From positions 6,079,098 through 6,143,097 of the forward strand of contig CAIIXF020000001.1 of the NCBI GenBank assembly GCA_903813345.2: a DNA stretch of 64,000 nt, written 5' to 3'. Each line of letters begins with the position of its first letter. Position 1 is the stretch's first letter. The notes under the pieces were generated by a model, which worked only from the letters and a program-made list of their open reading frames with translations, made no database searches and was not told the origin of the DNA. Origin of the DNA: Owenia fusiformis. Its lineage: Eukaryota; Annelida; Polychaeta; Sabellida; Oweniidae. The position numbers were made by a program, and so were the translations under genes. Shown piece after piece: positions 1 to 64,000 of this stretch.

Positions 1-192
1 TATTTTAAGTAATTTTAGATATTGTAAGTTTTATATAAGAAGGGAAACATAAAGCATATTTTTACACAGAATGATCGGTGAATCTAGACTGGGCGAGTCA
101 TGGATAGGTGGCACCACAAGTCTTAGCATTCCTAAACAAATCCTCGAAATGCTAAATTTCATATTTTAAAACAGAAATAACTACAAGTCAAG

Positions 193-3100
193 ATGAATTT
201 GAAACATTTGAAGACACTGCTGCCACCCCAGGTATGTAGTCCACATTTAGAACTATACTTGTTGACTCTGAACTCCTGAGATAATTGTCAAATGGATGAT
301 GAAAACTCTGAACATCCAGTTCATTTTTCATCATTCAATTTTCTTATAATTTTTGAATTTGTCTTTTGAAATTAAAATTTTTTCAAACTCAGGTTTGTTT
401 GTATGAAGTTCTTCCACGAAGTGGGCAGAGCTCTCCGTACATAAGATCGGGTGAAACTTGTTCAAGTGGCCTTACCCCGGGGGTGCACTGTGTATAAACA
501 TTGACTGGGATCCTAGGCGCATAGGGTAGATCTACCTTTTGACAATCGGTATGGCAATGGACCCAAATTTTAGGATCTGGTATGAAAATGCCCTCCAAAA
601 TTATGTGGTGTGGCTTTCGTCTCGTAGCTGCACATATCCTAATTTAAGGTTGTTTTGGATCATTTTCCTCAAAGATCTGCCTTCTGCTTGGGGCCTTCAG
701 TTTGAATTTAACTTTTCTTACATGTGTGGTTTGGCATCTCTAATTGAAAGCCCGTGTCCTATATTTGGACATTTGGTATGGCATTGGTCCTATATTTGGA
801 CATTTGGTATGGCAATGGTCTTATATTTGGATATTTGTTATGGTTTTTGAGCATTAGTCTATTTTGGTTGGTATGGGAACACGTCATAGAAATTTGACAG
901 ATTGGTATGGGAATATATTGATATCTGAGGGTTCAGCCTAGGAACCCCGCTGAATTTTGAATAAACACATAATGTGGGGTTGAATATTCAAATCACCCCA
1001 TAATTACTTGTGTATTGAAATATTATGGTGTTGAAAATAAGCTGAATTATTGGTATAATTATGTAATGACCTTCGATAGCAAGTCGCTACTACAGTCTCA
1101 GCTGTAGTGGCTAGCCCTTATGGCTCAGGGGTAGAGCGTCTGACTCGAGAGCGGGAGGTCCTGGGTTCGATTCCCGTACGGGGCATTGAATTTAGCACAT
1201 TCTCTTTCGAGTCTAGTATCTGGCTCGTTACACCACAGCTCCCCGACGAGCGTGCCCAAGGGTCGTTACAATTAGATAAAATTCAGCTTTCTGTCAGCTA
1301 CTGATAACGACTCACACTTTTTGTCTTCAACCAGTCATGAAAAGATTCTGAAAAAGGACACATCGTCAATGTTATGTTTTGAATGGTGTCAATTTAAATT
1401 GAAAGTATAGATATAAATTGTTTTAGAAAACACATGAGACACTGTCTTTTTCTCCTTGGTACCATATCTTTGGAATGCAATGAAATATATCTATCCAAAC
1501 CTCTTTGGAAAAAATGACATCTTCACAACTCATTTAGGTCTCACAATATTATAAAAACAACGTTTGGATAGATATTTTATTTCAATCTCAAGAATTGGTA
1601 GAAAAGAACAAAATACAATTGTCTATAAATCTATAAAACAAAAACTGTTTATTAAAACAAATATATAAAATATATATAAATAATTTTCATATTAAATTAT
1701 TTTCACCCGGTGACCATTAGTTGTAATTGACAATTTTCATTCTATCATGAATCATCAAATTTTATAACCAAATCAAAAAAGTTATAACAGGATGGGATAA
1801 TAATTTGTCTAATCAAGATGTGAGATTCAGGAAGGGAGAGTATATTATAATATCTTGAACCTTTTCCATTTACTTCAGGAGGGGGCAGCTAAGATTATGG
1901 CAGCAGTATTCTCACCAAATAACCAGAAACTGGCAATATGTACATCAGACAGAGTTATTGTTTTATTTGATGAAAATGGTGAGAAGAGAGACAAGTTTTC
2001 AACCAAGCCAGCAGATGCCAAGGTAAATAAACATTTAAATATAGGTTTCAATTCTTGTTCAGCCAATACCATAACACTGTCATCTTCACTACAATGCACT
2101 TTAAAATCAACATATAGACTAATAGGGGAAATATAAACCAACCATACAAAATAAATAAATCACCTGTATTTTAAACTAAATTGCACGGTTTGAAAGGTTG
2201 AAGATATATAGCCAGATAATGTATTATACTCTGCCTACCTCAATTCATACTTACTTTCAGTATGGAAAGAAGAGCTACATGGTAAAGGGACTGGCATTTT
2301 CTCCTGACTCAACTAAAATTGCTATTGGACAAACAGACAACATCATTTTTGTATACAAGATAGGTGAAGGGTGGTAAGTAACATTATCTTAAATGCATAG
2401 ATTTGATTGCTTGTAAGAGTGAGTGTATAAATGCCATACTGTACAAAATAATATATAACGGTAACAAATAATGCTCATAAAACCCGTAGAGTGGAATGGC
2501 TCCATAAGTTGAACACCTTTCAAAATCCTGCTACCCATAATATAAAGACACAGATCATGGAACACCTCCCAAATAGAACACTATTTTGAGGTTCCAAAGT
2601 AATTTTTCAATGTTTCTGTACATTGTAAAATCTACATTTCTGGTTAAAGTCTTAAGTTTCCTCTCAACTGTACAATATACCAAGCTGTGCTTCATTTCAG
2701 GGGAGAGAAGAAGAGTATATGTAACAAGTTTGTCCAGCAGAGTGCAGTGACAACTCTAATTTGGCCACCTGATAACCAGATAGTATTTGGCACAGCAGAT
2801 GGAAAGGTACATAAGAGAAAAGTTACTATTTTGCAGCATTTGACTCTTGTGTACAACTTCATGCATTAACATTTTTTACACAACAAAATGATATACTTTG
2901 ATGCAATTTTCAACTATGATACAGCTTTTGCTACATAAAAACAGAAAGTTCACTCAATAATAGAACAAAAATTGTTTGAAGGTTTTGTCAATTTTAAAAA
3001 TTTCAATCAGAGTAATATGTCTTTCTAATTCCAACCCTGAATTTATCTTTGAAGACTTATATCAGTGATAATGTATGAATTTGACATTAGAGTTTGACTC

Positions 3101-6100
3101 TATTACTGTTCATCCTCATCAGTTTGAGTGAACATTATCATGATAGTCACATGTTTGTTCCTTGTAGATCCGATTGGCCAATGTGAAATCCAACAAGTCA
3201 TCGACACTCTACAACACTGACATCTATGTTGTTTCTCTCACAATGAAGTAAGTGACTGTCAATATATATGCTTTATATAAAAGAAATTGTTATTGCCAGA
3301 TATTTTTCTTGCCCTATTAATTTTTGAGCTTTGGTACAAATGTTTATGCTTCATGTGATGCATGAGTTAAGAAGTATCCACTCTTGTTATCAATCTTATT
3401 GTTTTTATCACTAAAACAGTTATTAAGATTTTGTTACTTATTTGATGCACAAGTAATATAAAACCAGATCACTGATTTTGCATCTATTACAGTCCCTCTG
3501 GCAAAGTAATTCTATCTCACCATGCTGATGGTGCAATTGTAAAATAAAACACCAAATCACTGAATTTCCATCTATTCCAGTCCCTCTGGCAAAGGTATCC
3601 TATCTGGCCATGCTGACGGTGCAATTGTGCGCTATTTCTTTGATGATGAAGGAACTGGTGATTCTGTGGGTAAACTTTGCACCCATTCTTGTCCACCTTA
3701 TGCTTTGGCATGGGCCAATAATTCTATCGTAGCAGCAGGGTGTGATAAACGTGTTGTGGCATATGGGAGAGAGGGTAGGGTGCTTCAACAGTTTGACTAC
3801 AGCAGAGAGGAGGATGAACATGAGTTTACTACTGCTATTAGTAGCCCCAGTGGGCAGGCTGTTGTTCTTGGCAGTTATGATAGGTATTTACTTATTTCCC
3901 AACCTCTACTCTTAAGCATTTATTTCAGTCTTCAATTTTAATCTTTGCTTCACCCAATCACTTGGAATAACACACAAACATGACACAAACATATTTACAA
4001 TTGCTTCCAAGCCTAGCATAAACACTTAAATAATGACTTTATCAATCTCAAAGTATTCAGATAAAAACCTCATTTCATTATGTAATATACATGTAGATGA
4101 ATGTACAGCGTATTTTTTTTATGGATGTGCACACATATTGGAATGTACAGTTTAGGTATTTTGAACTAAGGGCCACTTAACATTTTCCTTTATTCATACA
4201 CTAGCAAATCAAAAGTAATACTGTTTCATAAGTCTCCATATATTTTGGATATAAACCATGATATGTTTGACTTTCCAGGTTACGAATGATCACATGGAGT
4301 CCCAGGAAAGGTATGTGGGAAGAAGGCAAATGCAAAGACATTTCTAATCTCTACACAATCACTGCACTGGCATGGAAGAAAGAAGGATCAAAAATTGTTG
4401 CTGTAAGTTTTGAAACTTTGATTTATTTATCATTTCCATCCGCATCTTGGTAACATATGTCATTCATTCAACAATTTAGAATAATCAACACATTTGTGTC
4501 TCACACTTATTTTGCCTTCTTAGTAGGCTTTCTTTGTATCTGTATCAGCACTTGGGCCAACCCCTCCTAAGCGTCTTTTTCAGGACTTTCATCGTTATGA
4601 GGCCTATATGCTGTTGTGTTTGTTTTTCTTTTGCATCTTGAATTTTGGATTTTTGCTTGTAATTTATTTTTTGGTTTATTTGTCTTTTAGTGAGTGATAT
4701 TGAGACTTAAATGTTATCATGTTATGACTTCAATATGTCAATAAAATGTTTATACAAGTATATGACACACAAGCAAGATGAAGGGATGTTTAGCATATTA
4801 AGTGAATACAAAATATGAAAATTAAAATCAATTGATATCTCCATAAAAATGAATTGAAAGGGTATATGCTAACCTTTTGTGAACCTTTTCTTCGTGCAGG
4901 GTACATTATGTGGAGGCTTGGAGCTGTTTGATTGTGCCAGTAAGAAACAGATCTACAAGAACAAGTATGAGATGACTCATGTTGGACCAAGTCAGGTAAT
5001 TGATTTCAGAAATTGAAACACTTTGTAAAACATGTACACATTACATTCAGTTGTGTATGATATATTTTAAGGGCACTAGAAGGGTGGAGATGAGTTGAGA
5101 CTGTAAGTTCATTAAAAAATTAGCCCAAATTCGAAATACTTTTTTCTCTCATGATTCCATGTCGTGCCCATTTTTTAAAAGTCTAACAGTTCTGACTTTA
5201 TTTCAGAATAATTCTTTTGAACAATATCTGGAAAAAATTGAAAAGAGATGTCCCTTTTCAATTCTAATTGGACATTTCTGCATCTCAAATCTTATCTTCG
5301 AAAAATCAGATATCATTAATTCTTTTTTCAGAAAATGACATAAGAATTGTAAGGGAAACATTGGCAAAATTTTTGAAAAGGTTGCTTATAGCATTTTACA
5401 TCCTCTTACAGTTCTTTATTATTCCTTGTGAATAGTCATTAACTATATTGCCAGCAGTTATGCTAAACATAAGAATCATATTTCCAAAGATGAGTTAGAT
5501 ATTTAATTGGACATCTTATTAAGTGGGAGGAGATACAGAAGAATGTTTACGAAATTAGAAAAACATTTTTCCCACAATGTTCTTTTAAGAGACCTAAACA
5601 TATTTATTATTTGATTCCTTCCTTTGCATTTCTGTTTATTGCCAAAGTCATTATGCCATTTTATGTCACTTGGGCATTTATTGTAATTTTTTAGCATCCA
5701 CCCCTTTGGAAAGGATGCAACAAACAAAGAGTTATCATTTCACTTATAAATGTGGTGACATTATTATGAATATAATCAGGTAACCTTGTTTCATTTGTGT
5801 TTCAGGTGATAGTTCGTGAAATGTCATCAGGAAGTAAAATCAATCTGCGTTCGAATTATGGCTATGAAATAGATGAAGTGAAGATCATGGGTAAAGATCG
5901 CTACCTTGTGGCTCATACATCGGATACGTTGTTGCTAGGAGACATGCAAACAAGGGCATTAAGTGAGGTACGGTAACAGAAAGCTTTAAGTTAAGTCCCT
6001 ATTTATTCAATATCCACAGCAAACTCATAATGAAATTAATAAAAAAAGGTGACTAGTGAAATTGTTATTATACATTAACTGATGCTTTCAGGTTCCATGG

Positions 6101-8598
6101 CAAGGTTCTGGTGGAAATGAGAAGTACTATTTTGACAATGAGAATGTTTGCATGATCTTCAATGCAGGAGAGCTCTCATTGGTTGAATATGGAAGCAATG
6201 AGATTCTTGGATCAGTGAGGACAGAATTCATGAACCCACATTTGATTAGGTAAGTGTTTCATGCTTATTTGCGCATAGTGCTTGTACCAGTTGGATTTGT
6301 TTTACATGCAGATTAAAAATAAAACAGTTATACTGTATTTTGATGCTGTTTTGTTCCAGTGTTCGACTGAATGAGAGAAAACAACGAGGTGTTGATGATA
6401 ACAAAAAGATGGCGTATCTGATTGATTTAAAAACAATCGCAATCAGTAAGTTTTTTGAATTGCTTACCCTTGAATCAAAAAACAATGTTATGCATAACTT
6501 TTACATTGTTTTAACCGTCGTTTCGTATCTTCTTTATTGGTTGTCCTAACTTTAGAAATACATAAATATATTAGCTTTTGCACTATGAATTATGCTTATT
6601 GTACTATTATGCTTATTATAACAGTGGAAATGACAATGGGCCTTAATCTTGGGCAAGTCTCTCACGACTCTAAACTAGACTGGCTAGAACTGAATGAGAC
6701 TGGACGATACCTGTTGTTCCGTGACAAGCAACTTAAGCTCCATCTATATGACATTGAGTCCCAACACCGCACAACAATTCTCAACTATTGCTCGTATGTG
6801 CAATGGGTTCCTGGAAGTGATGTGGTGGTTGCACAGAACAGAGGCAACCTGTGTATTTGGTATAACATTGATGCCCCTGAAAGAGTTACCATGTTTCCAA
6901 TTAAGGTACAAATTTCTGTTTTATCTGTTCATTTTATAGATTTAATCACAAACATGCTAACAAACACAATCACTGACTGTTTTTTGACTTGAATTTCCTA
7001 TTTTTTTTACATGTCATATGAAACAAAATAATGGTGAAGTGTACCTATTTACAGGGAGACATAGTTGACCTTGAAAGAACAGATAACAAGACAGAGGTTC
7101 TTGTGAAGGAGGGAGTAACCACCATCTCTTACACACTTGATGAGGGCCTCATTGAATTTGGAACAGCTATAGATGATGGTGATTTTGGAAGGTATTTTAT
7201 ATAATAGAACAGAAATCTTAAAATGTGAGATTGACTCTAATCCATGATAGAAGATTATTTCTGATTTAAAAAGAATGTTGAAATGTACAATGTTTGAAAA
7301 AGGATCATTTTCAAGATCAATCATCTTTAATTATTCTTCTATAAATTTTAATGCTTGATGTACTGTATTCATTTAGCCACACTGCTATATATACAGTTTT
7401 TATGTCACCACCAAAAAGGGGTGACATATTGTAAAGGTCTCTGTTTTTTTTTTAGGGCAGTTGACGATCGGCGTCTGTAAAAAATTCTTACAACTTCCAA
7501 TAACTTAACAAATACTGTTTAGCCTGACTTCAATTTTTTTCAAAACCATCTACACGTTTTCAGAAGTTCAAATCTGACTTTATACTAAGATTTGACCTTC
7601 AATGAGCTTTTCAAGGTCAAAAAAGTTAAAAAGGTCAAAAAGGTCTTTTTTCAACTCGCTTCAAATTAACCAATTTTTTTTCAAAATCATCTACAAGTTA
7701 TCAGAAGTTCAAATCTGACTTTAGATATTTGAGATTTCACCTTCAATGACCTTCTCAGGGTCAAAAAGGTCTTTTTATGTTCATGTAGAGTATAGATATG
7801 GCCGTGAGAGTCGTACATGTAAAATTATTAATATAAAATTAATATAAATAAATATTGAGCCAATTAACACAAAACACAATACCTTGGAAAATAATGGCTA
7901 ATTTAAGTTAATTAGCTACAAGAGTTTACAATTTGACATAACTGTTAATTAGCTCAATTGGATATATTAAAATACCATCTCCAACTCATCTTCTTGGGCG
8001 AAAATAAATCTCCAACTGGTGGTGTAAGCTGGGGAAGGAGGTGAGGGAAAAGAATCGAAATGTATAACTTACATTGATGTTAATGGATTTTGTACGCACC
8101 TAGGGAGAAAACCCTCCAACTACAATCCTATCGATATCTCGTCTAAAGTCTCATCTCGTACTCTCGAGATCTGAAGCTTGATGTTTCGTTCAGTGTAACT
8201 TACCAGAAACATTTACCTGGGATAACCGGGGAATGGTCTTCTTAGGGCTTGTTCAAACCTAAACCTTAACCGACTCTCACATTGCCATAAATGAAATTAT
8301 TGTCAATAATTTGAATTTTCAACTTTCTTCAAATCGACCAATTTATTTTTTCAAAATCATCTACAGTTCTCAGAAATTCAAATCTGACTTACGATTGAAC
8401 TAATAATATTGAGAGCAACTAGGTGGTGACATTTTGTCATGTTAATGCCTTGTTATGTATTGATATTACAATTATTTCTCTCTCATAAAGGGCAGTGACA
8501 TTCCTGGAGACACTAGAGATGTCCTCTGAAACTGAAGCCATGTGGAAAACACTGAGTAAACTCTCACTTGAGGCCAAACAGATCCACATAGCTGAGAG
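193..8598 (+). CDS. IFT172: IFT172 exons 1-14 (beta-propeller part), exon coordinates
   Basis: Exons read from splice sites and frame: 1, 193-231; 2, 1879-2022; 3, 2261-2373; 4, 2701-2806; 5, 3168-3247; 6, 3581-3883; 7, 4279-4402; 8, 4900-4995; 9, 5806-5967; 10, 6092-6249; 11, 6360-6445; 12, 6625-6905; 13, 7055-7191; 14, 8491-8598. These encode the WD40 part and the start of the solenoid. Exon 6 has a decayed partial copy directly upstream (see 3493-3547). Intron 1 (232-1878) carries a 31-bp short repeat at about 764-842 and a tRNA-like sequence at 1114-1184. Intron 13 (7192-8490) carries a repeat with inverted ends. I saw nothing notable in the other introns of this half, including those over 300 bp (2374-2700, 2807-3167, 3884-4278, 4403-4899 and 4996-5805). 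Confidence 0.92.
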
Positions 8599-11500
8599 GT
8601 AGGTTTTTTTCTGTATTTTATTATAACTGGGGGCCTTTAGTGGATTATATAAATGTCTTTAAATTCATCAGATGCCACTAGGATAATTATTATAATTAAA
8701 TGATGATTATTTGATAAATCTGCATCCCTACATTGAATTTAACACTACCCTAAACTGATTAGATACTCTATACCAGCCAGCAGGGTGATGTATGCATGTT
8801 ATTGATGTATAATATATAAAATATATATGTGGCAATGTGTAATGGACTGTATTTAACCCCCTAGGTGTTATGCTGCTTTGGGGGATGTATCTAAAGCTCG
8901 ATATCTTAGAGAAACAAACAAAATTGCTGCTGATGCTGCAAAGAATATTGGAGGAGATGGAATGAATCATTACAAAGTATGAATCCTCAATTAGAAATTT
9001 AAATACGATTATTAATAATCTTTATATAATCTTTATTTAAAGAGGCAAATAAATTATACATACATACAATGTTATCCTTGTGATATTATGAAATGTTGAT
9101 AAAAGTTTTGATTTTTTGGCAATAATTTTTGTCAGTTTTGAACCACCTTGATAAATGGAGCTAAGACCTACTTTGAGCAGCTGTGAAAGGACCCAAGTGG
9201 AAATTGAAGACATTACTGATGTGTTGATTAATTTATTGTATTGTAGGTCAGAGCAAGAATGGCTATCATAGAAAAACAATACAAAGAGGCTGAGAGTGTT
9301 TACTTGGAGCAGAATAACATTGATGAGGCCATGGAGATGTACCAGGAACTACACAAGTGGGATGAAGCTATAGAAGTAGCAGAGGCAAAGGTATTGCCAA
9401 TTGCAAAAATCATAATCAAAGGAGTCGTAGCATGTTATTTTTCTTTGTTATCAAAGTGAGTTCAATGATCTAAAGCTGTGTCAGTCCATTGTGTTGACTT
9501 GACCATATGTTTACTTGACGATGTTACCTGGAGTTGAGTTTCGCAAAGGTAGAGTTGCCCTGGGTTGATTTCTTCGAGGGAACACTTAAAACGTATGTCA
9601 GATTTTAGTTGATATAGTGTTAAAGGAGATGAGCAATCCTTTTATCAAGAGTATGTACATCATAGACATTAATCGATTAATTTATTGTAGGGTCACCCAG
9701 AACTTGAGAACCTGAAGAAGAACTATTACCAGTGGCTAATGGAGACAAACCAGGAGGAGGCTGCAGGGGAAATGAAGGAGAAGGAGGGAGATTACATGGC
9801 AGCACTGGCCCTTTATATGAAAGCAGGGCTGCCTGCTAGGGCTGCAAGGCTGGCAACTAGTAGAGATGAACTCATATCAAACAAAGACATCGTCAGCAGG
9901 ATTGCCAATGCTCTCATCAAGGGAGAGTTCTTTGAAAGGGTAAGACAGGAATTACCTCAAAAATGAATGCTTGCCAAGAACAGTATCTCCCTTCCGAACC
10001 CCTTGACTATATCGACGGGTGCTGTAGTTCTTGTACTGTTATTCTGTAGAAATTTATTGATGTTTGATAATAACCTGTAGAGACAGACTAAAATTATTTT
10101 AGCAAGTTCCTGGAACATTATTTGTATTGAGTATGTTACATTCCTAGCCTATCATCTAACATATAGAAAATGTAATCTTTGCATATTTCCCTTGTTCTCA
10201 CAGGCTGGTGATCTATTTGAGAAGATACGTGATCACAAATATGCCCTGGATTGCTACAGGAAGGGCCAGGCTTATAGGAGGGCTGTGGAGCTGGCCAGGT
10301 ATGCCTTCCCTGAGGATGTAGTGAAATTAGAAGAGGAGTGGGGAGATCATCTTGTGGCACAGAAACAATTGGATGCAGCTATTAACCATTACATTGAGGC
10401 AGGGTAAGATAATAAAGTTAGAATTAATCTTCCTTGAAATAATGGAGAGCTTATGCGATGTATCCTGTATTCCTTGCATGAAAATCAGTTCACCAATAAC
10501 TTGTCAATGTTGATATAATTTTCAACTGATGATGTAGGGCCATTAAATGGACATCTTGTTTCTATGATTAAGGGCTACCATGAAAGCAGTGGAAGCAGCT
10601 ATCAACTCCAGACAATGGCATAAAGCTGTCCAGATCCTAGAGGTGGTTGGTGATGCCAGTATTGCCTCACGTTACTACATCAAGATTGCTAAGCATTATG
10701 CCTCTATTGGAGAATATGAGGTAAGATTTTACTATAGATGGTATCCACTTAATTTATGGATGTAGGTGAGAAAACTGTATAAACCTCATTCGCTATTATA
10801 ATCAAAATCTGTAAAGCAAACTACATGTGTAAACAATTAGCAGGTATGAGATAAGAATACATATATTAAGTTAGGTGATTAGTGAAACTTCTGTTAATAT
10901 TGGCTTCAACTTTAAGTCTTACTATCTCTGTAGAAATCTCCCTATCTGCTCCCACAACCATCTTATCACATTATCAGTGCCTCACACTGTATGGTGGGGG
11001 GTATTTGAGAGTACTTTTACCTTATACCTTTTTTACCTTATACAGACTGCAGAGAGGTTCTTTGTGGAGGCTGACTACACTAAGGAGGCAATAGAGATGT
11101 ACAATGCTGCAGGCAAATGGGAGGATGCACACAGACTGGCTGCTACATGTATGAAACAGGAAGATGTGGCTGCTCTATATATCCAACAGGCACAGGAATT
11201 AGAGACACAGGGACGATACAAGGAGGCTGAGAGGTAGGGGTTCACATGGAATCTACTACTATATATCAACTTTATAAGTCTATTTAATAAGAAATTCCAC
11301 AACCTCTGAACACATGGGTTCAGACATCATCTTTGGGAATATGTATACACCTATTTTGTTGATAAAAAGGAAGGAACAGAGTGGATCCAGGGGAGTGGAT
11401 TTTGTCTACATCCTGCCATTTGGAAGATGAAATATCTGAATTATTTTAAATATATTCTTAAATATACTCATTCCCTATACTCATTTCCCAAATCATTGTT

Positions 11501-14500
11501 TTGGTATTACAGATTACCTGGATTTCATGCTCAGGCACAGACCATCTACCCTGTTCATTGTCTTCACATAGGCTATAATTAAGAAATATAGACCCAAGAG
11601 CAGGGGTAATATTGTTGAATACACCCTGCAGGGCTAGGCACAAACGTTTTCTGTACCCCAAACGACCAAAGGGAGTGAGGAGTTCGAAAGCTTTTGTGCC
11701 TAGCCCTAAGGCGTGTATTCGACGATATTATACCTGCTCTGAGGTCTATATTACGATTCGAACATGAAAACTCACCAAAATGTTTCGAATATTCATTATG
11801 GTCTGCTATAACTACGGCCCGCCGTTATGACGTCACACATTACACGTATTACCAGGGGTTTTGTTCGCGAATATACCCCGGGTGAAATGTTGACTTTGTT
11901 TACAGTATGTAGAAGGCGTGAATACAGTCATGTTCGAATATCCTTCAATATATAATATATCTATATCCTATAGATATATTATACTTATAGGTTGTATGTG
12001 ACAGTTGAAGAGCCTGACCTGGCTATTACAATGTACAAGAAGGTGCGCATGTACAATGACATGGTGCGCCTTGTGAAAACATACCACAAGGAACTCCTAC
12101 AAGACACTCACATGCATCTTGCTGCGGTAAACACTCTTTTATTTGAAATTTATTGAAATGTTACCATTAAAGGGTATATGAAATCATCACAAGAAAGCCA
12201 CAATTAAATTAAATTTATTATTTGCTTAAATATTGTCAGTTCGTTTTTTTTGTTCATCAAATGAAATATTAAGGATATGGTAAAAAAGTAACAAATGAAT
12301 TGATGTTACTTTGCATCGGTTTAAAGAATGTTACCAAGATTGCAATTAGTCTAAATAATGTATTTATTTAGTTTACTTTCCTAAGTTTTTGAATATTATA
12401 AACCACTCTCCTATACAGGGAACAGTTGCATATATGTAAAAAGGTACCATATTTGGCATTGGGAAAGTCAGAGGATTTTGTCCAAGCTGATACACTCAGA
12501 GGAGTAATTACTAATCATGTTATAAATACTGCTTATAACATTTGAATAACGTCTTATTTCCTCACTGTAGGAGCTTCAAAATGAGAACAATCTCCGGCAG
12601 GCTGAACATCACTACATTGAGGCCAAGAACTGGAAGGAAGCAGTTAATATGTACAGAAACAATGACAGCTGGGATGAGTCATATAGGGTAACAGATATCT
12701 CACCCCCTCCCTATGTACTGCTTGTAAACGTGTCACCCCCTGCTTATGTACTGCTTATAACCCCAATTCTTTTCACTCCCATGAACTGCTTCTAAAGCTC
12801 ATGTTTCAACCTCCCATGATCTGTTTGTAATCCCATTCTTTTCAATCCCCATGCTTCTAAAACTCATGTGTCACCCTCCCATGATCTGTTTGTAATCCCA
12901 TTCTTTTCATTCCCCATGCTTCTAACACTCATGTGTCAACCTCCCATGAACTGCTTGTAATCCCATTCTTTTCATTCCCCATGCTTCTAACACTCATGTG
13001 TCACTCTCCGATGAACTGCTTGTAATCCCATTCTTTTCACTCCCCATGTACACCTTTCATCTCAGAATGCCTCCTTGTCCTTCTGCCTGTCTCATCTCTT
13101 CTTTCTTTTATACTTTTATACTTATAACAGGATTTCTGCAACCAGGGATGCACCTACATTGTGTATTACTACTAACCTAATCATTCTTAATGCCACTATG
13201 GTCATGCTTGTTCCTTTCTATTACTATGTTTTGTCATATCTATAAAATATGATGAAAAGCACAGGATTACTGATAAAAATCACAGAAACAGAAAATGTTT
13301 CCCATTATCCAAACGTGTTTCATATATCTGAAAAACAATTTATTCCATGTGCCCCAGATATTATTTTATTCGATGCTTTTCAATCTTTTCCTCTCTTATA
13401 TGCAAGCATGGTCACCGTGACATTGCACCTCACAATACCCTCTAGCTCAAGCCAATGCTTCTATTGGTTAAAAACTACAGTGTATATAGCTGTTCTAGGA
13501 ATATCAAAGGGTAGGCATGTATCGCAAGGCTGAGGAAAGTCATCTATTGGCTGAACGTTTGGGTAGCTGTATAGCTATGTATCATGAAGCAGATATGTGG
13601 GAGGATGCATATAGGGTATACATTGAATATAGCACACACAGGTTGAGACATGTCAGCCTAAGAACTGACCCTCCCACGTTATATAGTGGAGGCATGTCTT
13701 CAATGTGGAGTGATCCTTTAGCTAATCCACTATAATTATTTTAATTCTTTTATTGTTGTAAATCTTACAAAAATTGTGTTTGTGGGAATATATTCCATTG
13801 TTTGACCTTATGGGTTGGGGTTACACCTAATATTTGCCCACATATCATTAATTACATTGTTCATTTTATTTAAAATGTTGATTTTTTTATTTAGTCTCAC
13901 ATCAAATATCTGGTTTCCTCTCCATCATATATTTTTCCGACCTTGTAAGAATGAGGGAAAATACAGTAGCCTTATGCAAGACTCAGTATTCATTCTATTT
14001 CTATATAATTAGAACAGTAATTCTTTTATAAATGCAAACAAATAAACAGAAAGGAATTTAAATAAATTAATGCATAATATGTGAAAAATTCATTACAAAT
14101 TTGTAAGGGTAAAATTAATTTTATTTTTTATTCTTTTATGTGATTTTATAATGTGTATTCAGTTGATATGATATATCGGCATGGAAATGCTAAAATTCTC
14201 TTTGTTGTAGGTGGCTAAGGCCCATGGGGGACCCAATGCTGCCAAGCAGGTGGCCTACCTTTGGGCAAAGAGTCTTGGAGGGGACTCAGCTGTGAAACTT
14301 CTCACAAAGTTTGGTCTTTTGGAGGCAGCTATAGATTATGCATCAGAGAACTGGTAAAGTATTTAAAATTGACAACATTGATTTGAAAATAAATTTGATT
14401 GCCTATTATTGCAAATTATTACAGCTTAATCCAGATGTGTTTTACAGGTCACCCTATCAAAATGATTGTGATATTTTATTATTGATGTGGTCTGTTTCAG

Positions 14501-17500
14501 TGCATTTGACTTTGCATTTGAGCTGTCAAGGACTGCCATGAAGAACAAGATGCCAGACATCCATCTGAAGTATGCCATGTTTCTTGAGGATGATGGCAAA
14601 TTCCCTGAGGCTGAGCAACAGTTCATCAAAGCAAATAAACCCAAGGAGGCAGTTCTCATGTAAGATATATTGAACAATATATGGTTAGGGTTGATGATGT
14701 TGTTTATTTTAGAATTCAAGTTTGTTTACATGATTATCAGAGAGAATATGCAAACAAAACACTTCGATGAAATATTCATCTGATAAGTTTTAACCCCATT
14801 TCAATGAAATAAACCTATTGATTAAAATATTCATCTGTAGGTATGTCCATAACCAAGACTGGGACTCTGCTGGGAGGGTGGCAGAGGAGCATGATCCTGA
14901 CTCTATTAAGGATGTACTAGTAGGTCAGGCCAGAGTGGCATTTGAGGCTAAGGAATATCAGAAGGCAGAGTCTTACCTACTAAGAGCTCAGAGACCTGAT
15001 GCTGCTGTAAAATATTATAAGGTATGGAATATAGTACTATTGATAGGGCTTAAATTGTAATCATATTAATTTTGATTAAAAATATTTTCTTCTATTCAAG
15101 GTTCAGAAAACTTTTAATATTTCTTAATTTTGGACCCTAATCTATCATTGAATCTGCAATTGATGAAATTAATGTCTACGTTATGTAGCAAATAACATTC
15201 AAGATACTAGGAGACTGAACACAATAGCACCCCTTAGCAAATCGCTCCCATAATCTGTATCTAGTGATTTCAATTCTGGGCTTTTGGACCAAATATCTGT
15301 TTTGTGTTGGTCAGGAAGCAGACATGTGGCAGGATGCCCTTCGTGTTTGCAAGGAATATCTTCCCCACAAACTTCAGCAGCTGCAGGATGACTATGACAG
15401 AGAGATGATGGATAAAACTACAAGGTTAGTTTATTCTACATTTTGTAGGTAATTCTGCTGTATAGATAGTAGTTGTGGTTGCCATGGTGATCACACTACT
15501 TGTTGAATGAAAAGGAGAGTATGAAAATATGAAATATGTTCATTTTGAAAGATTTCCTTGTGATATTTACGTGAAATGTTTATTGAAAAAATCACATAGT
15601 TTAACAAGCAGAATTTGTGATTCCATAGTGCTGCAGATTATATGAAAAGAGTAAATTGTAACATTTTGTTTTCTTATAATTATAGAGGGGCTGACAGTTT
15701 GGTACAACAAGCCAGAGAGTGGGAGTCTTCTGGAGAGTATGCCAGAGCAGTGGACTGTTATGTAAAAGTTACACCTAAACACACATCTGACAACAACCTA
15801 CTGCAGAAATGTTGGGTGAAGGTAAGCGGAACTGATCCAGATTTGTGAATCTATTTGTCCAAAAGCACAGTCTATAATATAATTATCTCATAATGTGGAT
15901 CTGCAAAATGTCTGCATTATAAATTCAAAAGAATTTTCACCTCATCAACTGATTGCATCAACTGTTGCCTTACCCTGCCTGTATATACATTCAGTTTCCA
16001 AACCAAGCTCAGTTGGGTGTAATGTTATCTGATCATTCTGTTTTAGGCTGGTGAGCTATCTCTCAAGTTCCTGACTCATGACAAAGGAGAGGCTGTGGTA
16101 CAGATTGTGGGACCAAGACTTGTTGAGATAGGAAAATATACAGCTGTATGTATTTATTAACCATTGCATATAAATAAATAGTGGCATTTTGTCATATAGC
16201 ACCAAGGGGATTTTAGTTACTAAAACCTTCATCCAATGTTTTAGTTAGATTTTATGTGACTAACCATCATAGAAGAATTTACTGCATTTTAGGCAGCAGA
16301 GCTTTACCTCAGAGTTGACATGATAAAAGAAGCTATTGATGCCTTTATTGATGGGGAAGAATGGAATAAAGCAAAGAAAGTTGCCAAAGAATTGGAACCA
16401 AGGTAACTTTTTAAGAAAATATGTCTGTTCTAGTGTACGTATGAAATGGCTTTATGAGTATTGGTGTACCATTATTGGATGTAGCATTTTACTGTGCTAT
16501 TTATTTAAGTTAAGGTTGATGGAGTAGAATGATGTCTAATTTATGATTTATCCTTTCATGGCCACTTATATTTTTAACTCGGTAACTTGACATTGGGCTG
16601 TTTATGTGTCTCTGGCAGTTTATTCAGAAATAAACTTGGATTCCTTGACTTAATGTTATAGATGGCATGGCTATATATGTGTAACCTTGCATATTCATTA
16701 GGGTCTCAAGTTATTGCATTGAAAGGCCACCATGGAAATATTTCACATATAAATATAAATATTGTATATTGTATTTCAGATATGAGGCATATGTTGATGA
16801 AAAGCACACAAGGCATCTGAAACAACAGGGAAATGTAGATGGGGTGAGTCATGGTTGCCTAGTACACAATCAGTACTTCAGTTTATTGAAATGGTTAAAT
16901 ACTGTCACTATTATTGAAAATAAAGAAATATGTATAAGTTCTAGGATTGGACTCCAAATGATAGTAAAAGACCTGTATTACTGGCAATTCACACACCAAA
17001 ATTAAGGTGCTGCATCAGCGCAAATGTAAATAAAAGTTTCACTATGAAAGCAAGCAGAGTTCTAGTTTGCACTGTGTGCATATATAACAAGAGAAGCCCT
17101 TGAGGAGGTTTCTTACCATTTTGGAGACATCTTTCATCTGTACTTCACCTTCACCGTTTTTACATATATTTCAGATTATTGCCAAGGATGTTGTTGCTGG
17201 GCTTGATATCTATGTGGAGAAGGGAGAATGGGAGAAATGTATTGAAATTGCTGAACAACAAAGCTCTAAAGTTCTCGACAAATATGTTGCCTTGTATTCA
17301 ACACATCTCATTAAAGAAAACAAGGTTATTAAGGCGATGGATCTGTTTGTTAAACACGGGGCTCCTGCCCATCCACAGGTATGCACTAGAAATCTGATTG
17401 ATACATCAACACTTTAGACTCCATCTATTATCCATCTGAAGAACAGCTCATAGAACAACTCATACTGTAGATATATGTAGCATTTATACACAAAATTGGC

Positions 17501-20500
17501 AATCATTAGATATACAAGAAGTCTGTCTGTAACAAGTAAACAAAAAATACAAGTAATACATGAATACAAACACAAAATTATGAAGTATAAAATGAATAAT
17601 ATTTGTGAACATTTTCTTTCAGAACTTCAACATCTACAAGCGTATAGTCCATGACATACTAAACATGCGTAATCTTAATGTGGCAGAGTCCTATAGAACT
17701 TGGGCAGACCTCAGAGAGATGTTGTTTGACCTGGTAAGGTTCAAAACCTTAAAAACATAATTTTTGTGCATCAAACCATTTTTACCTTAATTGCTATCAA
17801 TGTTTTATGAATCTGGCAATTGGTTAAGTATGCCACCTGCTTATATATTATTACATGTATACATTTTGAGATCATAAAGCCTGGTCTATGTAATCAGCTT
17901 ATTTAGGATCTATTTTAACATGAATGCCGATCCTGTAATTTAATCTTAAAATGTTTTATCTAAAATACAGTTCTTGCCACTTTGCCTTCTGACCTTTCAC
18001 TAGGTTTGCCTTTTACACATTGACACTCTACAGTACAATTTATGAGTGTCTCCACCTATATATTTCCAGTATGAGAATCTTGCTAAGTCTAGTGAGGCTA
18101 ACAGTCCCCAATCTGAAGAGTTCGAGACCATGTTAATTATTGTGCACTACTACGCTGCCAAGTGTGCCTCCTTGTCTCATAGTAGCCTGGATACCATTGC
18201 ATGTAAACTGGCAGTCTCCTTACTCAGACACACTGAGATTATCCCAGCAGATAAGGCCTTCTATGAGGCTGGTATGCTATGTAAGGTGAGAAAATGTGAA
18301 TACTCAATTTTTTATCTTATTTATATTAATTTAACTATGGACTTCACCGACAATTCATGTTTGGTCGATGCAAAAAACCTTCTCCTCTTCCTTTTGAAAA
18401 TCATGTACAACTGTAACTGTATAGAATTTTACCTATCCATTATTTGTACCAATATTTATTGCTTTAACTTTACATCATCAAAACAGCAAAACAGCTATTT
18501 AACTGTCAGATATTACCATGTTTGGGTTTCTTTGTAACTCTGTAAGTACATTCATCTCTGCTTAAACTCACTAACCAGTGATACATGTTATTGTAGGCCA
18601 CAGGTCAGGAGAATGCTGCATTTGTATTCCTGAATCGCTACCTTGATCTGGTGGAGGCTATTGAAGAGGGCTCTCTAGATATGATGGACAACAGTGATTT
18701 CCAGGAGACTGACATACCTTTTGAGATACCACTCCCAGAAAAGGCCCACCTCCCTGTAAGCTTTTCATTTCATAATAAATGTGTTTCAGTACATCTTATA
18801 ATATAAAGTGTTATGGGCAGGTTATGGCACATTTGTGAGATTGTATATGCCAAGACTAATAAGGAGTGTAATGTTACACATTTGATTTGTCTTATGGTCA
18901 TTTGATTGTTGTAAAAAATGATTGTTGTTACTTGAAACTGATTTGCTTGCTTTTATAGGTTGTAATTATTTCAGTCCTAAGCAAGAGAGGGGCTCTTTTT
19001 GGGGTACCCTGTAATATTGCAGGTTTTTACCTCCCCAAATTATTATTTTCAACTTGATACTTTTTACAGATGTAAGAGCAGACTATTGCAAAGGTCTGCT
19101 TAGGTTTTGGGCATATTAGATTAATTACATGGCAGCCATTTTACTCTTCAAAATGCAATATTTGATGTCACTGTATGTCTTATTTTATTTTTAAATCATG
19201 ATTTGCAGGGTTTATTTCATGACCAAGCTCATCCAAGATAAAGGCTTATTCAAATCTTACAAACCCTTTTCTTTATAGGATGATCAACATGAGGAAGTTA
19301 AGGAGTGGGTGTTGGCAGTCTCCATGGACCAGAGGGTTGAGCAGGTCCTACCCATGGATGATGAGAGGGGATGTTATGAGGCTTCCCTTATAGCACCAGA
19401 CACAGGAATCAGATCACATCCTTGTGTGTTAACAGGTAGGCTGATATGGAAAAAATCATGTGTTCAGTCCATCAATGTAGTCTACCACTTTTATTTGCAA
19501 AAATCATGCGTTTAGTCCATCAATGTAGTCTCAGTCCATCAATGTAGTCTACCACTTTTATTTGCAAAAATCATGCGTTTAGTCCATCAATGTAGTCTCA
19601 GTCCATCAATGTAGTCCAACACATTTATTGGCAAAAATCATGGGTTCAGTCCATCAATGTAATCCACTACATTTATTGGCAAAAATCATGTGTTCAGTCC
19701 ATCAATGTAATCCACTACTTTTATTGGCAAAAATCATGTGTTCAGTCCATCAATGTAGTCTACCACTTTTATTGGCAAAAATCATGTGTTCAGTCCATCA
19801 ATGTAATCCACTACATTTATTGGCAGAAATCATGTGTTCAGTCCATCAATGTAATCCACTACATTTATTGCCAAAAATCATGTGTTCAGTCCATTAATGT
19901 AGTCTACCACTTTTATTGGCGGAAAGGAGGAGGGAAATTAGCGCAACAGATTTTGGACAGTCATGTGTTGGATTTTGGCCATTTTCTGAGGATTTAAAAA
20001 ATTGCATATGTTAGGCCAATGCATTACCTCAAGGAAAAGCACTTCTAGAAAAGATAAAATAATTTCGACTTTGAGACAGGCTAGATGCAAACAACCCAAC
20101 CACATGTTTTTTCTGAAATGTTTAACTGATTTTCAACCCCTTCCATCCCTGCTTTTTAATTTTAATTTTTCTTGCATCAATATGTTGCGTTTTGACACAC
20201 AGTTAACCACTTTAAAGATTCTCGCAATCTTTATCCAATCAGCGTTTGCGATGTGTACCGGCTCACGTATAAAAGGCGAATCCAACTCAAATCCATGCAG
20301 GGGTGTATGAGGTACTCGAATAGAAAAGAGCTCGTGAAATCTGAATTTATATGCACATGGTCAATGTTTACACATGTTTGGAGTTATTGAAGAAAATGTG
20401 ATATGGGGGTGGTTCCGAATTTGAAGTCATTGCTGGAAAATATGATTTTAATACGTGAAATTATATCTATAAATACAGCACTAAAAATAACAGAACACAT

Positions 20501-22728
20501 GAATAATCATTTATGTTCGGTTGAGAGTAATGAATTAGAACATAAATATTTTCTATTGTGTACTTGTAAACTCGGTTACCAATCAGATTGGCGTGTAGTT
20601 TCATGCATGTGTTTGTTTCTGAGTCAGTGAGTTGTATTGTTATTGTGGTAGATTGCTGGATATTTAGGATCATTCTGGCTTTGGTCGCCTATGCATGAAC
20701 ACTTCACAGAATAAAACTGTTAACAAATGCCGATAGGTGGAGGGGTAATTCCATACCTTTCCTAATTGTTAGGTTTTAATGGTGTGAAGGACCCCAAAAT
20801 CAATCGGTATTTTCATTTTTCATAAACTATGTAAGAAGATTCACACCCTTTTTGGTAAATATAAATCTGATGCAACAATCTGTGTTATATAAAAATTGTA
20901 CAACACTTTTCTCAAATAAACTTAACTGTTTTGTGCATTCCATTTATACATATATTGTACTTAGTACCGTATATGCATTCCATGTGTACTTATATTGTAG
21001 TTATCCTTCCCATTCATTTACATACGAATAAAGCGACCGCAAGCCATTTGCTTATTCTTAAGATGATGTCATGTTATTTTGTAACGAGGTGTAAAGTATG
21101 GTATAGAAGTACATGTATGATTGTGTCCAGAAATGTTTGAAACCCTTACGGAAAATTCGGTCTGCATTTTGTCACCATTGCTCTTTCTTCCCGCATTCTA
21201 GTGCTGATTGAATGAATATATTTATTAATGTATTTCCAACTAAAATATATCACATTTTTTTATAAACCACAAACATTTAGATCATAAAAAAATCATTCAA
21301 TACTTGAGTGAGCACGATATGCAAGGGTTACTAAGTTGACACAGTAAATGACCACTGACATTGTGTTACTCCATGCACACAGCGTATAATACACATTTGC
21401 CTTGAACACCCCTAACTTTCATAGTGAAGTGATCGTCTGACTAATTGGTTTATGTTTACGTTTTAATGTGTTTAGTGTTCCTTGTTACAGCAAGGGGGGC
21501 CAGTAAAGTAGACTAACATGTTTGCATGGCAAATTTTGATCGAATATGTGAGACACTTTAAAGGAATAAGTGATTCCTTCAGGGGTTTTAAAGATATCCA
21601 TTCTGGGTGACCAAAATTGGCTGAAAGCAATGGATCGCATGAGTTTTCCCTATGGGAAATATTGTTTTCCACTTTATCTAAAAGGTATCACTTATACCTT
21701 TTAAGGGATTAAATGTTTGTCAAAATGCAACGTATTGATGCAAGAAAAATTAAAAAAGCAGGGATGGAAGGAGTTGAAAATCAGGAAAACATTTCAGAAA
21801 AACATGTGGGTGGGTTGTTTGCATCTACCCTGTCTCAAAGTCGAAATTGTTTTATCATCTCTATCCCTGGAGGTAATGCATTGGCCTAACATATGTACCT
21901 GTACAAAATAGCCATCACTTTTATTCTAAAAATCATGTTTTCTGGTCCTTTTTGATCATAAGTCCAAATTATCTAACTTTCAAGTTGGCCACCATTTAAG
22001 TTGTTGTATTTATCACACTTTTGACAGTCTTACAGTTTAAAAATAAAAAATTTAAAAAAGTAGAAATCGGCTACAACAATGGCTGAAAATACTTCACCAT
22101 GTTAGATAAAGAAAAAGACGTGATGTGACGCTTTAATTTGATTTATATCTGTACATTTACTATATGTACTATTAGTTTGAGTGATAATTTCTTTTTAGGC
22201 TACCCTGTTATTCGCCAGAGGACTGAATTTAAGAAACCTGGCAGGTTGGCCAATAAGGAAGACTGGAACAAATTCATAATGGCAACTAAGGTAAGATTGT
22301 TTTCAGAACACAATCGAACAATTGGTATATTGACCTGAAATAAAGTACTTTTCCATTAGAGAAGTTTACTCAGATTAATTATCAAACTCAGGTCTCCCAA
22401 GTGAATAACGGTAATCAATTCCAAACTATCTTACCGACCTTCCAATACTTTTATATTCAAATTTCAAATTAAATATTAACATGGTATACAATTACGTAAA
22501 TACAGTAAGCAATAAACACCATAATCTATAAGGGAAAGTGTTTAAACTAGAGGGTTCATGACTTTCTAACTCTAATGAAATATCACAGGATGTTGATAAA
22601 AAATCCTATTTTTGACAAAAGCAGTTTTTTATTTACAGGTTTCACACAGTGTAGAATGCCAAGATGTCTTGAGATTTATCCACGAGTGGTGTGGACCTGC
22701 CACTAGTGCTGGATTCAACTTTCAGTAA
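193..22728 (+). CDS. IFT172: Intraflagellar transport protein 172 homologue, complete gene, 37 coding exons
   Basis: IFT172 is a large peripheral subunit of the IFT-B complex, which moves cargo along cilia. It acts at the cilium base, axoneme and tip. The spliced frame is 5262 nt (1753 residues plus stop), against 1749 in human. It is collinear with vertebrate IFT172 from [13 protein letters not shown] to the final SAGFNFQ. Roughly residues 1-610 (exons 1-13) form the WD40 beta-propeller part and the rest is a TPR-like alpha-solenoid. Landmarks are [37 protein letters not shown] and the repeated YxxAxxW-type helices. Every exon junction keeps frame with GT-AG borders. The start is the ATG at 193, the only one that gives the conserved N-terminus; exon 1 codes for just 13 residues. 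Candidate poly(A) signals are ATTAAA at 22938 and AATAAA at 23111 and 23121. Family assignment is near certain; single exon borders are less so. Confidence 0.97.
764..842 (+). repeat. Short tandem repeat, 31-bp unit, about 2.5 copies
   Basis: In IFT172 intron 1 the unit beginning TTTGGACATTTGGTATGGCA repeats in tandem with a few substitutions. Related single pieces occur nearby at about 549 and 900. Confidence 0.6.
1114..1184 (+). tRNA. tRNA-like sequence, probably a tRNA-derived repeat or pseudogene
   Basis: Within IFT172 intron 1 a 71-nt stretch has a good A box (TGGCTCAGGGG, 1121-1131) and B box (GTTCGATTC). The D stem GCTC/GAGC is intact. The anticodon loop would read CTCGAGA (anticodon CGA), yet there is no long variable arm as expected for tRNA-Ser. 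The acceptor stem pairs only in its outer four to five positions, and the anticodon and T stems have mismatches. This fits a decayed tRNA or the head of a tRNA-derived SINE better than a working tRNA. Confidence 0.5.
3493..3547 (+). pseudogene. Decayed partial duplicate of IFT172 exon 6
   Basis: A tandem duplication of about 88 bp covers the last part of intron 5 and the first part of exon 6. The intact copy starts at 3581. The upstream copy keeps the acceptor (ending at 3492) and the opening codons for PSGK. It then reads [13 protein letters not shown] and hits an in-frame TAA at 3545-3547. The Gly codons of the intact copy (GKG, SGH) are lost. Using this acceptor would truncate IFT172, so it is a dead copy and a potential decoy splice site. 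Confidence 0.85.
7401..8432. mobile_element. Repeat element with TGTCACCACC inverted ends in IFT172 intron 13
   Basis: The left end reads TATGTCACCACC and the right end GGTGGTGACAT, about 1.03 kb apart. The interior has three related blocks containing CAAAATCATCTACA and AGTTCAAATCTGACTT (near 7545, 7685 and 8350), with AAGGTCAAAAAGG runs between them. I saw no open reading frame of note. A 30-bp palindrome of the same end sequence occurs at about 60757-60782, so this is a dispersed family. Element class unknown. Confidence 0.5.
8865..22728 (+). CDS. IFT172: IFT172 exons 15-37 (TPR-like solenoid part), exon coordinates
   Basis: Exons: 15, 8865-8976; 16, 9247-9390; 17, 9691-9939; 18, 10204-10403; 19, 10573-10720; 20, 11046-11233; 21, 11991-12126; 22, 12571-12687; 23, 14211-14353; 24, 14501-14659; 25, 14841-15021; 26, 15315-15424; 27, 15686-15821; 28, 16047-16145; 29, 16293-16402; 30, 16780-16843; 31, 17175-17378; 32, 17623-17733; 33, 18070-18285; 34, 18597-18755; 35, 19279-19435; 36, 22199-22290; 37, 22639-22728, with TAA at 22726-22728. 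The intron after exon 22 holds a second exon-22-like sequence (13499-13615) and a tandem repeat. Intron 35 (2.76 kb) holds a minisatellite and a 1.9-kb inverted-repeat element. Intron 20 holds a hairpin at about 11577-11758. I saw nothing notable in the remaining introns over 300 bp (9391-9690, 10721-11045, 12127-12570, 16403-16779, 16844-17174, 17734-18069, 18286-18596, 18756-19278 and 22291-22638). Confidence 0.92.
11577..11758. repeat. Imperfect hairpin (MITE-like) in IFT172 intron 20
   Basis: Arms of about 75 nt pair: 11577-11650 (containing GGGCTAGGCACAAA) with the complement of 11683-11758 (containing TTTGTGCCTAGCCC). They are separated by about 30 nt. Confidence 0.65.
12700..13050. repeat. 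Degenerate tandem repeat, about 60-66-bp unit, in the intron between exons 22 and 22b
   Basis: The unit is recognised by CATGCTTCTAA, ACTCATGTGTCA, CCTCCCATGAACTG and TGTAATCCCATTCTTTTCA. About five copies follow one another directly downstream of exon 22. Confidence 0.7.
13499..13615 (+). CDS. IFT172: Candidate alternative exon 22b of IFT172
   Basis: This 117-bp segment lies between exon 22 (12571-12687) and exon 23 (14211-14353). It has an upstream acceptor (TGTTCTAG, ending at 13498), an open frame of 39 codons, and a donor (AGG followed by GTATAC at 13616). Exon 22 is also exactly 117 bp, with the same 0-0 phase. Aligned without gaps, the two share about 12 of 39 residues, including the start E-x-Q, R-x-A-E, M-Y and the closing W-x-x-x-Y-R. 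Exon 22 is the closer match to vertebrate IFT172, so 22b looks like an old tandem exon duplicate. It could replace exon 22 or be added to it with the frame kept. Its polypyrimidine tract is modest. A non-used relic is possible, but an uninterrupted frame at this divergence argues for function. Confidence 0.72.
19448..19920. repeat. Minisatellite, 48-bp unit, in IFT172 intron 35
   Basis: About nine copies of a unit containing AAAAATCATGTGTTCAGTCC and ATCAATGTAATCCACTAC. The first few units are longer because TCAGTCCATCAATGTAGT is duplicated within them. Since 48 is divisible by three, it gives a spurious open frame with a 16-residue period, which I do not treat as a gene. Confidence 0.85.
20005..21895. 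mobile_element. 1.9-kb element with about 180-bp terminal inverted repeats in IFT172 intron 35
   Basis: The left arm starts CATATGTTAGGCCAATGCAT at 20005. The right arm ends with the complement, GGCCTAACATATG, at 21895. Matching continues for about 180 bp (shared blocks AATTTCGACTTTGAGACAGG and CTTCCATCCCTGCTTTTT). The interior has a TATA-like TATAAAAGG at about 20268 and only short frames with no recognised product. The sequence just past the right end (ACTTTTATTCTAAAAATCATG) resembles a unit of the adjacent minisatellite, which suggests insertion into the array. Confidence 0.75.
21530..21690 (+). repeat. Dispersed repeat shared with 25440-25610
   Basis: Both places contain a related block: TTTAAAGATA, TGACCAAA, CTGAAA-CAATGGAT and GCATGAG, followed by an AATGGAG or TATGGGA and AAATA motif in the same order. 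Here it lies inside the inverted-repeat element of intron 35. The other copy is inside an element at 25192-25908. Confidence 0.55.
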
Positions 22729-23515
22729 ATCATACAACATACTTTACATGACACACTCCATACGTGTAATGACATTGAATATGTTCCATCCCAGGGCATC
22801 AATACTTGTATCATATGTAACATGTCCTACATGGCTTGACATTGAATATGTTCCATTTGGGTTGGAAATGGTGAATTGTATAGTGTTACGTCTCTGATAG
22901 TACAATCTCATGAAGTGTCTACATAGTTTAGCCATTCATTAAAGAGACTTGTATATAGATATGATACTTTCCGTATTTTGCTAAGCCACTGATGAATATT
23001 TTAGTTGTATGGTGTACATCCGTCCTTTGTAGTCTTGCTTAAAATTGCATTTCATTTAAGCATCATAACAAATAATCATAATTGTAGGACTAATTATAAT
23101 TTCATTTCAAAATAAAAGAGAATAAAATTTAGAATTTCATGTTATGAGAATGTAAGCATTCTTCTGTCTTTACTAAGTAAAAAGCATGAACCATCAACAA
23201 GACATATCAGTGACAAATATTGTTGATTAATAATATATCAACGATTGAAGGACAACCCACACCCACCAGAATTGCCCAAAAGTGTTATATTTATATGTAT
23301 TATAATTTATTTTATATCTGTGCAATTAACTTTATTCTATAGATACAGATAATACAATCAGTTGATGACAATATTACATGAAATATTCATTTTGCCATGG
23401 GCAAAATAGAAATGTGTCTACTTAGGACCTAAAATGTTAATGGCGAATATAAATTAAATAAAAACGTAAATAGCTGAGGATAAATTGAATCAGTGATAAA
23501 TGCTTATCCCATGAA

Positions 23516-23649
23516 TACAGGGTGGTCCAAAAATATAAATTCATTAAAGATAAGTAAATTCCCTATCCATTGGTATATAATATGACATATTTTCATAAAT
23601 AAAATCAGTATTTATTTCTGAGTGTCCCATTTTTTTGGACCACCCTGTA
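23516..23649. mobile_element. MITE, 134 bp, ends TACAGGGTGGTCC
   Basis: The left end TACAGGGTGGTCCAAAAA and the right end TTTTTTTGGACCACCCTGTA are mutual complements beginning with TA. That is typical of Tc1/mariner-type miniature elements using a TA target. Confidence 0.85.
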
Positions 23650-24505
23650 CTAATACACAATGAAACCTGTTTATCCAGACACCTGGCTTATCCGAACATA
23701 TTGCACTCCATATTAACTTTTTCTTGGCCCATTTTTTCCTGTTTCCTATCCTGCTGTTAAAAAAATGTTGAAATATGAACAGCTCGAACAGTGAACACTA
23801 ATTGATATTTTGAAAAATTAACCTATCTAATCTGATTACTTATCACAAATATATTATATTTCTTACAAAACTGCTCCAATAGTTTCAATTTAACACTACT
23901 TTGTTATGAAATCAAAACATTTGAAAAAGACATCAAATGGTCTCAATCATAGTCTCTCTAGCATGACTTAATTCATTTGACACATGTGATCAACAGACAT
24001 TTTTGTATTCATTGAAAATGCATTCATATTTGTTCAAAATCTAGAATCTTGTTGCAAAAACGTCGAAATCCGAACACCTCCCAATCCTAATGGTTTTAGC
24101 CGGTCGCAGATAACCCAAAGGTATTCCGATTAGACAATAGACAGGTTTTATTCTTTATTTATAAATGACATATGTCATAACTGAACAAACACAAAACTGA
24201 CATTTTTCAATTAGACAAATCAATAAGATATGATTATAAGTTATTATTCAACAATCTTGAAATTATGTACCGGTGTATATTGTACTAAGTATGTAGGCTG
24301 AGCTTATTCAATTACTTTAGACTGCAAACGCAAACCTATATCCTACGTGTGTCCACAAATACACCGTTGCTTTGTAATTAACGTCACTTAAACTATTTCA
24401 AATATGTGATTAAGGAGTTTATATTTCACTGGAATCTCTATAATTACACCATGTTGATTAATAATGTATCGGATCCACATTTGGATATCATTGATTTTCG
24501 AATAC

Positions 24506-24700
24506 AGGATGACCAAAAAACAGAAATGCTTAGAGGTTATAATTTATAATTTATTTGATATCTTTGCAATCAACTTTAAAAATAAACAAAAAAACGTTTT
24601 TCTATAGAAACAGATTTAGATACTTCAATCAATCGATGACAATATGACTGTGACATTACATTAAATATTCATTCTTCCGTGGCCAATCTGAAAATGTATA
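24506..24700. repeat. Diverged repeat related to 23250-23430 and 54379-54570
   Basis: It begins ACAGGATGACCAAAAAACAG, as does 54379 (ACAGGATGGCCAAAAAACAG). It shares TTTGATATCTTTGCAATCAA and the block CGATGACAATATGA followed by TAAATATTCATT with 23250-23430. A transposon family with only one clear end per copy. Confidence 0.55.
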
Positions 24701-25191
24701 CTTCAGAAAATTAGATTATTTTCAATTTCGTGTATCAACAAAAGCGAAATATCTAACGTAATTTACGACGTCTTATAAGTGATATTTTTTAGGGGCAAGA
24801 ATTCGCTTTTTTCTTTTTTAAATCTGGCCCCCACCCTTGTTAGATTCCTGATCCGCCAGTTTTTCACATAGTGTTTTGGAGTGTTATCTACTGGCCTCTG
24901 GTAATACCATATATTTTGAGAATTCTTTTTCAAATTATGAAGTAATGAAAGTATTTTTTCTTCATGATGTTATATGCACTGTAAAATAATATATATCTGC
25001 TCAGTTGACCATAAACTTGAACTCACATGCAGGCTAGACAAGGTGTGTCCACTTCCACCCAATCAGAACACGCTATTAAACGTAAATGCATTCCGTTAAA
25101 CACTGTAAATTGCTTTAATTTGACAGCCGTTTTAATTTGGCGGATTGATTCAAACCGTCAACTGAGGTCTCTATCAATTTTTGAAACAGCC

Positions 25192-25908
25192 AAAGGAGCA
25201 CGTAGGTTATCGCAAACAATTTCAAACGATTCTAACTTGAATTATGAATATTTTCTGATCATGAACATGGGTGTATATTTTAGATCCATTCACTATCTTC
25301 AAGAAAAGTATATAAAATGATAATTTAGTTAATCAGACCTAAGTGATATTGAAGGGGCAATGGACCAATCAACATACTTTTTCAAAAATGTTGATCTAAT
25401 TTTCACCAAAAATGCAATCTTTTATTATATTGTTGAATGCATAATTAGAATGTGCTTTGAGACATGTTCGATTTCCTAGAAGGAAAAGTTGATTGCTCCA
25501 GGGACTTTAAAGATACTGAATTTGGATGACCAAATGAACTGAAACCAATGGATAGCATGAGATTTTTCAATGGAGAAATAACATGGGGAACACTTATCTT
25601 AAAGCAATTAAGTTTTTCTTTCAAGAACTATTTGATACATCAAAATAAAGAATAGTAATGCATTAAACTTTGTAAAAAATGATTGCATTTTTGGTGAAAA
25701 TGGGGTCAACATCTTTGAAAAAGTGTGTTGATGGGTTGATTGCTAGTTAAATATCTCCGAGTTTGTTTGACTTTATTATTACTGTATATAATTTTCTTTG
25801 AGATAATGAATTGATCTAAAAGATAAACCTGTCTTTATTGTCAGAAAATAGTCATACTCCAAGATATAACCTTCTGAAATTGTTTGCGATAACCTACGTG
25901 CTCCTTTT
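25192..25908. mobile_element. 717-bp inverted-repeat element
   Basis: The outer arms are AAAGGAGCACGTAGGTTATC (left) and GATAACCTACGTGCTCCTTT (right). Inner blocks also pair: the TCACCAAAAATGCAATC region at about 25405 with GATTGCATTTTTGGTGA at about 25682. No coding capacity seen. Confidence 0.75.
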
Positions 25909-25989
25909 AAAAATTTGTGCAATCCCCAAATGAAATATCCAATGTACAGTAACTAATAACGAATTCAAGTTCACTAAATAAACAGATGT

Positions 25990-26221
25990 CACACTGGCGG
26001 ATCCAGAAGGGAGGGGGTATGCCCCCCCCTTTTGTGGGTCCAGAAAAAAAAATTTGACCTAAACATTTTGTTGGGCCTCAAAAATGGGCCCTTTGGGCAT
26101 AATTTGGCGTTTTAAGGCCTTTTTAGACCAGATTATTAAAAATGGGCCTTTATATTTTAATTTTTTGGCTGACTCAGAATTCCGCCCCCCCCCCCTTATT
26201 AGGTTCTGGATCTGCCAGTGT
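25990..26221. mobile_element. MITE with CACTGGCGGATCCAGAA ends (hAT-like)
   Basis: The left end CACTGGCGGATCCAGAA and the right end TTCTGGATCTGCCAGTG are near-perfect complements. Both flanks carry TGTCA. The interior is G- and C-tract rich. A decayed relative is visible near 24785-24865 (CTGATCCGCCAG). Confidence 0.75.
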
Positions 26222-26971
26222 GTCAATACAAATTCAGTGTGTGGTGACGCGACGTCAGAACTGATGTTCGCGTTGGTGGAAGTCTAGCACAAAGTTTCAT
26301 TGAAAATATGTTCTACTTTTAGTGATTTCATGTCTTATAGACGATTTTGTAGAAAACATTTTGCAATGTGTGAAAAGAATTTAGTCCAAGACTTAATGCA
26401 TTGCGTAATTGTCCACTCCGTTCAAGCGTTGTTTCATAAATGATCACTCGATGCTTCGCATCTCGTGCAAATGTTGGAAAGCAACACATTCAAGGAATGG
26501 TCATTTTACAGTGCACTGAGTCCAGGGCTTAAATCCTTAATTAAAGAATTGAATTATTGATAATCCTTCGTACACAACCAACACTGTTCCATCAGCAATG
26601 ATGAACATATATTTGAAATTAAATGTTGCTCAAATTCATGAAGTTTTGATATACATTTCTACTTTTAATATCCTATGTGGTTTACTATTCGACCAATATG
26701 GTACCTAGTTATTTGAATAATTTGAAAGCATACTTCAACTTAATAGTCACTCTGTATTCATTAGACATCACACATCTTGCGTTATAACATTAAACATCTT
26801 GCGCTATAAGTGACACTTGTAATGGAAATCAATGTAGAAAATTCAGGATTAACTAGATTCATCCCGTACTTTTAATGCTGACACTAAACTCGAAGAAACT
26901 GGGAGCGTAAAATACCAAGCTAAGTTGGTTAGGATCCAAACTTGGACCATACCAGGCACAGGTTAAATATA

Positions 26972-28639
26972 ATGCCTGCAGATGACGAGAATGAAGAAAA
27001 ACCAAAAGAGAATAATTCTGGAAACGCTCGGAGCATTTTATCTAACTTTGCCTCCTCGACAACTGCGCATGGCTGTTCTCAGATCAATCAGTCCCAATCC
27101 TCCGTCGCTAAATGTGTGTGGCTCCTCATCTTCATTGGATGCACCATCGGGGCGATCATTTGTATCACTGCTCTCCTTCAGAAGTATTTTGCGTTTCCAA
27201 CAAAGGATGTAATTGTTTTAAAAACAGGGGCCATCGCGGCACCCTCAATCAGTGTATGTAGCCTTAATCCGATTCCATCATCATTCAGGACGAGATTGAG
27301 TGGAATTGCACCAGACAACAAAGTTAATACAGTTCTGCGAGCATTGGATCTAGCGTCGGAGCGTGTCGCGAACACATCTTTCGGTTTACATGAGAAGCTG
27401 TCAGAATCATACCTAAGATTGAACTCTTACATATGGATCTATGAAAACGCACCGGGTGAAAACGAAACGTTGCAGTTTGCACATGAATTGGACGACCTCG
27501 TCGTGTCGTGTATGTACCAGGGCATCCCCTGTGACAAGTCAACAGTAAAGATTTTCACCAACCCTTACTTTTATAAATGCTACACATTCAACGCAATGGA
27601 TTACAATGATACATACAATGGACCCTTTATCCATTCTACCGGTACTAAAAGTGGGATCAGTATGTTATTTTTTCTAGACACACACGACTCAGGGGAGACA
27701 CTTTATAACCCGTATTGTCCCCTTGGAGGCAACACGGGTGTACGTGTGGTAATACATCAGCCTGGTACAATACCAGATCCCTTCAATGACGGTTTTGATG
27801 TTGCTCCGGGTTATTCAACCAATGTCGGAATAACGAAAAGGAAACGGGAGCTACTTGGGCGACCCTGGGGAGACTGTGAGAGACGAGAGAAACTCGATGA
27901 TGGGTTGCCGTTCTTATATGACAGGCGGTCTTGTAAGCTCCTTTGTCTACAGGCATTTGTCGCTGAAAGATGCGGATGTGTCACATCTTATCTACCCATA
28001 TCAGAAAATATGAAAAACATTACTCGATGCGGCCAAATGGATTTGGAAAATTTTAATTCTGCGTCTCCTAACTTGACGACTCTAGAACATGAGTTGGACA
28101 GGTTAAGTTGTGAATTGAAATCGGTTTACGTCATACTTGACGATCAAGATGATGTTGACTGTGATTGCCCACAAAGCTGCGAACGTGATATTTATGACTA
28201 CACACTGTCCCAGTCCGAGTGGCCCTCCGGAGGTGTTCAATTACATTTTTACCGACATATTGCCCACCTAAAAGGAGAGGCCTATTTCAACTCTTCTATG
28301 TATCACCTTTTGGATGACAAAGTAAACACAAACGACAGCATGGTTAACATGAAGAACCAGAGAATGATCCAACAGAACTTTTTACGCGTCAATACATTTT
28401 TCACTTCAATGGACACAGAAATTGTTAAACAGGTTGAGGAATATCCATTTACTGATATGATATCAGGTGTGGGTGGAGGGTTTGGTGTCTACGTAGGTTT
28501 CTCCATTGTCACTATGTGTGAGTTTTGTGTGCTGTTTGTGCATCTCCTACGAGCGATGATAATGGACAGAGAGAAGCGCAAAGTTAAGTCAGCTGAATTA
28601 CATTCGAGTAAGGTAATTCCAACAAAAACGGCATGGTGA
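26972..28639 (+). CDS. DEG/ENaC-family sodium channel subunit, intronless
   Basis: 555 residues in a single exon. Members form trimeric, usually amiloride-sensitive, sodium channels in the plasma membrane, gated by peptides, protons or mechanical force. Family marks seen: His-Gly gating motif at residues 33-34 (TTAHGCSQ); first membrane segment at about 48-72; the post-TM1 motif FP with PSISVC; a large Cys-rich extracellular domain; the signature CDCPQSC at about 397-403 followed by Y and S-x-x-x-WPS; the second membrane segment preceded by GVGGGFGVYVG; and the selectivity-filter-type GFS at 509-511. The C-tail is short and basic. I chose the ATG at 26972 because there is no upstream in-frame ATG before the TAG at 26930. 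AATAAA lies only 3 nt after the stop (28643). The lack of introns next to intron-rich neighbours suggests a retrocopy or an ancestrally intron-poor member. The ligand cannot be told from sequence. Confidence 0.93.
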   Translation: MPADDENEEKPKENNSGNARSILSNFASSTTAHGCSQINQSQSSVAKCVWLLIFIGCTIGAIICITALLQKYFAFPTKDVIVLKTGAIAAPSISVCSLNPIPSSFRTRLSGIAPDNKVNTVLRALDLASERVANTSFGLHEKLSESYLRLNSYIWIYENAPGENETLQFAHELDDLVVSCMYQGIPCDKSTVKIFTNPYFYKCYTFNAMDYNDTYNGPFIHSTGTKSGISMLFFLDTHDSGETLYNPYCPLGGNTGVRVVIHQPGTIPDPFNDGFDVAPGYSTNVGITKRKRELLGRPWGDCERREKLDDGLPFLYDRRSCKLLCLQAFVAERCGCVTSYLPISENMKNITRCGQMDLENFNSASPNLTTLEHELDRLSCELKSVYVILDDQDDVDCDCPQSCERDIYDYTLSQSEWPSGGVQLHFYRHIAHLKGEAYFNSSMYHLLDDKVNTNDSMVNMKNQRMIQQNFLRVNTFFTSMDTEIVKQVEEYPFTDMISGVGGGFGVYVGFSIVTMCEFCVLFVHLLRAMIMDREKRKVKSAELHSSKVIPTKTAW

Positions 28640-29497
28640 AACAATAAATGTCGCTGATTATATACCCCTAAAAATCAGTGTGTAGCAATGGTTGGAAAAG
28701 GCATTCACATAGCCTTTATAAGATATAAGCATTGGTTCAGACCTAGAAAGAGAGATTTGGTTTGTCAAAAAATGCAGACGAACGGAAGGATGGAAGAAAT
28801 AGATGGACAGACGGACAGATATTCCACAAGCTGACCTTTCCATAATTGAGCATTTTGTTGATTTTGAGGCACCATTAAGTAATCTACAAAAAAAGAAAAT
28901 ATCTGAGTTCATGATGATATTGGAGGATTACTTTTGTCTTACCATGTTCTATGACCAGCTGTATTTACTGCATTGACAGTAGGACGGCACATTGAAAAAA
29001 CCCATTGTTGTTTACCAAACTTTATATCAAAGTGGTGTAGCGATATATGACGTCATCGCACTACTTGTTTCTGGTCCGTTGGCTACCATCTTTATGAGGT
29101 CCATTGAAATGGTAAACATTTAAACATTTGAAAATGAAAGTGACGGATAGAATTCTACTGATCTCTTCTTTCGAACTATCTCATTTTAATGTTAGAGAAA
29201 TGCACATGAATGGGAGTAAAATGCAATCAAACACGTGAGACTTTCACTCATATTGTACCCTATATTCCTGCGAAATTAACATTGATTAAACATCATTTTT
29301 TTAAATGTCTGAATCGCTTAAAAGTTAGAGTAAATACGATATTTAATAAGTACCAAATATCAATCAGTTCCGATAAAATGCCTTCATTTGTTACATTTTC
29401 TGCGAAAACGGTTGGGCATAATTTCGGTAGAAATGTGTATTTTACGACGTTATATGCATGGTTGAATCCAAAAAGTAGCGTCATTCAGTAAAATTAT

Positions 29498-31030
29498 CAT
29501 GTGTGCGTAAAAGTATGTGGATATTTCATTTTGAGTAACTGAATTATCAAATTGACATATATATTGTCTTTGGAACATCACCTTTACACAGAATTATTTT
29601 CATAATGATTGCTCGTTTTCTTCCATGATAAAATGCAATTTTAGACCTGCAGCTGACTCATATCAAAAAAATATTTAGCAATGAGTTCAGGCTCACTGAT
29701 TTTTAAGATAGATGAAATGAACAAAGGGGAAAGGGTTATGTGTGAGGTAAAGCATGTGGATATTAAACTTTCAATAAATGAATTACAATTTTGATGTTTA
29801 TATGATCTGAAGAACATCACCTTTTCACATAATTATTTTCATAATAATTGTTCAATTTCTTTCATGATAAACTGCAATTTTAGACCCGACATGTATTAAA
29901 GAAGTATCGGACAATGTATTAAGGCTCACTGATTTTTAGGATAAAAAATGAGCAAAAGGAGAAAAGGTCACGTGTGCGTAAAAGCGTGTCAGTATTTGGA
30001 TTTGAAGAAATGAATTAAAGTTTTGACATTAATATTATTTGTGAAGCATCACCTTAACATAGAATTATTTTTATAATTTTTGCTTGGTTCCTTCCAAGAG
30101 AAAATGCAATTATAGACCTGGCACGCGTATCAAAGAAGTATTTGGCAATTGCGTCCAGTCTCTTTGGTTTTCAAGGTAAATGAAATAAGCAAAACTGGAA
30201 AAGGTCATGTGTGCGTAAATGCGTGTCAGTATTTAATTTTGAAGAAATGAATCAATTTTTTGACATTAATATTATTTGTGAAGCATCACCTCTACGCAGA
30301 ATTATTTTCATAATTTTTGCTTGGTTCCTTCCATGAGAAAATGCAATTATAGACCTGGTACACGTATCAAGGTTGTATAGCAATTGCGTTCGGTCTCCTT
30401 GGTTTTCAAGGTAAATGAAATGAGCAAAACTGGAAAAGGTCATGTGTGCTAAAAGCGTGTGAGTATTTAATTTTTGATATTTTTTGACATTTTTGACATT
30501 TATTATATCTACTGGAAATCATCTTTACACAGAACTATTTTTTGATTCAAATTTAGTTCCTTCTATTAGAAAGGCATGGCTAAGATTGGTTCATATGTAT
30601 AACTGTAATGAGATTTTTATGTTTGAATCGCACAAAAAGAGATAATGTCACATGTGCGTGAATGCATGTCAATATCTTATTTTAAAACTGAATTATGATT
30701 TTGACATTTTCATAAGCTTTAAACCATTGCCTTTCCACATATTTATTTTCTTAACATGAGAACTTAAAACACGTTCTAAATAAGAAAGGTCAATGTGAGT
30801 TGAATTAAAATTTAAAAAAAATCAATTATCTGCGCATTTTCGTTATATTACGTCATACGGGATTTCGTGCTTTAAATGGGCTGAAGGTGAAGAATGGCAC
30901 GTGTACGAAAACGTTTGTATCTTTCAAAACACATTTTTATTTTTTACATATCTATGATCTATGATATATAACCTATGTAAAGAATTATTTTCAGATTAAT
31001 TGCTAGGTTAATTCAATAAGCAATTCTGAG
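29498..31030. repeat. Degenerate tandem array, about 235-240-bp unit, about six copies
   Basis: Each unit starts with a CATGTGTGCGTAAAAG-type motif (29498, 29738, 29968, 30207, 30441, 30651, 30899). The order within units is TTGACATTAATATT, GAAGCATCACCT, ACAGAATTATTTTCATAAT, TTCCATGAGAAAATGCAATT, TAGACCTG, then CAAGGTAAATGAAATGAGCA. The middle units are most alike and the last two are strongly decayed. Satellite-like; no coding capacity. Confidence 0.8.
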
Positions 31031-33188
31031 GTATATTTGAACTTTAATTCCATAGCAGATGTAATTCGGACAAAAGTTTTAAAATTCAAGAAGAGATTAA
31101 ATCAATCAAAATAAATCTTATGATTCAACCCAGTCGACAATACTTGGTTCAGTTCTTTCATTTTCAATCATACCATGGTCATAGATTAACATAAGTGACC
31201 GTTCGAATACATACCATTTTTTTGTAGAAAATTAAAGAAAATCGCGTTATAACATGTATCGAGTAATTGCCAAGTTTACGTCTTAAGTTTGATCTGGTAA
31301 ACAGCATTCTTCATTAAGTCACACATATAAGTTAAGGGAAGCAAAAGATCATTTTAAAAATGAAGCATATCAATAGATATTTTTAACATTAAAATACTTT
31401 AAGAAAGTAAGCTTATACTAGTAGATTTGCTAGAACTAGCTGTTTGGAATTCATCAACTTTTCTCCACAGGATCATGTCGTAGTACAAATGCAGGTCATT
31501 CAAAGGAAATATAGGTTTCAACAACCCCGTCTATGAATATTGATCTTTTACAGACAGCAAAGGTAAGTTTAAAACAGAAATACTTCTTACGAATCCAAAT
31601 TACATTTTAAACTTAGAATTGTGATCTACGATCTTATGGGTATGTGACAAATTTGATTAGATACATTCACTCAGCACGCCGTTAAACATATAATTAACTT
31701 TACAAGCGTAACTATAGGTAACTTCGATTTTAATATGTTCAAGTTCAAGTTCTGTAGTCTCGAGAGTCAAACGATTATCATAGTTCATTTGGCCTGCTTT
31801 TAGAATTGGGAAAACAAAGGCAAGGTTTATGTTTTATGAACATTCTGATTTGATAGCAAACTTTATTTTTGAGTGTATTAAATCAAATAAAGCTTTTTGC
31901 GTCGGGGCCTGTACGTTCGCCCAATTAAAGGCAAATGTGCCGTCAATTAAAGAAACATGCACAGTGGTACACCGTTTTTGGAAAACATAACACTGATAAT
32001 AAAAATTCATCAATTGTTATGAAATTTGCACCATCATTAAAAGGAATCTCGAATTTCATGATGACAAAATATCGGATATATATAACAAGAAATAAAAATT
32101 TGTTACATTTTTCCCAAAAAGTTTTAAAATAAAAATAAACTAAAAAAATAATATTTTCACGACAAAAAATAAATAGTTCAACTGTTTTGATTCTACATGA
32201 CGTTTTCAAAGAGTAGAGAGCTAGATTCAAAGCACCGTTCCTGCAAGTTTCAAATGAAAATATTAAAAACTGCGCGAGTAAGAGGACCGCAACTTTTTAT
32301 GTCTACACTGACAAAAACTTGAAATTCCCGTTGTAAAGATATAGTCCCACGCGGAAGTGCACGTCATAAAGCTGATGGGTTAAGGCAATGTGCCGTCCAA
32401 CTGTGAATAGGCTATAGACTCGAGTAACTTTGGTCCGCCATAGTGATTGACGTCACAATTTTTTCAATTATCTGTTCTGTTATATTTTCTACACTCCTTT
32501 GTGTACATAGATTGTAAAATAAAAACCGGCAATTAGTATCATCATGCACAGGCCTATATTTATACAATAACAAAATTGTCGTCTGCGCAATTTAAATAAT
32601 TATGATCTAAAATGAACCCAATTTAGCGAATATTTCTATTAGAAATTGAAGTGACATCGATTTGATCATCATTAGCTGGATTGATAACATATCGAGTATC
32701 TGACCCATAGCCAAGATTGTCTATGGGGTTAATGCCCGTTGCCAGAATTTTCCAAGGGGGGTTGCTCACTTCAGTATTCAGAACATTGTATACTATTTTT
32801 CAGTTTTCAATTGGTTATCGCCCTGTTTTGAAATCATGATCTGTTTAGTGTTAAGAAACAACCTATGTATTTCATCTAAAACTAAAATGTTGAGACACGA
32901 CCCCCCTCAAGAAATGAAATACCATTCTATCGTGAAAGTTAAGAAGGGTTGTATCCTTTCTTCAACTTATTTTCACTTCAATATGCGATTTTTGAAAATA
33001 CTATTTGGGGAGGTACAAAGGGCGCCCCCTATTCAGATAAAACCAATTTCAAGATGCAGGTTGGTAACTTCTCTGACTTTGTATTGATACTGTGATACGA
33101 TAACGGCAATTGCACCATATCTTATCGGCATCTATCTTTTCATTATCTCTACAGCACACTCCCATTCTATAAGAAAGGATAACGTTCA

Positions 33189-33196
33189 TTTAAATA
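33189..33196 (+). promoter_or_regulatory. Possible TATA box of the EMI-like gene
   Basis: TTTAAATA lies 40 nt before the ATG. If used, it would give a very short 5' UTR. Weak evidence. Confidence 0.35.
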
Positions 33197-33236
33197 CCCG
33201 TGCCTATCGTCACCAGCGATTACTAACAGATTCGTC

Positions 33237-36200
33237 ATGTTGTTATTCACTTTACTTGCGGCTTGTTTGGTGTCGTATGCAAGCTGCGATCAAGCCACAG
33301 ATGAGCTTGTCGCCGAATTCGAGAGCGCTCTTCTTGCTGTTCCCGAGTACAAATGGCCCGCTGAGTTCAGACAGAAGTTTAACTCAATTTCCAACTATGG
33401 AGGAAACGCAGAGTATGTATCACGTTGGATCCTTAATAATTTCACCAATTTGTAACATATCGCGGATGTTTTTGGGAGATATTGTATTTGAGATTGTAAG
33501 GAATGGATTGGTACACTCACCTCCATAAGTTTACCAACCTTAGCTCCCTCATTGAACTACGTACGTGCCTCTTAATGTTTGAATTTTTATTTACATAACC
33601 TGTAAAGGAAATACTTATAATATTGATGGGAATGTAACTTGACTTCATTTCCAATGCCGCCTCCAAATTTTCCCATTTTTTCCTCAATTACAATAGGTAG
33701 GTCGAGAATTGATGATAAAGATGTAGCAATTAAAAGTGACATGCCGTCGGAGTTCGACGTTGCTGGTCAGCATCTGTAACAAATTGCACACATTTTGTCT
33801 CGCCATATCTTACACTATCATTTAACATTTCCTATTCAGACATTGGTGCTGCAAAAACCCCGATAATGGAGGCATGGTTCCCCCCAAGACACTTAGGGTG
33901 AAGAAAGTGGCAACTGTATACCAATCACAGGAGCGAAAAGTAAAGACCGGTTACACAAAGTGTGGTTGGATGTCTACAAACACATGTTCTATTTACGCCT
34001 TGAGATACTTGTAAGTACATATAAACTACATTATTGGCCATTCCTTAATAAAAGGAAAAGGCTAAATATACAAATATTGCGATGAGTTCTTGTTGAATCG
34101 GACAGGAAGCACATCATATTAAATATGATTTCGTGAGCAGTCCATTATCTCAGAGAAAAGATTAAATTATGAAGGTTATTTTAAAGGACTCTGTGATGAT
34201 ACACGGACAATACTTTTCCATGACTTTGACTTGGTTTTCACCATAAAGGTAACGTGTACAGTGCTTTACACAATTACACCACTCCGGGACACCGCTACTT
34301 TGCTGCTACTTATAGTCAAAGTATTACAACATGAATGTCCTTCCGGTTTATGGATGTTTTCGGAAATTTTCGTAATACAAAATACAATGAGTACAAAATC
34401 ATGTCAGATTCATTGCAAAAGTGAGGGACTAAATATTAGAATTGCTGCTTCATTTGTCAAATATTTAGCCGCCAGTATCCTTAAATTGATTTTTCTACAA
34501 CTTTGAGTCAAATGTCTGACCTTTCGGTAGGTGTAAATCGAAAAAATACAAAATCTAAAAACCGAAATGTGCACCCATGTTGTTAGTTTGTCGGTACGTC
34601 CAAGGAACTATAACAAATTCAAGGAACTCTGCGTAGTTCCAACACAGATGAACACCCTGGTCCCTTCATACACAGTGTCTCGATGGTAACACGACAACTC
34701 ATCCCTAAGACAACTCATGCCAAGATAACTCATCCCTAAGACAACTCATGATCCAAAGACATCTGATCCCAAAAAAATTCTTCCCAAGACAACTCATCCC
34801 AATACAACTCTTCCCAACTTAAAATATACCCCGGTCCCTTCATACACAGTGCCTCACAGTGTATGAAGTGACATCTCATCCCAAGACAACTCATCTCATC
34901 CCAAGACAACTCATCATGAGATGTCTTGGGATGAGTTGTCTAGAAACCGTCTCGATTCAAGGAGAGTCAAAAGTATTTCGAATGTACTGAAACCAAACTT
35001 TTGATAATATTTAAAAGCAGGAGAATAAACCCCGATCTTCATACCTTCAAATAAATGGCGGTTTTAACATTTCCTGATATTCAATAGGAATCGCTACAAT
35101 GGAAGCATTCCTCAATTTTTGCAAATATAATTTCAGTACATCCTCACAAATCTTGCTTCAAATACCGGGGCATTTTGGAATTTCATTACATTCAATGGAA
35201 ATCATTACAACTATTGGAATAGCATTCTTTGAATCTTAAACAAAATGTTTTCTGAGTCGATTTCATTACAAATCTTGGTCGGCGGCGTGCGTTTACGCGG
35301 TAGCTAGGCGTCGTCGTCAGTCAAAAATATTGTTTGTTTGTAAATAGTGATTATTTTCAATTTAACATTTACACAATTTATATACATGTATCTCCTTTAT
35401 ATAAAGGGCAATAAATATATACGTACATACACATATTACAACTAAATAACCACCTGACTTCAGATAAAAGGGGTATTTGAGAATTCCAATATTTGTTTCA
35501 GTTCACAAGCAAAATACATGTACAGGGAAGAGTTGGTACTCGCCCCCCAAGCCTGCGGTAGAGCAAAAGGAACTGAACTTGTGTGCTGCGTTGGTTACGT
35601 CGAGATCTTGAAGAATTGCATGGGTATGTTAAAGACTCTATCATGTAAAAGAGACATTAGGCAGAATGCAGAGGTCGATTTTCAAAAATTCCAAAAATAT
35701 AAAAAGTACAGCTCACCATTAAAATGGGAGATGTATTTATCAAAATGAGTTGCTGATATTATTTTTATGGAATTCTGCGGAATAATATGTCTAAAGGGTG
35801 GAACAAATTTACACCAATTCAGTATTTGTAAAATGAACTCAATAACTCGGTAAGAAACTGGATGTTACATCTCTAGAGAGTGAGAAATGGTGAGATAGAT
35901 CTGTAACATCCAGATTCTTCGAGTGTAATGAGTTCATTTTTTCAAATACATGAATTCGTCTGAATTTGTTCCATATTATCCCCCTTCATCCACCCCCTCC
36001 GTCCCATTTTAATTTTCGATTATTTTTTATACGTATGGAAATTTATTTTATAAATCAGCGTTGTAATTAATTTTGTGATGATAACGTCACTTACAATACA
36101 TTTATTTATTACAGGTCGCGTAGACCATTCTGATTGTAGCTTGATTTATAGAAAAAAACATTGACTTGCGTACGTTGGCGGCGATGTGATTTTTAAAATA

Positions 36201-36435
36201 GCGCGTGGGTTCAAAAATACACGTTCTCTTGAAAAGATAAATTTTCCCGATTGATTGAATTTTCTAGCAGAAATTGCGTCCCGTTTTCTGATCACTGGGC
36301 GTGAGACTAGCCTGTGTTCAATAAAATATATTTTTCATAAAATTTTATTTCTTTCCAGACCAATACTGGGTGGTGGACAACATTGACCTTATTAAAAGAC
36401 TCCAAGATTTGCAGAAGAGGGAGAAAAGCGGCTAA
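33237..36435 (+). CDS. Secreted cysteine-rich protein with an EMI-like domain, four exons
   Basis: Exons 33237-33412, 33840-34010, 35502-35623 and 36359-36435 join in frame to 181 residues plus TAA. The first 17-18 residues (MLLFTLLAACLVSYASC) are a clear signal peptide. After an acidic helix-like segment comes WCC, then about 50 residues on KCGW, TC, a Tyr-rich stretch (YALRYF, KYMYREEL), CCVGYVE and a final C. This layout (W-C start, C-x-W, Tyr/Arg-rich strand, CC-x-GY, C) resembles the EMI domain of extracellular matrix proteins, here as a lone domain. The C-terminus is a charged helix (LIKRLQDLQKREKSG). AATAAA is at 36469. Function is unknown; a secreted matrix or humoral factor is an inference. 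The gene model is firmer than the EMI assignment. Confidence 0.72.
33513..33720. mobile_element. Single end of the element seen complete at 62972-63847
   Basis: The sequence starts ACACTCACCTCCATAAGTTT. It continues with ATTGAACTACGT, TTTGAATTTTTATTTAC, CTTATAATATTGATGG and TCAATTACAATAGGT, in the same order as the left arm of the 62972 element. It is in intron 1 of the EMI-like gene. No matching right arm was found here. Confidence 0.75.
34680..34945. repeat. ACAACTCATCCCAAG-type simple array ending in a hairpin
   Basis: In intron 2 of the EMI-like gene, a 15-bp motif (ACAACTCATCCCAAG and variants) repeats at least ten times. It ends in an inverted copy, GACAACTCATC... paired with CTTGGGATGAGTTGTC. 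The flanking phrase GGTCCCTTCATACACAGTG also occurs twice. Confidence 0.7.
35800..35972. mobile_element. MITE with about 60-bp inverted arms in intron 3 of the EMI-like gene
   Basis: GGAACAAATT...ATTTGTAAAATGAACTC and CTGGATGTTACAT at the left pair with ATGTAACATCCAG, GAGTTCATTTTTTCAAAT and AATTTGTTCC at the right. Confidence 0.8.
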
Positions 36436-38038
36436 CTTTGCAATGCAGTTGTCATCTAAATTGATAAGAATAAAATGTTAAAACAATTTCTATAGTTTTA
36501 CACCAAAATAGGTTTTCGAATTTTTAGGAATAAACGTGTTGTGTAGTTTAAAGGACATCTAGAACGAGCTAGAGTAAAATATTAAAAGCAGTTTTTTAAA
36601 ATTAGTGCTGATATTTCCCTTACAGTACGTTATAATACCATTTTGTCAAAAAATTGAGACATTTAAATTGAGACAATTTAAAGTTGTATCCTGGAACTGT
36701 TTTACAGTTTAGAATATACATCTTGTCATTGAATGACAAAAACTATTGCAAAATTGTGAAAATGCGTATTCTTTCCAACCTCTCAACTCGAGACTCGTTT
36801 CACTAAAAACAGTTTTATACCGTATCAGATTAAAAAAGAATTTCACTCTTCGATTATTCTAACCGAGCGGTTGGTAAAGTGATCGATTTCGTTTATAGCA
36901 GATCTTTCTCACACACTAAATGCAAAAAAAGAATGGGTAGTATTTTTGACTCAACTAGTGGGGCCCCACTAGTATTCCAATATTGTTGGAAAAGCTAATG
37001 TGAATTGTGGATGCCTGTCACATGCTGACATCTAACATCCATCAAGTAATTAGAAAATAACAAATGTATTTATATAGATGGAATAAAAATACATTTGGTT
37101 TTGCGATTGTTAGATCAAGAGATATCAATGCTGAAAGATCTGGCATTTAGATTTCATTAGCACTGGTCAGTGTCAAGCGAAGGTTACGACCGTCACCAAA
37201 AAATCAAAAGATTCTGTTGGTTGACCTTTCCTGAGCACCTACTATTTTTCATTCACATTTTCAGAGGGCTAAAAAAGTTATTTCATCATGTTAATGGTCA
37301 TTATGACAATTTCCATTGTGTTCCCGGTCATGTAAATGATATGTGGAACTAGTTAAACTGACTGGAGGTCCAAACAAAAATCTGTTATCTTGGTTCAAAA
37401 TAATGTCAAAATCGAGCATGGTTTTGTCGCTTTTTGTTTTGTCATTTCCTGTTAACTTCCATGGCACCTTAAGATGTCGGACGGGAAGTGTCGATTTCTA
37501 TATTTTTTGCATCGAAATAAAATAAACTCTGGATTATTGTCATTTATTCATATATCGTGCGTGGGCGCCACAGTTCAACGATATCCTCTAACTCTATGGT
37601 CACTTATTAAGTCACAGATGATCTTGATCACTTCTTGTGTGTTTCCAATTTTGTTTGGTAATTAGACCAAAACTTGCCATTCAAATTTTGAAATATCGAT
37701 GTTGCATTCTGGCTGCCAATCCTCCTTGAGTGATTACCAGGCTAAGAAACGCATGATCTTCAACAATAGTGTCATGGGAATTCGACCAGCCGATGATCGA
37801 GTACTGAGACATGTCAGAGTAGCATTAATTATTTTGCAGTTAATCACATCTACACAGAAGTATCAAATAAAATAAATGTAAAAAATGGTACTTGACTTCT
37901 AGAGTTATTATCAATACATACGTTCTCATCAGAAAAATTAATTATAGAAAAAGATAAATTAAGATTAAAAAATAAACCTTAGACTTTCACCATAAGATTA
38001 GGCGGCCTATATCCCGGGGTCAATATCGAGTTGCAAAT
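36436..38038. other. Intergenic region between the EMI-like and esterase genes
   Basis: The AATAAA at 36469-36474 serves the upstream gene. No gene, inverted repeat or tandem array was recognised in the rest. Open frames of about 60 codons near 37170-37665 have no motif and overlap one another in different frames. Confidence 0.6.
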
Positions 38039-41000
38039 ATGTGGTCTTGGACGACAGGGGCCATCATTGTCATCGCAAATTTAGCTATATTAACGGAATC
38101 AAGGCTTGCTACAATAGATTCCGGACGTATCAACGGCTCAAGTATAAAACTAGACGATGGGACGGTGATAGATACGTGGTTCAATATACCATTTGCAAAA
38201 CCGCCACTCGGCAACCTTCGATGGCGAGTAAGTTTTTTTTATTTATTTCATAGTTGTAATTCAATGTTCGATATCCATTGCATGTATGGTAAATTATTTG
38301 ATAATTATGGCATTTTACATCAATATGAAATATTAAGTAGGCCAGGCAAGTGATTTATTTGAACAGACTTGCGCACGGACGTCAAGCTGCTTAAAGCACA
38401 TTTAAACTTATTTTTGATCCCAAGTTCATTTTCTCTCGTTTCTAGAAACTTATACGTAATACTCGTACTATATATCTTTTCATGTTACGTACAGTTGCCA
38501 CAACAACCAGATAATTGGACAGATGTACGAGATGCGACAAAGTTTGGGAACTGCTGCCCTCAGCTAAGTCTTCTTATCGACATAACAAATCCAGACTTTC
38601 ACAACTTTGAAGAGGACTGTCTCAATCTTAACGTATTCTCACCTGCGGTAAGATCCCATACTACACTACTACATTGTGTTCACGTGTTATCACGGGTTGT
38701 CATCGAAAAATTTGTCCAGCTTGGGGGAGCATGTTATTTTTCATAAAAACACTAAAAAACTTCACAAATCATGTATGTTTCGTTACCAGCTTCCCCATGC
38801 ATGAGTATTTAATTTGCAGATAACTTTCACTTCTATTTGAAGTCCAATAATGCTATAAGGAGTAAAAGGTATTGAAAACAGCACCAGAGTATCATACTCG
38901 AAAATGTCCTTTTGTCAAGGAATATAAATGTCCATCTAATTTTTGTATATAAACAAAATATTTAAGAATTATAGACGGAGATCAATTAACAAAAGGGGTA
39001 TATTCAGGGCTGAAGATCATAGTCTTAACATCTATGGAGAGAGACAACTCATGTAACCCAATCCCGTTCTCTCGATCCCTCGAAACCATGGACCCATTGT
39101 GTGTAGAGTGCATAACACATTGTAATGGTTGATAAATTGTAGTCGGATGGCCTTTATCCTGTTATGGTGTGGCTCCACGGTGGTGCCTATACTGCCAGTG
39201 GCAATGTTCAATACAATGGGCACTTTCTGGCCAGGAAGGGAGTCGTTGTCGTGTCAATCAACTACAGAGTTGGCATCCTAGGTAAAGCTTGTTATACATT
39301 ATGTGCCTCTTATGATTTAAATGTTTCTTCGTCGGGAATTAACACGAAAAACTTACGCATACGTATCTATCTTTAATCACTGTCGGTAAGTACATGCATT
39401 CATTTAATAGTAATTGTCAATTTACAATATTTCAGGATTCTTGACAACAGAGGACAGTGCGGCAACTGGAAATTATGGGATGCACGACCAGGTGAGAAAT
39501 CTTCACTACACCATTTTAAATATTAAGTGTCATGTTAATTATGGTATTTCATGGAGTATACTGTAGATCAGTAGTGTTGAACTTGATCATATGTCTGTTG
39601 TAGGTTATGGCATTGCAATGGGTTCAGAAAAACATACGGAAAATGAAAGGTGACCCAAATAGAGTAACAATATTTGGTCAAAGTGCCGGAGCAAGTAGTT
39701 CAGGCTTGATGATTCTCTCCAAGAAAGCCCGTGGTAAGTATAATACTAATATGTTAAAGACACTGTTAAGATTTGGAACTCATTTGCACTTGTTAGCAGA
39801 TGTTGAGGAGATGATGAACTAACTTTCCCATGGCAATGTTTCTTTATTCCTTTTTGTTTTGAATGTTTAATATCATATGATAACATTAGATAACATATTT
39901 AAGCAGGTTTTGATATATTCTGACCAATTCGTATCTTCATTTGGCGTTGATGTAATACTGACTTCAATTTTAGTTCACCATCTCTTTAAATTACGCCTAT
40001 AAACTTGATTGTGACGATCCGATTATGTACTCTGCCTACATTAGTGAATAAATCTAGCATCAAATGCATCTTGTTGCCTAGGTCTCTTCCATCAAGCCAT
40101 CTGTCAAAGTGGGTCGGATATGGCGCCATGGGCTATCAACTACCCAGAGATGGGGCCGGCTTATTACACCAAAGAGCTGGTGAAACGTATCAATGAAAAT
40201 CGTGGTGAAGATGATCCTATCATACCCACAAATAACAACACAGAGATGGTCGAAGCACTGAGGAAGGTGGATATATGGGACATGATGCTCGTAGATGATG
40301 TTCCAAGAAAGGCAAGAGTCATGAGCGTGCCATATAGTTATGGCTCTAATTGCTCACAATATTAACAATGAAAAGCATTACACAATCGCCAGATTCAATT
40401 TCTATAAACGCGTGCATGAGCATGTATGACTATACACTGTCATCATGTCATTATAATTTTTAGAAAGGTTGGATCAGTCTTGGTTTTGTCCCTGTTGTTG
40501 ATGGTCTTTATGGCATTCCCGAAAAGGATGCATTTCTGCACGACACACCTCCAAACCTGCGAGAGAAAAATGAGTTCGCGAAAGTCAACATTATGTCAGG
40601 ATTAACAACTGAAGATGGTTCTCTATACGTACCCGCTGGTGAGTATACTAGAAACGTACGGATATATTTTTGGTAAATGAAATACAGATTCAACAAATCT
40701 ATTTTAACTAATACCGTGTCGACCTACACCATATCATGAAATAATTCTTTCCAGTAATTCCTGATATATGGGATTTTCCTGATGGATACAGCAGAACTGA
40801 GTTTCTGGAACGATTAAAAAACATGTCTTATGAATTCTCTGATCCGAGCATCTCGGAAGTTATATATCAAGCCATGTCCTTTGAGTACTCTACGTATCCC
40901 CACGTGGACGATGCAAAAGGCAACAGAGATAGACTTGTTGAGGTATGTACGCGAAACAAAACGACACTTGAAGATAATCAATAAATTAATATCACTTGTC

Positions 41001-43508
41001 GTGTTCAATGGCTTGCGGGCTCTTATTTCACGTGTAATTTTAAAAATTAATTATTTTTTATAATAAATGAAATTTTCGTTATTCATCGAACCTCTATTCA
41101 AGATGGCATTGGGTTATAGTAGGGGATTTTCTGTTAGCAACTTCGTCTCTGGTGCTGCAGAGCATCATATAATGAAAATGAAACATAAACTAAAAAAACA
41201 AGGGGTATTATAATGGATGCTATCCGCGTCATTTGCATTTTCAGCTGTTTACCGATGTTGGATTTACCCATGGAATTGACCTTCAATTGTTGAACCACAA
41301 CCAATTCAACAGTACATATGAATATGTTATTGGTATGGTCACCTCAAATGTTACTGGAGCGGAAGGGATAGACGATCTTCATTGGATTGGTGAGTAAGCG
41401 CCTTGAGGTTTGTTTCTTCTGGGACGTAGACGCGTTTTGTCATAATGTTAATAATTGTATCATAATCGGCGCAAGATTGTTCTAAACAATTGTGCGTAGT
41501 AGTTTGATACATTCAGCATTGCATTTCAACCTGTTTTTAATCTCTGCAAATGTAACATAGATGAATTAGCGTGTTTGGACAATTAATATGAAGTTATATG
41601 AAGAAGTTAAGAAACGTATCATTCGTGTATTTTTGCTAATAAAGAGAACGGGGCCAAGAATAGAACCCTTTGGAACTCTACAATACACGCATGAATTGTG
41701 TACATTGCCCACTTTATTGAATGAACCGGTTGGGTCGGGCCATTGAAATGAGTTTTTAATATAGATTTAGCATAAATTAGACATATGGTGTTATGTGAAA
41801 GTTTGCACTAGAATTTAAGTCACATTAGGAACATACGATATCTATCACGTGGTACTAACTTCGACCGTTCATTTGAATTTTTGACCTACCAAGTGTTTGA
41901 AAATCAAGGATTGCGAGTCTCATACTGCACCGTTTTTCTTCAAACTTGTTCCATTCAAAGTATAACAAAAATGCCTTTCTGTTGATACATTATTCTGCTA
42001 TACAGAGTCCCTACTTTCAGCGGCATTTGGGTCCCCAGCTGCGAGAAGGGCTTCTCACAACTGAGGACCAAAAACGCGGCTAAAACGAGGAACTCTTTAC
42101 AATAAAGCAATGTACCAACAGAAAGGCAATTTTGTTTTGCTTTGAATGGAACAAGTTTGAAGGAAAACGGTGCAGTATGAGACTCGCAGTCCTTGATTTT
42201 CAAACACTTGGTAGGTCAAAAATTCAAATTAATCGTCGAAGTTAGTACCGCATGTACTTTATTTACAAACAATTGCTGCGCCAAAATGGAGTTGTTTAAA
42301 AATCCATGCATGTTTAGGTAATCCCCATAGTGGCGATCTACCGTATGTATGGGGATGGCCGATGTTACAGGATAACCAAGCTGTCATGGATCAAACGGGT
42401 CAATCGTCTCTTCTAGCAGGGGTTGTAGGATGGAACGAGCAAGACAAAAATGTGTCTGATTTCGTCATGACTCTCTGGACAAACTTTGCCAAGCATGGGT
42501 ATGTTTGCAAATGCTATTTTTAGATAAGAAATTTTGTTATGTACGTCTCACTTTAAAAGGGTACTTAAGAGGCAAATATATCCCTTACTTGCCGTGTGAT
42601 CCCATTCATAGAAAACATGACCCCTTAAAATACAATTGTATTATTTGATTTACAGCAATCCTACCCCAACACCTGTAAATAATGTGACTTGGAAACAGTT
42701 CACTCCTGCGGAGAGGAACTTCTTGTATATAGATCGTCCCGGGGAACATGAACCAAGGAAGGATTATCGGGTCCATCAACTTGCTTTTTGGCAAAGATTT
42801 GTCCCTTGGATTCTTAACCAAACTAGCGATGCCACGACTCCTGGTAAGTGGTGATAGACGTTTGAGGTCCTGCAAACTGCTACTGAATAAGGAGGAACAA
42901 AAAGGCCAATTTTGCATGAAACGTTTAAAATGTCGTGTTTAAAATTAATTACTTACTCATTTCTCATAAAGCAATTTTATTGGTGGTGTAATTCACGCTT
43001 GGTACGACAATAAGATAGGAAAACATATGGGCAGTACTTGTAACAGATACAGATTGGTCAAACATTGCCATTCTTTGGAATGTCATAGAAAGTGAACTCT
43101 AATATAGCGAGATAAATAGTGCAAAAATAGTTCATTCATGGAACGAAGCGTGAAACTTTCCATGTATCATAAGAACATCATTCCATTTGATTTTTCAGTC
43201 AATCTAGGGGACCATAAAAATGGCTCTGGCTCTTAAATCAAAGAGAATGGTGTTCTGATGATATGTGGAAAGTTTCACGCTTCATTCCGTGAATGAACTA
43301 TTTGCAAAAACTCTGATCTGTTTATTTTTACAATTTTAAATAAGTATACGGCGGGTTAACCTCACTTCTTGCTTTAAAACTTGTAGCATCACCGCCCACC
43401 CCAACTACCACAACAGTGAAAAGTAGCAGTGAATCATTGGGACTACGGAACAACGAGCTGCGATTTTGCTGGATGCTACTCAGCCTTGTATTGTTAGTGT
43501 TTGTGTAA
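38039..43508 (+). CDS. Carboxylesterase/cholinesterase-type hydrolase, twelve exons, probably GPI-anchored
   Basis: Exons: 38039-38227, 38495-38647, 39143-39281, 39436-39491, 39604-39733, 40082-40311, 40464-40638, 40755-40942, 41245-41389, 42318-42498, 42656-42843, 43387-43508; 631 residues. This is an alpha/beta-hydrolase ester hydrolase. Seen: N-terminal hydrophobic signal; EDCLNLNVFSP at 103-113; oxyanion hole HGGA at 126-129; nucleophile Ser206 in FGQSAGA; His472 in NPHSGDLPYVWG; and the acid in TTEDGS. There the residue aligned with the usual Glu is Asp350, while Glu349 precedes it. After a short Pro/Thr- and Ser-rich linker the protein ends in a hydrophobic tail (about 618-631) with nothing after it, as in GPI-anchored cholinesterases. 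Intron 6 starts with GC (AAG then GCAAGA at 40312), a GC-AG intron supported by frame. Introns 9 and 11 carry MITEs; I saw nothing notable in the other introns over 300 bp (38648-39142, 39734-40081 and 40943-41244). All catalytic parts are present, so it is probably active; the substrate is unknown. Confidence 0.93.
41846..42254. mobile_element. Foldback/MITE element, about 409 bp, in esterase intron 9
   Basis: The left arm (GGTACTAACTTCGAC, TTTTTGACCTACCAAGTGTT, GAGTCTCATACTGCACCG, AACTTGTTCCATTCAAAG) is matched by its complement at the right end (GAACAAGTTTGAAGG, CGGTGCAGTATGAGACTC, AACACTTGGTAGGTCAAAAA, GTCGAAGTTAGTACC). The arms exceed 120 bp. Confidence 0.88.
43121..43305. mobile_element. 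MITE, 185 bp, in esterase intron 11
   Basis: The left arm GCAAAAATAGTTCATTCA with GAAGCGTGAAACTTTCCA pairs with the right arm TGGAAAGTTTCACGCTTC and GTGAATGAACTATTTGC. Confidence 0.85.
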
Positions 43509-44756
43509 CCAGCACAACATGGAGCTGGAGAAAAATATGGACGAACAACGGGCTATTAACACCCTAGTCACATTTGTCGCACGGCGGCCGCAAGTCGACT
43601 GCAGAACAATTAAATCGGTGAATTTCTGCGGCGAGCGTAGAAAAACTACGCTAGAAGGCGTTCATTTTACTATATCGACCTGAGAAATGTGTGACGTCAT
43701 AGTGGTGGTCCATATGGACCGGTCTAGAATATATTCTGGACCGGCAATTTTCCCCGGGATATTAGATATCGTTCAATGCGTAAGATTTTCTTGCTGTTTC
43801 AGTCCTGGTCGTTAACGGTGGTAATAATACTAATAACGTCATTTCTGCGAGCAATATAGTGAAATTTTGGACCTTGGGCCTTTGGCCCTCGGTCCAATAT
43901 TTCACTATATTGCCCTTAGAAATGACGTTATTGTACTATAAATTGTCAATAATTTATCAATAGAAATTTAAAATTCACCGTGCGGCTGCCGTGGGAAATG
44001 TGACTGCAAAAGTATGAGAGCGCAGAAATTCTGCGGCGAGCGTAGAAAAGCTACTGGCCGCAGAAATGATAGACCGCAAGGTCGCCGTAGGAAATGTAAC
44101 TGGGGTGTTAGGAACCAATTATATTTTTTATTTTTAATATCAATATCCATGCATTAAAGTCAAAGATTAGTATACACAACTGCTCGATAAAAATATTTTA
44201 CAACATTATATATACGAATTGATTATATAAAGCTAAACTCAACGCAAAACCAAAACTAGTCATTTCTTGTTGGTATAGCGCTTATGGATATTTTGCATTC
44301 ATCTAGTTTCTGTAGACATAAAAGTTATTGGATCACTTATGTGTATGTCGTATTTCGTCCGACCAGTTCAAGGCGACAATTATAAATTGTCACATTTTCA
44401 TTCTGTGTCCCCAAAACATCTAATCAAATGGGGTCGACCTGAACGAATCTACCACAATAGTTACATAATGGCTAATACGATATACACTAATGTTTGTTTT
44501 CGTGTTTCTTTATGTCACTCTTTCAAACTTATCCTAATTTCAAATACGTTATACTCGATGACGATATCTTGAATCCAAGATAGGTTGGAATCAACCAGTC
44601 ACCATTGGCTCACATCATGGTCGGATACTTTAATTCCTCACCCACACCATTGTTCTATTGATGTTTATTTTATGAGCTCCTTCTTGATATCATTGTCCAA
44701 AACGCTATATTGTGCGCGTTGGCCTATTAGTTGACCAGGATATATCCTGAGGGACT
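43509..44756. other. Convergent intergenic region between the esterase and gene A
   Basis: It contains a near-perfect hairpin at 43825-43935 (AATAACGTCATTTCT paired with AGAAATGACGTTATT; GGACCTTGGGCC/GGCCCTCGGTCC in the stem) and two copies of TCTGCGGCGAGCGTAGAAAA (about 43625 and 44032). From about 44570 on it is similar to 55020-55200 downstream of gene B. TTTATT at 44664-44669 is a candidate poly(A) signal (AATAAA on the minus strand) for gene A. No gene seen. Confidence 0.65.
43825..43935. repeat. Palindromic hairpin, about 110 bp
   Basis: The arms AATAACGTCATTTCT and AGAAATGACGTTATT flank a longer match: CAATATAGTGAAAT against ATTTCACTATATTG, then GGACC-TTGGGCC against GGCCCTCGGTCC. Confidence 0.8.
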
Positions 44757-45511
44757 TCACATATTATGGACTGCGAGTGAAGCAATCAACAGAAATATTG
44801 AGAAACCAACAGTCACTGACCCCGACTGACCTGGAAAGTCGAAATATTCAATTTTACATTTCAGTGACATTTTTTCACTCAATCGTAAACGATTCTTGTA
44901 TTGTAATGTACATGTCGTATAGTGTACTTTTGGTGTTTCCAAATTACCTTACATGACAAGCTAAAATTAACCATGCATACATATTTCTATCTTTAACATT
45001 TTCACAAATAATCATTTTACCATTATCTGAATTTTTGTGGACTGAACTGCAATAATAAAGAAAATTGAATAAATAGAAAAATGTTCCAATTTCTATTGGC
45101 CCACCCTGTAATCTAGTGTGACGTTGACCTCTGAAAGTGCAAAATATTTCAACCGGACCGTACGCTAAAATTTCCAAGACATTAGAGGTTGAAAGTGTAC
45201 ATTAAGTGTCAGGGAAACAGTTATATTATTACTATTATCATTTTCTGTAAAAAGGTTTTGAGATAATTATATATTATTTTATATAAATTAATGAGGGGGA
45301 TTAAAGATTGAGTAAATATGTGTAGAGAATTAGGGCCTACATTTATTTTATGTGAACATTGCATGTAGCATTTACTTCAAGAAGGTAAATAACCACGTTT
45401 GCTGTACTTACCACCAAAAAGGTTGAATAGAAATCCACTGTTACTCTGGGAATTATCACCGCAATCTTCTTCATCATCTGCATCAGGACAGTTTGCAACA
45501 TCATCGCATAC
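44757..45511 (-). CDS. Gene A exons 10-11: rest of LDLa and hydrophobic C-terminus
   Basis: Exon 10 (45511-45412) codes [18 protein letters not shown], completing LDLa, plus a short Ser/Asn linker. Exon 11 (44830-44757) codes [20 protein letters not shown] and four more residues, then TGA. Both have close counterparts in gene B (55961-55838 and 55277-55204), which supports the model. The intron holds a truncated MITE at about 44992-45110. Confidence 0.85.
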
Positions 45512-48500
45512 CTAAATATTGACAAAGAGGCAATTGAGTTAGTTTGATTCGGAATATATACAGAAATCGGTCAAATTGGTATGGCTTGTGTGATTTGTTT
45601 GTTCTCAGCTAGACAGAATATTGTAAATGGTTAAAGTCACCTCGGTTTCCTCAATACAGGATGATGTGTCCAAGCAGGAATATTGGGCAAACTGACAAAT
45701 AGATGTATTGGAAGAATTAGTTGATAGAGTATCTTCATCTGTTGCAGTCGCAGTACCTTCATTTGTAGTTGTCAAACTACCTCCATTTGTTGATGTCACT
45801 GTACCTTCATTTGTAGCAGTCGAAGTACGTTCATTTGTAGACGTCGCAGAACCATTATCCGTAGCTGTCAAACCACTTATTTCTGTTGATGTTATAGCAC
45901 TACCATCTGTAGTTGTGGTAGTACCTTCATTTGTAGTTATTTTAGTTCCTTCATCTGTTGTCGTCATTGTAACGTCATCTGTCGTAACACCATCATTTGT
46001 AGCTGTTAATGTTATTTTATTTGGAGCTGTCGTAGTAGCTTCTTCTGTTGTCAATATTGTACTTTCATCTGTTGTCGTCGTTACACCATCATTTGTAGTC
46101 ATAGGTATAGTATCATTTTTAGTTGTCATAGTACCTTCATATGAAGATGTTGTTGATAAAAAGCCGCCATCTAGAGTAGTACTAGTACCATCAATTGTTG
46201 TCACAATGGTGCTTACAACTGGAAGTAACTCAACTGTCATAATTATATAACATTAACACAGCATTGATAAATTAGCAATTATTACACTGAATATGATATT
46301 TTGGCACAGCAAAATATTACATCGATTAATGAATCTATGTATCAATTGTAATTATTTCTAGTGAAATGAGAAATATATAGTTGTAATATAGTTTCTTCAT
46401 TGTTGTTCTCATAGAACCTTCATTGTACTTGTACATTTATCATCAGTTTACATGAATATCATCCTACCATACAATGATGTTCATCAACGTGATTGTTCGT
46501 TTTTTCTTATTGCCTATTTATACAATATGAAGACATTGACATATTCAAGGAAACGATATTTACATATTGTGTAAAATCATGTTATGGATAATTGTAAATA
46601 TATGTTTATTAAAATCGCTTACTCGGACATACATCTGTGTTGCAGTCATCACTTTCTGTTTCACTTAACTGACGAGTTTCTCCATCAGCAGCCAAACAAG
46701 CATCTCCACCATGATCAGGTGCTGGATTGTCACATGACCTAGAACGTGTCTTTGTACCTCCGCCGCACGTGCTAGAGCAGGAACCGAATTCTGACCATTC
46801 ACTCCATCCTCCATTGACTGTTTTGAAAACAAACATCATAAATGAATGGCATTGATAATATTTTTAATTATATAAATTATATTTACATGCATCTCGCTTT
46901 TGAAAACCTCTTATGGTTAATTTTGAATATATGTTAATCGCTTACTCGGACATTCATCTGTGTTGCAGTCATCACTTTCTGTTTCACTTGACTGACGAGT
47001 TTCCCCATCAGCAGCCAAACAAGCATCTCCACCATGATCAGGTGCTGGAGTGTCGCATGACCTAGAACGTGTCTTTGTACCTCCACCGCAAGTGGTAGAG
47101 CAGGAACCAAATGCTGACCAGTCACTCCATGCTCCATCGACTGTTTTGAAAACAAACATCATAAATGAATGGCATTGATAATATTTTTAATTATATAAAT
47201 TATATTTACATGCATCTCGCTTTTGAAAACCTCTTATGGTTAATTTTGAATATATGTTAATCGCTTACTCGGACATTCATCTGTGTTGCAGTCATCACTT
47301 TCTGTTTCACTTAACTGATGAGTTTCCCCATCAGCAGCCAAACAAGCATCTCCACCATGATCAGGTGCTGGATTGTCACATGACCTAGAACGTGTCTTTG
47401 TACCTCCGCCGCACGTGCTAGAGCAGGAACCGAATTCTGACCATTCATTCCATCCTCCGTTGACTGTTTTGAAAATAAATATCATATATGACCAGTATTG
47501 ATCATATTTAAAAGAGATATCCTCCCAACCGCCGTTAACTGGACATAGCCAATAATCATGATAGTCAGTCTACAGGGTGGGCCAATAAAAATTGGAACAT
47601 TTTTCTATTTGTTTAATAGTCTCTATTTTTGCAGTTAAATCCGCATTTAACATTTTCACAAATAATTATTTTACCATTATCTGAATATTTGTGGGCTGAA
47701 CTGCAATAATAAAGAAAAGTGAATGATTAGAAAAATGTTCCAATTTCTATTGGCCCACCCTGTAATGAAGAAAAATGCGATATTTAGTAAAGATTCAAAG
47801 AACATCAAATTTCCTACGATCTTTGTACATATGATACAACTATTTCGACAGTTTATCAACACCGGAATTTAATCGAAAAATATGGAAATGTTTGACCAAT
47901 CTGTATCTAGAAATTTTACAGGCATCAAGAAGACGCCAACCGATTATTCAATTCTGATATTCAGATATCCTTCTTTCTTGCAACATTGTGTTCGGAGGGA
48001 CCGATGGAAACCCGTTATATCTTAGGACTGGGGTTATTCAAGCTCAGACATTACAGGGGCGTAGCTGGGGATTTAGGCAACTAGACGCCAATAACATATG
48101 AATGAAAATTTGGTTTGAATTTGCTCTAAAACACTTCCTTATTACCTCCCCTCCCCCATATTAATCCTTGTTTCTCATGACTCCGTACCCGTAACTCTTT
48201 ATTTTTACGAGTACATCTGTTTTCATCATTTTCATCATATTATTGATAGAATTCAATAAAATTGTCAAACTCATTATTACTAACTTGTAAGCTTTTAAAA
48301 TGTATGCAAATGAACTGACACTTTTTATACCTGGCATAGTTTTCCAATTACATCTAGTTGTTATGAACTAACATGATGGTTGATACTCATGGGTTTATTT
48401 CTCGAAATTTTGTAAATTTATTAGTTAGTCTATTGTTGTTTGTTTAAAACTTGTATTTCTTGAAAGTTAGTAACTGCGAAAATTAGTAACTTTTTCGCAT

Positions 48501-51500
48501 AGTTACTAAAATGACGTCATGTGCAATTTTTGGCGTAACTTTATGTACACCTCTGGAGGTCTTGTAAGTCTTTCTAACTATAGTCTAGGGTATTAAATGT
48601 TCAGAAGACACAGAGCAGTCAGTCTCTCTTCTTTCATTGTTGAACGCATTCCCGGGAGATTAAAGAATATGAGAAATTAGTGGCGAGGACAATTCAAGTG
48701 TTTTTAAACCTGAAAAATTGATACTTGAAATGCATAGGTGTATGCTAATTTTATGAGAATGGATGCTATTGGAAGGTCCTGATAAAAACAAATTGGAACT
48801 TTATGAGCTTCTCATGTATTTTATGGTGAATAAGTGATAGGTAAAATAAAAAAATCCCCACTTAGGATTTTCATCTAGACGCCATGACGTATTGCCGTAC
48901 ATTACAGCTACGCCGCTGCATTATAACATATTGACAACTACTTATCTTTATGATATCTTAAAAAGGACAACTGTATTATCCTACTACTGTACAAAGTACA
49001 TGGTGCATACTTGGGCATTCGTTAGTATTACAGGACTGATCTGTAAATGAATCCCCCGTGCATGCCGCGCCTGTGCCACTTGGAGGTGGATTGTCACATG
49101 CTCGTGTTCCACTCTGTGTTCCCCCACCACACGTCACGGAGCAATCATCAAAGCTCCAATCACTCCAAACTCCATGCACTAAAATAAGTAAATACAAAAT
49201 AGTCTTACATTTTGATGCTTTTAGGATGTCCCCCGAACAAAGTTGAAAATGATGAACACCAGTCCCTTATTTTTCTTTTCAAAATGTAAAGTGCGTACCA
49301 TAACTATATTTAAGAAAAAGTTGACAAAAGGGTGACAATTTTTACATTGGATTCAATGAGGAAATGCGTCGCTGACTTTTGTCAAAATCGACACTTTAGG
49401 GACTACTTGGTTAGAACAAACCATCAAACTAGCATATGGTTTTTAAAGATTAAAAAAAGATTTAATACGATTTAAAAAATGTACATCTCCAAGGAACATC
49501 CCTAAAGGCTGTAAAATAAATAAACTTAATTTTCAATGCCTCAATTTAAATCTCTATTTTGAATTATTTTTGATAATTCCTTGGTTAAACAATGCGACCT
49601 GTCACAGTGTACATTTACATGGAAATCATAATTTCAAAAAGTCCACACTAGTCGTCTTTCCGCCTTCTTGTATTTAAAGAATATTTTTGAGAATTCGGAA
49701 CTAATGTATATGTTCAGTATTTCTAATGCTGTTTTGATTGCATATTGTGGAGACACTTTCAAACATTGAAACATCCTAGTATAGAACACAGGTCCTAAGG
49801 AGTCCAATTGGGAGAAGGTTGAAAAACGTGTAGTCGAAGGTGTACCTTGAAAAGCTAGAGTTTCTACATAATAGGGGGAGCTGTCCACCCAGCAATCACA
49901 AGTAAACGTTGTCACTGTTCCACTTTGTCGGTCAGTAACCTGGGCCTACAATTAAAGATATGAAATCAAACAGTTTTCTCCATTTCCACTTTATTAACTA
50001 GCTGAAAAACAGTAGCACCAGGGAGTAGGAAATCTCAAAAAACATATTTTGATAATTAGTGGCCATCTTGAAAATTCCTCTGGAACTGAGCAAATCGGGA
50101 AATAAAATCCAAATCCATCCACTAGTATTTCAGTCATCAAAGATTACGTTTTTCCGAAAAATAGCGGCTATTTTGAAACATGAACATTTTTTCTTGAGCA
50201 GAGCTCCTTTTCCCCTTTCCCCTTGGTAGCAATGCATAATACGCCGATTGGTATTTGAGTTATCAAAGATCATGTTTTTTGTCCGAAAAATGGAGGCCAT
50301 TTTGAAATTCAGCTGCCATCTAAAATTCCTTGTTGAGCAGAGCTATTTTGTCCCTAGGCATCAACATACAAAATTTGAACGTACCATATCCATCCACTGG
50401 TATATTCATAGAGTAGGTTTTTAATGGAAAATGGTAGCTATTTGGAAATTTAGTGGCCATTTTGAAAATGTTTGTTTTAGCAAAGCTCCTTTGTCCCTTG
50501 GCAACAACATGTAAAAATTTGAACCAAATCTCTCATTTTGAAATTCAACCGCCATCTTGAAAATTCCTCCTCAAACAGAGCTACCGAGTCCTTAGGCATC
50601 AGCATATGAAATTTGATCCAAATCCGTTTACTGCTATTTGAGTTATCAACGATTAGTACGTTTTTTACAAAAATGGCGGCCATTTTGAAATTCAGCGGTA
50701 AGCTATAAAACCTCTTCTTAAGCTCCCTTGTCCCGAGGAATGAGCATGTAAAATTTGAACCAAATCCGTCAACTAGTATTTCGGTCGGACAGACGGACGG
50801 ACGGCTTTTTTATATTTCTCTCGTTCAGTGGGCTATTAATTACTAATTCTTGGCGAAACCTACCATTTCAAACTTCCAACCTGCTCTAGCGCCAGCGTTA
50901 TCATGTCCTATGCGTATTTTAGTTATCACACCGTAATCAACGCCCGTGTCCAACGCGTAGGATCCCACACTGAAATAAGAATCACCTTGACAACAGCAGT
51001 ACTTCTATATTGTCATTACATGAAAGTGGCCTGAAGTCTTAAATATAAGGGCCGATCCAGAAGTTCTGATAAAAATGCTTAAAAGTTTATCATTCGTTTT
51101 CCACAAAATTTTTAGAGTAACTGGGTCATTTATTCCCTCATAAGATATAAAATATTTAGATACTGGTAATGAATATTTCTGAAGTATGTAAAAGAAAGTA
51201 CGAGGTTTTACTGTGTAATCACTATCATTAGGGATTTATGAAGTGAATTAGCTGGGTCTCCACAAACCAACTTTGGAAAAATTTAATATGCAAATGAAGG
51301 CGGACATACAAGATGGTATCCCGATGCTAAGTCAAAAGTCAACCTCATGTTCAGTCAATGCACCCTTGCTGAAATCATTATTTTCTCAGAAGAACTCAAG
51401 TTGATGGAGTCTCAACAGGTAGATTCATGTTGGATAGTATTGTTAGATTACAGTTTTAATAGTAAGAATAGAGGGTCTTAAATAGGACATCGTGCTTGCT

Positions 51501-53510
51501 TTTTAGAACTTTGTGTGTTGTTGGTCCTAAATATTTCAATAATGGTCTCCCTAATTAGCCAATATATTTTTTTCCCCAAAAAACATCTTTGGCGACCAGG
51601 TTAAATCACTTCTGAAAACCCTTATTATCATTAATTGACAATAAAGTATCGTACTTTTAAGAATTCAAAGGTTCACTGTAGGATGTATGGGTGTAACATA
51701 TGGAGTAAAAGGGCTATGTTGGAAAGTAGAACTTGGAATAAATACAAGTAATAATGATTTCATTAATAATGCAAGCAAACACAGCATGGATGATGGATAT
51801 TTGCCAATATAGACCTGAGATAGAACCAGAATGGATGGACTGTATAAAAAATACTACCTTCTTTTGACCACATGTGTAAGTTAGTAAAGTTTTATTTCGA
51901 GTCAATTCTAGAAACGTAATCATTACCTCCCTCTTTCAAAGTCATCAATAGCTGAGTCCATTATCATACTACTCGACGTGCCCTTGTGTCCGTAAAGAAT
52001 TACAAAGACTGTGGCATCGGTACCAGCCCTCCAAGCATCCATTGTCCACACCGAAATATCATAGCCAACTTACATGCAACGAAATGAAAAATGCAATTAC
52101 GACACTCTTGATAGCGGGAATGACTTCATGGGGCTTATGTGATGGGAACTGTAAATTGTAGTTTGAATGTTCCCAAAACACGGAATGTTCCACGACACAA
52201 GTTGCTTATTGTAAACGTTTTAGAGCGCACGCAAGAACAATTGACGCAGCACAGTTGACACAGGATTGTAAAACTATATATAGCACCCTTGGTATACGCA
52301 GCTAACGAAAATTGACCGGTACGGGTCAAAAGGCTATTGCCCCGAACCGGTCCGTCTTCTCGCTGCAAGCAGATTGCCCCGAACCGGTCCGTCTTCTCGC
52401 TGCAAGCAGGATGAAATTCTTTGTCATAAAGTTTGGCATTTTTTATAAAATCAAACGCGCGTCATTGAAACTCACAAGATGTAAATAGCATGTCATTTAC
52501 ATCATACCTTGATGGGGAAAAATAGATCTTATATGTTAGAAGTACTAAATAAAAGTTATCGTGAAAATGAGACAGTCGTTCTCGAGAGAAAAGAGCATAA
52601 ATGCGCATTTAGAGAGTTTTGGTCCGTTTAAAAATCTGTAAAAAATTGGGGTACTTAAAAGCATCGGGAGGCATCATATATTTCAAATTAGACACGAGGA
52701 AGTCAATATTGAGCAAGTTATGGCTATTTTAAATTCAAATAAAACCGTTAACCCGTACCGGTCCAGCTTTTGACCCGTACCGGTCAATTTTCGTTAGCTG
52801 CGTATACCAAGGGTGATATAGGCTATTGTAAATTCGAATACCTATGGACTATGGAGGTGTAATGCTGTATTTCATGTTGAGTTACATGTAGTCGTTTTCA
52901 GATTCCGATTCAGATATTTATTACTATTTTGAAAAACATACATGACATTCAATACAACATGACGCTCTCAAGAGCATATATGTTGGTTTTAACTGGACAG
53001 AAATTGGTCAGTGACTCCAAAAGGTAAGACAAATAAAAATATAATGACACTGGCCCAAGTCTGTTGGAAATCATTTCAAAAATGTAAAAAATATTAAAAC
53101 TCGGGGACAGAGTTATTTTAATCTAGCTACAATGTTACAATAGAGTATAACTATAAAAATGTTGGCAAAGAAATAGTCAATTAACATCTTAAAATAAATC
53201 TTGAATTCTAAAGTGTTTTAAGGTAATTAAGGTGCTGGTAAAATTGTAGAATACATTTTTCTAACTATATGTACGTTAAATTCATTTGATGCTGCGTATA
53301 CAGACATAACATAAAATGCATCAATTATGTAGTATAATATAAAGAAAGATAAATCGATGATGTCAAATAACATAACATACCAGTTGCAGATGAGCCTCGC
53401 ACAAATATGGCAATACATACAGCCAGAGTTGTTACAAGAACTTTTGGAAACCTAGCAAAAAAGGAATTTATAATGATTGATATCTTAGGTGCCAGACGAG
53501 GACTATACAT
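44757..53510 (-). CDS. Gene A: PLAT, four TSRs, mucin-like, LDLa and hydrophobic-tail protein, eleven exons
   Basis: Exons in transcription order: 53510-53381, 52068-51927, 50969-50864, 49945-49846, 49178-49011, 47463-47269, 47140-46946, 46817-46623, 46233-45641, 45511-45412, 44830-44757. Joined: 1998 nt, 665 residues, all phases consistent. Residues 1-41 are a signal peptide (hydrophobic core [14 protein letters not shown]). About 45-159 form a PLAT/LH2 beta-sandwich ([39 protein letters not shown]). About 160-410 are four thrombospondin type-1 repeats with WSxWS C-mannosylation motifs and CSSTCGGG O-fucosylation motifs. About 411-587 are Thr/Ser-rich and mucin-like; about 588-627 an LDLa domain with six Cys and the acidic DADDEEDC. 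The last about 20 residues are hydrophobic with no cytoplasmic tail, so GPI anchoring is likely. An extracellular adhesion, mucosal or recognition role is inferred. Confidence 0.86.
44992..45110. mobile_element. Truncated copy of the MITE seen at 47571-47764
   Basis: It shares AACATTTTCACAAATAAT, TGGACTGAACTGCAATAATA and the end TTCTATTGGCCCACCCTGTA with the complete copy; the left end is missing. Confidence 0.8.
45641..46233 (-). CDS. Gene A exon 9: Thr/Ser-rich mucin-like segment and first half of LDLa
   Basis: 593 bp. About 175 residues are built from degenerate 10-12-residue Thr-rich blocks (TTxDGxTTTT, TxTNEGT), expected to be heavily O-glycosylated. The exon then codes CQFAQYSC and SSCIEETE, the first half of an LDLa domain finished by the next exon. 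The acceptor (GACAG before TTGAG) and the donor (GAG before GTGACT) keep frame on both sides. Confidence 0.88.
46623..47463 (-). CDS. Gene A exons 6-8: three near-identical 195-bp TSR exons
   Basis: Exons 47463-47269, 47140-46946 and 46817-46623 are each 195 bp, phase 1-1. They begin with an N-G-G-W-S/N-E-W type core and end DDCNTD(E/V)CP. The introns between the last two pairs are also near-identical (128 bp each), showing recent tandem duplication of an exon-intron unit. Each repeat has one WSxWS-type motif (the first reads WNEWS) and CSSTCGGG or CSTTCGGG. Confidence 0.9.
47510..47545 (-). pseudogene. Relic of a TSR exon start upstream of gene A exon 6
   Basis: On the minus strand a CCAG acceptor-like end is followed by TTAACGGCGGTTGGGAGGAT, which reads (V)NGGWED, the opening of a TSR. 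No repeat body follows. A related relic sits at the same relative place in gene B (about 62660-62690). Confidence 0.55.
47571..47764. mobile_element. MITE, 194 bp, ends TACAGGGTGGGCCAATA, in gene A intron 5
   Basis: The left end TACAGGGTGGGCCAATAAAA with ATTGGAACATTTTTCT pairs with AGAAAAATGTTCCAAT and TATTGGCCCACCCTGTA at the right. TA at both ends fits a Tc1/mariner target. Confidence 0.88.
48054..48918. mobile_element. hAT-like element, about 865 bp, in gene A intron 5
   Basis: The left end CAGGGGCGTAGCTG and the right end CAGCTACGCCGCTG are complementary apart from one or two positions. Both flanks carry CATTA. No transposase frame was recognised. Confidence 0.65.
49011..49178 (-). CDS. 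Gene A exon 5: first, divergent TSR
   Basis: A 168-bp phase 1-1 exon encoding a TSR with [14 protein letters not shown] and six Cys. It is shorter than, and clearly different from, the later 195-bp TSR exons, so it was not part of their recent amplification. Confidence 0.85.
49846..52068 (-). CDS. Gene A exons 2-4: PLAT domain
   Basis: Exons 52068-51927, 50969-50864 and 49945-49846 together give one complete PLAT/LH2 domain. The order is: Y-x-I-x-V-x-T, A-G-T-D-A-x-V, L-x-G-x-x-G, F-x-x-[24 protein letters not shown]-x-D, and F-x-C-x-CW near the end. PLAT domains bind membranes or partner proteins in lipoxygenases, polycystins and lipases. Here it is the N-terminal module of a secreted protein. 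The intron at 49946-50863 carries a tandem array; that at 50970-51926 shows nothing notable. Confidence 0.85.
49960..50830. repeat. Degenerate tandem array, about 110-130-bp unit, in gene A intron 3
   Basis: Recurring phrases in the same order: CCAAATCC, ACTAGTATTT, GAGTTATCAA-GATTA, CGAAAAATGG-GGCCATTTTGAAA, AAATTCCT, GAGCAGAGCT, TTTGTCCC-TAGGCATCA. The last unit runs into GACAGACGGACGGACGG. Confidence 0.7.
52284..52815. mobile_element. 532-bp element with about 50-bp perfect inverted ends in gene A intron 1
   Basis: The ends CACCCTTGGTATACGCAGCT and AGCTGCGTATACCAAGGGTG continue inward as complements through ACGAAAATTGACCGGTACGG. The flanks show ATATAG on both sides, a probable 6-bp target duplication. 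The interior has a 37-bp perfect tandem pair (ATTGCCCCGAACCGGTCCGT, about 52335-52410). Confidence 0.85.
53381..53510 (-). CDS. Gene A exon 1: signal peptide
   Basis: The ATG at 53510 opens 43 codons plus one base, ending at a GTATGT donor. The sequence has basic residues, a 14-residue hydrophobic core and a small-residue end (RGSSAT). The leftover G joins TT of the next exon to code Val, giving directly the first PLAT strand (GYDISVWT). The 5' UTR was not defined. Confidence 0.75.
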
Positions 53511-55203
53511 AAGTTTAAAAAATTATACTCGACTTCACAATTTTACTAACTATACTATGCATAAGTTAAAAAAACAATTCTATGTGGCTTTAAAATCCTA
53601 CTTGGAATTGTTTTAACACTGTTTTCGCAAACAATATAGAAAATATAACTTCTCAACAAATCATTGATTTAACCATTCCTTGTGTTTAAACCATTAACAT
53701 AAAGGTGAAAGATTAAATTTAAATTTAAGTCACTCCATTTTACAAACACCTTTACTTACATGAGGAGGGACAGTTTTTCCTGAGAAAACGATCTTTTGGA
53801 AACTTTATCTGTCAGAATCTACAACTGCTTCATAAGCGCCTTACTTTGCTTGATGAAACCATCTTCCGTACAATATACACACAAAACTTGACCAAAATAC
53901 ATTCGTGTATCTGTTGGTCTCTAAATATTCACTTCTAAAATTAATGTACACACAAATCTATTGCTGAATAGAAATGTTTCTATTTAGTATGAGCTATTAT
54001 ATTTATGTAGTTGTCATTGGTCTTGGTCAAAAACTAGAGATCATCGTATTAACAAAATCCTACAATATAAAAGATTGGACATATTAGAAACTGTTGAGAA
54101 GTAAACCAAATAGGATTGTCGGATTTTATTATTAGCCGATTGTTTGCTGGAAATGTGACCAGTATTTTGAGGTAATGAAAATCCTTACCATAAATCAAAA
54201 ACTTAGAATTATTACATAACTAGACAGTTATGTATAAATATACTGAATGCACTTTTAAAATCTTTGATCGTTGTTATTTATTCACAAAACAATAGTAAAA
54301 TGCATGATACTCTCCAAAGGAAATCAAGTATCAACTTTGCTATGATGATTTTTACAATTAGATGAGTAAATAATAGAAATACAGGATGGCCAAAAAACAG
54401 AACCCTTCAAAAATGAAATAACTTCTTTTTTATATATGTAATCAAATTCAGTTTCCATGTACAGAAACTACAATCTATGAATGACAATCTGAGACTAAAA
54501 TCTTTACATAAAATTCAATATCAATATCTTGTTGTGACCAATTAAAAATGTGCCCACTTTTGACAGAAAAGGAATGGTAAATTTTAAGTGTCAACCAAAG
54601 GGTTACATATTATTGTTTGTTTAAGGCAGTAATTGCTAACTAGGCCTTGAAAAATACTTTACATAAAAGTGTTTATTTTTCTATTAAAATCTTCCTAACA
54701 TCATTCTCCTTCATAATCAGGTATAAAAAATGGTTGTCACCGACTTTGTTTTTCACTTAAGCCTAAAAAACATTTTGGTCGCCCATGTAGGGGTATAGGC
54801 GACAAGGGGATTTAGATGATGGAATATCTCTCGCCGCCGACACCGCCGCCGCCTGGCGGTGGGAGTGGGGGCATATTTGCAATTATCTGATGTGACGATC
54901 TACTGTTATATTATGGCCCACGCGACACGCATAGTTAGTAATGGGTATGTTTCCAGAAGCTGTCATTTTCAACCTTTGCAGCTTGTCCACATCATCTAGG
55001 TTTTACTTGATGACGTTATTCTAATAAATGCAAGATGAGTTGGAATCAACAAGACTGTTCCTTGGTTCACATCATCGTTTGATACTTTAATCCTTTGCCA
55101 TACCATTGTTACAGTCTTGTTGTTCTATCAGCTCCCTCTTCATACCATTGTTTATCATCTATGATTAAGCGTATAACTCAACAAGGAAATACACCGACGG
55201 ACT
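53511..55203. other. Region between gene A 5' end and gene B 3' end
   Basis: It presumably holds the gene A promoter and the gene B 3' UTR. It contains a diverged repeat at 54379-54570 (ACAGGATGGCCAAAAAACAG start), a CCGCC-rich patch at about 54830-54870, and, from about 55010, sequence similar to 44570-44760 beyond the gene A stop. No further gene seen. Confidence 0.6.
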
Positions 55204-55961
55204 TCACATATTATGGACTGTGAGCGAAGCAAGCAACAGAAATATTGAGAAACCAACAGTCACTGACCCCGACTGACCTGGAAAGTCGAAATATTCAATT
55301 ATACATTTCAGTGACATTTTTTCACTCAATCGTAAACGTAAACGATTCTTGTATTGTAATATTCAATTATTAATTTTACATGCATTCTGCCGAGTCTAGT
55401 TATGAACTACCCGAAGACGAAGTTCTCTTTTAAGAAGCGAAGTCGAACGAATGCAAAGAGTACATACATTCCAGTGACATATTATTGATTACTGTCAAAT
55501 CTAGGGTTTAAAACTATTCCACATAACACAATTAATATAAAAGATGTGTTTAGTGTCTCTAAATCACCTTTAATTCTATCTCTTTGAACCCAGAGATTGC
55601 ACAATAAGAGTTTGCGAGAGCACTTTAGAAGTGTCCGACAAACATTCATATTATTACCATAATTGTTATTTACAGAAAAGGGGTTTTACGGTTTTAACAT
55701 ATTATTCTATTTATTTTGTATACATTATTGAATGGGAATAAAAATTGAGTGAAACGTGAAGACAATTAGGGCCTTCATTTATTTTATGTGATAATTGTTT
55801 CTTCAAGAAGGTAGCTGGCCAGGTTAGCTGTACTTACCGCCAAAAAGGGAACCAGCCGAACCCAAGTTCAAGTTGAATAAAAATGCAGTGTTACTCTGTG
55901 AATTATCACCGCAATCTTCTTCATCATCTGCATCAGGACAGTTTGCAACATCATCGCATAC
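55204..55961 (-). CDS. Gene B last two exons: LDLa second half and hydrophobic tail
   Basis: Exon 55961-55838 codes [18 protein letters not shown] and a linker extended by LNLGSAGS relative to gene A. Exon 55277-55204 codes the 24-codon hydrophobic end including the stop. Splice sites and phases match gene A. Confidence 0.86.
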
Positions 55962-58900
55962 CTAAATATTGACAAAGAGGCAAATTGAGTTAGTTGATTT
56001 GGAATACAGCTGAAATTCTAAATCTCTTTGCATACTGATATATAACCTGGAAATGGAGATACTTCATTGCGTATACGTCCAATAGTTCCAATTATCTTTA
56101 AACATAAAGAATGCAAATCCACAGTTAAGAAATGGGTTAGTCACCTCGGTTTCCTCAATACAGGACGATGTGTCCAAACAGGAATATTGGCCAAACTGAC
56201 AAGTAGATGTATTGGTTGTTGCAACAGTATCATCTGTCGCCGTCGTAGTGCCTTCATTTGTAGCTGCAACAGAACCTTTATCTGTTGACGGCACAATAAG
56301 TTCATATGTAGATGTCGACGTACCTTTATATGTAGACGTCGCAGAACTATTATTTGTAGCTATCAGAATACCTGTATGTGTCGACGTCACAGTATCTTCA
56401 TCTGTAGGTTTTATAATACCGCCATCTGTAGTTGTAATAGTACCTTCATTTGTAGTTATTTGAGTTCCTTCATCTGTCATCATTGTAACTTCGTCTGTCG
56501 TCATCATAACGTCATCATTTGTAGCTGTCATAGTATATTCATTGGTAGTTGTCAATGTTTCTTCATTTGAAGCTGTTATAGTGACTTCTTCTGTTGTCAA
56601 GATTGTACTTTCATCACGTGTAGCTGTCATAGTATTGGTAGTTGTCAATGTTTCTTCATTTGAAGCTGTTATAGTGACTTCTTCTGTTGTCAACATTGTA
56701 CTTTCATCACGTGTAGCTGTCATAGTATTGGTAGTTGTCAATGTTTCTTCATTTGAAGCTGTTATAGTGACTTCTTCTGTTGTCAACATTGTACTTTCAT
56801 CACGTGTAGCTGTCATAGTATTGGTAGTTGTCAATGTTTCTTCGTTTCGAGCTGTTATACTGACTTCTGTCGTCAACATTGCACTTTCATCCGTCGTTGT
56901 CATAACACCATCATCTGTATTTGTCATTGTAACTTCATTTGAAGGCGTAAGTGCACCCTCTGATGTTGTTGACACAACGCCAACATATAGAGTCGTTGTT
57001 GTATCCTCAATTGTGGTCGCCATAGTGCCCCCATCTGGAAGTTGTTCAACTGTCTTAATTGCATAATATTAACACAGCACTGTTAAGAAACCAATTGTGA
57101 CACTGAATATGATCTTTTGTCAAAGCAAAATGCTTTGAATCTACAGGGTCTCAAAAATGAACTCAGTATCAACAGCACAGATAAACCAGTCAATATGGTC
57201 AGACATTTTACGTGATCATGTATAAAGCATGTACGCTTTCTCCCCAATACAACGTTTCTAGTCCAGCCTTGCCTTTTAATTGATATAACCCTTTTTACAC
57301 CACATGATCAATGTAACCTCCTCTTATTTCGATGACAGCCTGGATTCTTACTGCCACATTGTTCATCACATTTGTTAATGTCTCCGGTGCAGTGTTTTGA
57401 ATTTCTCTTCACATGTTTGCCTTAAGTTGTTCTATGTCTCTTAGCTTGGGATGAGCATAAACATGGTTCTTCAAGAAGTTCCAGATAAAACGTCCTGAGT
57501 GTCAAATCTTTTGAATAGGAACTTAGGAAGGTCCTCACAATGTATTTATACTGAGAGATCAGACGTTCAAGAACATGCGTTCATAGGAATTCTCGTGTGG
57601 CCATTGCTGTGATTAGAGGGGTTCAATCTTTTCGAACCCTGTGTTCTCATTTGAATATTATTCGGTGTTCGAGCTAGCCTGTGTAACTCCGGAATCATTT
57701 GAAGATAATTGACCTGATTCTCTGTGATTGTTCCGCCGCCGTCATCTTTGAACGGCTATTTGACGGAGCAAAAAGTCCAACATCCGAAAAGAACTTTGAA
57801 GCATTCCACCAGAAACATTATCAAATGTGACAAACAATTTAACAGAAAGGATGTAGGCTATCCTCGAAATATTAAATAAAAACTTAACTTTATATTGGGG
57901 AGAAAACGTACGTGCTACAGCTATATGCCATAACATATTGAGTGTTTTTTCTCAAATGACTAACAAAGATACAACCATGTTCAAAAAGCACAGTCTTTGA
58001 CTCGATAAAGAAGAATTATTAAAGCTCATCAAGAATGGACGATCTTGCACATGTACTCAAACAAGAAACTGTCTATATATGCTGTTGCTCATTGTGGTAG
58101 TTAATGTTAACTGAAACATTCACATTGATGTTGGAATGTAATTCATTATTTGGACATTTCAAACATGCATCATTGAATGATAGCCACATTGCTCAAATAG
58201 TTACATTCTTTGCCGGTCGAATAATCATTTTATATCTTTAGACTAATTATGATCTTTGAATTATAATTAAGCCGGTGTAAAAGGGTGGGAGGTCCTATCA
58301 AATTGTGGTCCTACTCTCCATTGATTTATCTGGTGACCTCAATACAACTCTTTTCCTCATTATCTTATAAGAAAGTGGACCATTATCCCTGGGGGACCAT
58401 CATTTCTTTCACATCGGCGACACTGCACTTTTTCCGATACCTTTAACGCAATTTAAAAATGTATCATTGATTTTGAACGATGGCCAAACGATTTGTGCTT
58501 TTCTCACCCGGACATTCATCTGTGTTGCACTCATCATTTTCTGTTTCACTTAGCTGACGAGTTTCCCCATCAGCAGCCAAACAAGCATCTCCACCATGGT
58601 CAGGTGCAGGAGTGTCACATGACCTAGAACGTGTCTTTGTACCTCCACCGCACGTGGTAGAGCAGGAACCAAAGGCTGACCATTCACTCCATCCTCCATT
58701 GACTGTTTTGAAAACATCATGAGCAAAATATGTTGATCTTCAGGCCCGTGGCCAGAATTTTCCAAAGGGGGGGGGGTTCACTTTTCCAAAAATTCTAAGG
58801 GGGGTTCACTTTGGCAAATTTGGCCAAAAATCACTCAAAAAATAGTAAGAATGGTGAAAAACTGCATGATTTTGAAAAAAAATTTGGCCAGGGGGGGGGG

Positions 58901-61900
58901 GTTCACCAGAACCCCCCTTGGCTACGGGCCTGTTCTTTGTGATTGTTAGGTTTTCATTATTACCTATTCACAATGCGAAAACATTTGCATATTCAAGGAA
59001 ACGATACATGCATTTCGTTTTCAAGATCATGTTATGGATAACTGAAAATAGAAATAAAAGTTGCTTACTTGGACATTCGTCTGTGTTGCAGTCATCACTT
59101 TCTGTTTCACTTAACTGACGAGTTTCCCCATCAGCAGCCAAACAAGCATCTCCACCATGATCAGGTGCTGGATTGTCACATAACCTAGAACGTGTCTTTG
59201 TACCTCCACCACACGTGTTAGTGCAAGAGCCAAATGCTGACCAGTCACTCCATGCTCCATCGACTGTTTTGAAAACAAACATCATAAATGAATGGCATTG
59301 ATAATATTTTGTTATATAAATTATATTTACAAAAATGCTGAACAATCAACCGATCCTTTGTTGACTGTTTTGGAAAGAAACTTCAGAAATGAATAGAGTA
59401 AATCATCTTTTTAATTGCTTCGTTCTATTATTTAATCTATTTAAAACTATTCGAGGGGTGATCAATAAGTAATGGACGTTTTTTACACATATACTTCTAT
59501 AGACCAATCCCTTTGATTTTCCTACCAGTGATACATTATTCAATTATCTATCAATTACTCAGATGCGAGTATGTAGTTACCAGTTTCGCCACCAGGTGGC
59601 TGATTCGGGGGAATTAACATAGCAGGGTATTACAAAAGTCCCTTAAACTTGAATATGCATCAGTTTTAGTGGTTCACTTTTCATATTACCATTATGTATC
59701 TAATAGTTATACAAATTAAAGAAAATATTATCTGCTCTACATAAGAAAAAATAGTTCACTTTTTGTGGTTTTACAACATGGGGTCTATGGGGAATCTCCC
59801 CGACCTAGAAGTCACATTTTCAAAGAAAATTAAATTTTCAGAGTTGATTAGCTCTTTTCAAAACCACATTTCTAAATGTAATTTTACATGTACATTCCAA
59901 ATATGACATCAGTTTGACTGAATTGTGAATTTTTATGACGTAAATCAAGATTATTTCTACTCGCATCTGGGACATTCTGAAATTTTGAAGACAAAATATA
60001 TAATACATGTTGATATATCCTTATTTCCGTGAAGGAGGTACAGGTACCCCGGGGCCGACATTTACGTCACATATTCAGATTTTAGCCAGTTTGGTAAATT
60101 TCAGTTAGATTTGAACTTTTTATATGCAACAAGTGTTGTGTTGTTTGAATTTTTTTGCTGACTGGTAACACATAAACAGAAAGTATTGTGATGTCAGAGT
60201 GTTGTATGGAAGGGGTTTGCAGGTCAATTTGAGAAAGCATTTTGGAAGAAAGGGGTGGTGAGAAAAGGAAACACTCTACTCCATATGGACAATGCACCTG
60301 CCCACAGATCTCAAAATGTTCAGAAAACAATATCCCTGGACCTCAAAATTGAGCCCTTGGCCAATGCACCATATTGTCCATATCTGCTCACATGTGACTT
60401 GTTTATTTCTATACTACTTATTTCTATAGAGAAAGGACGCAGGTTTATTGCTATTGATGAAATAAAACAACCTGTGCAACTGCATCTTGCTACCATGTCA
60501 GAGAATGGCTTCAGCCTTGTCTCACAATCTTGAGTTAAGAGGATGAGGAATTGTGTACATGTAGCACTTGATGGAACCTATTTAGAGGGCCCTGTGAAAT
60601 GAATGTGGCATGAATACCACATAGTGATGATAAAATATTCAAAATCAACTATGGCATAACAAAATGGGGTAATTCATGACCATAATGGTTTGTTTTGTTC
60701 AGCCTGTATTCAACTGCATTGCATGTTAAACAAAAAACGGAGACCATAACAATATGTCACCACTTTTGGTGGTGACATAATAAGCTAAAATAGCTTCAGA
60801 ATATGTGACGTAAATGTCGGTCCCGGGGTACCAGTACCTCCTTCACGGAAATAAGGATATATCAACATGTATTATATATTTTGTTTCCAAATCTTCAGAG
60901 TTGATAGATAATTGAATGATGTATCACTGGTAAGAAAATCTAAGGGATTGGTCTATTAAAAGCATATGAGTAAAAAAGTGTCCATTACTTATTGATCACC
61001 CCTCGTACATTGACATATTTAAGGAAACGATACATACATTTCGCTTTTGAAAACCTCTTCTGGATAATTTTGAATATTTGTTAATTAAAATCGCTTACTC
61101 GGACATTCATCTGTGTTGCAGTCATCACTTTCTGTTTCACTTAACTGACGAGTTTCTCCATCAGCAGCCAAACAAGTATCTCCACCATGATCAGGGGCTG
61201 GATTGTCACATGACCTAGAACGTGTCTTTGTACCTCCACCGCACGTGTTAGAGCAGGAACCGAATTCTGACCATTCACTCCATCCTCCACTGACTGTTTT
61301 GAAAACAAACATGATAAATGAATAGTATTGATACCTATTCACAATGCGAAAACATTTGCATATTCAAGGAAACGATACATGCATTTCGTTTTCAAGATCA
61401 TGTTATGGATAACTAAAAATAGAAATAAAAGTTGCTTACTTGGACATTCGTCTGTGTTGCAGTCATCACTTTCTGTTTCACTTAACTGACGAGTTTCCCC
61501 ATCAGCAGCCAAACAAGCATCTCCACCATGATCAGGTGCTGGATTGTCACATAACCTAGAACGTGTCTTTGTACCTCCACCACACGTGTTAGTGCAAGAG
61601 CCAAATGCTGACCAGTCACTCCATGCTCCATCGACTGTTTTGAAAACAAACATCATAAATGAATGGCATTGATAATATTTTGTTATATAAATAAATTTAC
61701 AAAAATGCTGAGCAATCACTCGATCCTTCGTTGACTGTTTTGGAAAGAAACATCAGAAATTAATAGAGTGAATCATCATTTTAATTGATTCGTTCTATTA
61801 TTTAATCTATTTAAAACTATACATTGACATATTTGAGGAAACGATACATACATTTCCCTTTTGAAAACCTCTTATGGATACTTTTGAATATATGTTTATC

Positions 61901-62583
61901 AAAATCGCTTACTTGGACATTCATCTGTGTTGCAGTCATCACTTTCTGTTTCACTTAACTGACGAGTTTCTCCATCAGCAGCCAAACAAGCATCTCCACC
62001 ATATTCAGGTGCTGGATTGTCACATGACCTAGAACGTGTCTTTGTACCTCCACCGCACGTGCTAGAGCAGGAACCAAATTCTGACCATTCACTCCATCCT
62101 CCATTGACTGTTTTGAAAACAAACATGATAATTGAATAGTATTGATAATATTTTTAATCATATAAATTATATTTACAAAAATGCTGAGCAATCACTCGAT
62201 CCTTTGTTGACTGTTTTGGAAAGAAACATCAGCAATTAATAGAGTGAATCATCTTTTTGATTGCTTCGTTCTATTATTTAATCTATTTAAAACTATACAT
62301 TGACATATTTGAGGAAACGTTACATACATTTCCCTTTTGAAAACCTCTTATGGATACTTTTGAATATATGTTTATCAAAATCGCTTACTTGGACATTCAT
62401 CTGTGTTGCAGTCATCACTTTCTGTTTCACTTAACTGACGAGTTTCCCCATCAGCAGCCAAACAAGCATCTCCACCATATTCAGGTGCTGGACTGTCACA
62501 TGACCTAGAACGTGTCTTTGTACCTCCACCGCACGTGTTAGTGCAAGAACCGAATTCTGACCATTCACTCCATCCTCCACTGA
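55204..62583 (-). CDS. Gene B: tandem paralogue of gene A, 3' part with six TSRs, mucin-like, LDLa and tail
   Basis: Exons in transcription order: 62583-62389, 62107-61913, 61634-61440, 61293-61099, 59263-59069, 58702-58508 (six TSRs, 195 bp each), 57049-56145 (mucin-like plus first half of LDLa), 55961-55838 (rest of LDLa), 55277-55204 (hydrophobic tail, TGA at 55206-55204). In-window coding is 2273 nt in one consistent frame, 757 codons including the stop. Domain marks are as in gene [58 protein letters not shown]. It differs by more TSRs, a longer mucin segment (301 codons against 197) and eight extra residues before the tail. The 5' exons, including any signal peptide and PLAT domain, lie beyond 64000. 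The role is presumably that of gene A. Confidence 0.87.
56145..57049 (-). CDS. Gene B mucin-like exon with a 93-bp internal coding repeat
   Basis: 905 bp. It is Thr/Ser-rich with the same opening ([10 protein letters not shown] against [10 protein letters not shown] in A) and the same closing CQFGQYSC...SSCIEETE. Its middle (about 56560-56890) has a 31-residue unit, [19 protein letters not shown] followed by [12 protein letters not shown], repeated three to four times almost perfectly. Gene A lacks this expansion. Confidence 0.9.
57231..57911. mobile_element. Decayed DNA transposon in the gene B intron before the mucin exon
   Basis: The ends GTACGCTTTCTCCCCAATA (left) and TATTGGGGAGAAAACGTAC (right) are inverted. 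The minus strand at 57492-57295 reads [17 protein letters not shown], then [11 protein letters not shown], a TGA, then [20 protein letters not shown] and [15 protein letters not shown]. This matches the C-terminal pattern (WGYLK..VY.. LK..I...I ..L..V....R...C...GGH) of mariner-related transposases. About 680 bp; broken. Confidence 0.72.
58741..58932. mobile_element. MITE with CAGGCCCGTGGCCA ends
   Basis: The left end CAGGCCCGTGGCCAGAA pairs with the right end TTGGCTACGGGCCTG. The interior has G9-10 runs and a repeated GGGGGGTTCAC phrase. A fragment of the same family is at 32733. It lies in a gene B intron. Confidence 0.75.
59348..59377 (-). pseudogene. Relic of a TSR exon start in the gene B introns (copies also near 61717 and 62191)
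   Basis: Upstream of TSR exons 59263, 61634 and 62107, at 83-113 bp, a minus-strand CAAAACAG acceptor-like end is followed by TCAACAAAGGATCG or a close variant. This aligns with the normal exon start TCAATGGAGGATGG but then loses similarity. The same relic in each unit shows it was present before the unit was duplicated. Confidence 0.6.
59454..61006 (+). mobile_element. Mariner-type transposon copy, 1.55 kb, with a second element nested in it
   Basis: The ends CGAGGGGTGATCAATAAGTA (59454) and TACTTATTGATCACCCCTCG (to 61006) are perfect complements. The inverted arms extend to about 210 bp. Transposase remains on the plus strand at about 60273-60590 read [29 protein letters not shown], then [15 protein letters not shown] and a C-V-x6-G-TYLEG end. 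These are mariner D-N-A-P-x-H and PYSPDL-x-x-CD landmarks; stops and missing parts make it dead. The left arm is split by a nested element at about 59560-59969. It sits in the gene B intron between the fourth and fifth in-window TSRs (61099 and 59263). Confidence 0.88.
59560..59969. mobile_element. Small element nested in the left arm of the mariner copy
   Basis: Perfect 12-bp ends, CAGATGCGAGTA at 59560-59571 and TACTCGCATCTG at 59958-59969. The right mariner arm lacks this segment, so it inserted later. No coding capacity. Confidence 0.75.
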
Positions 62584-64000
62584 CTGTTTTGAAAACAAAC
62601 ATGATAAATGAATAGTATTGATAATATTCTTGATTATATAAATTATGTTTAGAAAAATGCTGAGCAATCACCCCAACCACCGTAAATTGGGCATATCATC
62701 CAGTTATGTTGATGGTTTATCAATATATGAAATAAATATTCAGTATCAATGATTTGCGATCATCCAATTACTTTTTAAATTCATCGTTTTTAAATCAAAA
62801 CGTAAAACATGTTCTATCAAGGCTTGGTAATTGTAGAAGTTATCTTACTTTCGGAAAGCCTCAAACAACATCCTTATCCATCCAACATCCTACGATATTT
62901 GTACAGATTATACCACAATTTCGACAGTTAATCAATACAGAACTTTAATTAAACAAATTCGCACGGATATACACTCCCCTCCATAAGTTTGGCAACCTTT
63001 TCCCCCCATTGAACTACGTGTTAAAGCCTCTTTACGTTTGAATTTTTATTTACTTAACCGGCGATGAAATAACTTATAATATTGATGGAAACGTAACTTG
63101 ACTTTATTTCCAATACCTCCAAATTTTCTCAATTTTTTCCCTCAATTACAATAGGTCGAAAATTGATGATAAATTTGATGAATTTTTGAAAATCGTCATT
63201 CCCATGTAATCCAATGGGAAATGAAGGGTTCGGAGCAAATCAGAAATCAGGATATCTTTTCAGTAAAAGATTCAGCAAAAAATATTTTTATATAGAAAAT
63301 TGAATTGTCTAACTTTTTTGAACACTAAGTGTTTAGTTTATTTGATGAATATTAAAGTTACAGCGCTTCAAAGTCATTTTTGAAAACAATTTTTCGCCTC
63401 CTGTGTTATTTCAATGGGAGAGGTTTTTTGAAAAACAATTTTGACTTTAAAGCCCTATAACTTTGTTGAACCTGAAGAAACATATCAATTTTTTGTTAAA
63501 TAAAGTTAGCAAATTCAATTGCCTGCCTAACTCGTATTTTTTTGCAAGGACTCGGATGGATGGATATTCTGTCATATGACTTGCGGCAAACCTACCATTT
63601 CCCATTGGTTAACATTGGAATGTCGATTTTCAAAAATTCATCAAATTTATCATCAATTGTCGACCTATTGTAATTGAGGAAAAATATTGAGAAAACTTGG
63701 AGGTATTGGAATTAAAGTCAAATTACGTTTCCACCAATAGTATAAGTATTTTCATCGCCTGTTAGGTAAATAAAAATTCAAAGGTGAAGAGGCTTTAACA
63801 CGCAGTTCAATGGGGGAAAAAGGTTGCCAAACTTATGGAGGGGAGTGTATATCATATACCACTCTGGAGCAATTTGTACAACCACCACAAAGACATTAAC
63901 CCATTGATATTCACATTCCCCTTCTCCCTTGCATACAGTGTTTGAATAGACCAATGGAAAGCCGTGATATCTTACCCCCGGGATCTTACCTGGGGGTCAT
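62584..64000. other. Gene B intron or 5' flank up to the window end
   Basis: A TSR relic at about 62660-62690, then sequence shared with gene A intron 5 (62880-62950 with 47813-47875; 63900-64000 with 47960-48035), interrupted by the element at 62972-63847. No coding exon was found; the next upstream exon of gene B must lie beyond 64000. Confidence 0.65.
62972..63847. mobile_element. 876-bp element with about 240-bp inverted arms
   Basis: The ends CACTCCCCTCCATAAGTTTG and CAAACTTATGGAGGGGAGTG are flanked by TATA and TATA (a TA target is likely). The arms continue with CAACCTTTT-CCCCCATTGAAC, TTTGAATTTTTATTTA and TCAATTACAATAGGTCG. It interrupts sequence that is continuous in gene A. A single arm occurs at 33513. 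No transposase frame was seen, so it is non-autonomous. Confidence 0.85.

Follow-up and report, generated by a model that had tools for sequence, protein, structure and literature searches.

A candidate second version of a TPR-repeat exon in the IFT172 gene of Owenia fusiformis

Introduction

IFT172 is usually regarded as an invariant part of the IFT-B core. The window examined here (i.e., a stretch of 64,000 nucleotides from the annelid Owenia fusiformis) carries an IFT172 gene on its plus strand, and a preliminary description of this stretch had proposed that one TPR exon of the gene, exon 22, possesses an interchangeable second version, exon 22b, located in the intron that follows it. The locus raises the question of whether 22b is a coding exon at all and, if so, whether it replaces exon 22, is added to it, or has recently fallen out of use. 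In anterograde trains, the TPR arm of IFT172 wraps the IFT-B2 edge, the TPRs of neighbouring IFT172 molecules form the trench that seats the microtubule-binding domain of dynein-2, and the far end of the arm reaches IFT-A (as described in passages of PMC10191852).

Results

Gene model and candidate exon

On the basis of frame and splice borders, 32 internal IFT172 exons were placed in the window; the list leaves out exon 1, the last exons and an exon that should lie between 2807 and 3580. The exons joined from 9247 to 16843 yielded a stop-free translation. Exon 22 (12571–12687) contains 39 codons in phase 0-0 and is the canonical repeat exon, its alignment with Chlamydomonas IFT172 (PDB 8bd7 chain S) being gap-free. 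Its splice partners are exon 21 (11991–12126, with the donor at 12126/12127) upstream and exon 23 (14211–14353) downstream. In the intron preceding exon 21, two arms of 67 nt (11585–11651 and 11686–11752) that are 82% complementary and 34 nt apart form a fold-back resembling a small inverted-repeat element.

Candidate exon 22b (13499–13615, plus strand) lies in the 1523-base intron that separates exon 22 from exon 23. As the preliminary description had stated, 22b and exon 22 are each 117 bp long, start and end at codon borders (phase 0-0) and share 12 of 39 identical residues, while the 39 codons of 22b are free of stops. Both are flanked by AG and GT, and an in-frame TAG ends at 13498, directly before 22b. 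Among the 10,871 intron bases outside 22b, 12 stretches of AG-117 nt-GT were found, one of which was open in phase 0; taken alone, the length and frame of 22b would be less remarkable than the repeat score given below. GC content was uninformative as an exon mark (0.44 in 22b vs. 0.42 in the preceding 100 bases). The intron between exons 22 and 22b (811 bp) holds a pyrimidine-rich minisatellite of 4.6 copies of a 65-bp tandem repeat (12746–13048, plus strand), which could carry splicing-repressor sites.

Searches of the 498-Mb assembly, at the DNA and protein level alike, returned a single match for 22b, and a single match was likewise obtained for each of its flanks. An exon borne by a transposon was rejected on these counts (from a search that skips very common words). 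No second IFT172 locus was seen, and outside the gene itself these searches gave one weak match (C3; E-value of 0.43, four stops).

Evidence for a repeat-coding exon

When scored against a repeat profile built from seven IFT172 repeats of the same gene, 22b reached 53.6, compared to 62.3–77.1 for the seven repeats, each within its own profile. Among 11,638 further open windows of 117 nt, drawn from either strand but excluding 22b and the 32 listed IFT172 exons, the highest score was 7.9 (mean of –37.6, standard deviation of 9.2; these windows overlap, and their number overstates the independent ones), and the score of 22b rules out a chance open frame. Averaged over the seven real repeats, 22b scored 53.6, which falls within the range of the repeats among themselves (39.8–54.8). 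Moreover, when the joined IFT172 protein was searched against the exon-masked window, 22b was recovered with an E-value of 6.6e-7 and the next match elsewhere had an E-value of 1.0; this search of the masked window returned no other exon remnant with a better value.

Neutral decay was simulated from two sources, i.e., exon 22 and the repeat most similar to 22b, the first part of which lies in exon 25 (14841–15021, plus strand) and the second in exon 26 (15315–15424, plus strand), each under one assumed neutral composition. After drift to the observed identity, none of the 2000 runs from either source reached the score of 22b, and against the other repeats the runs averaged only –11 (from exon 22) or –7 (from the 25/26 repeat), so that an old neutral fossil keeping the repeat pattern of 22b was rejected. 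The preliminary description had likewise argued that 22b is no old dead copy, and this conclusion is upheld by the drift simulations, but its reasoning that such a copy should show stops is not: since 12% (from exon 22) and 14% (from the 25/26 repeat) of the 2000 neutral runs remained stop-free, the absence of stops is weak evidence. The 39-codon register of 22b is the same as that of exon 22 and contains no indel; such an absence of indels would be expected in a fraction of 0.003 (exon 22) or 0.01 (25/26 repeat) of drifts at 0.1 indels per substitution, a figure that depends on the assumed ratios (0.05–0.15).

Codon use was scored with a model based on those exons, 25 of the 32, for which the frame had been found automatically, with exon 22 kept out of the training and two intervals excluded from the intron set. 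The log-odds per codon were 0.55 for 22b and 0.58 for exon 22, and none of 648 open (and overlapping) intronic windows of 117 nt matched the score of 22b (best of 0.22). Over the 39 bases following 13615, the score was –0.26. Among 4095 open intronic windows this value ranks at the 64th percentile, and each of the 907 in-frame exonic 39-nt windows scored higher. Since codon use turns intron-like after 13615, the coding signal stops at the proposed donor.

An alignment of eight repeats (i.e., 22b, two more from the window and five from a ciliate contig) contained three invariant positions. Of two scans of collections without animal genomes, one yielded a single protist contig and the other no match. 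This contig, JAQTXT010000136.1, is filed under a Rickettsiales MAG and shows a 1162-residue IFT172 frame only if TAA and TAG both encode Gln; because the frame needs this reading, the contig is probably ciliate contamination. With the eight-repeat alignment, AlphaFold2 predicted three helices in near-identical places in 22b and exon 22, with a mean pLDDT of 78.5 and 76.5, respectively; such short models say only that both sequences fit a helical repeat.

Collectively, these data support 22b as a TPR-type repeat exon of IFT172 whose frame has been kept by selection, and most likely it is either a live coding exon or one that was recently lost. That it is live, whether it replaces exon 22 or is added to it, appears probable.

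Splice sites

Splice sites were scored with a PWM and ranked among the 32 others of the gene, with intronic GTs and AGs as decoys that may include a few real sites, the exon list being incomplete. The 22b donor scored 5.65, with 7 of the 32 other donors scoring lower and 41 of 930 intronic GTs scoring at least as high. Its acceptor scored 3.84, with lower scores for 5 of the 32 other acceptors (one of which is misplaced at 17187 instead of 17175, in a matrix that was not rebuilt) and scores at least as high for 87 of 740 intronic AGs. Exon 22 scored 6.59 at its acceptor and 5.34 at its donor, placing the donors of both exons in the lower part of the range of the gene.

Two further AGs precede the 22b acceptor, i.e., at 13479–13480 (18 bases upstream, with a PWM score of 1.50 for an exon start at 13481) and at 13488–13489 (9 bases upstream, with a score of –9.1 for an exon start at 13490). 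Use of either would lead into an in-frame stop (TGT ATA TAG from the AG at 13480 and CTG TTC TAG from the AG at 13489). At the 32 other acceptors, the nearest upstream AG is never closer than 15 bases. The preliminary description had called these splice sites good, which overstates their quality: AG and GT are present and the donor is ordinary, but the acceptor is mediocre and closely preceded by these AGs.

The GCATG motif, which is linked to RBFOX, was chosen after the sequence had been viewed. Three of its four occurrences in 12127–14210 (at 13406, 13515 and 13692) lie inside 22b or within 100 bases of it, and this cluster is a lead only towards a splicing-factor site.

Proposed exclusion of exon 22 by 22b and fit to the protein

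Among frame, a short intron and RNA structure, no device was found that would enforce a choice between exon 22 and 22b. Because both lengths are multiples of three, joint inclusion or joint skipping would keep the frame, and the 811-bp intron between them is long enough for splicing. RNA pairing among the three introns did not rise above that in shuffles (2, 8 and 18 of 25 were equally strong), and a competing RNA structure was rejected for lack of any such excess. Regulation of the choice by proteins is possible. The earlier proposal of a mutually exclusive or optional exon pair is only partly borne out: the equal length and phase and the open frame agree with it, and kinship with exon 22 is allowed but unproven (p-AU of 0.37, see below), but none of these devices that would impose exclusion was detected.

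In the context of the protein, the score of Pfam model PF24762 was 86.7 with the canonical exon 22, 77.1 when 22b was swapped in, 77.8 with both exons and 82.6 with neither. For PF23774, the corresponding scores were 94.6, 86.1, 93.8 and 79.2. These broad profiles show no preference for a swap of exon 22 by 22b, and 22b alone matched no Pfam model at an E-value of 1.

Kinship of 22b

The single sequence closest to 22b is the exon 25/26 repeat, which matches 13520–13654 at 21 of 45 residues without a gap. This match spans the junction of exons 25 and 26 without an intron and passes the 22b donor by 13 codons (13616–13654, plus strand), 5 of which agree with the continuation in exon 26. The score of this extension was reached by 3 of 857 intronic GT starts, that of 22b itself being among the three. 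In addition, 25 of the 45 third codon positions differ between 22b and the 25/26 repeat, whereas the 21 repeat pairs compared all differ at more (26–36).

These features at first made a strong case for a recent, spliced copy of exons 25/26 inserted in the intron, in which the 22b donor would merely be a valine codon of the copy. That explanation was weakened by cross-species scores, drift, codon use and the tree, and now appears very improbable. More specifically, against the 25/26 repeat 22b scores 70 in its own genome but drops to 45 in Chlamydomonas and 20 in the ciliate, whereas against the exon 22 repeat its score is maintained (64, 63 and 53, respectively). Furthermore, 22b fits the other repeats at least as well as the 25/26 repeat itself does (50.8 vs. 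47.2), which was achieved by none of 2000 drifts from the 25/26 repeat, and the codons beyond the donor are intron-like. In a tree of 17 repeats and 39 columns, in which the five clade tests were picked with the pairwise results already in hand, grouping 22b with the 25/26 repeat of its own genome was weakly rejected (p-AU of 0.02), but grouping it with the 25/26 repeats of all three species was not (p-AU of 0.18).

Nor did these tests reject a grouping of 22b with exon 22 (p-AU of 0.37), with the exon 22 repeats from all three species (0.37), or with the 19/20 repeats (0.25). The 19/20 repeat is identical to 22b at 15 of 39 residues, i.e., more than the 12 of 39 of exon 22, and 22b scored 73 and 56 to it in the cross-species comparison. 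Kinship with exon 22 in particular is allowed by the tree but unproven, and thirty-nine columns cannot settle the parentage of 22b. Between the flanks of exon 22 and those of 22b, any similarity is no greater than in shuffled sequence (as good in 33 and 75 of 300 shuffles), and a tandem duplication, if it gave rise to 22b, would therefore be old.

Other features of the window

Elsewhere in the window, an uninterrupted, apparently intronless ORF of 565 codons at 26942–28639 encodes an ASC-family amiloride-sensitive sodium channel (PF00858, E-value of 4.4e-77). On the minus strand, two ORFs with a thrombospondin type 1 domain (58968–59345 and 61339–61719; the PF00090 scan was run on the former) are near-identical for most of their length and point to a TSP1 exon that was recently duplicated locally, together with its flanking sequence. 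Two long, threonine-rich and mucin-like repetitive ORFs (45605–46240 and 56064–57023), also on the minus strand, have a similar end, and the one at 56064–57023 had no Pfam match.

Discussion

The reading that we favour, at a probability of roughly one in two, is that 22b is a genuine coding exon for an alternative version of a TPR-solenoid repeat, most likely replacing exon 22. Exon 21 would then be spliced to 22b and 22b to exon 23, in place of exon 22. Since its acceptor is the stronger one (6.59 vs. 3.84), exon 22 would likely be the default, and because the acceptor of 22b is weak, 22b might be a regulated, minor choice; the low-ranking donors of both exons would fit such a pairing as well. 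The 22b product would keep the same repeat geometry while presenting a largely different surface across 39 residues midway along the TPR arm. Such a swap would keep the length of the arm and alter its surface, and an addition would lengthen it by 39 residues. The sequence itself shows the homology of 22b to the repeats, its open frame, phase and register, an intact repeat pattern and exon-like codon use up to the donor; from these we infer its splicing, its mutual exclusion with exon 22, its regulation, and any change in contacts with cargo, dynein-2 or IFT-A.

Among the alternatives to replacement, a real 22b that is added to exon 22, either as a cassette or constitutively, would contribute 39 extra solenoid residues. 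All evidence for a preserved coding exon (i.e., drift, codon use and repeat score) applies equally to such an addition, which also keeps the frame and leaves the PF23774 score with both exons (93.8) near the canonical 94.6. Nevertheless, we consider it rather unlikely, given that the PF24762 score falls from 86.7 to 77.8 when both exons are present, that neither Chlamydomonas nor the ciliate has an extra repeat between the sequences of exons 22 and 23, and that a constitutive exon of the IFT172 gene would not normally be expected to have an acceptor this weak. Likewise unlikely is that 22b worked for most of its history but died recently and now goes unspliced. The signs of past selection are equally compatible with this, and the AGs 9 and 18 bases upstream, which set this acceptor apart from the 32 others, look as if the site were decaying; on the other hand, stops and indels are absent so far, and codon use and repeat pattern are intact. 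Explanations beyond these and the inserted 25/26 copy receive next to no weight.

Should 22b indeed replace exon 22, its consequences would concern the extended TPR arm, which runs along IFT-B2, contributes to the dynein-2 trench and ends at IFT-A (according to parts of PMC10191852, PMC13290226 and PMC11349379). Exon 22 corresponds to residues 1044–1082 of Chlamydomonas IFT172 (counted on the alignment). These residues are covered by the IFT172 968-C fragment studied for IFT-A binding, and the predicted IFT-A contact lies farther along, at 1604–1669 (both from sections of PMC13290226). It is plausible, though somewhat less likely than not, that there are two IFT172 proteins differing in one whole mid-arm TPR repeat and chosen by splicing in different ciliated cells, which would give two structural kinds of IFT-B train. 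If true, a splice-chosen repeat would offer a direct and testable route to trains that differ in composition between cilia.

In Chlamydomonas IFT172 (PDB 8bd7, 8ruy), which has the same TPR arm and a gap-free exon 22 repeat, a single repeat occupies the place of exon 22 and the protein has no counterpart of 22b. Predictions of mutually exclusive exons have relied on homologous exons in neighbouring introns, with similar length and the same frame (as outlined in portions of PMC5740500), and the substitutions of human tandem duplicated exons keep the main structural residues (from excerpts of PMC9741552). Exons 22 and 22b resemble these systems, as far as those portions and excerpts describe them, in being neighbours of equal length and phase, with no in-frame stop and with key structural positions kept; they differ in that only 12 of 39 residues are identical, that 22b has a closer relative in a different repeat of the protein, and that exclusive use is so far a proposal here. 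The main text of PMC9741552 does not contain the word IFT, nor does that of PMC5740500 contain IFT172, and among the titles and abstract openings listed by searches of open-licence PMC papers there was no report of alternative IFT172 repeat exons.

Vertebrate ciliary genes also contain photoreceptor-specific cassette exons, such as exon 2A of Ttc8/Bbs8, where a widely expressed ciliary gene obtains a cell-type version by splicing, much as proposed for IFT172 (Ttc8/Bbs8 as presented in parts of PMC4991804). Unlike 22b as we read it, exons of the Ttc8/Bbs8 type are additions that are included in vertebrate photoreceptors and skipped elsewhere, and 22b, unlike exon 2A, is a repeat-length homologue of its neighbouring exon and is known here from DNA (with the same parts of PMC4991804 as reference). 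Homologous alternative exons are of a known kind, and it is their probable occurrence in IFT172 that is unexpected.
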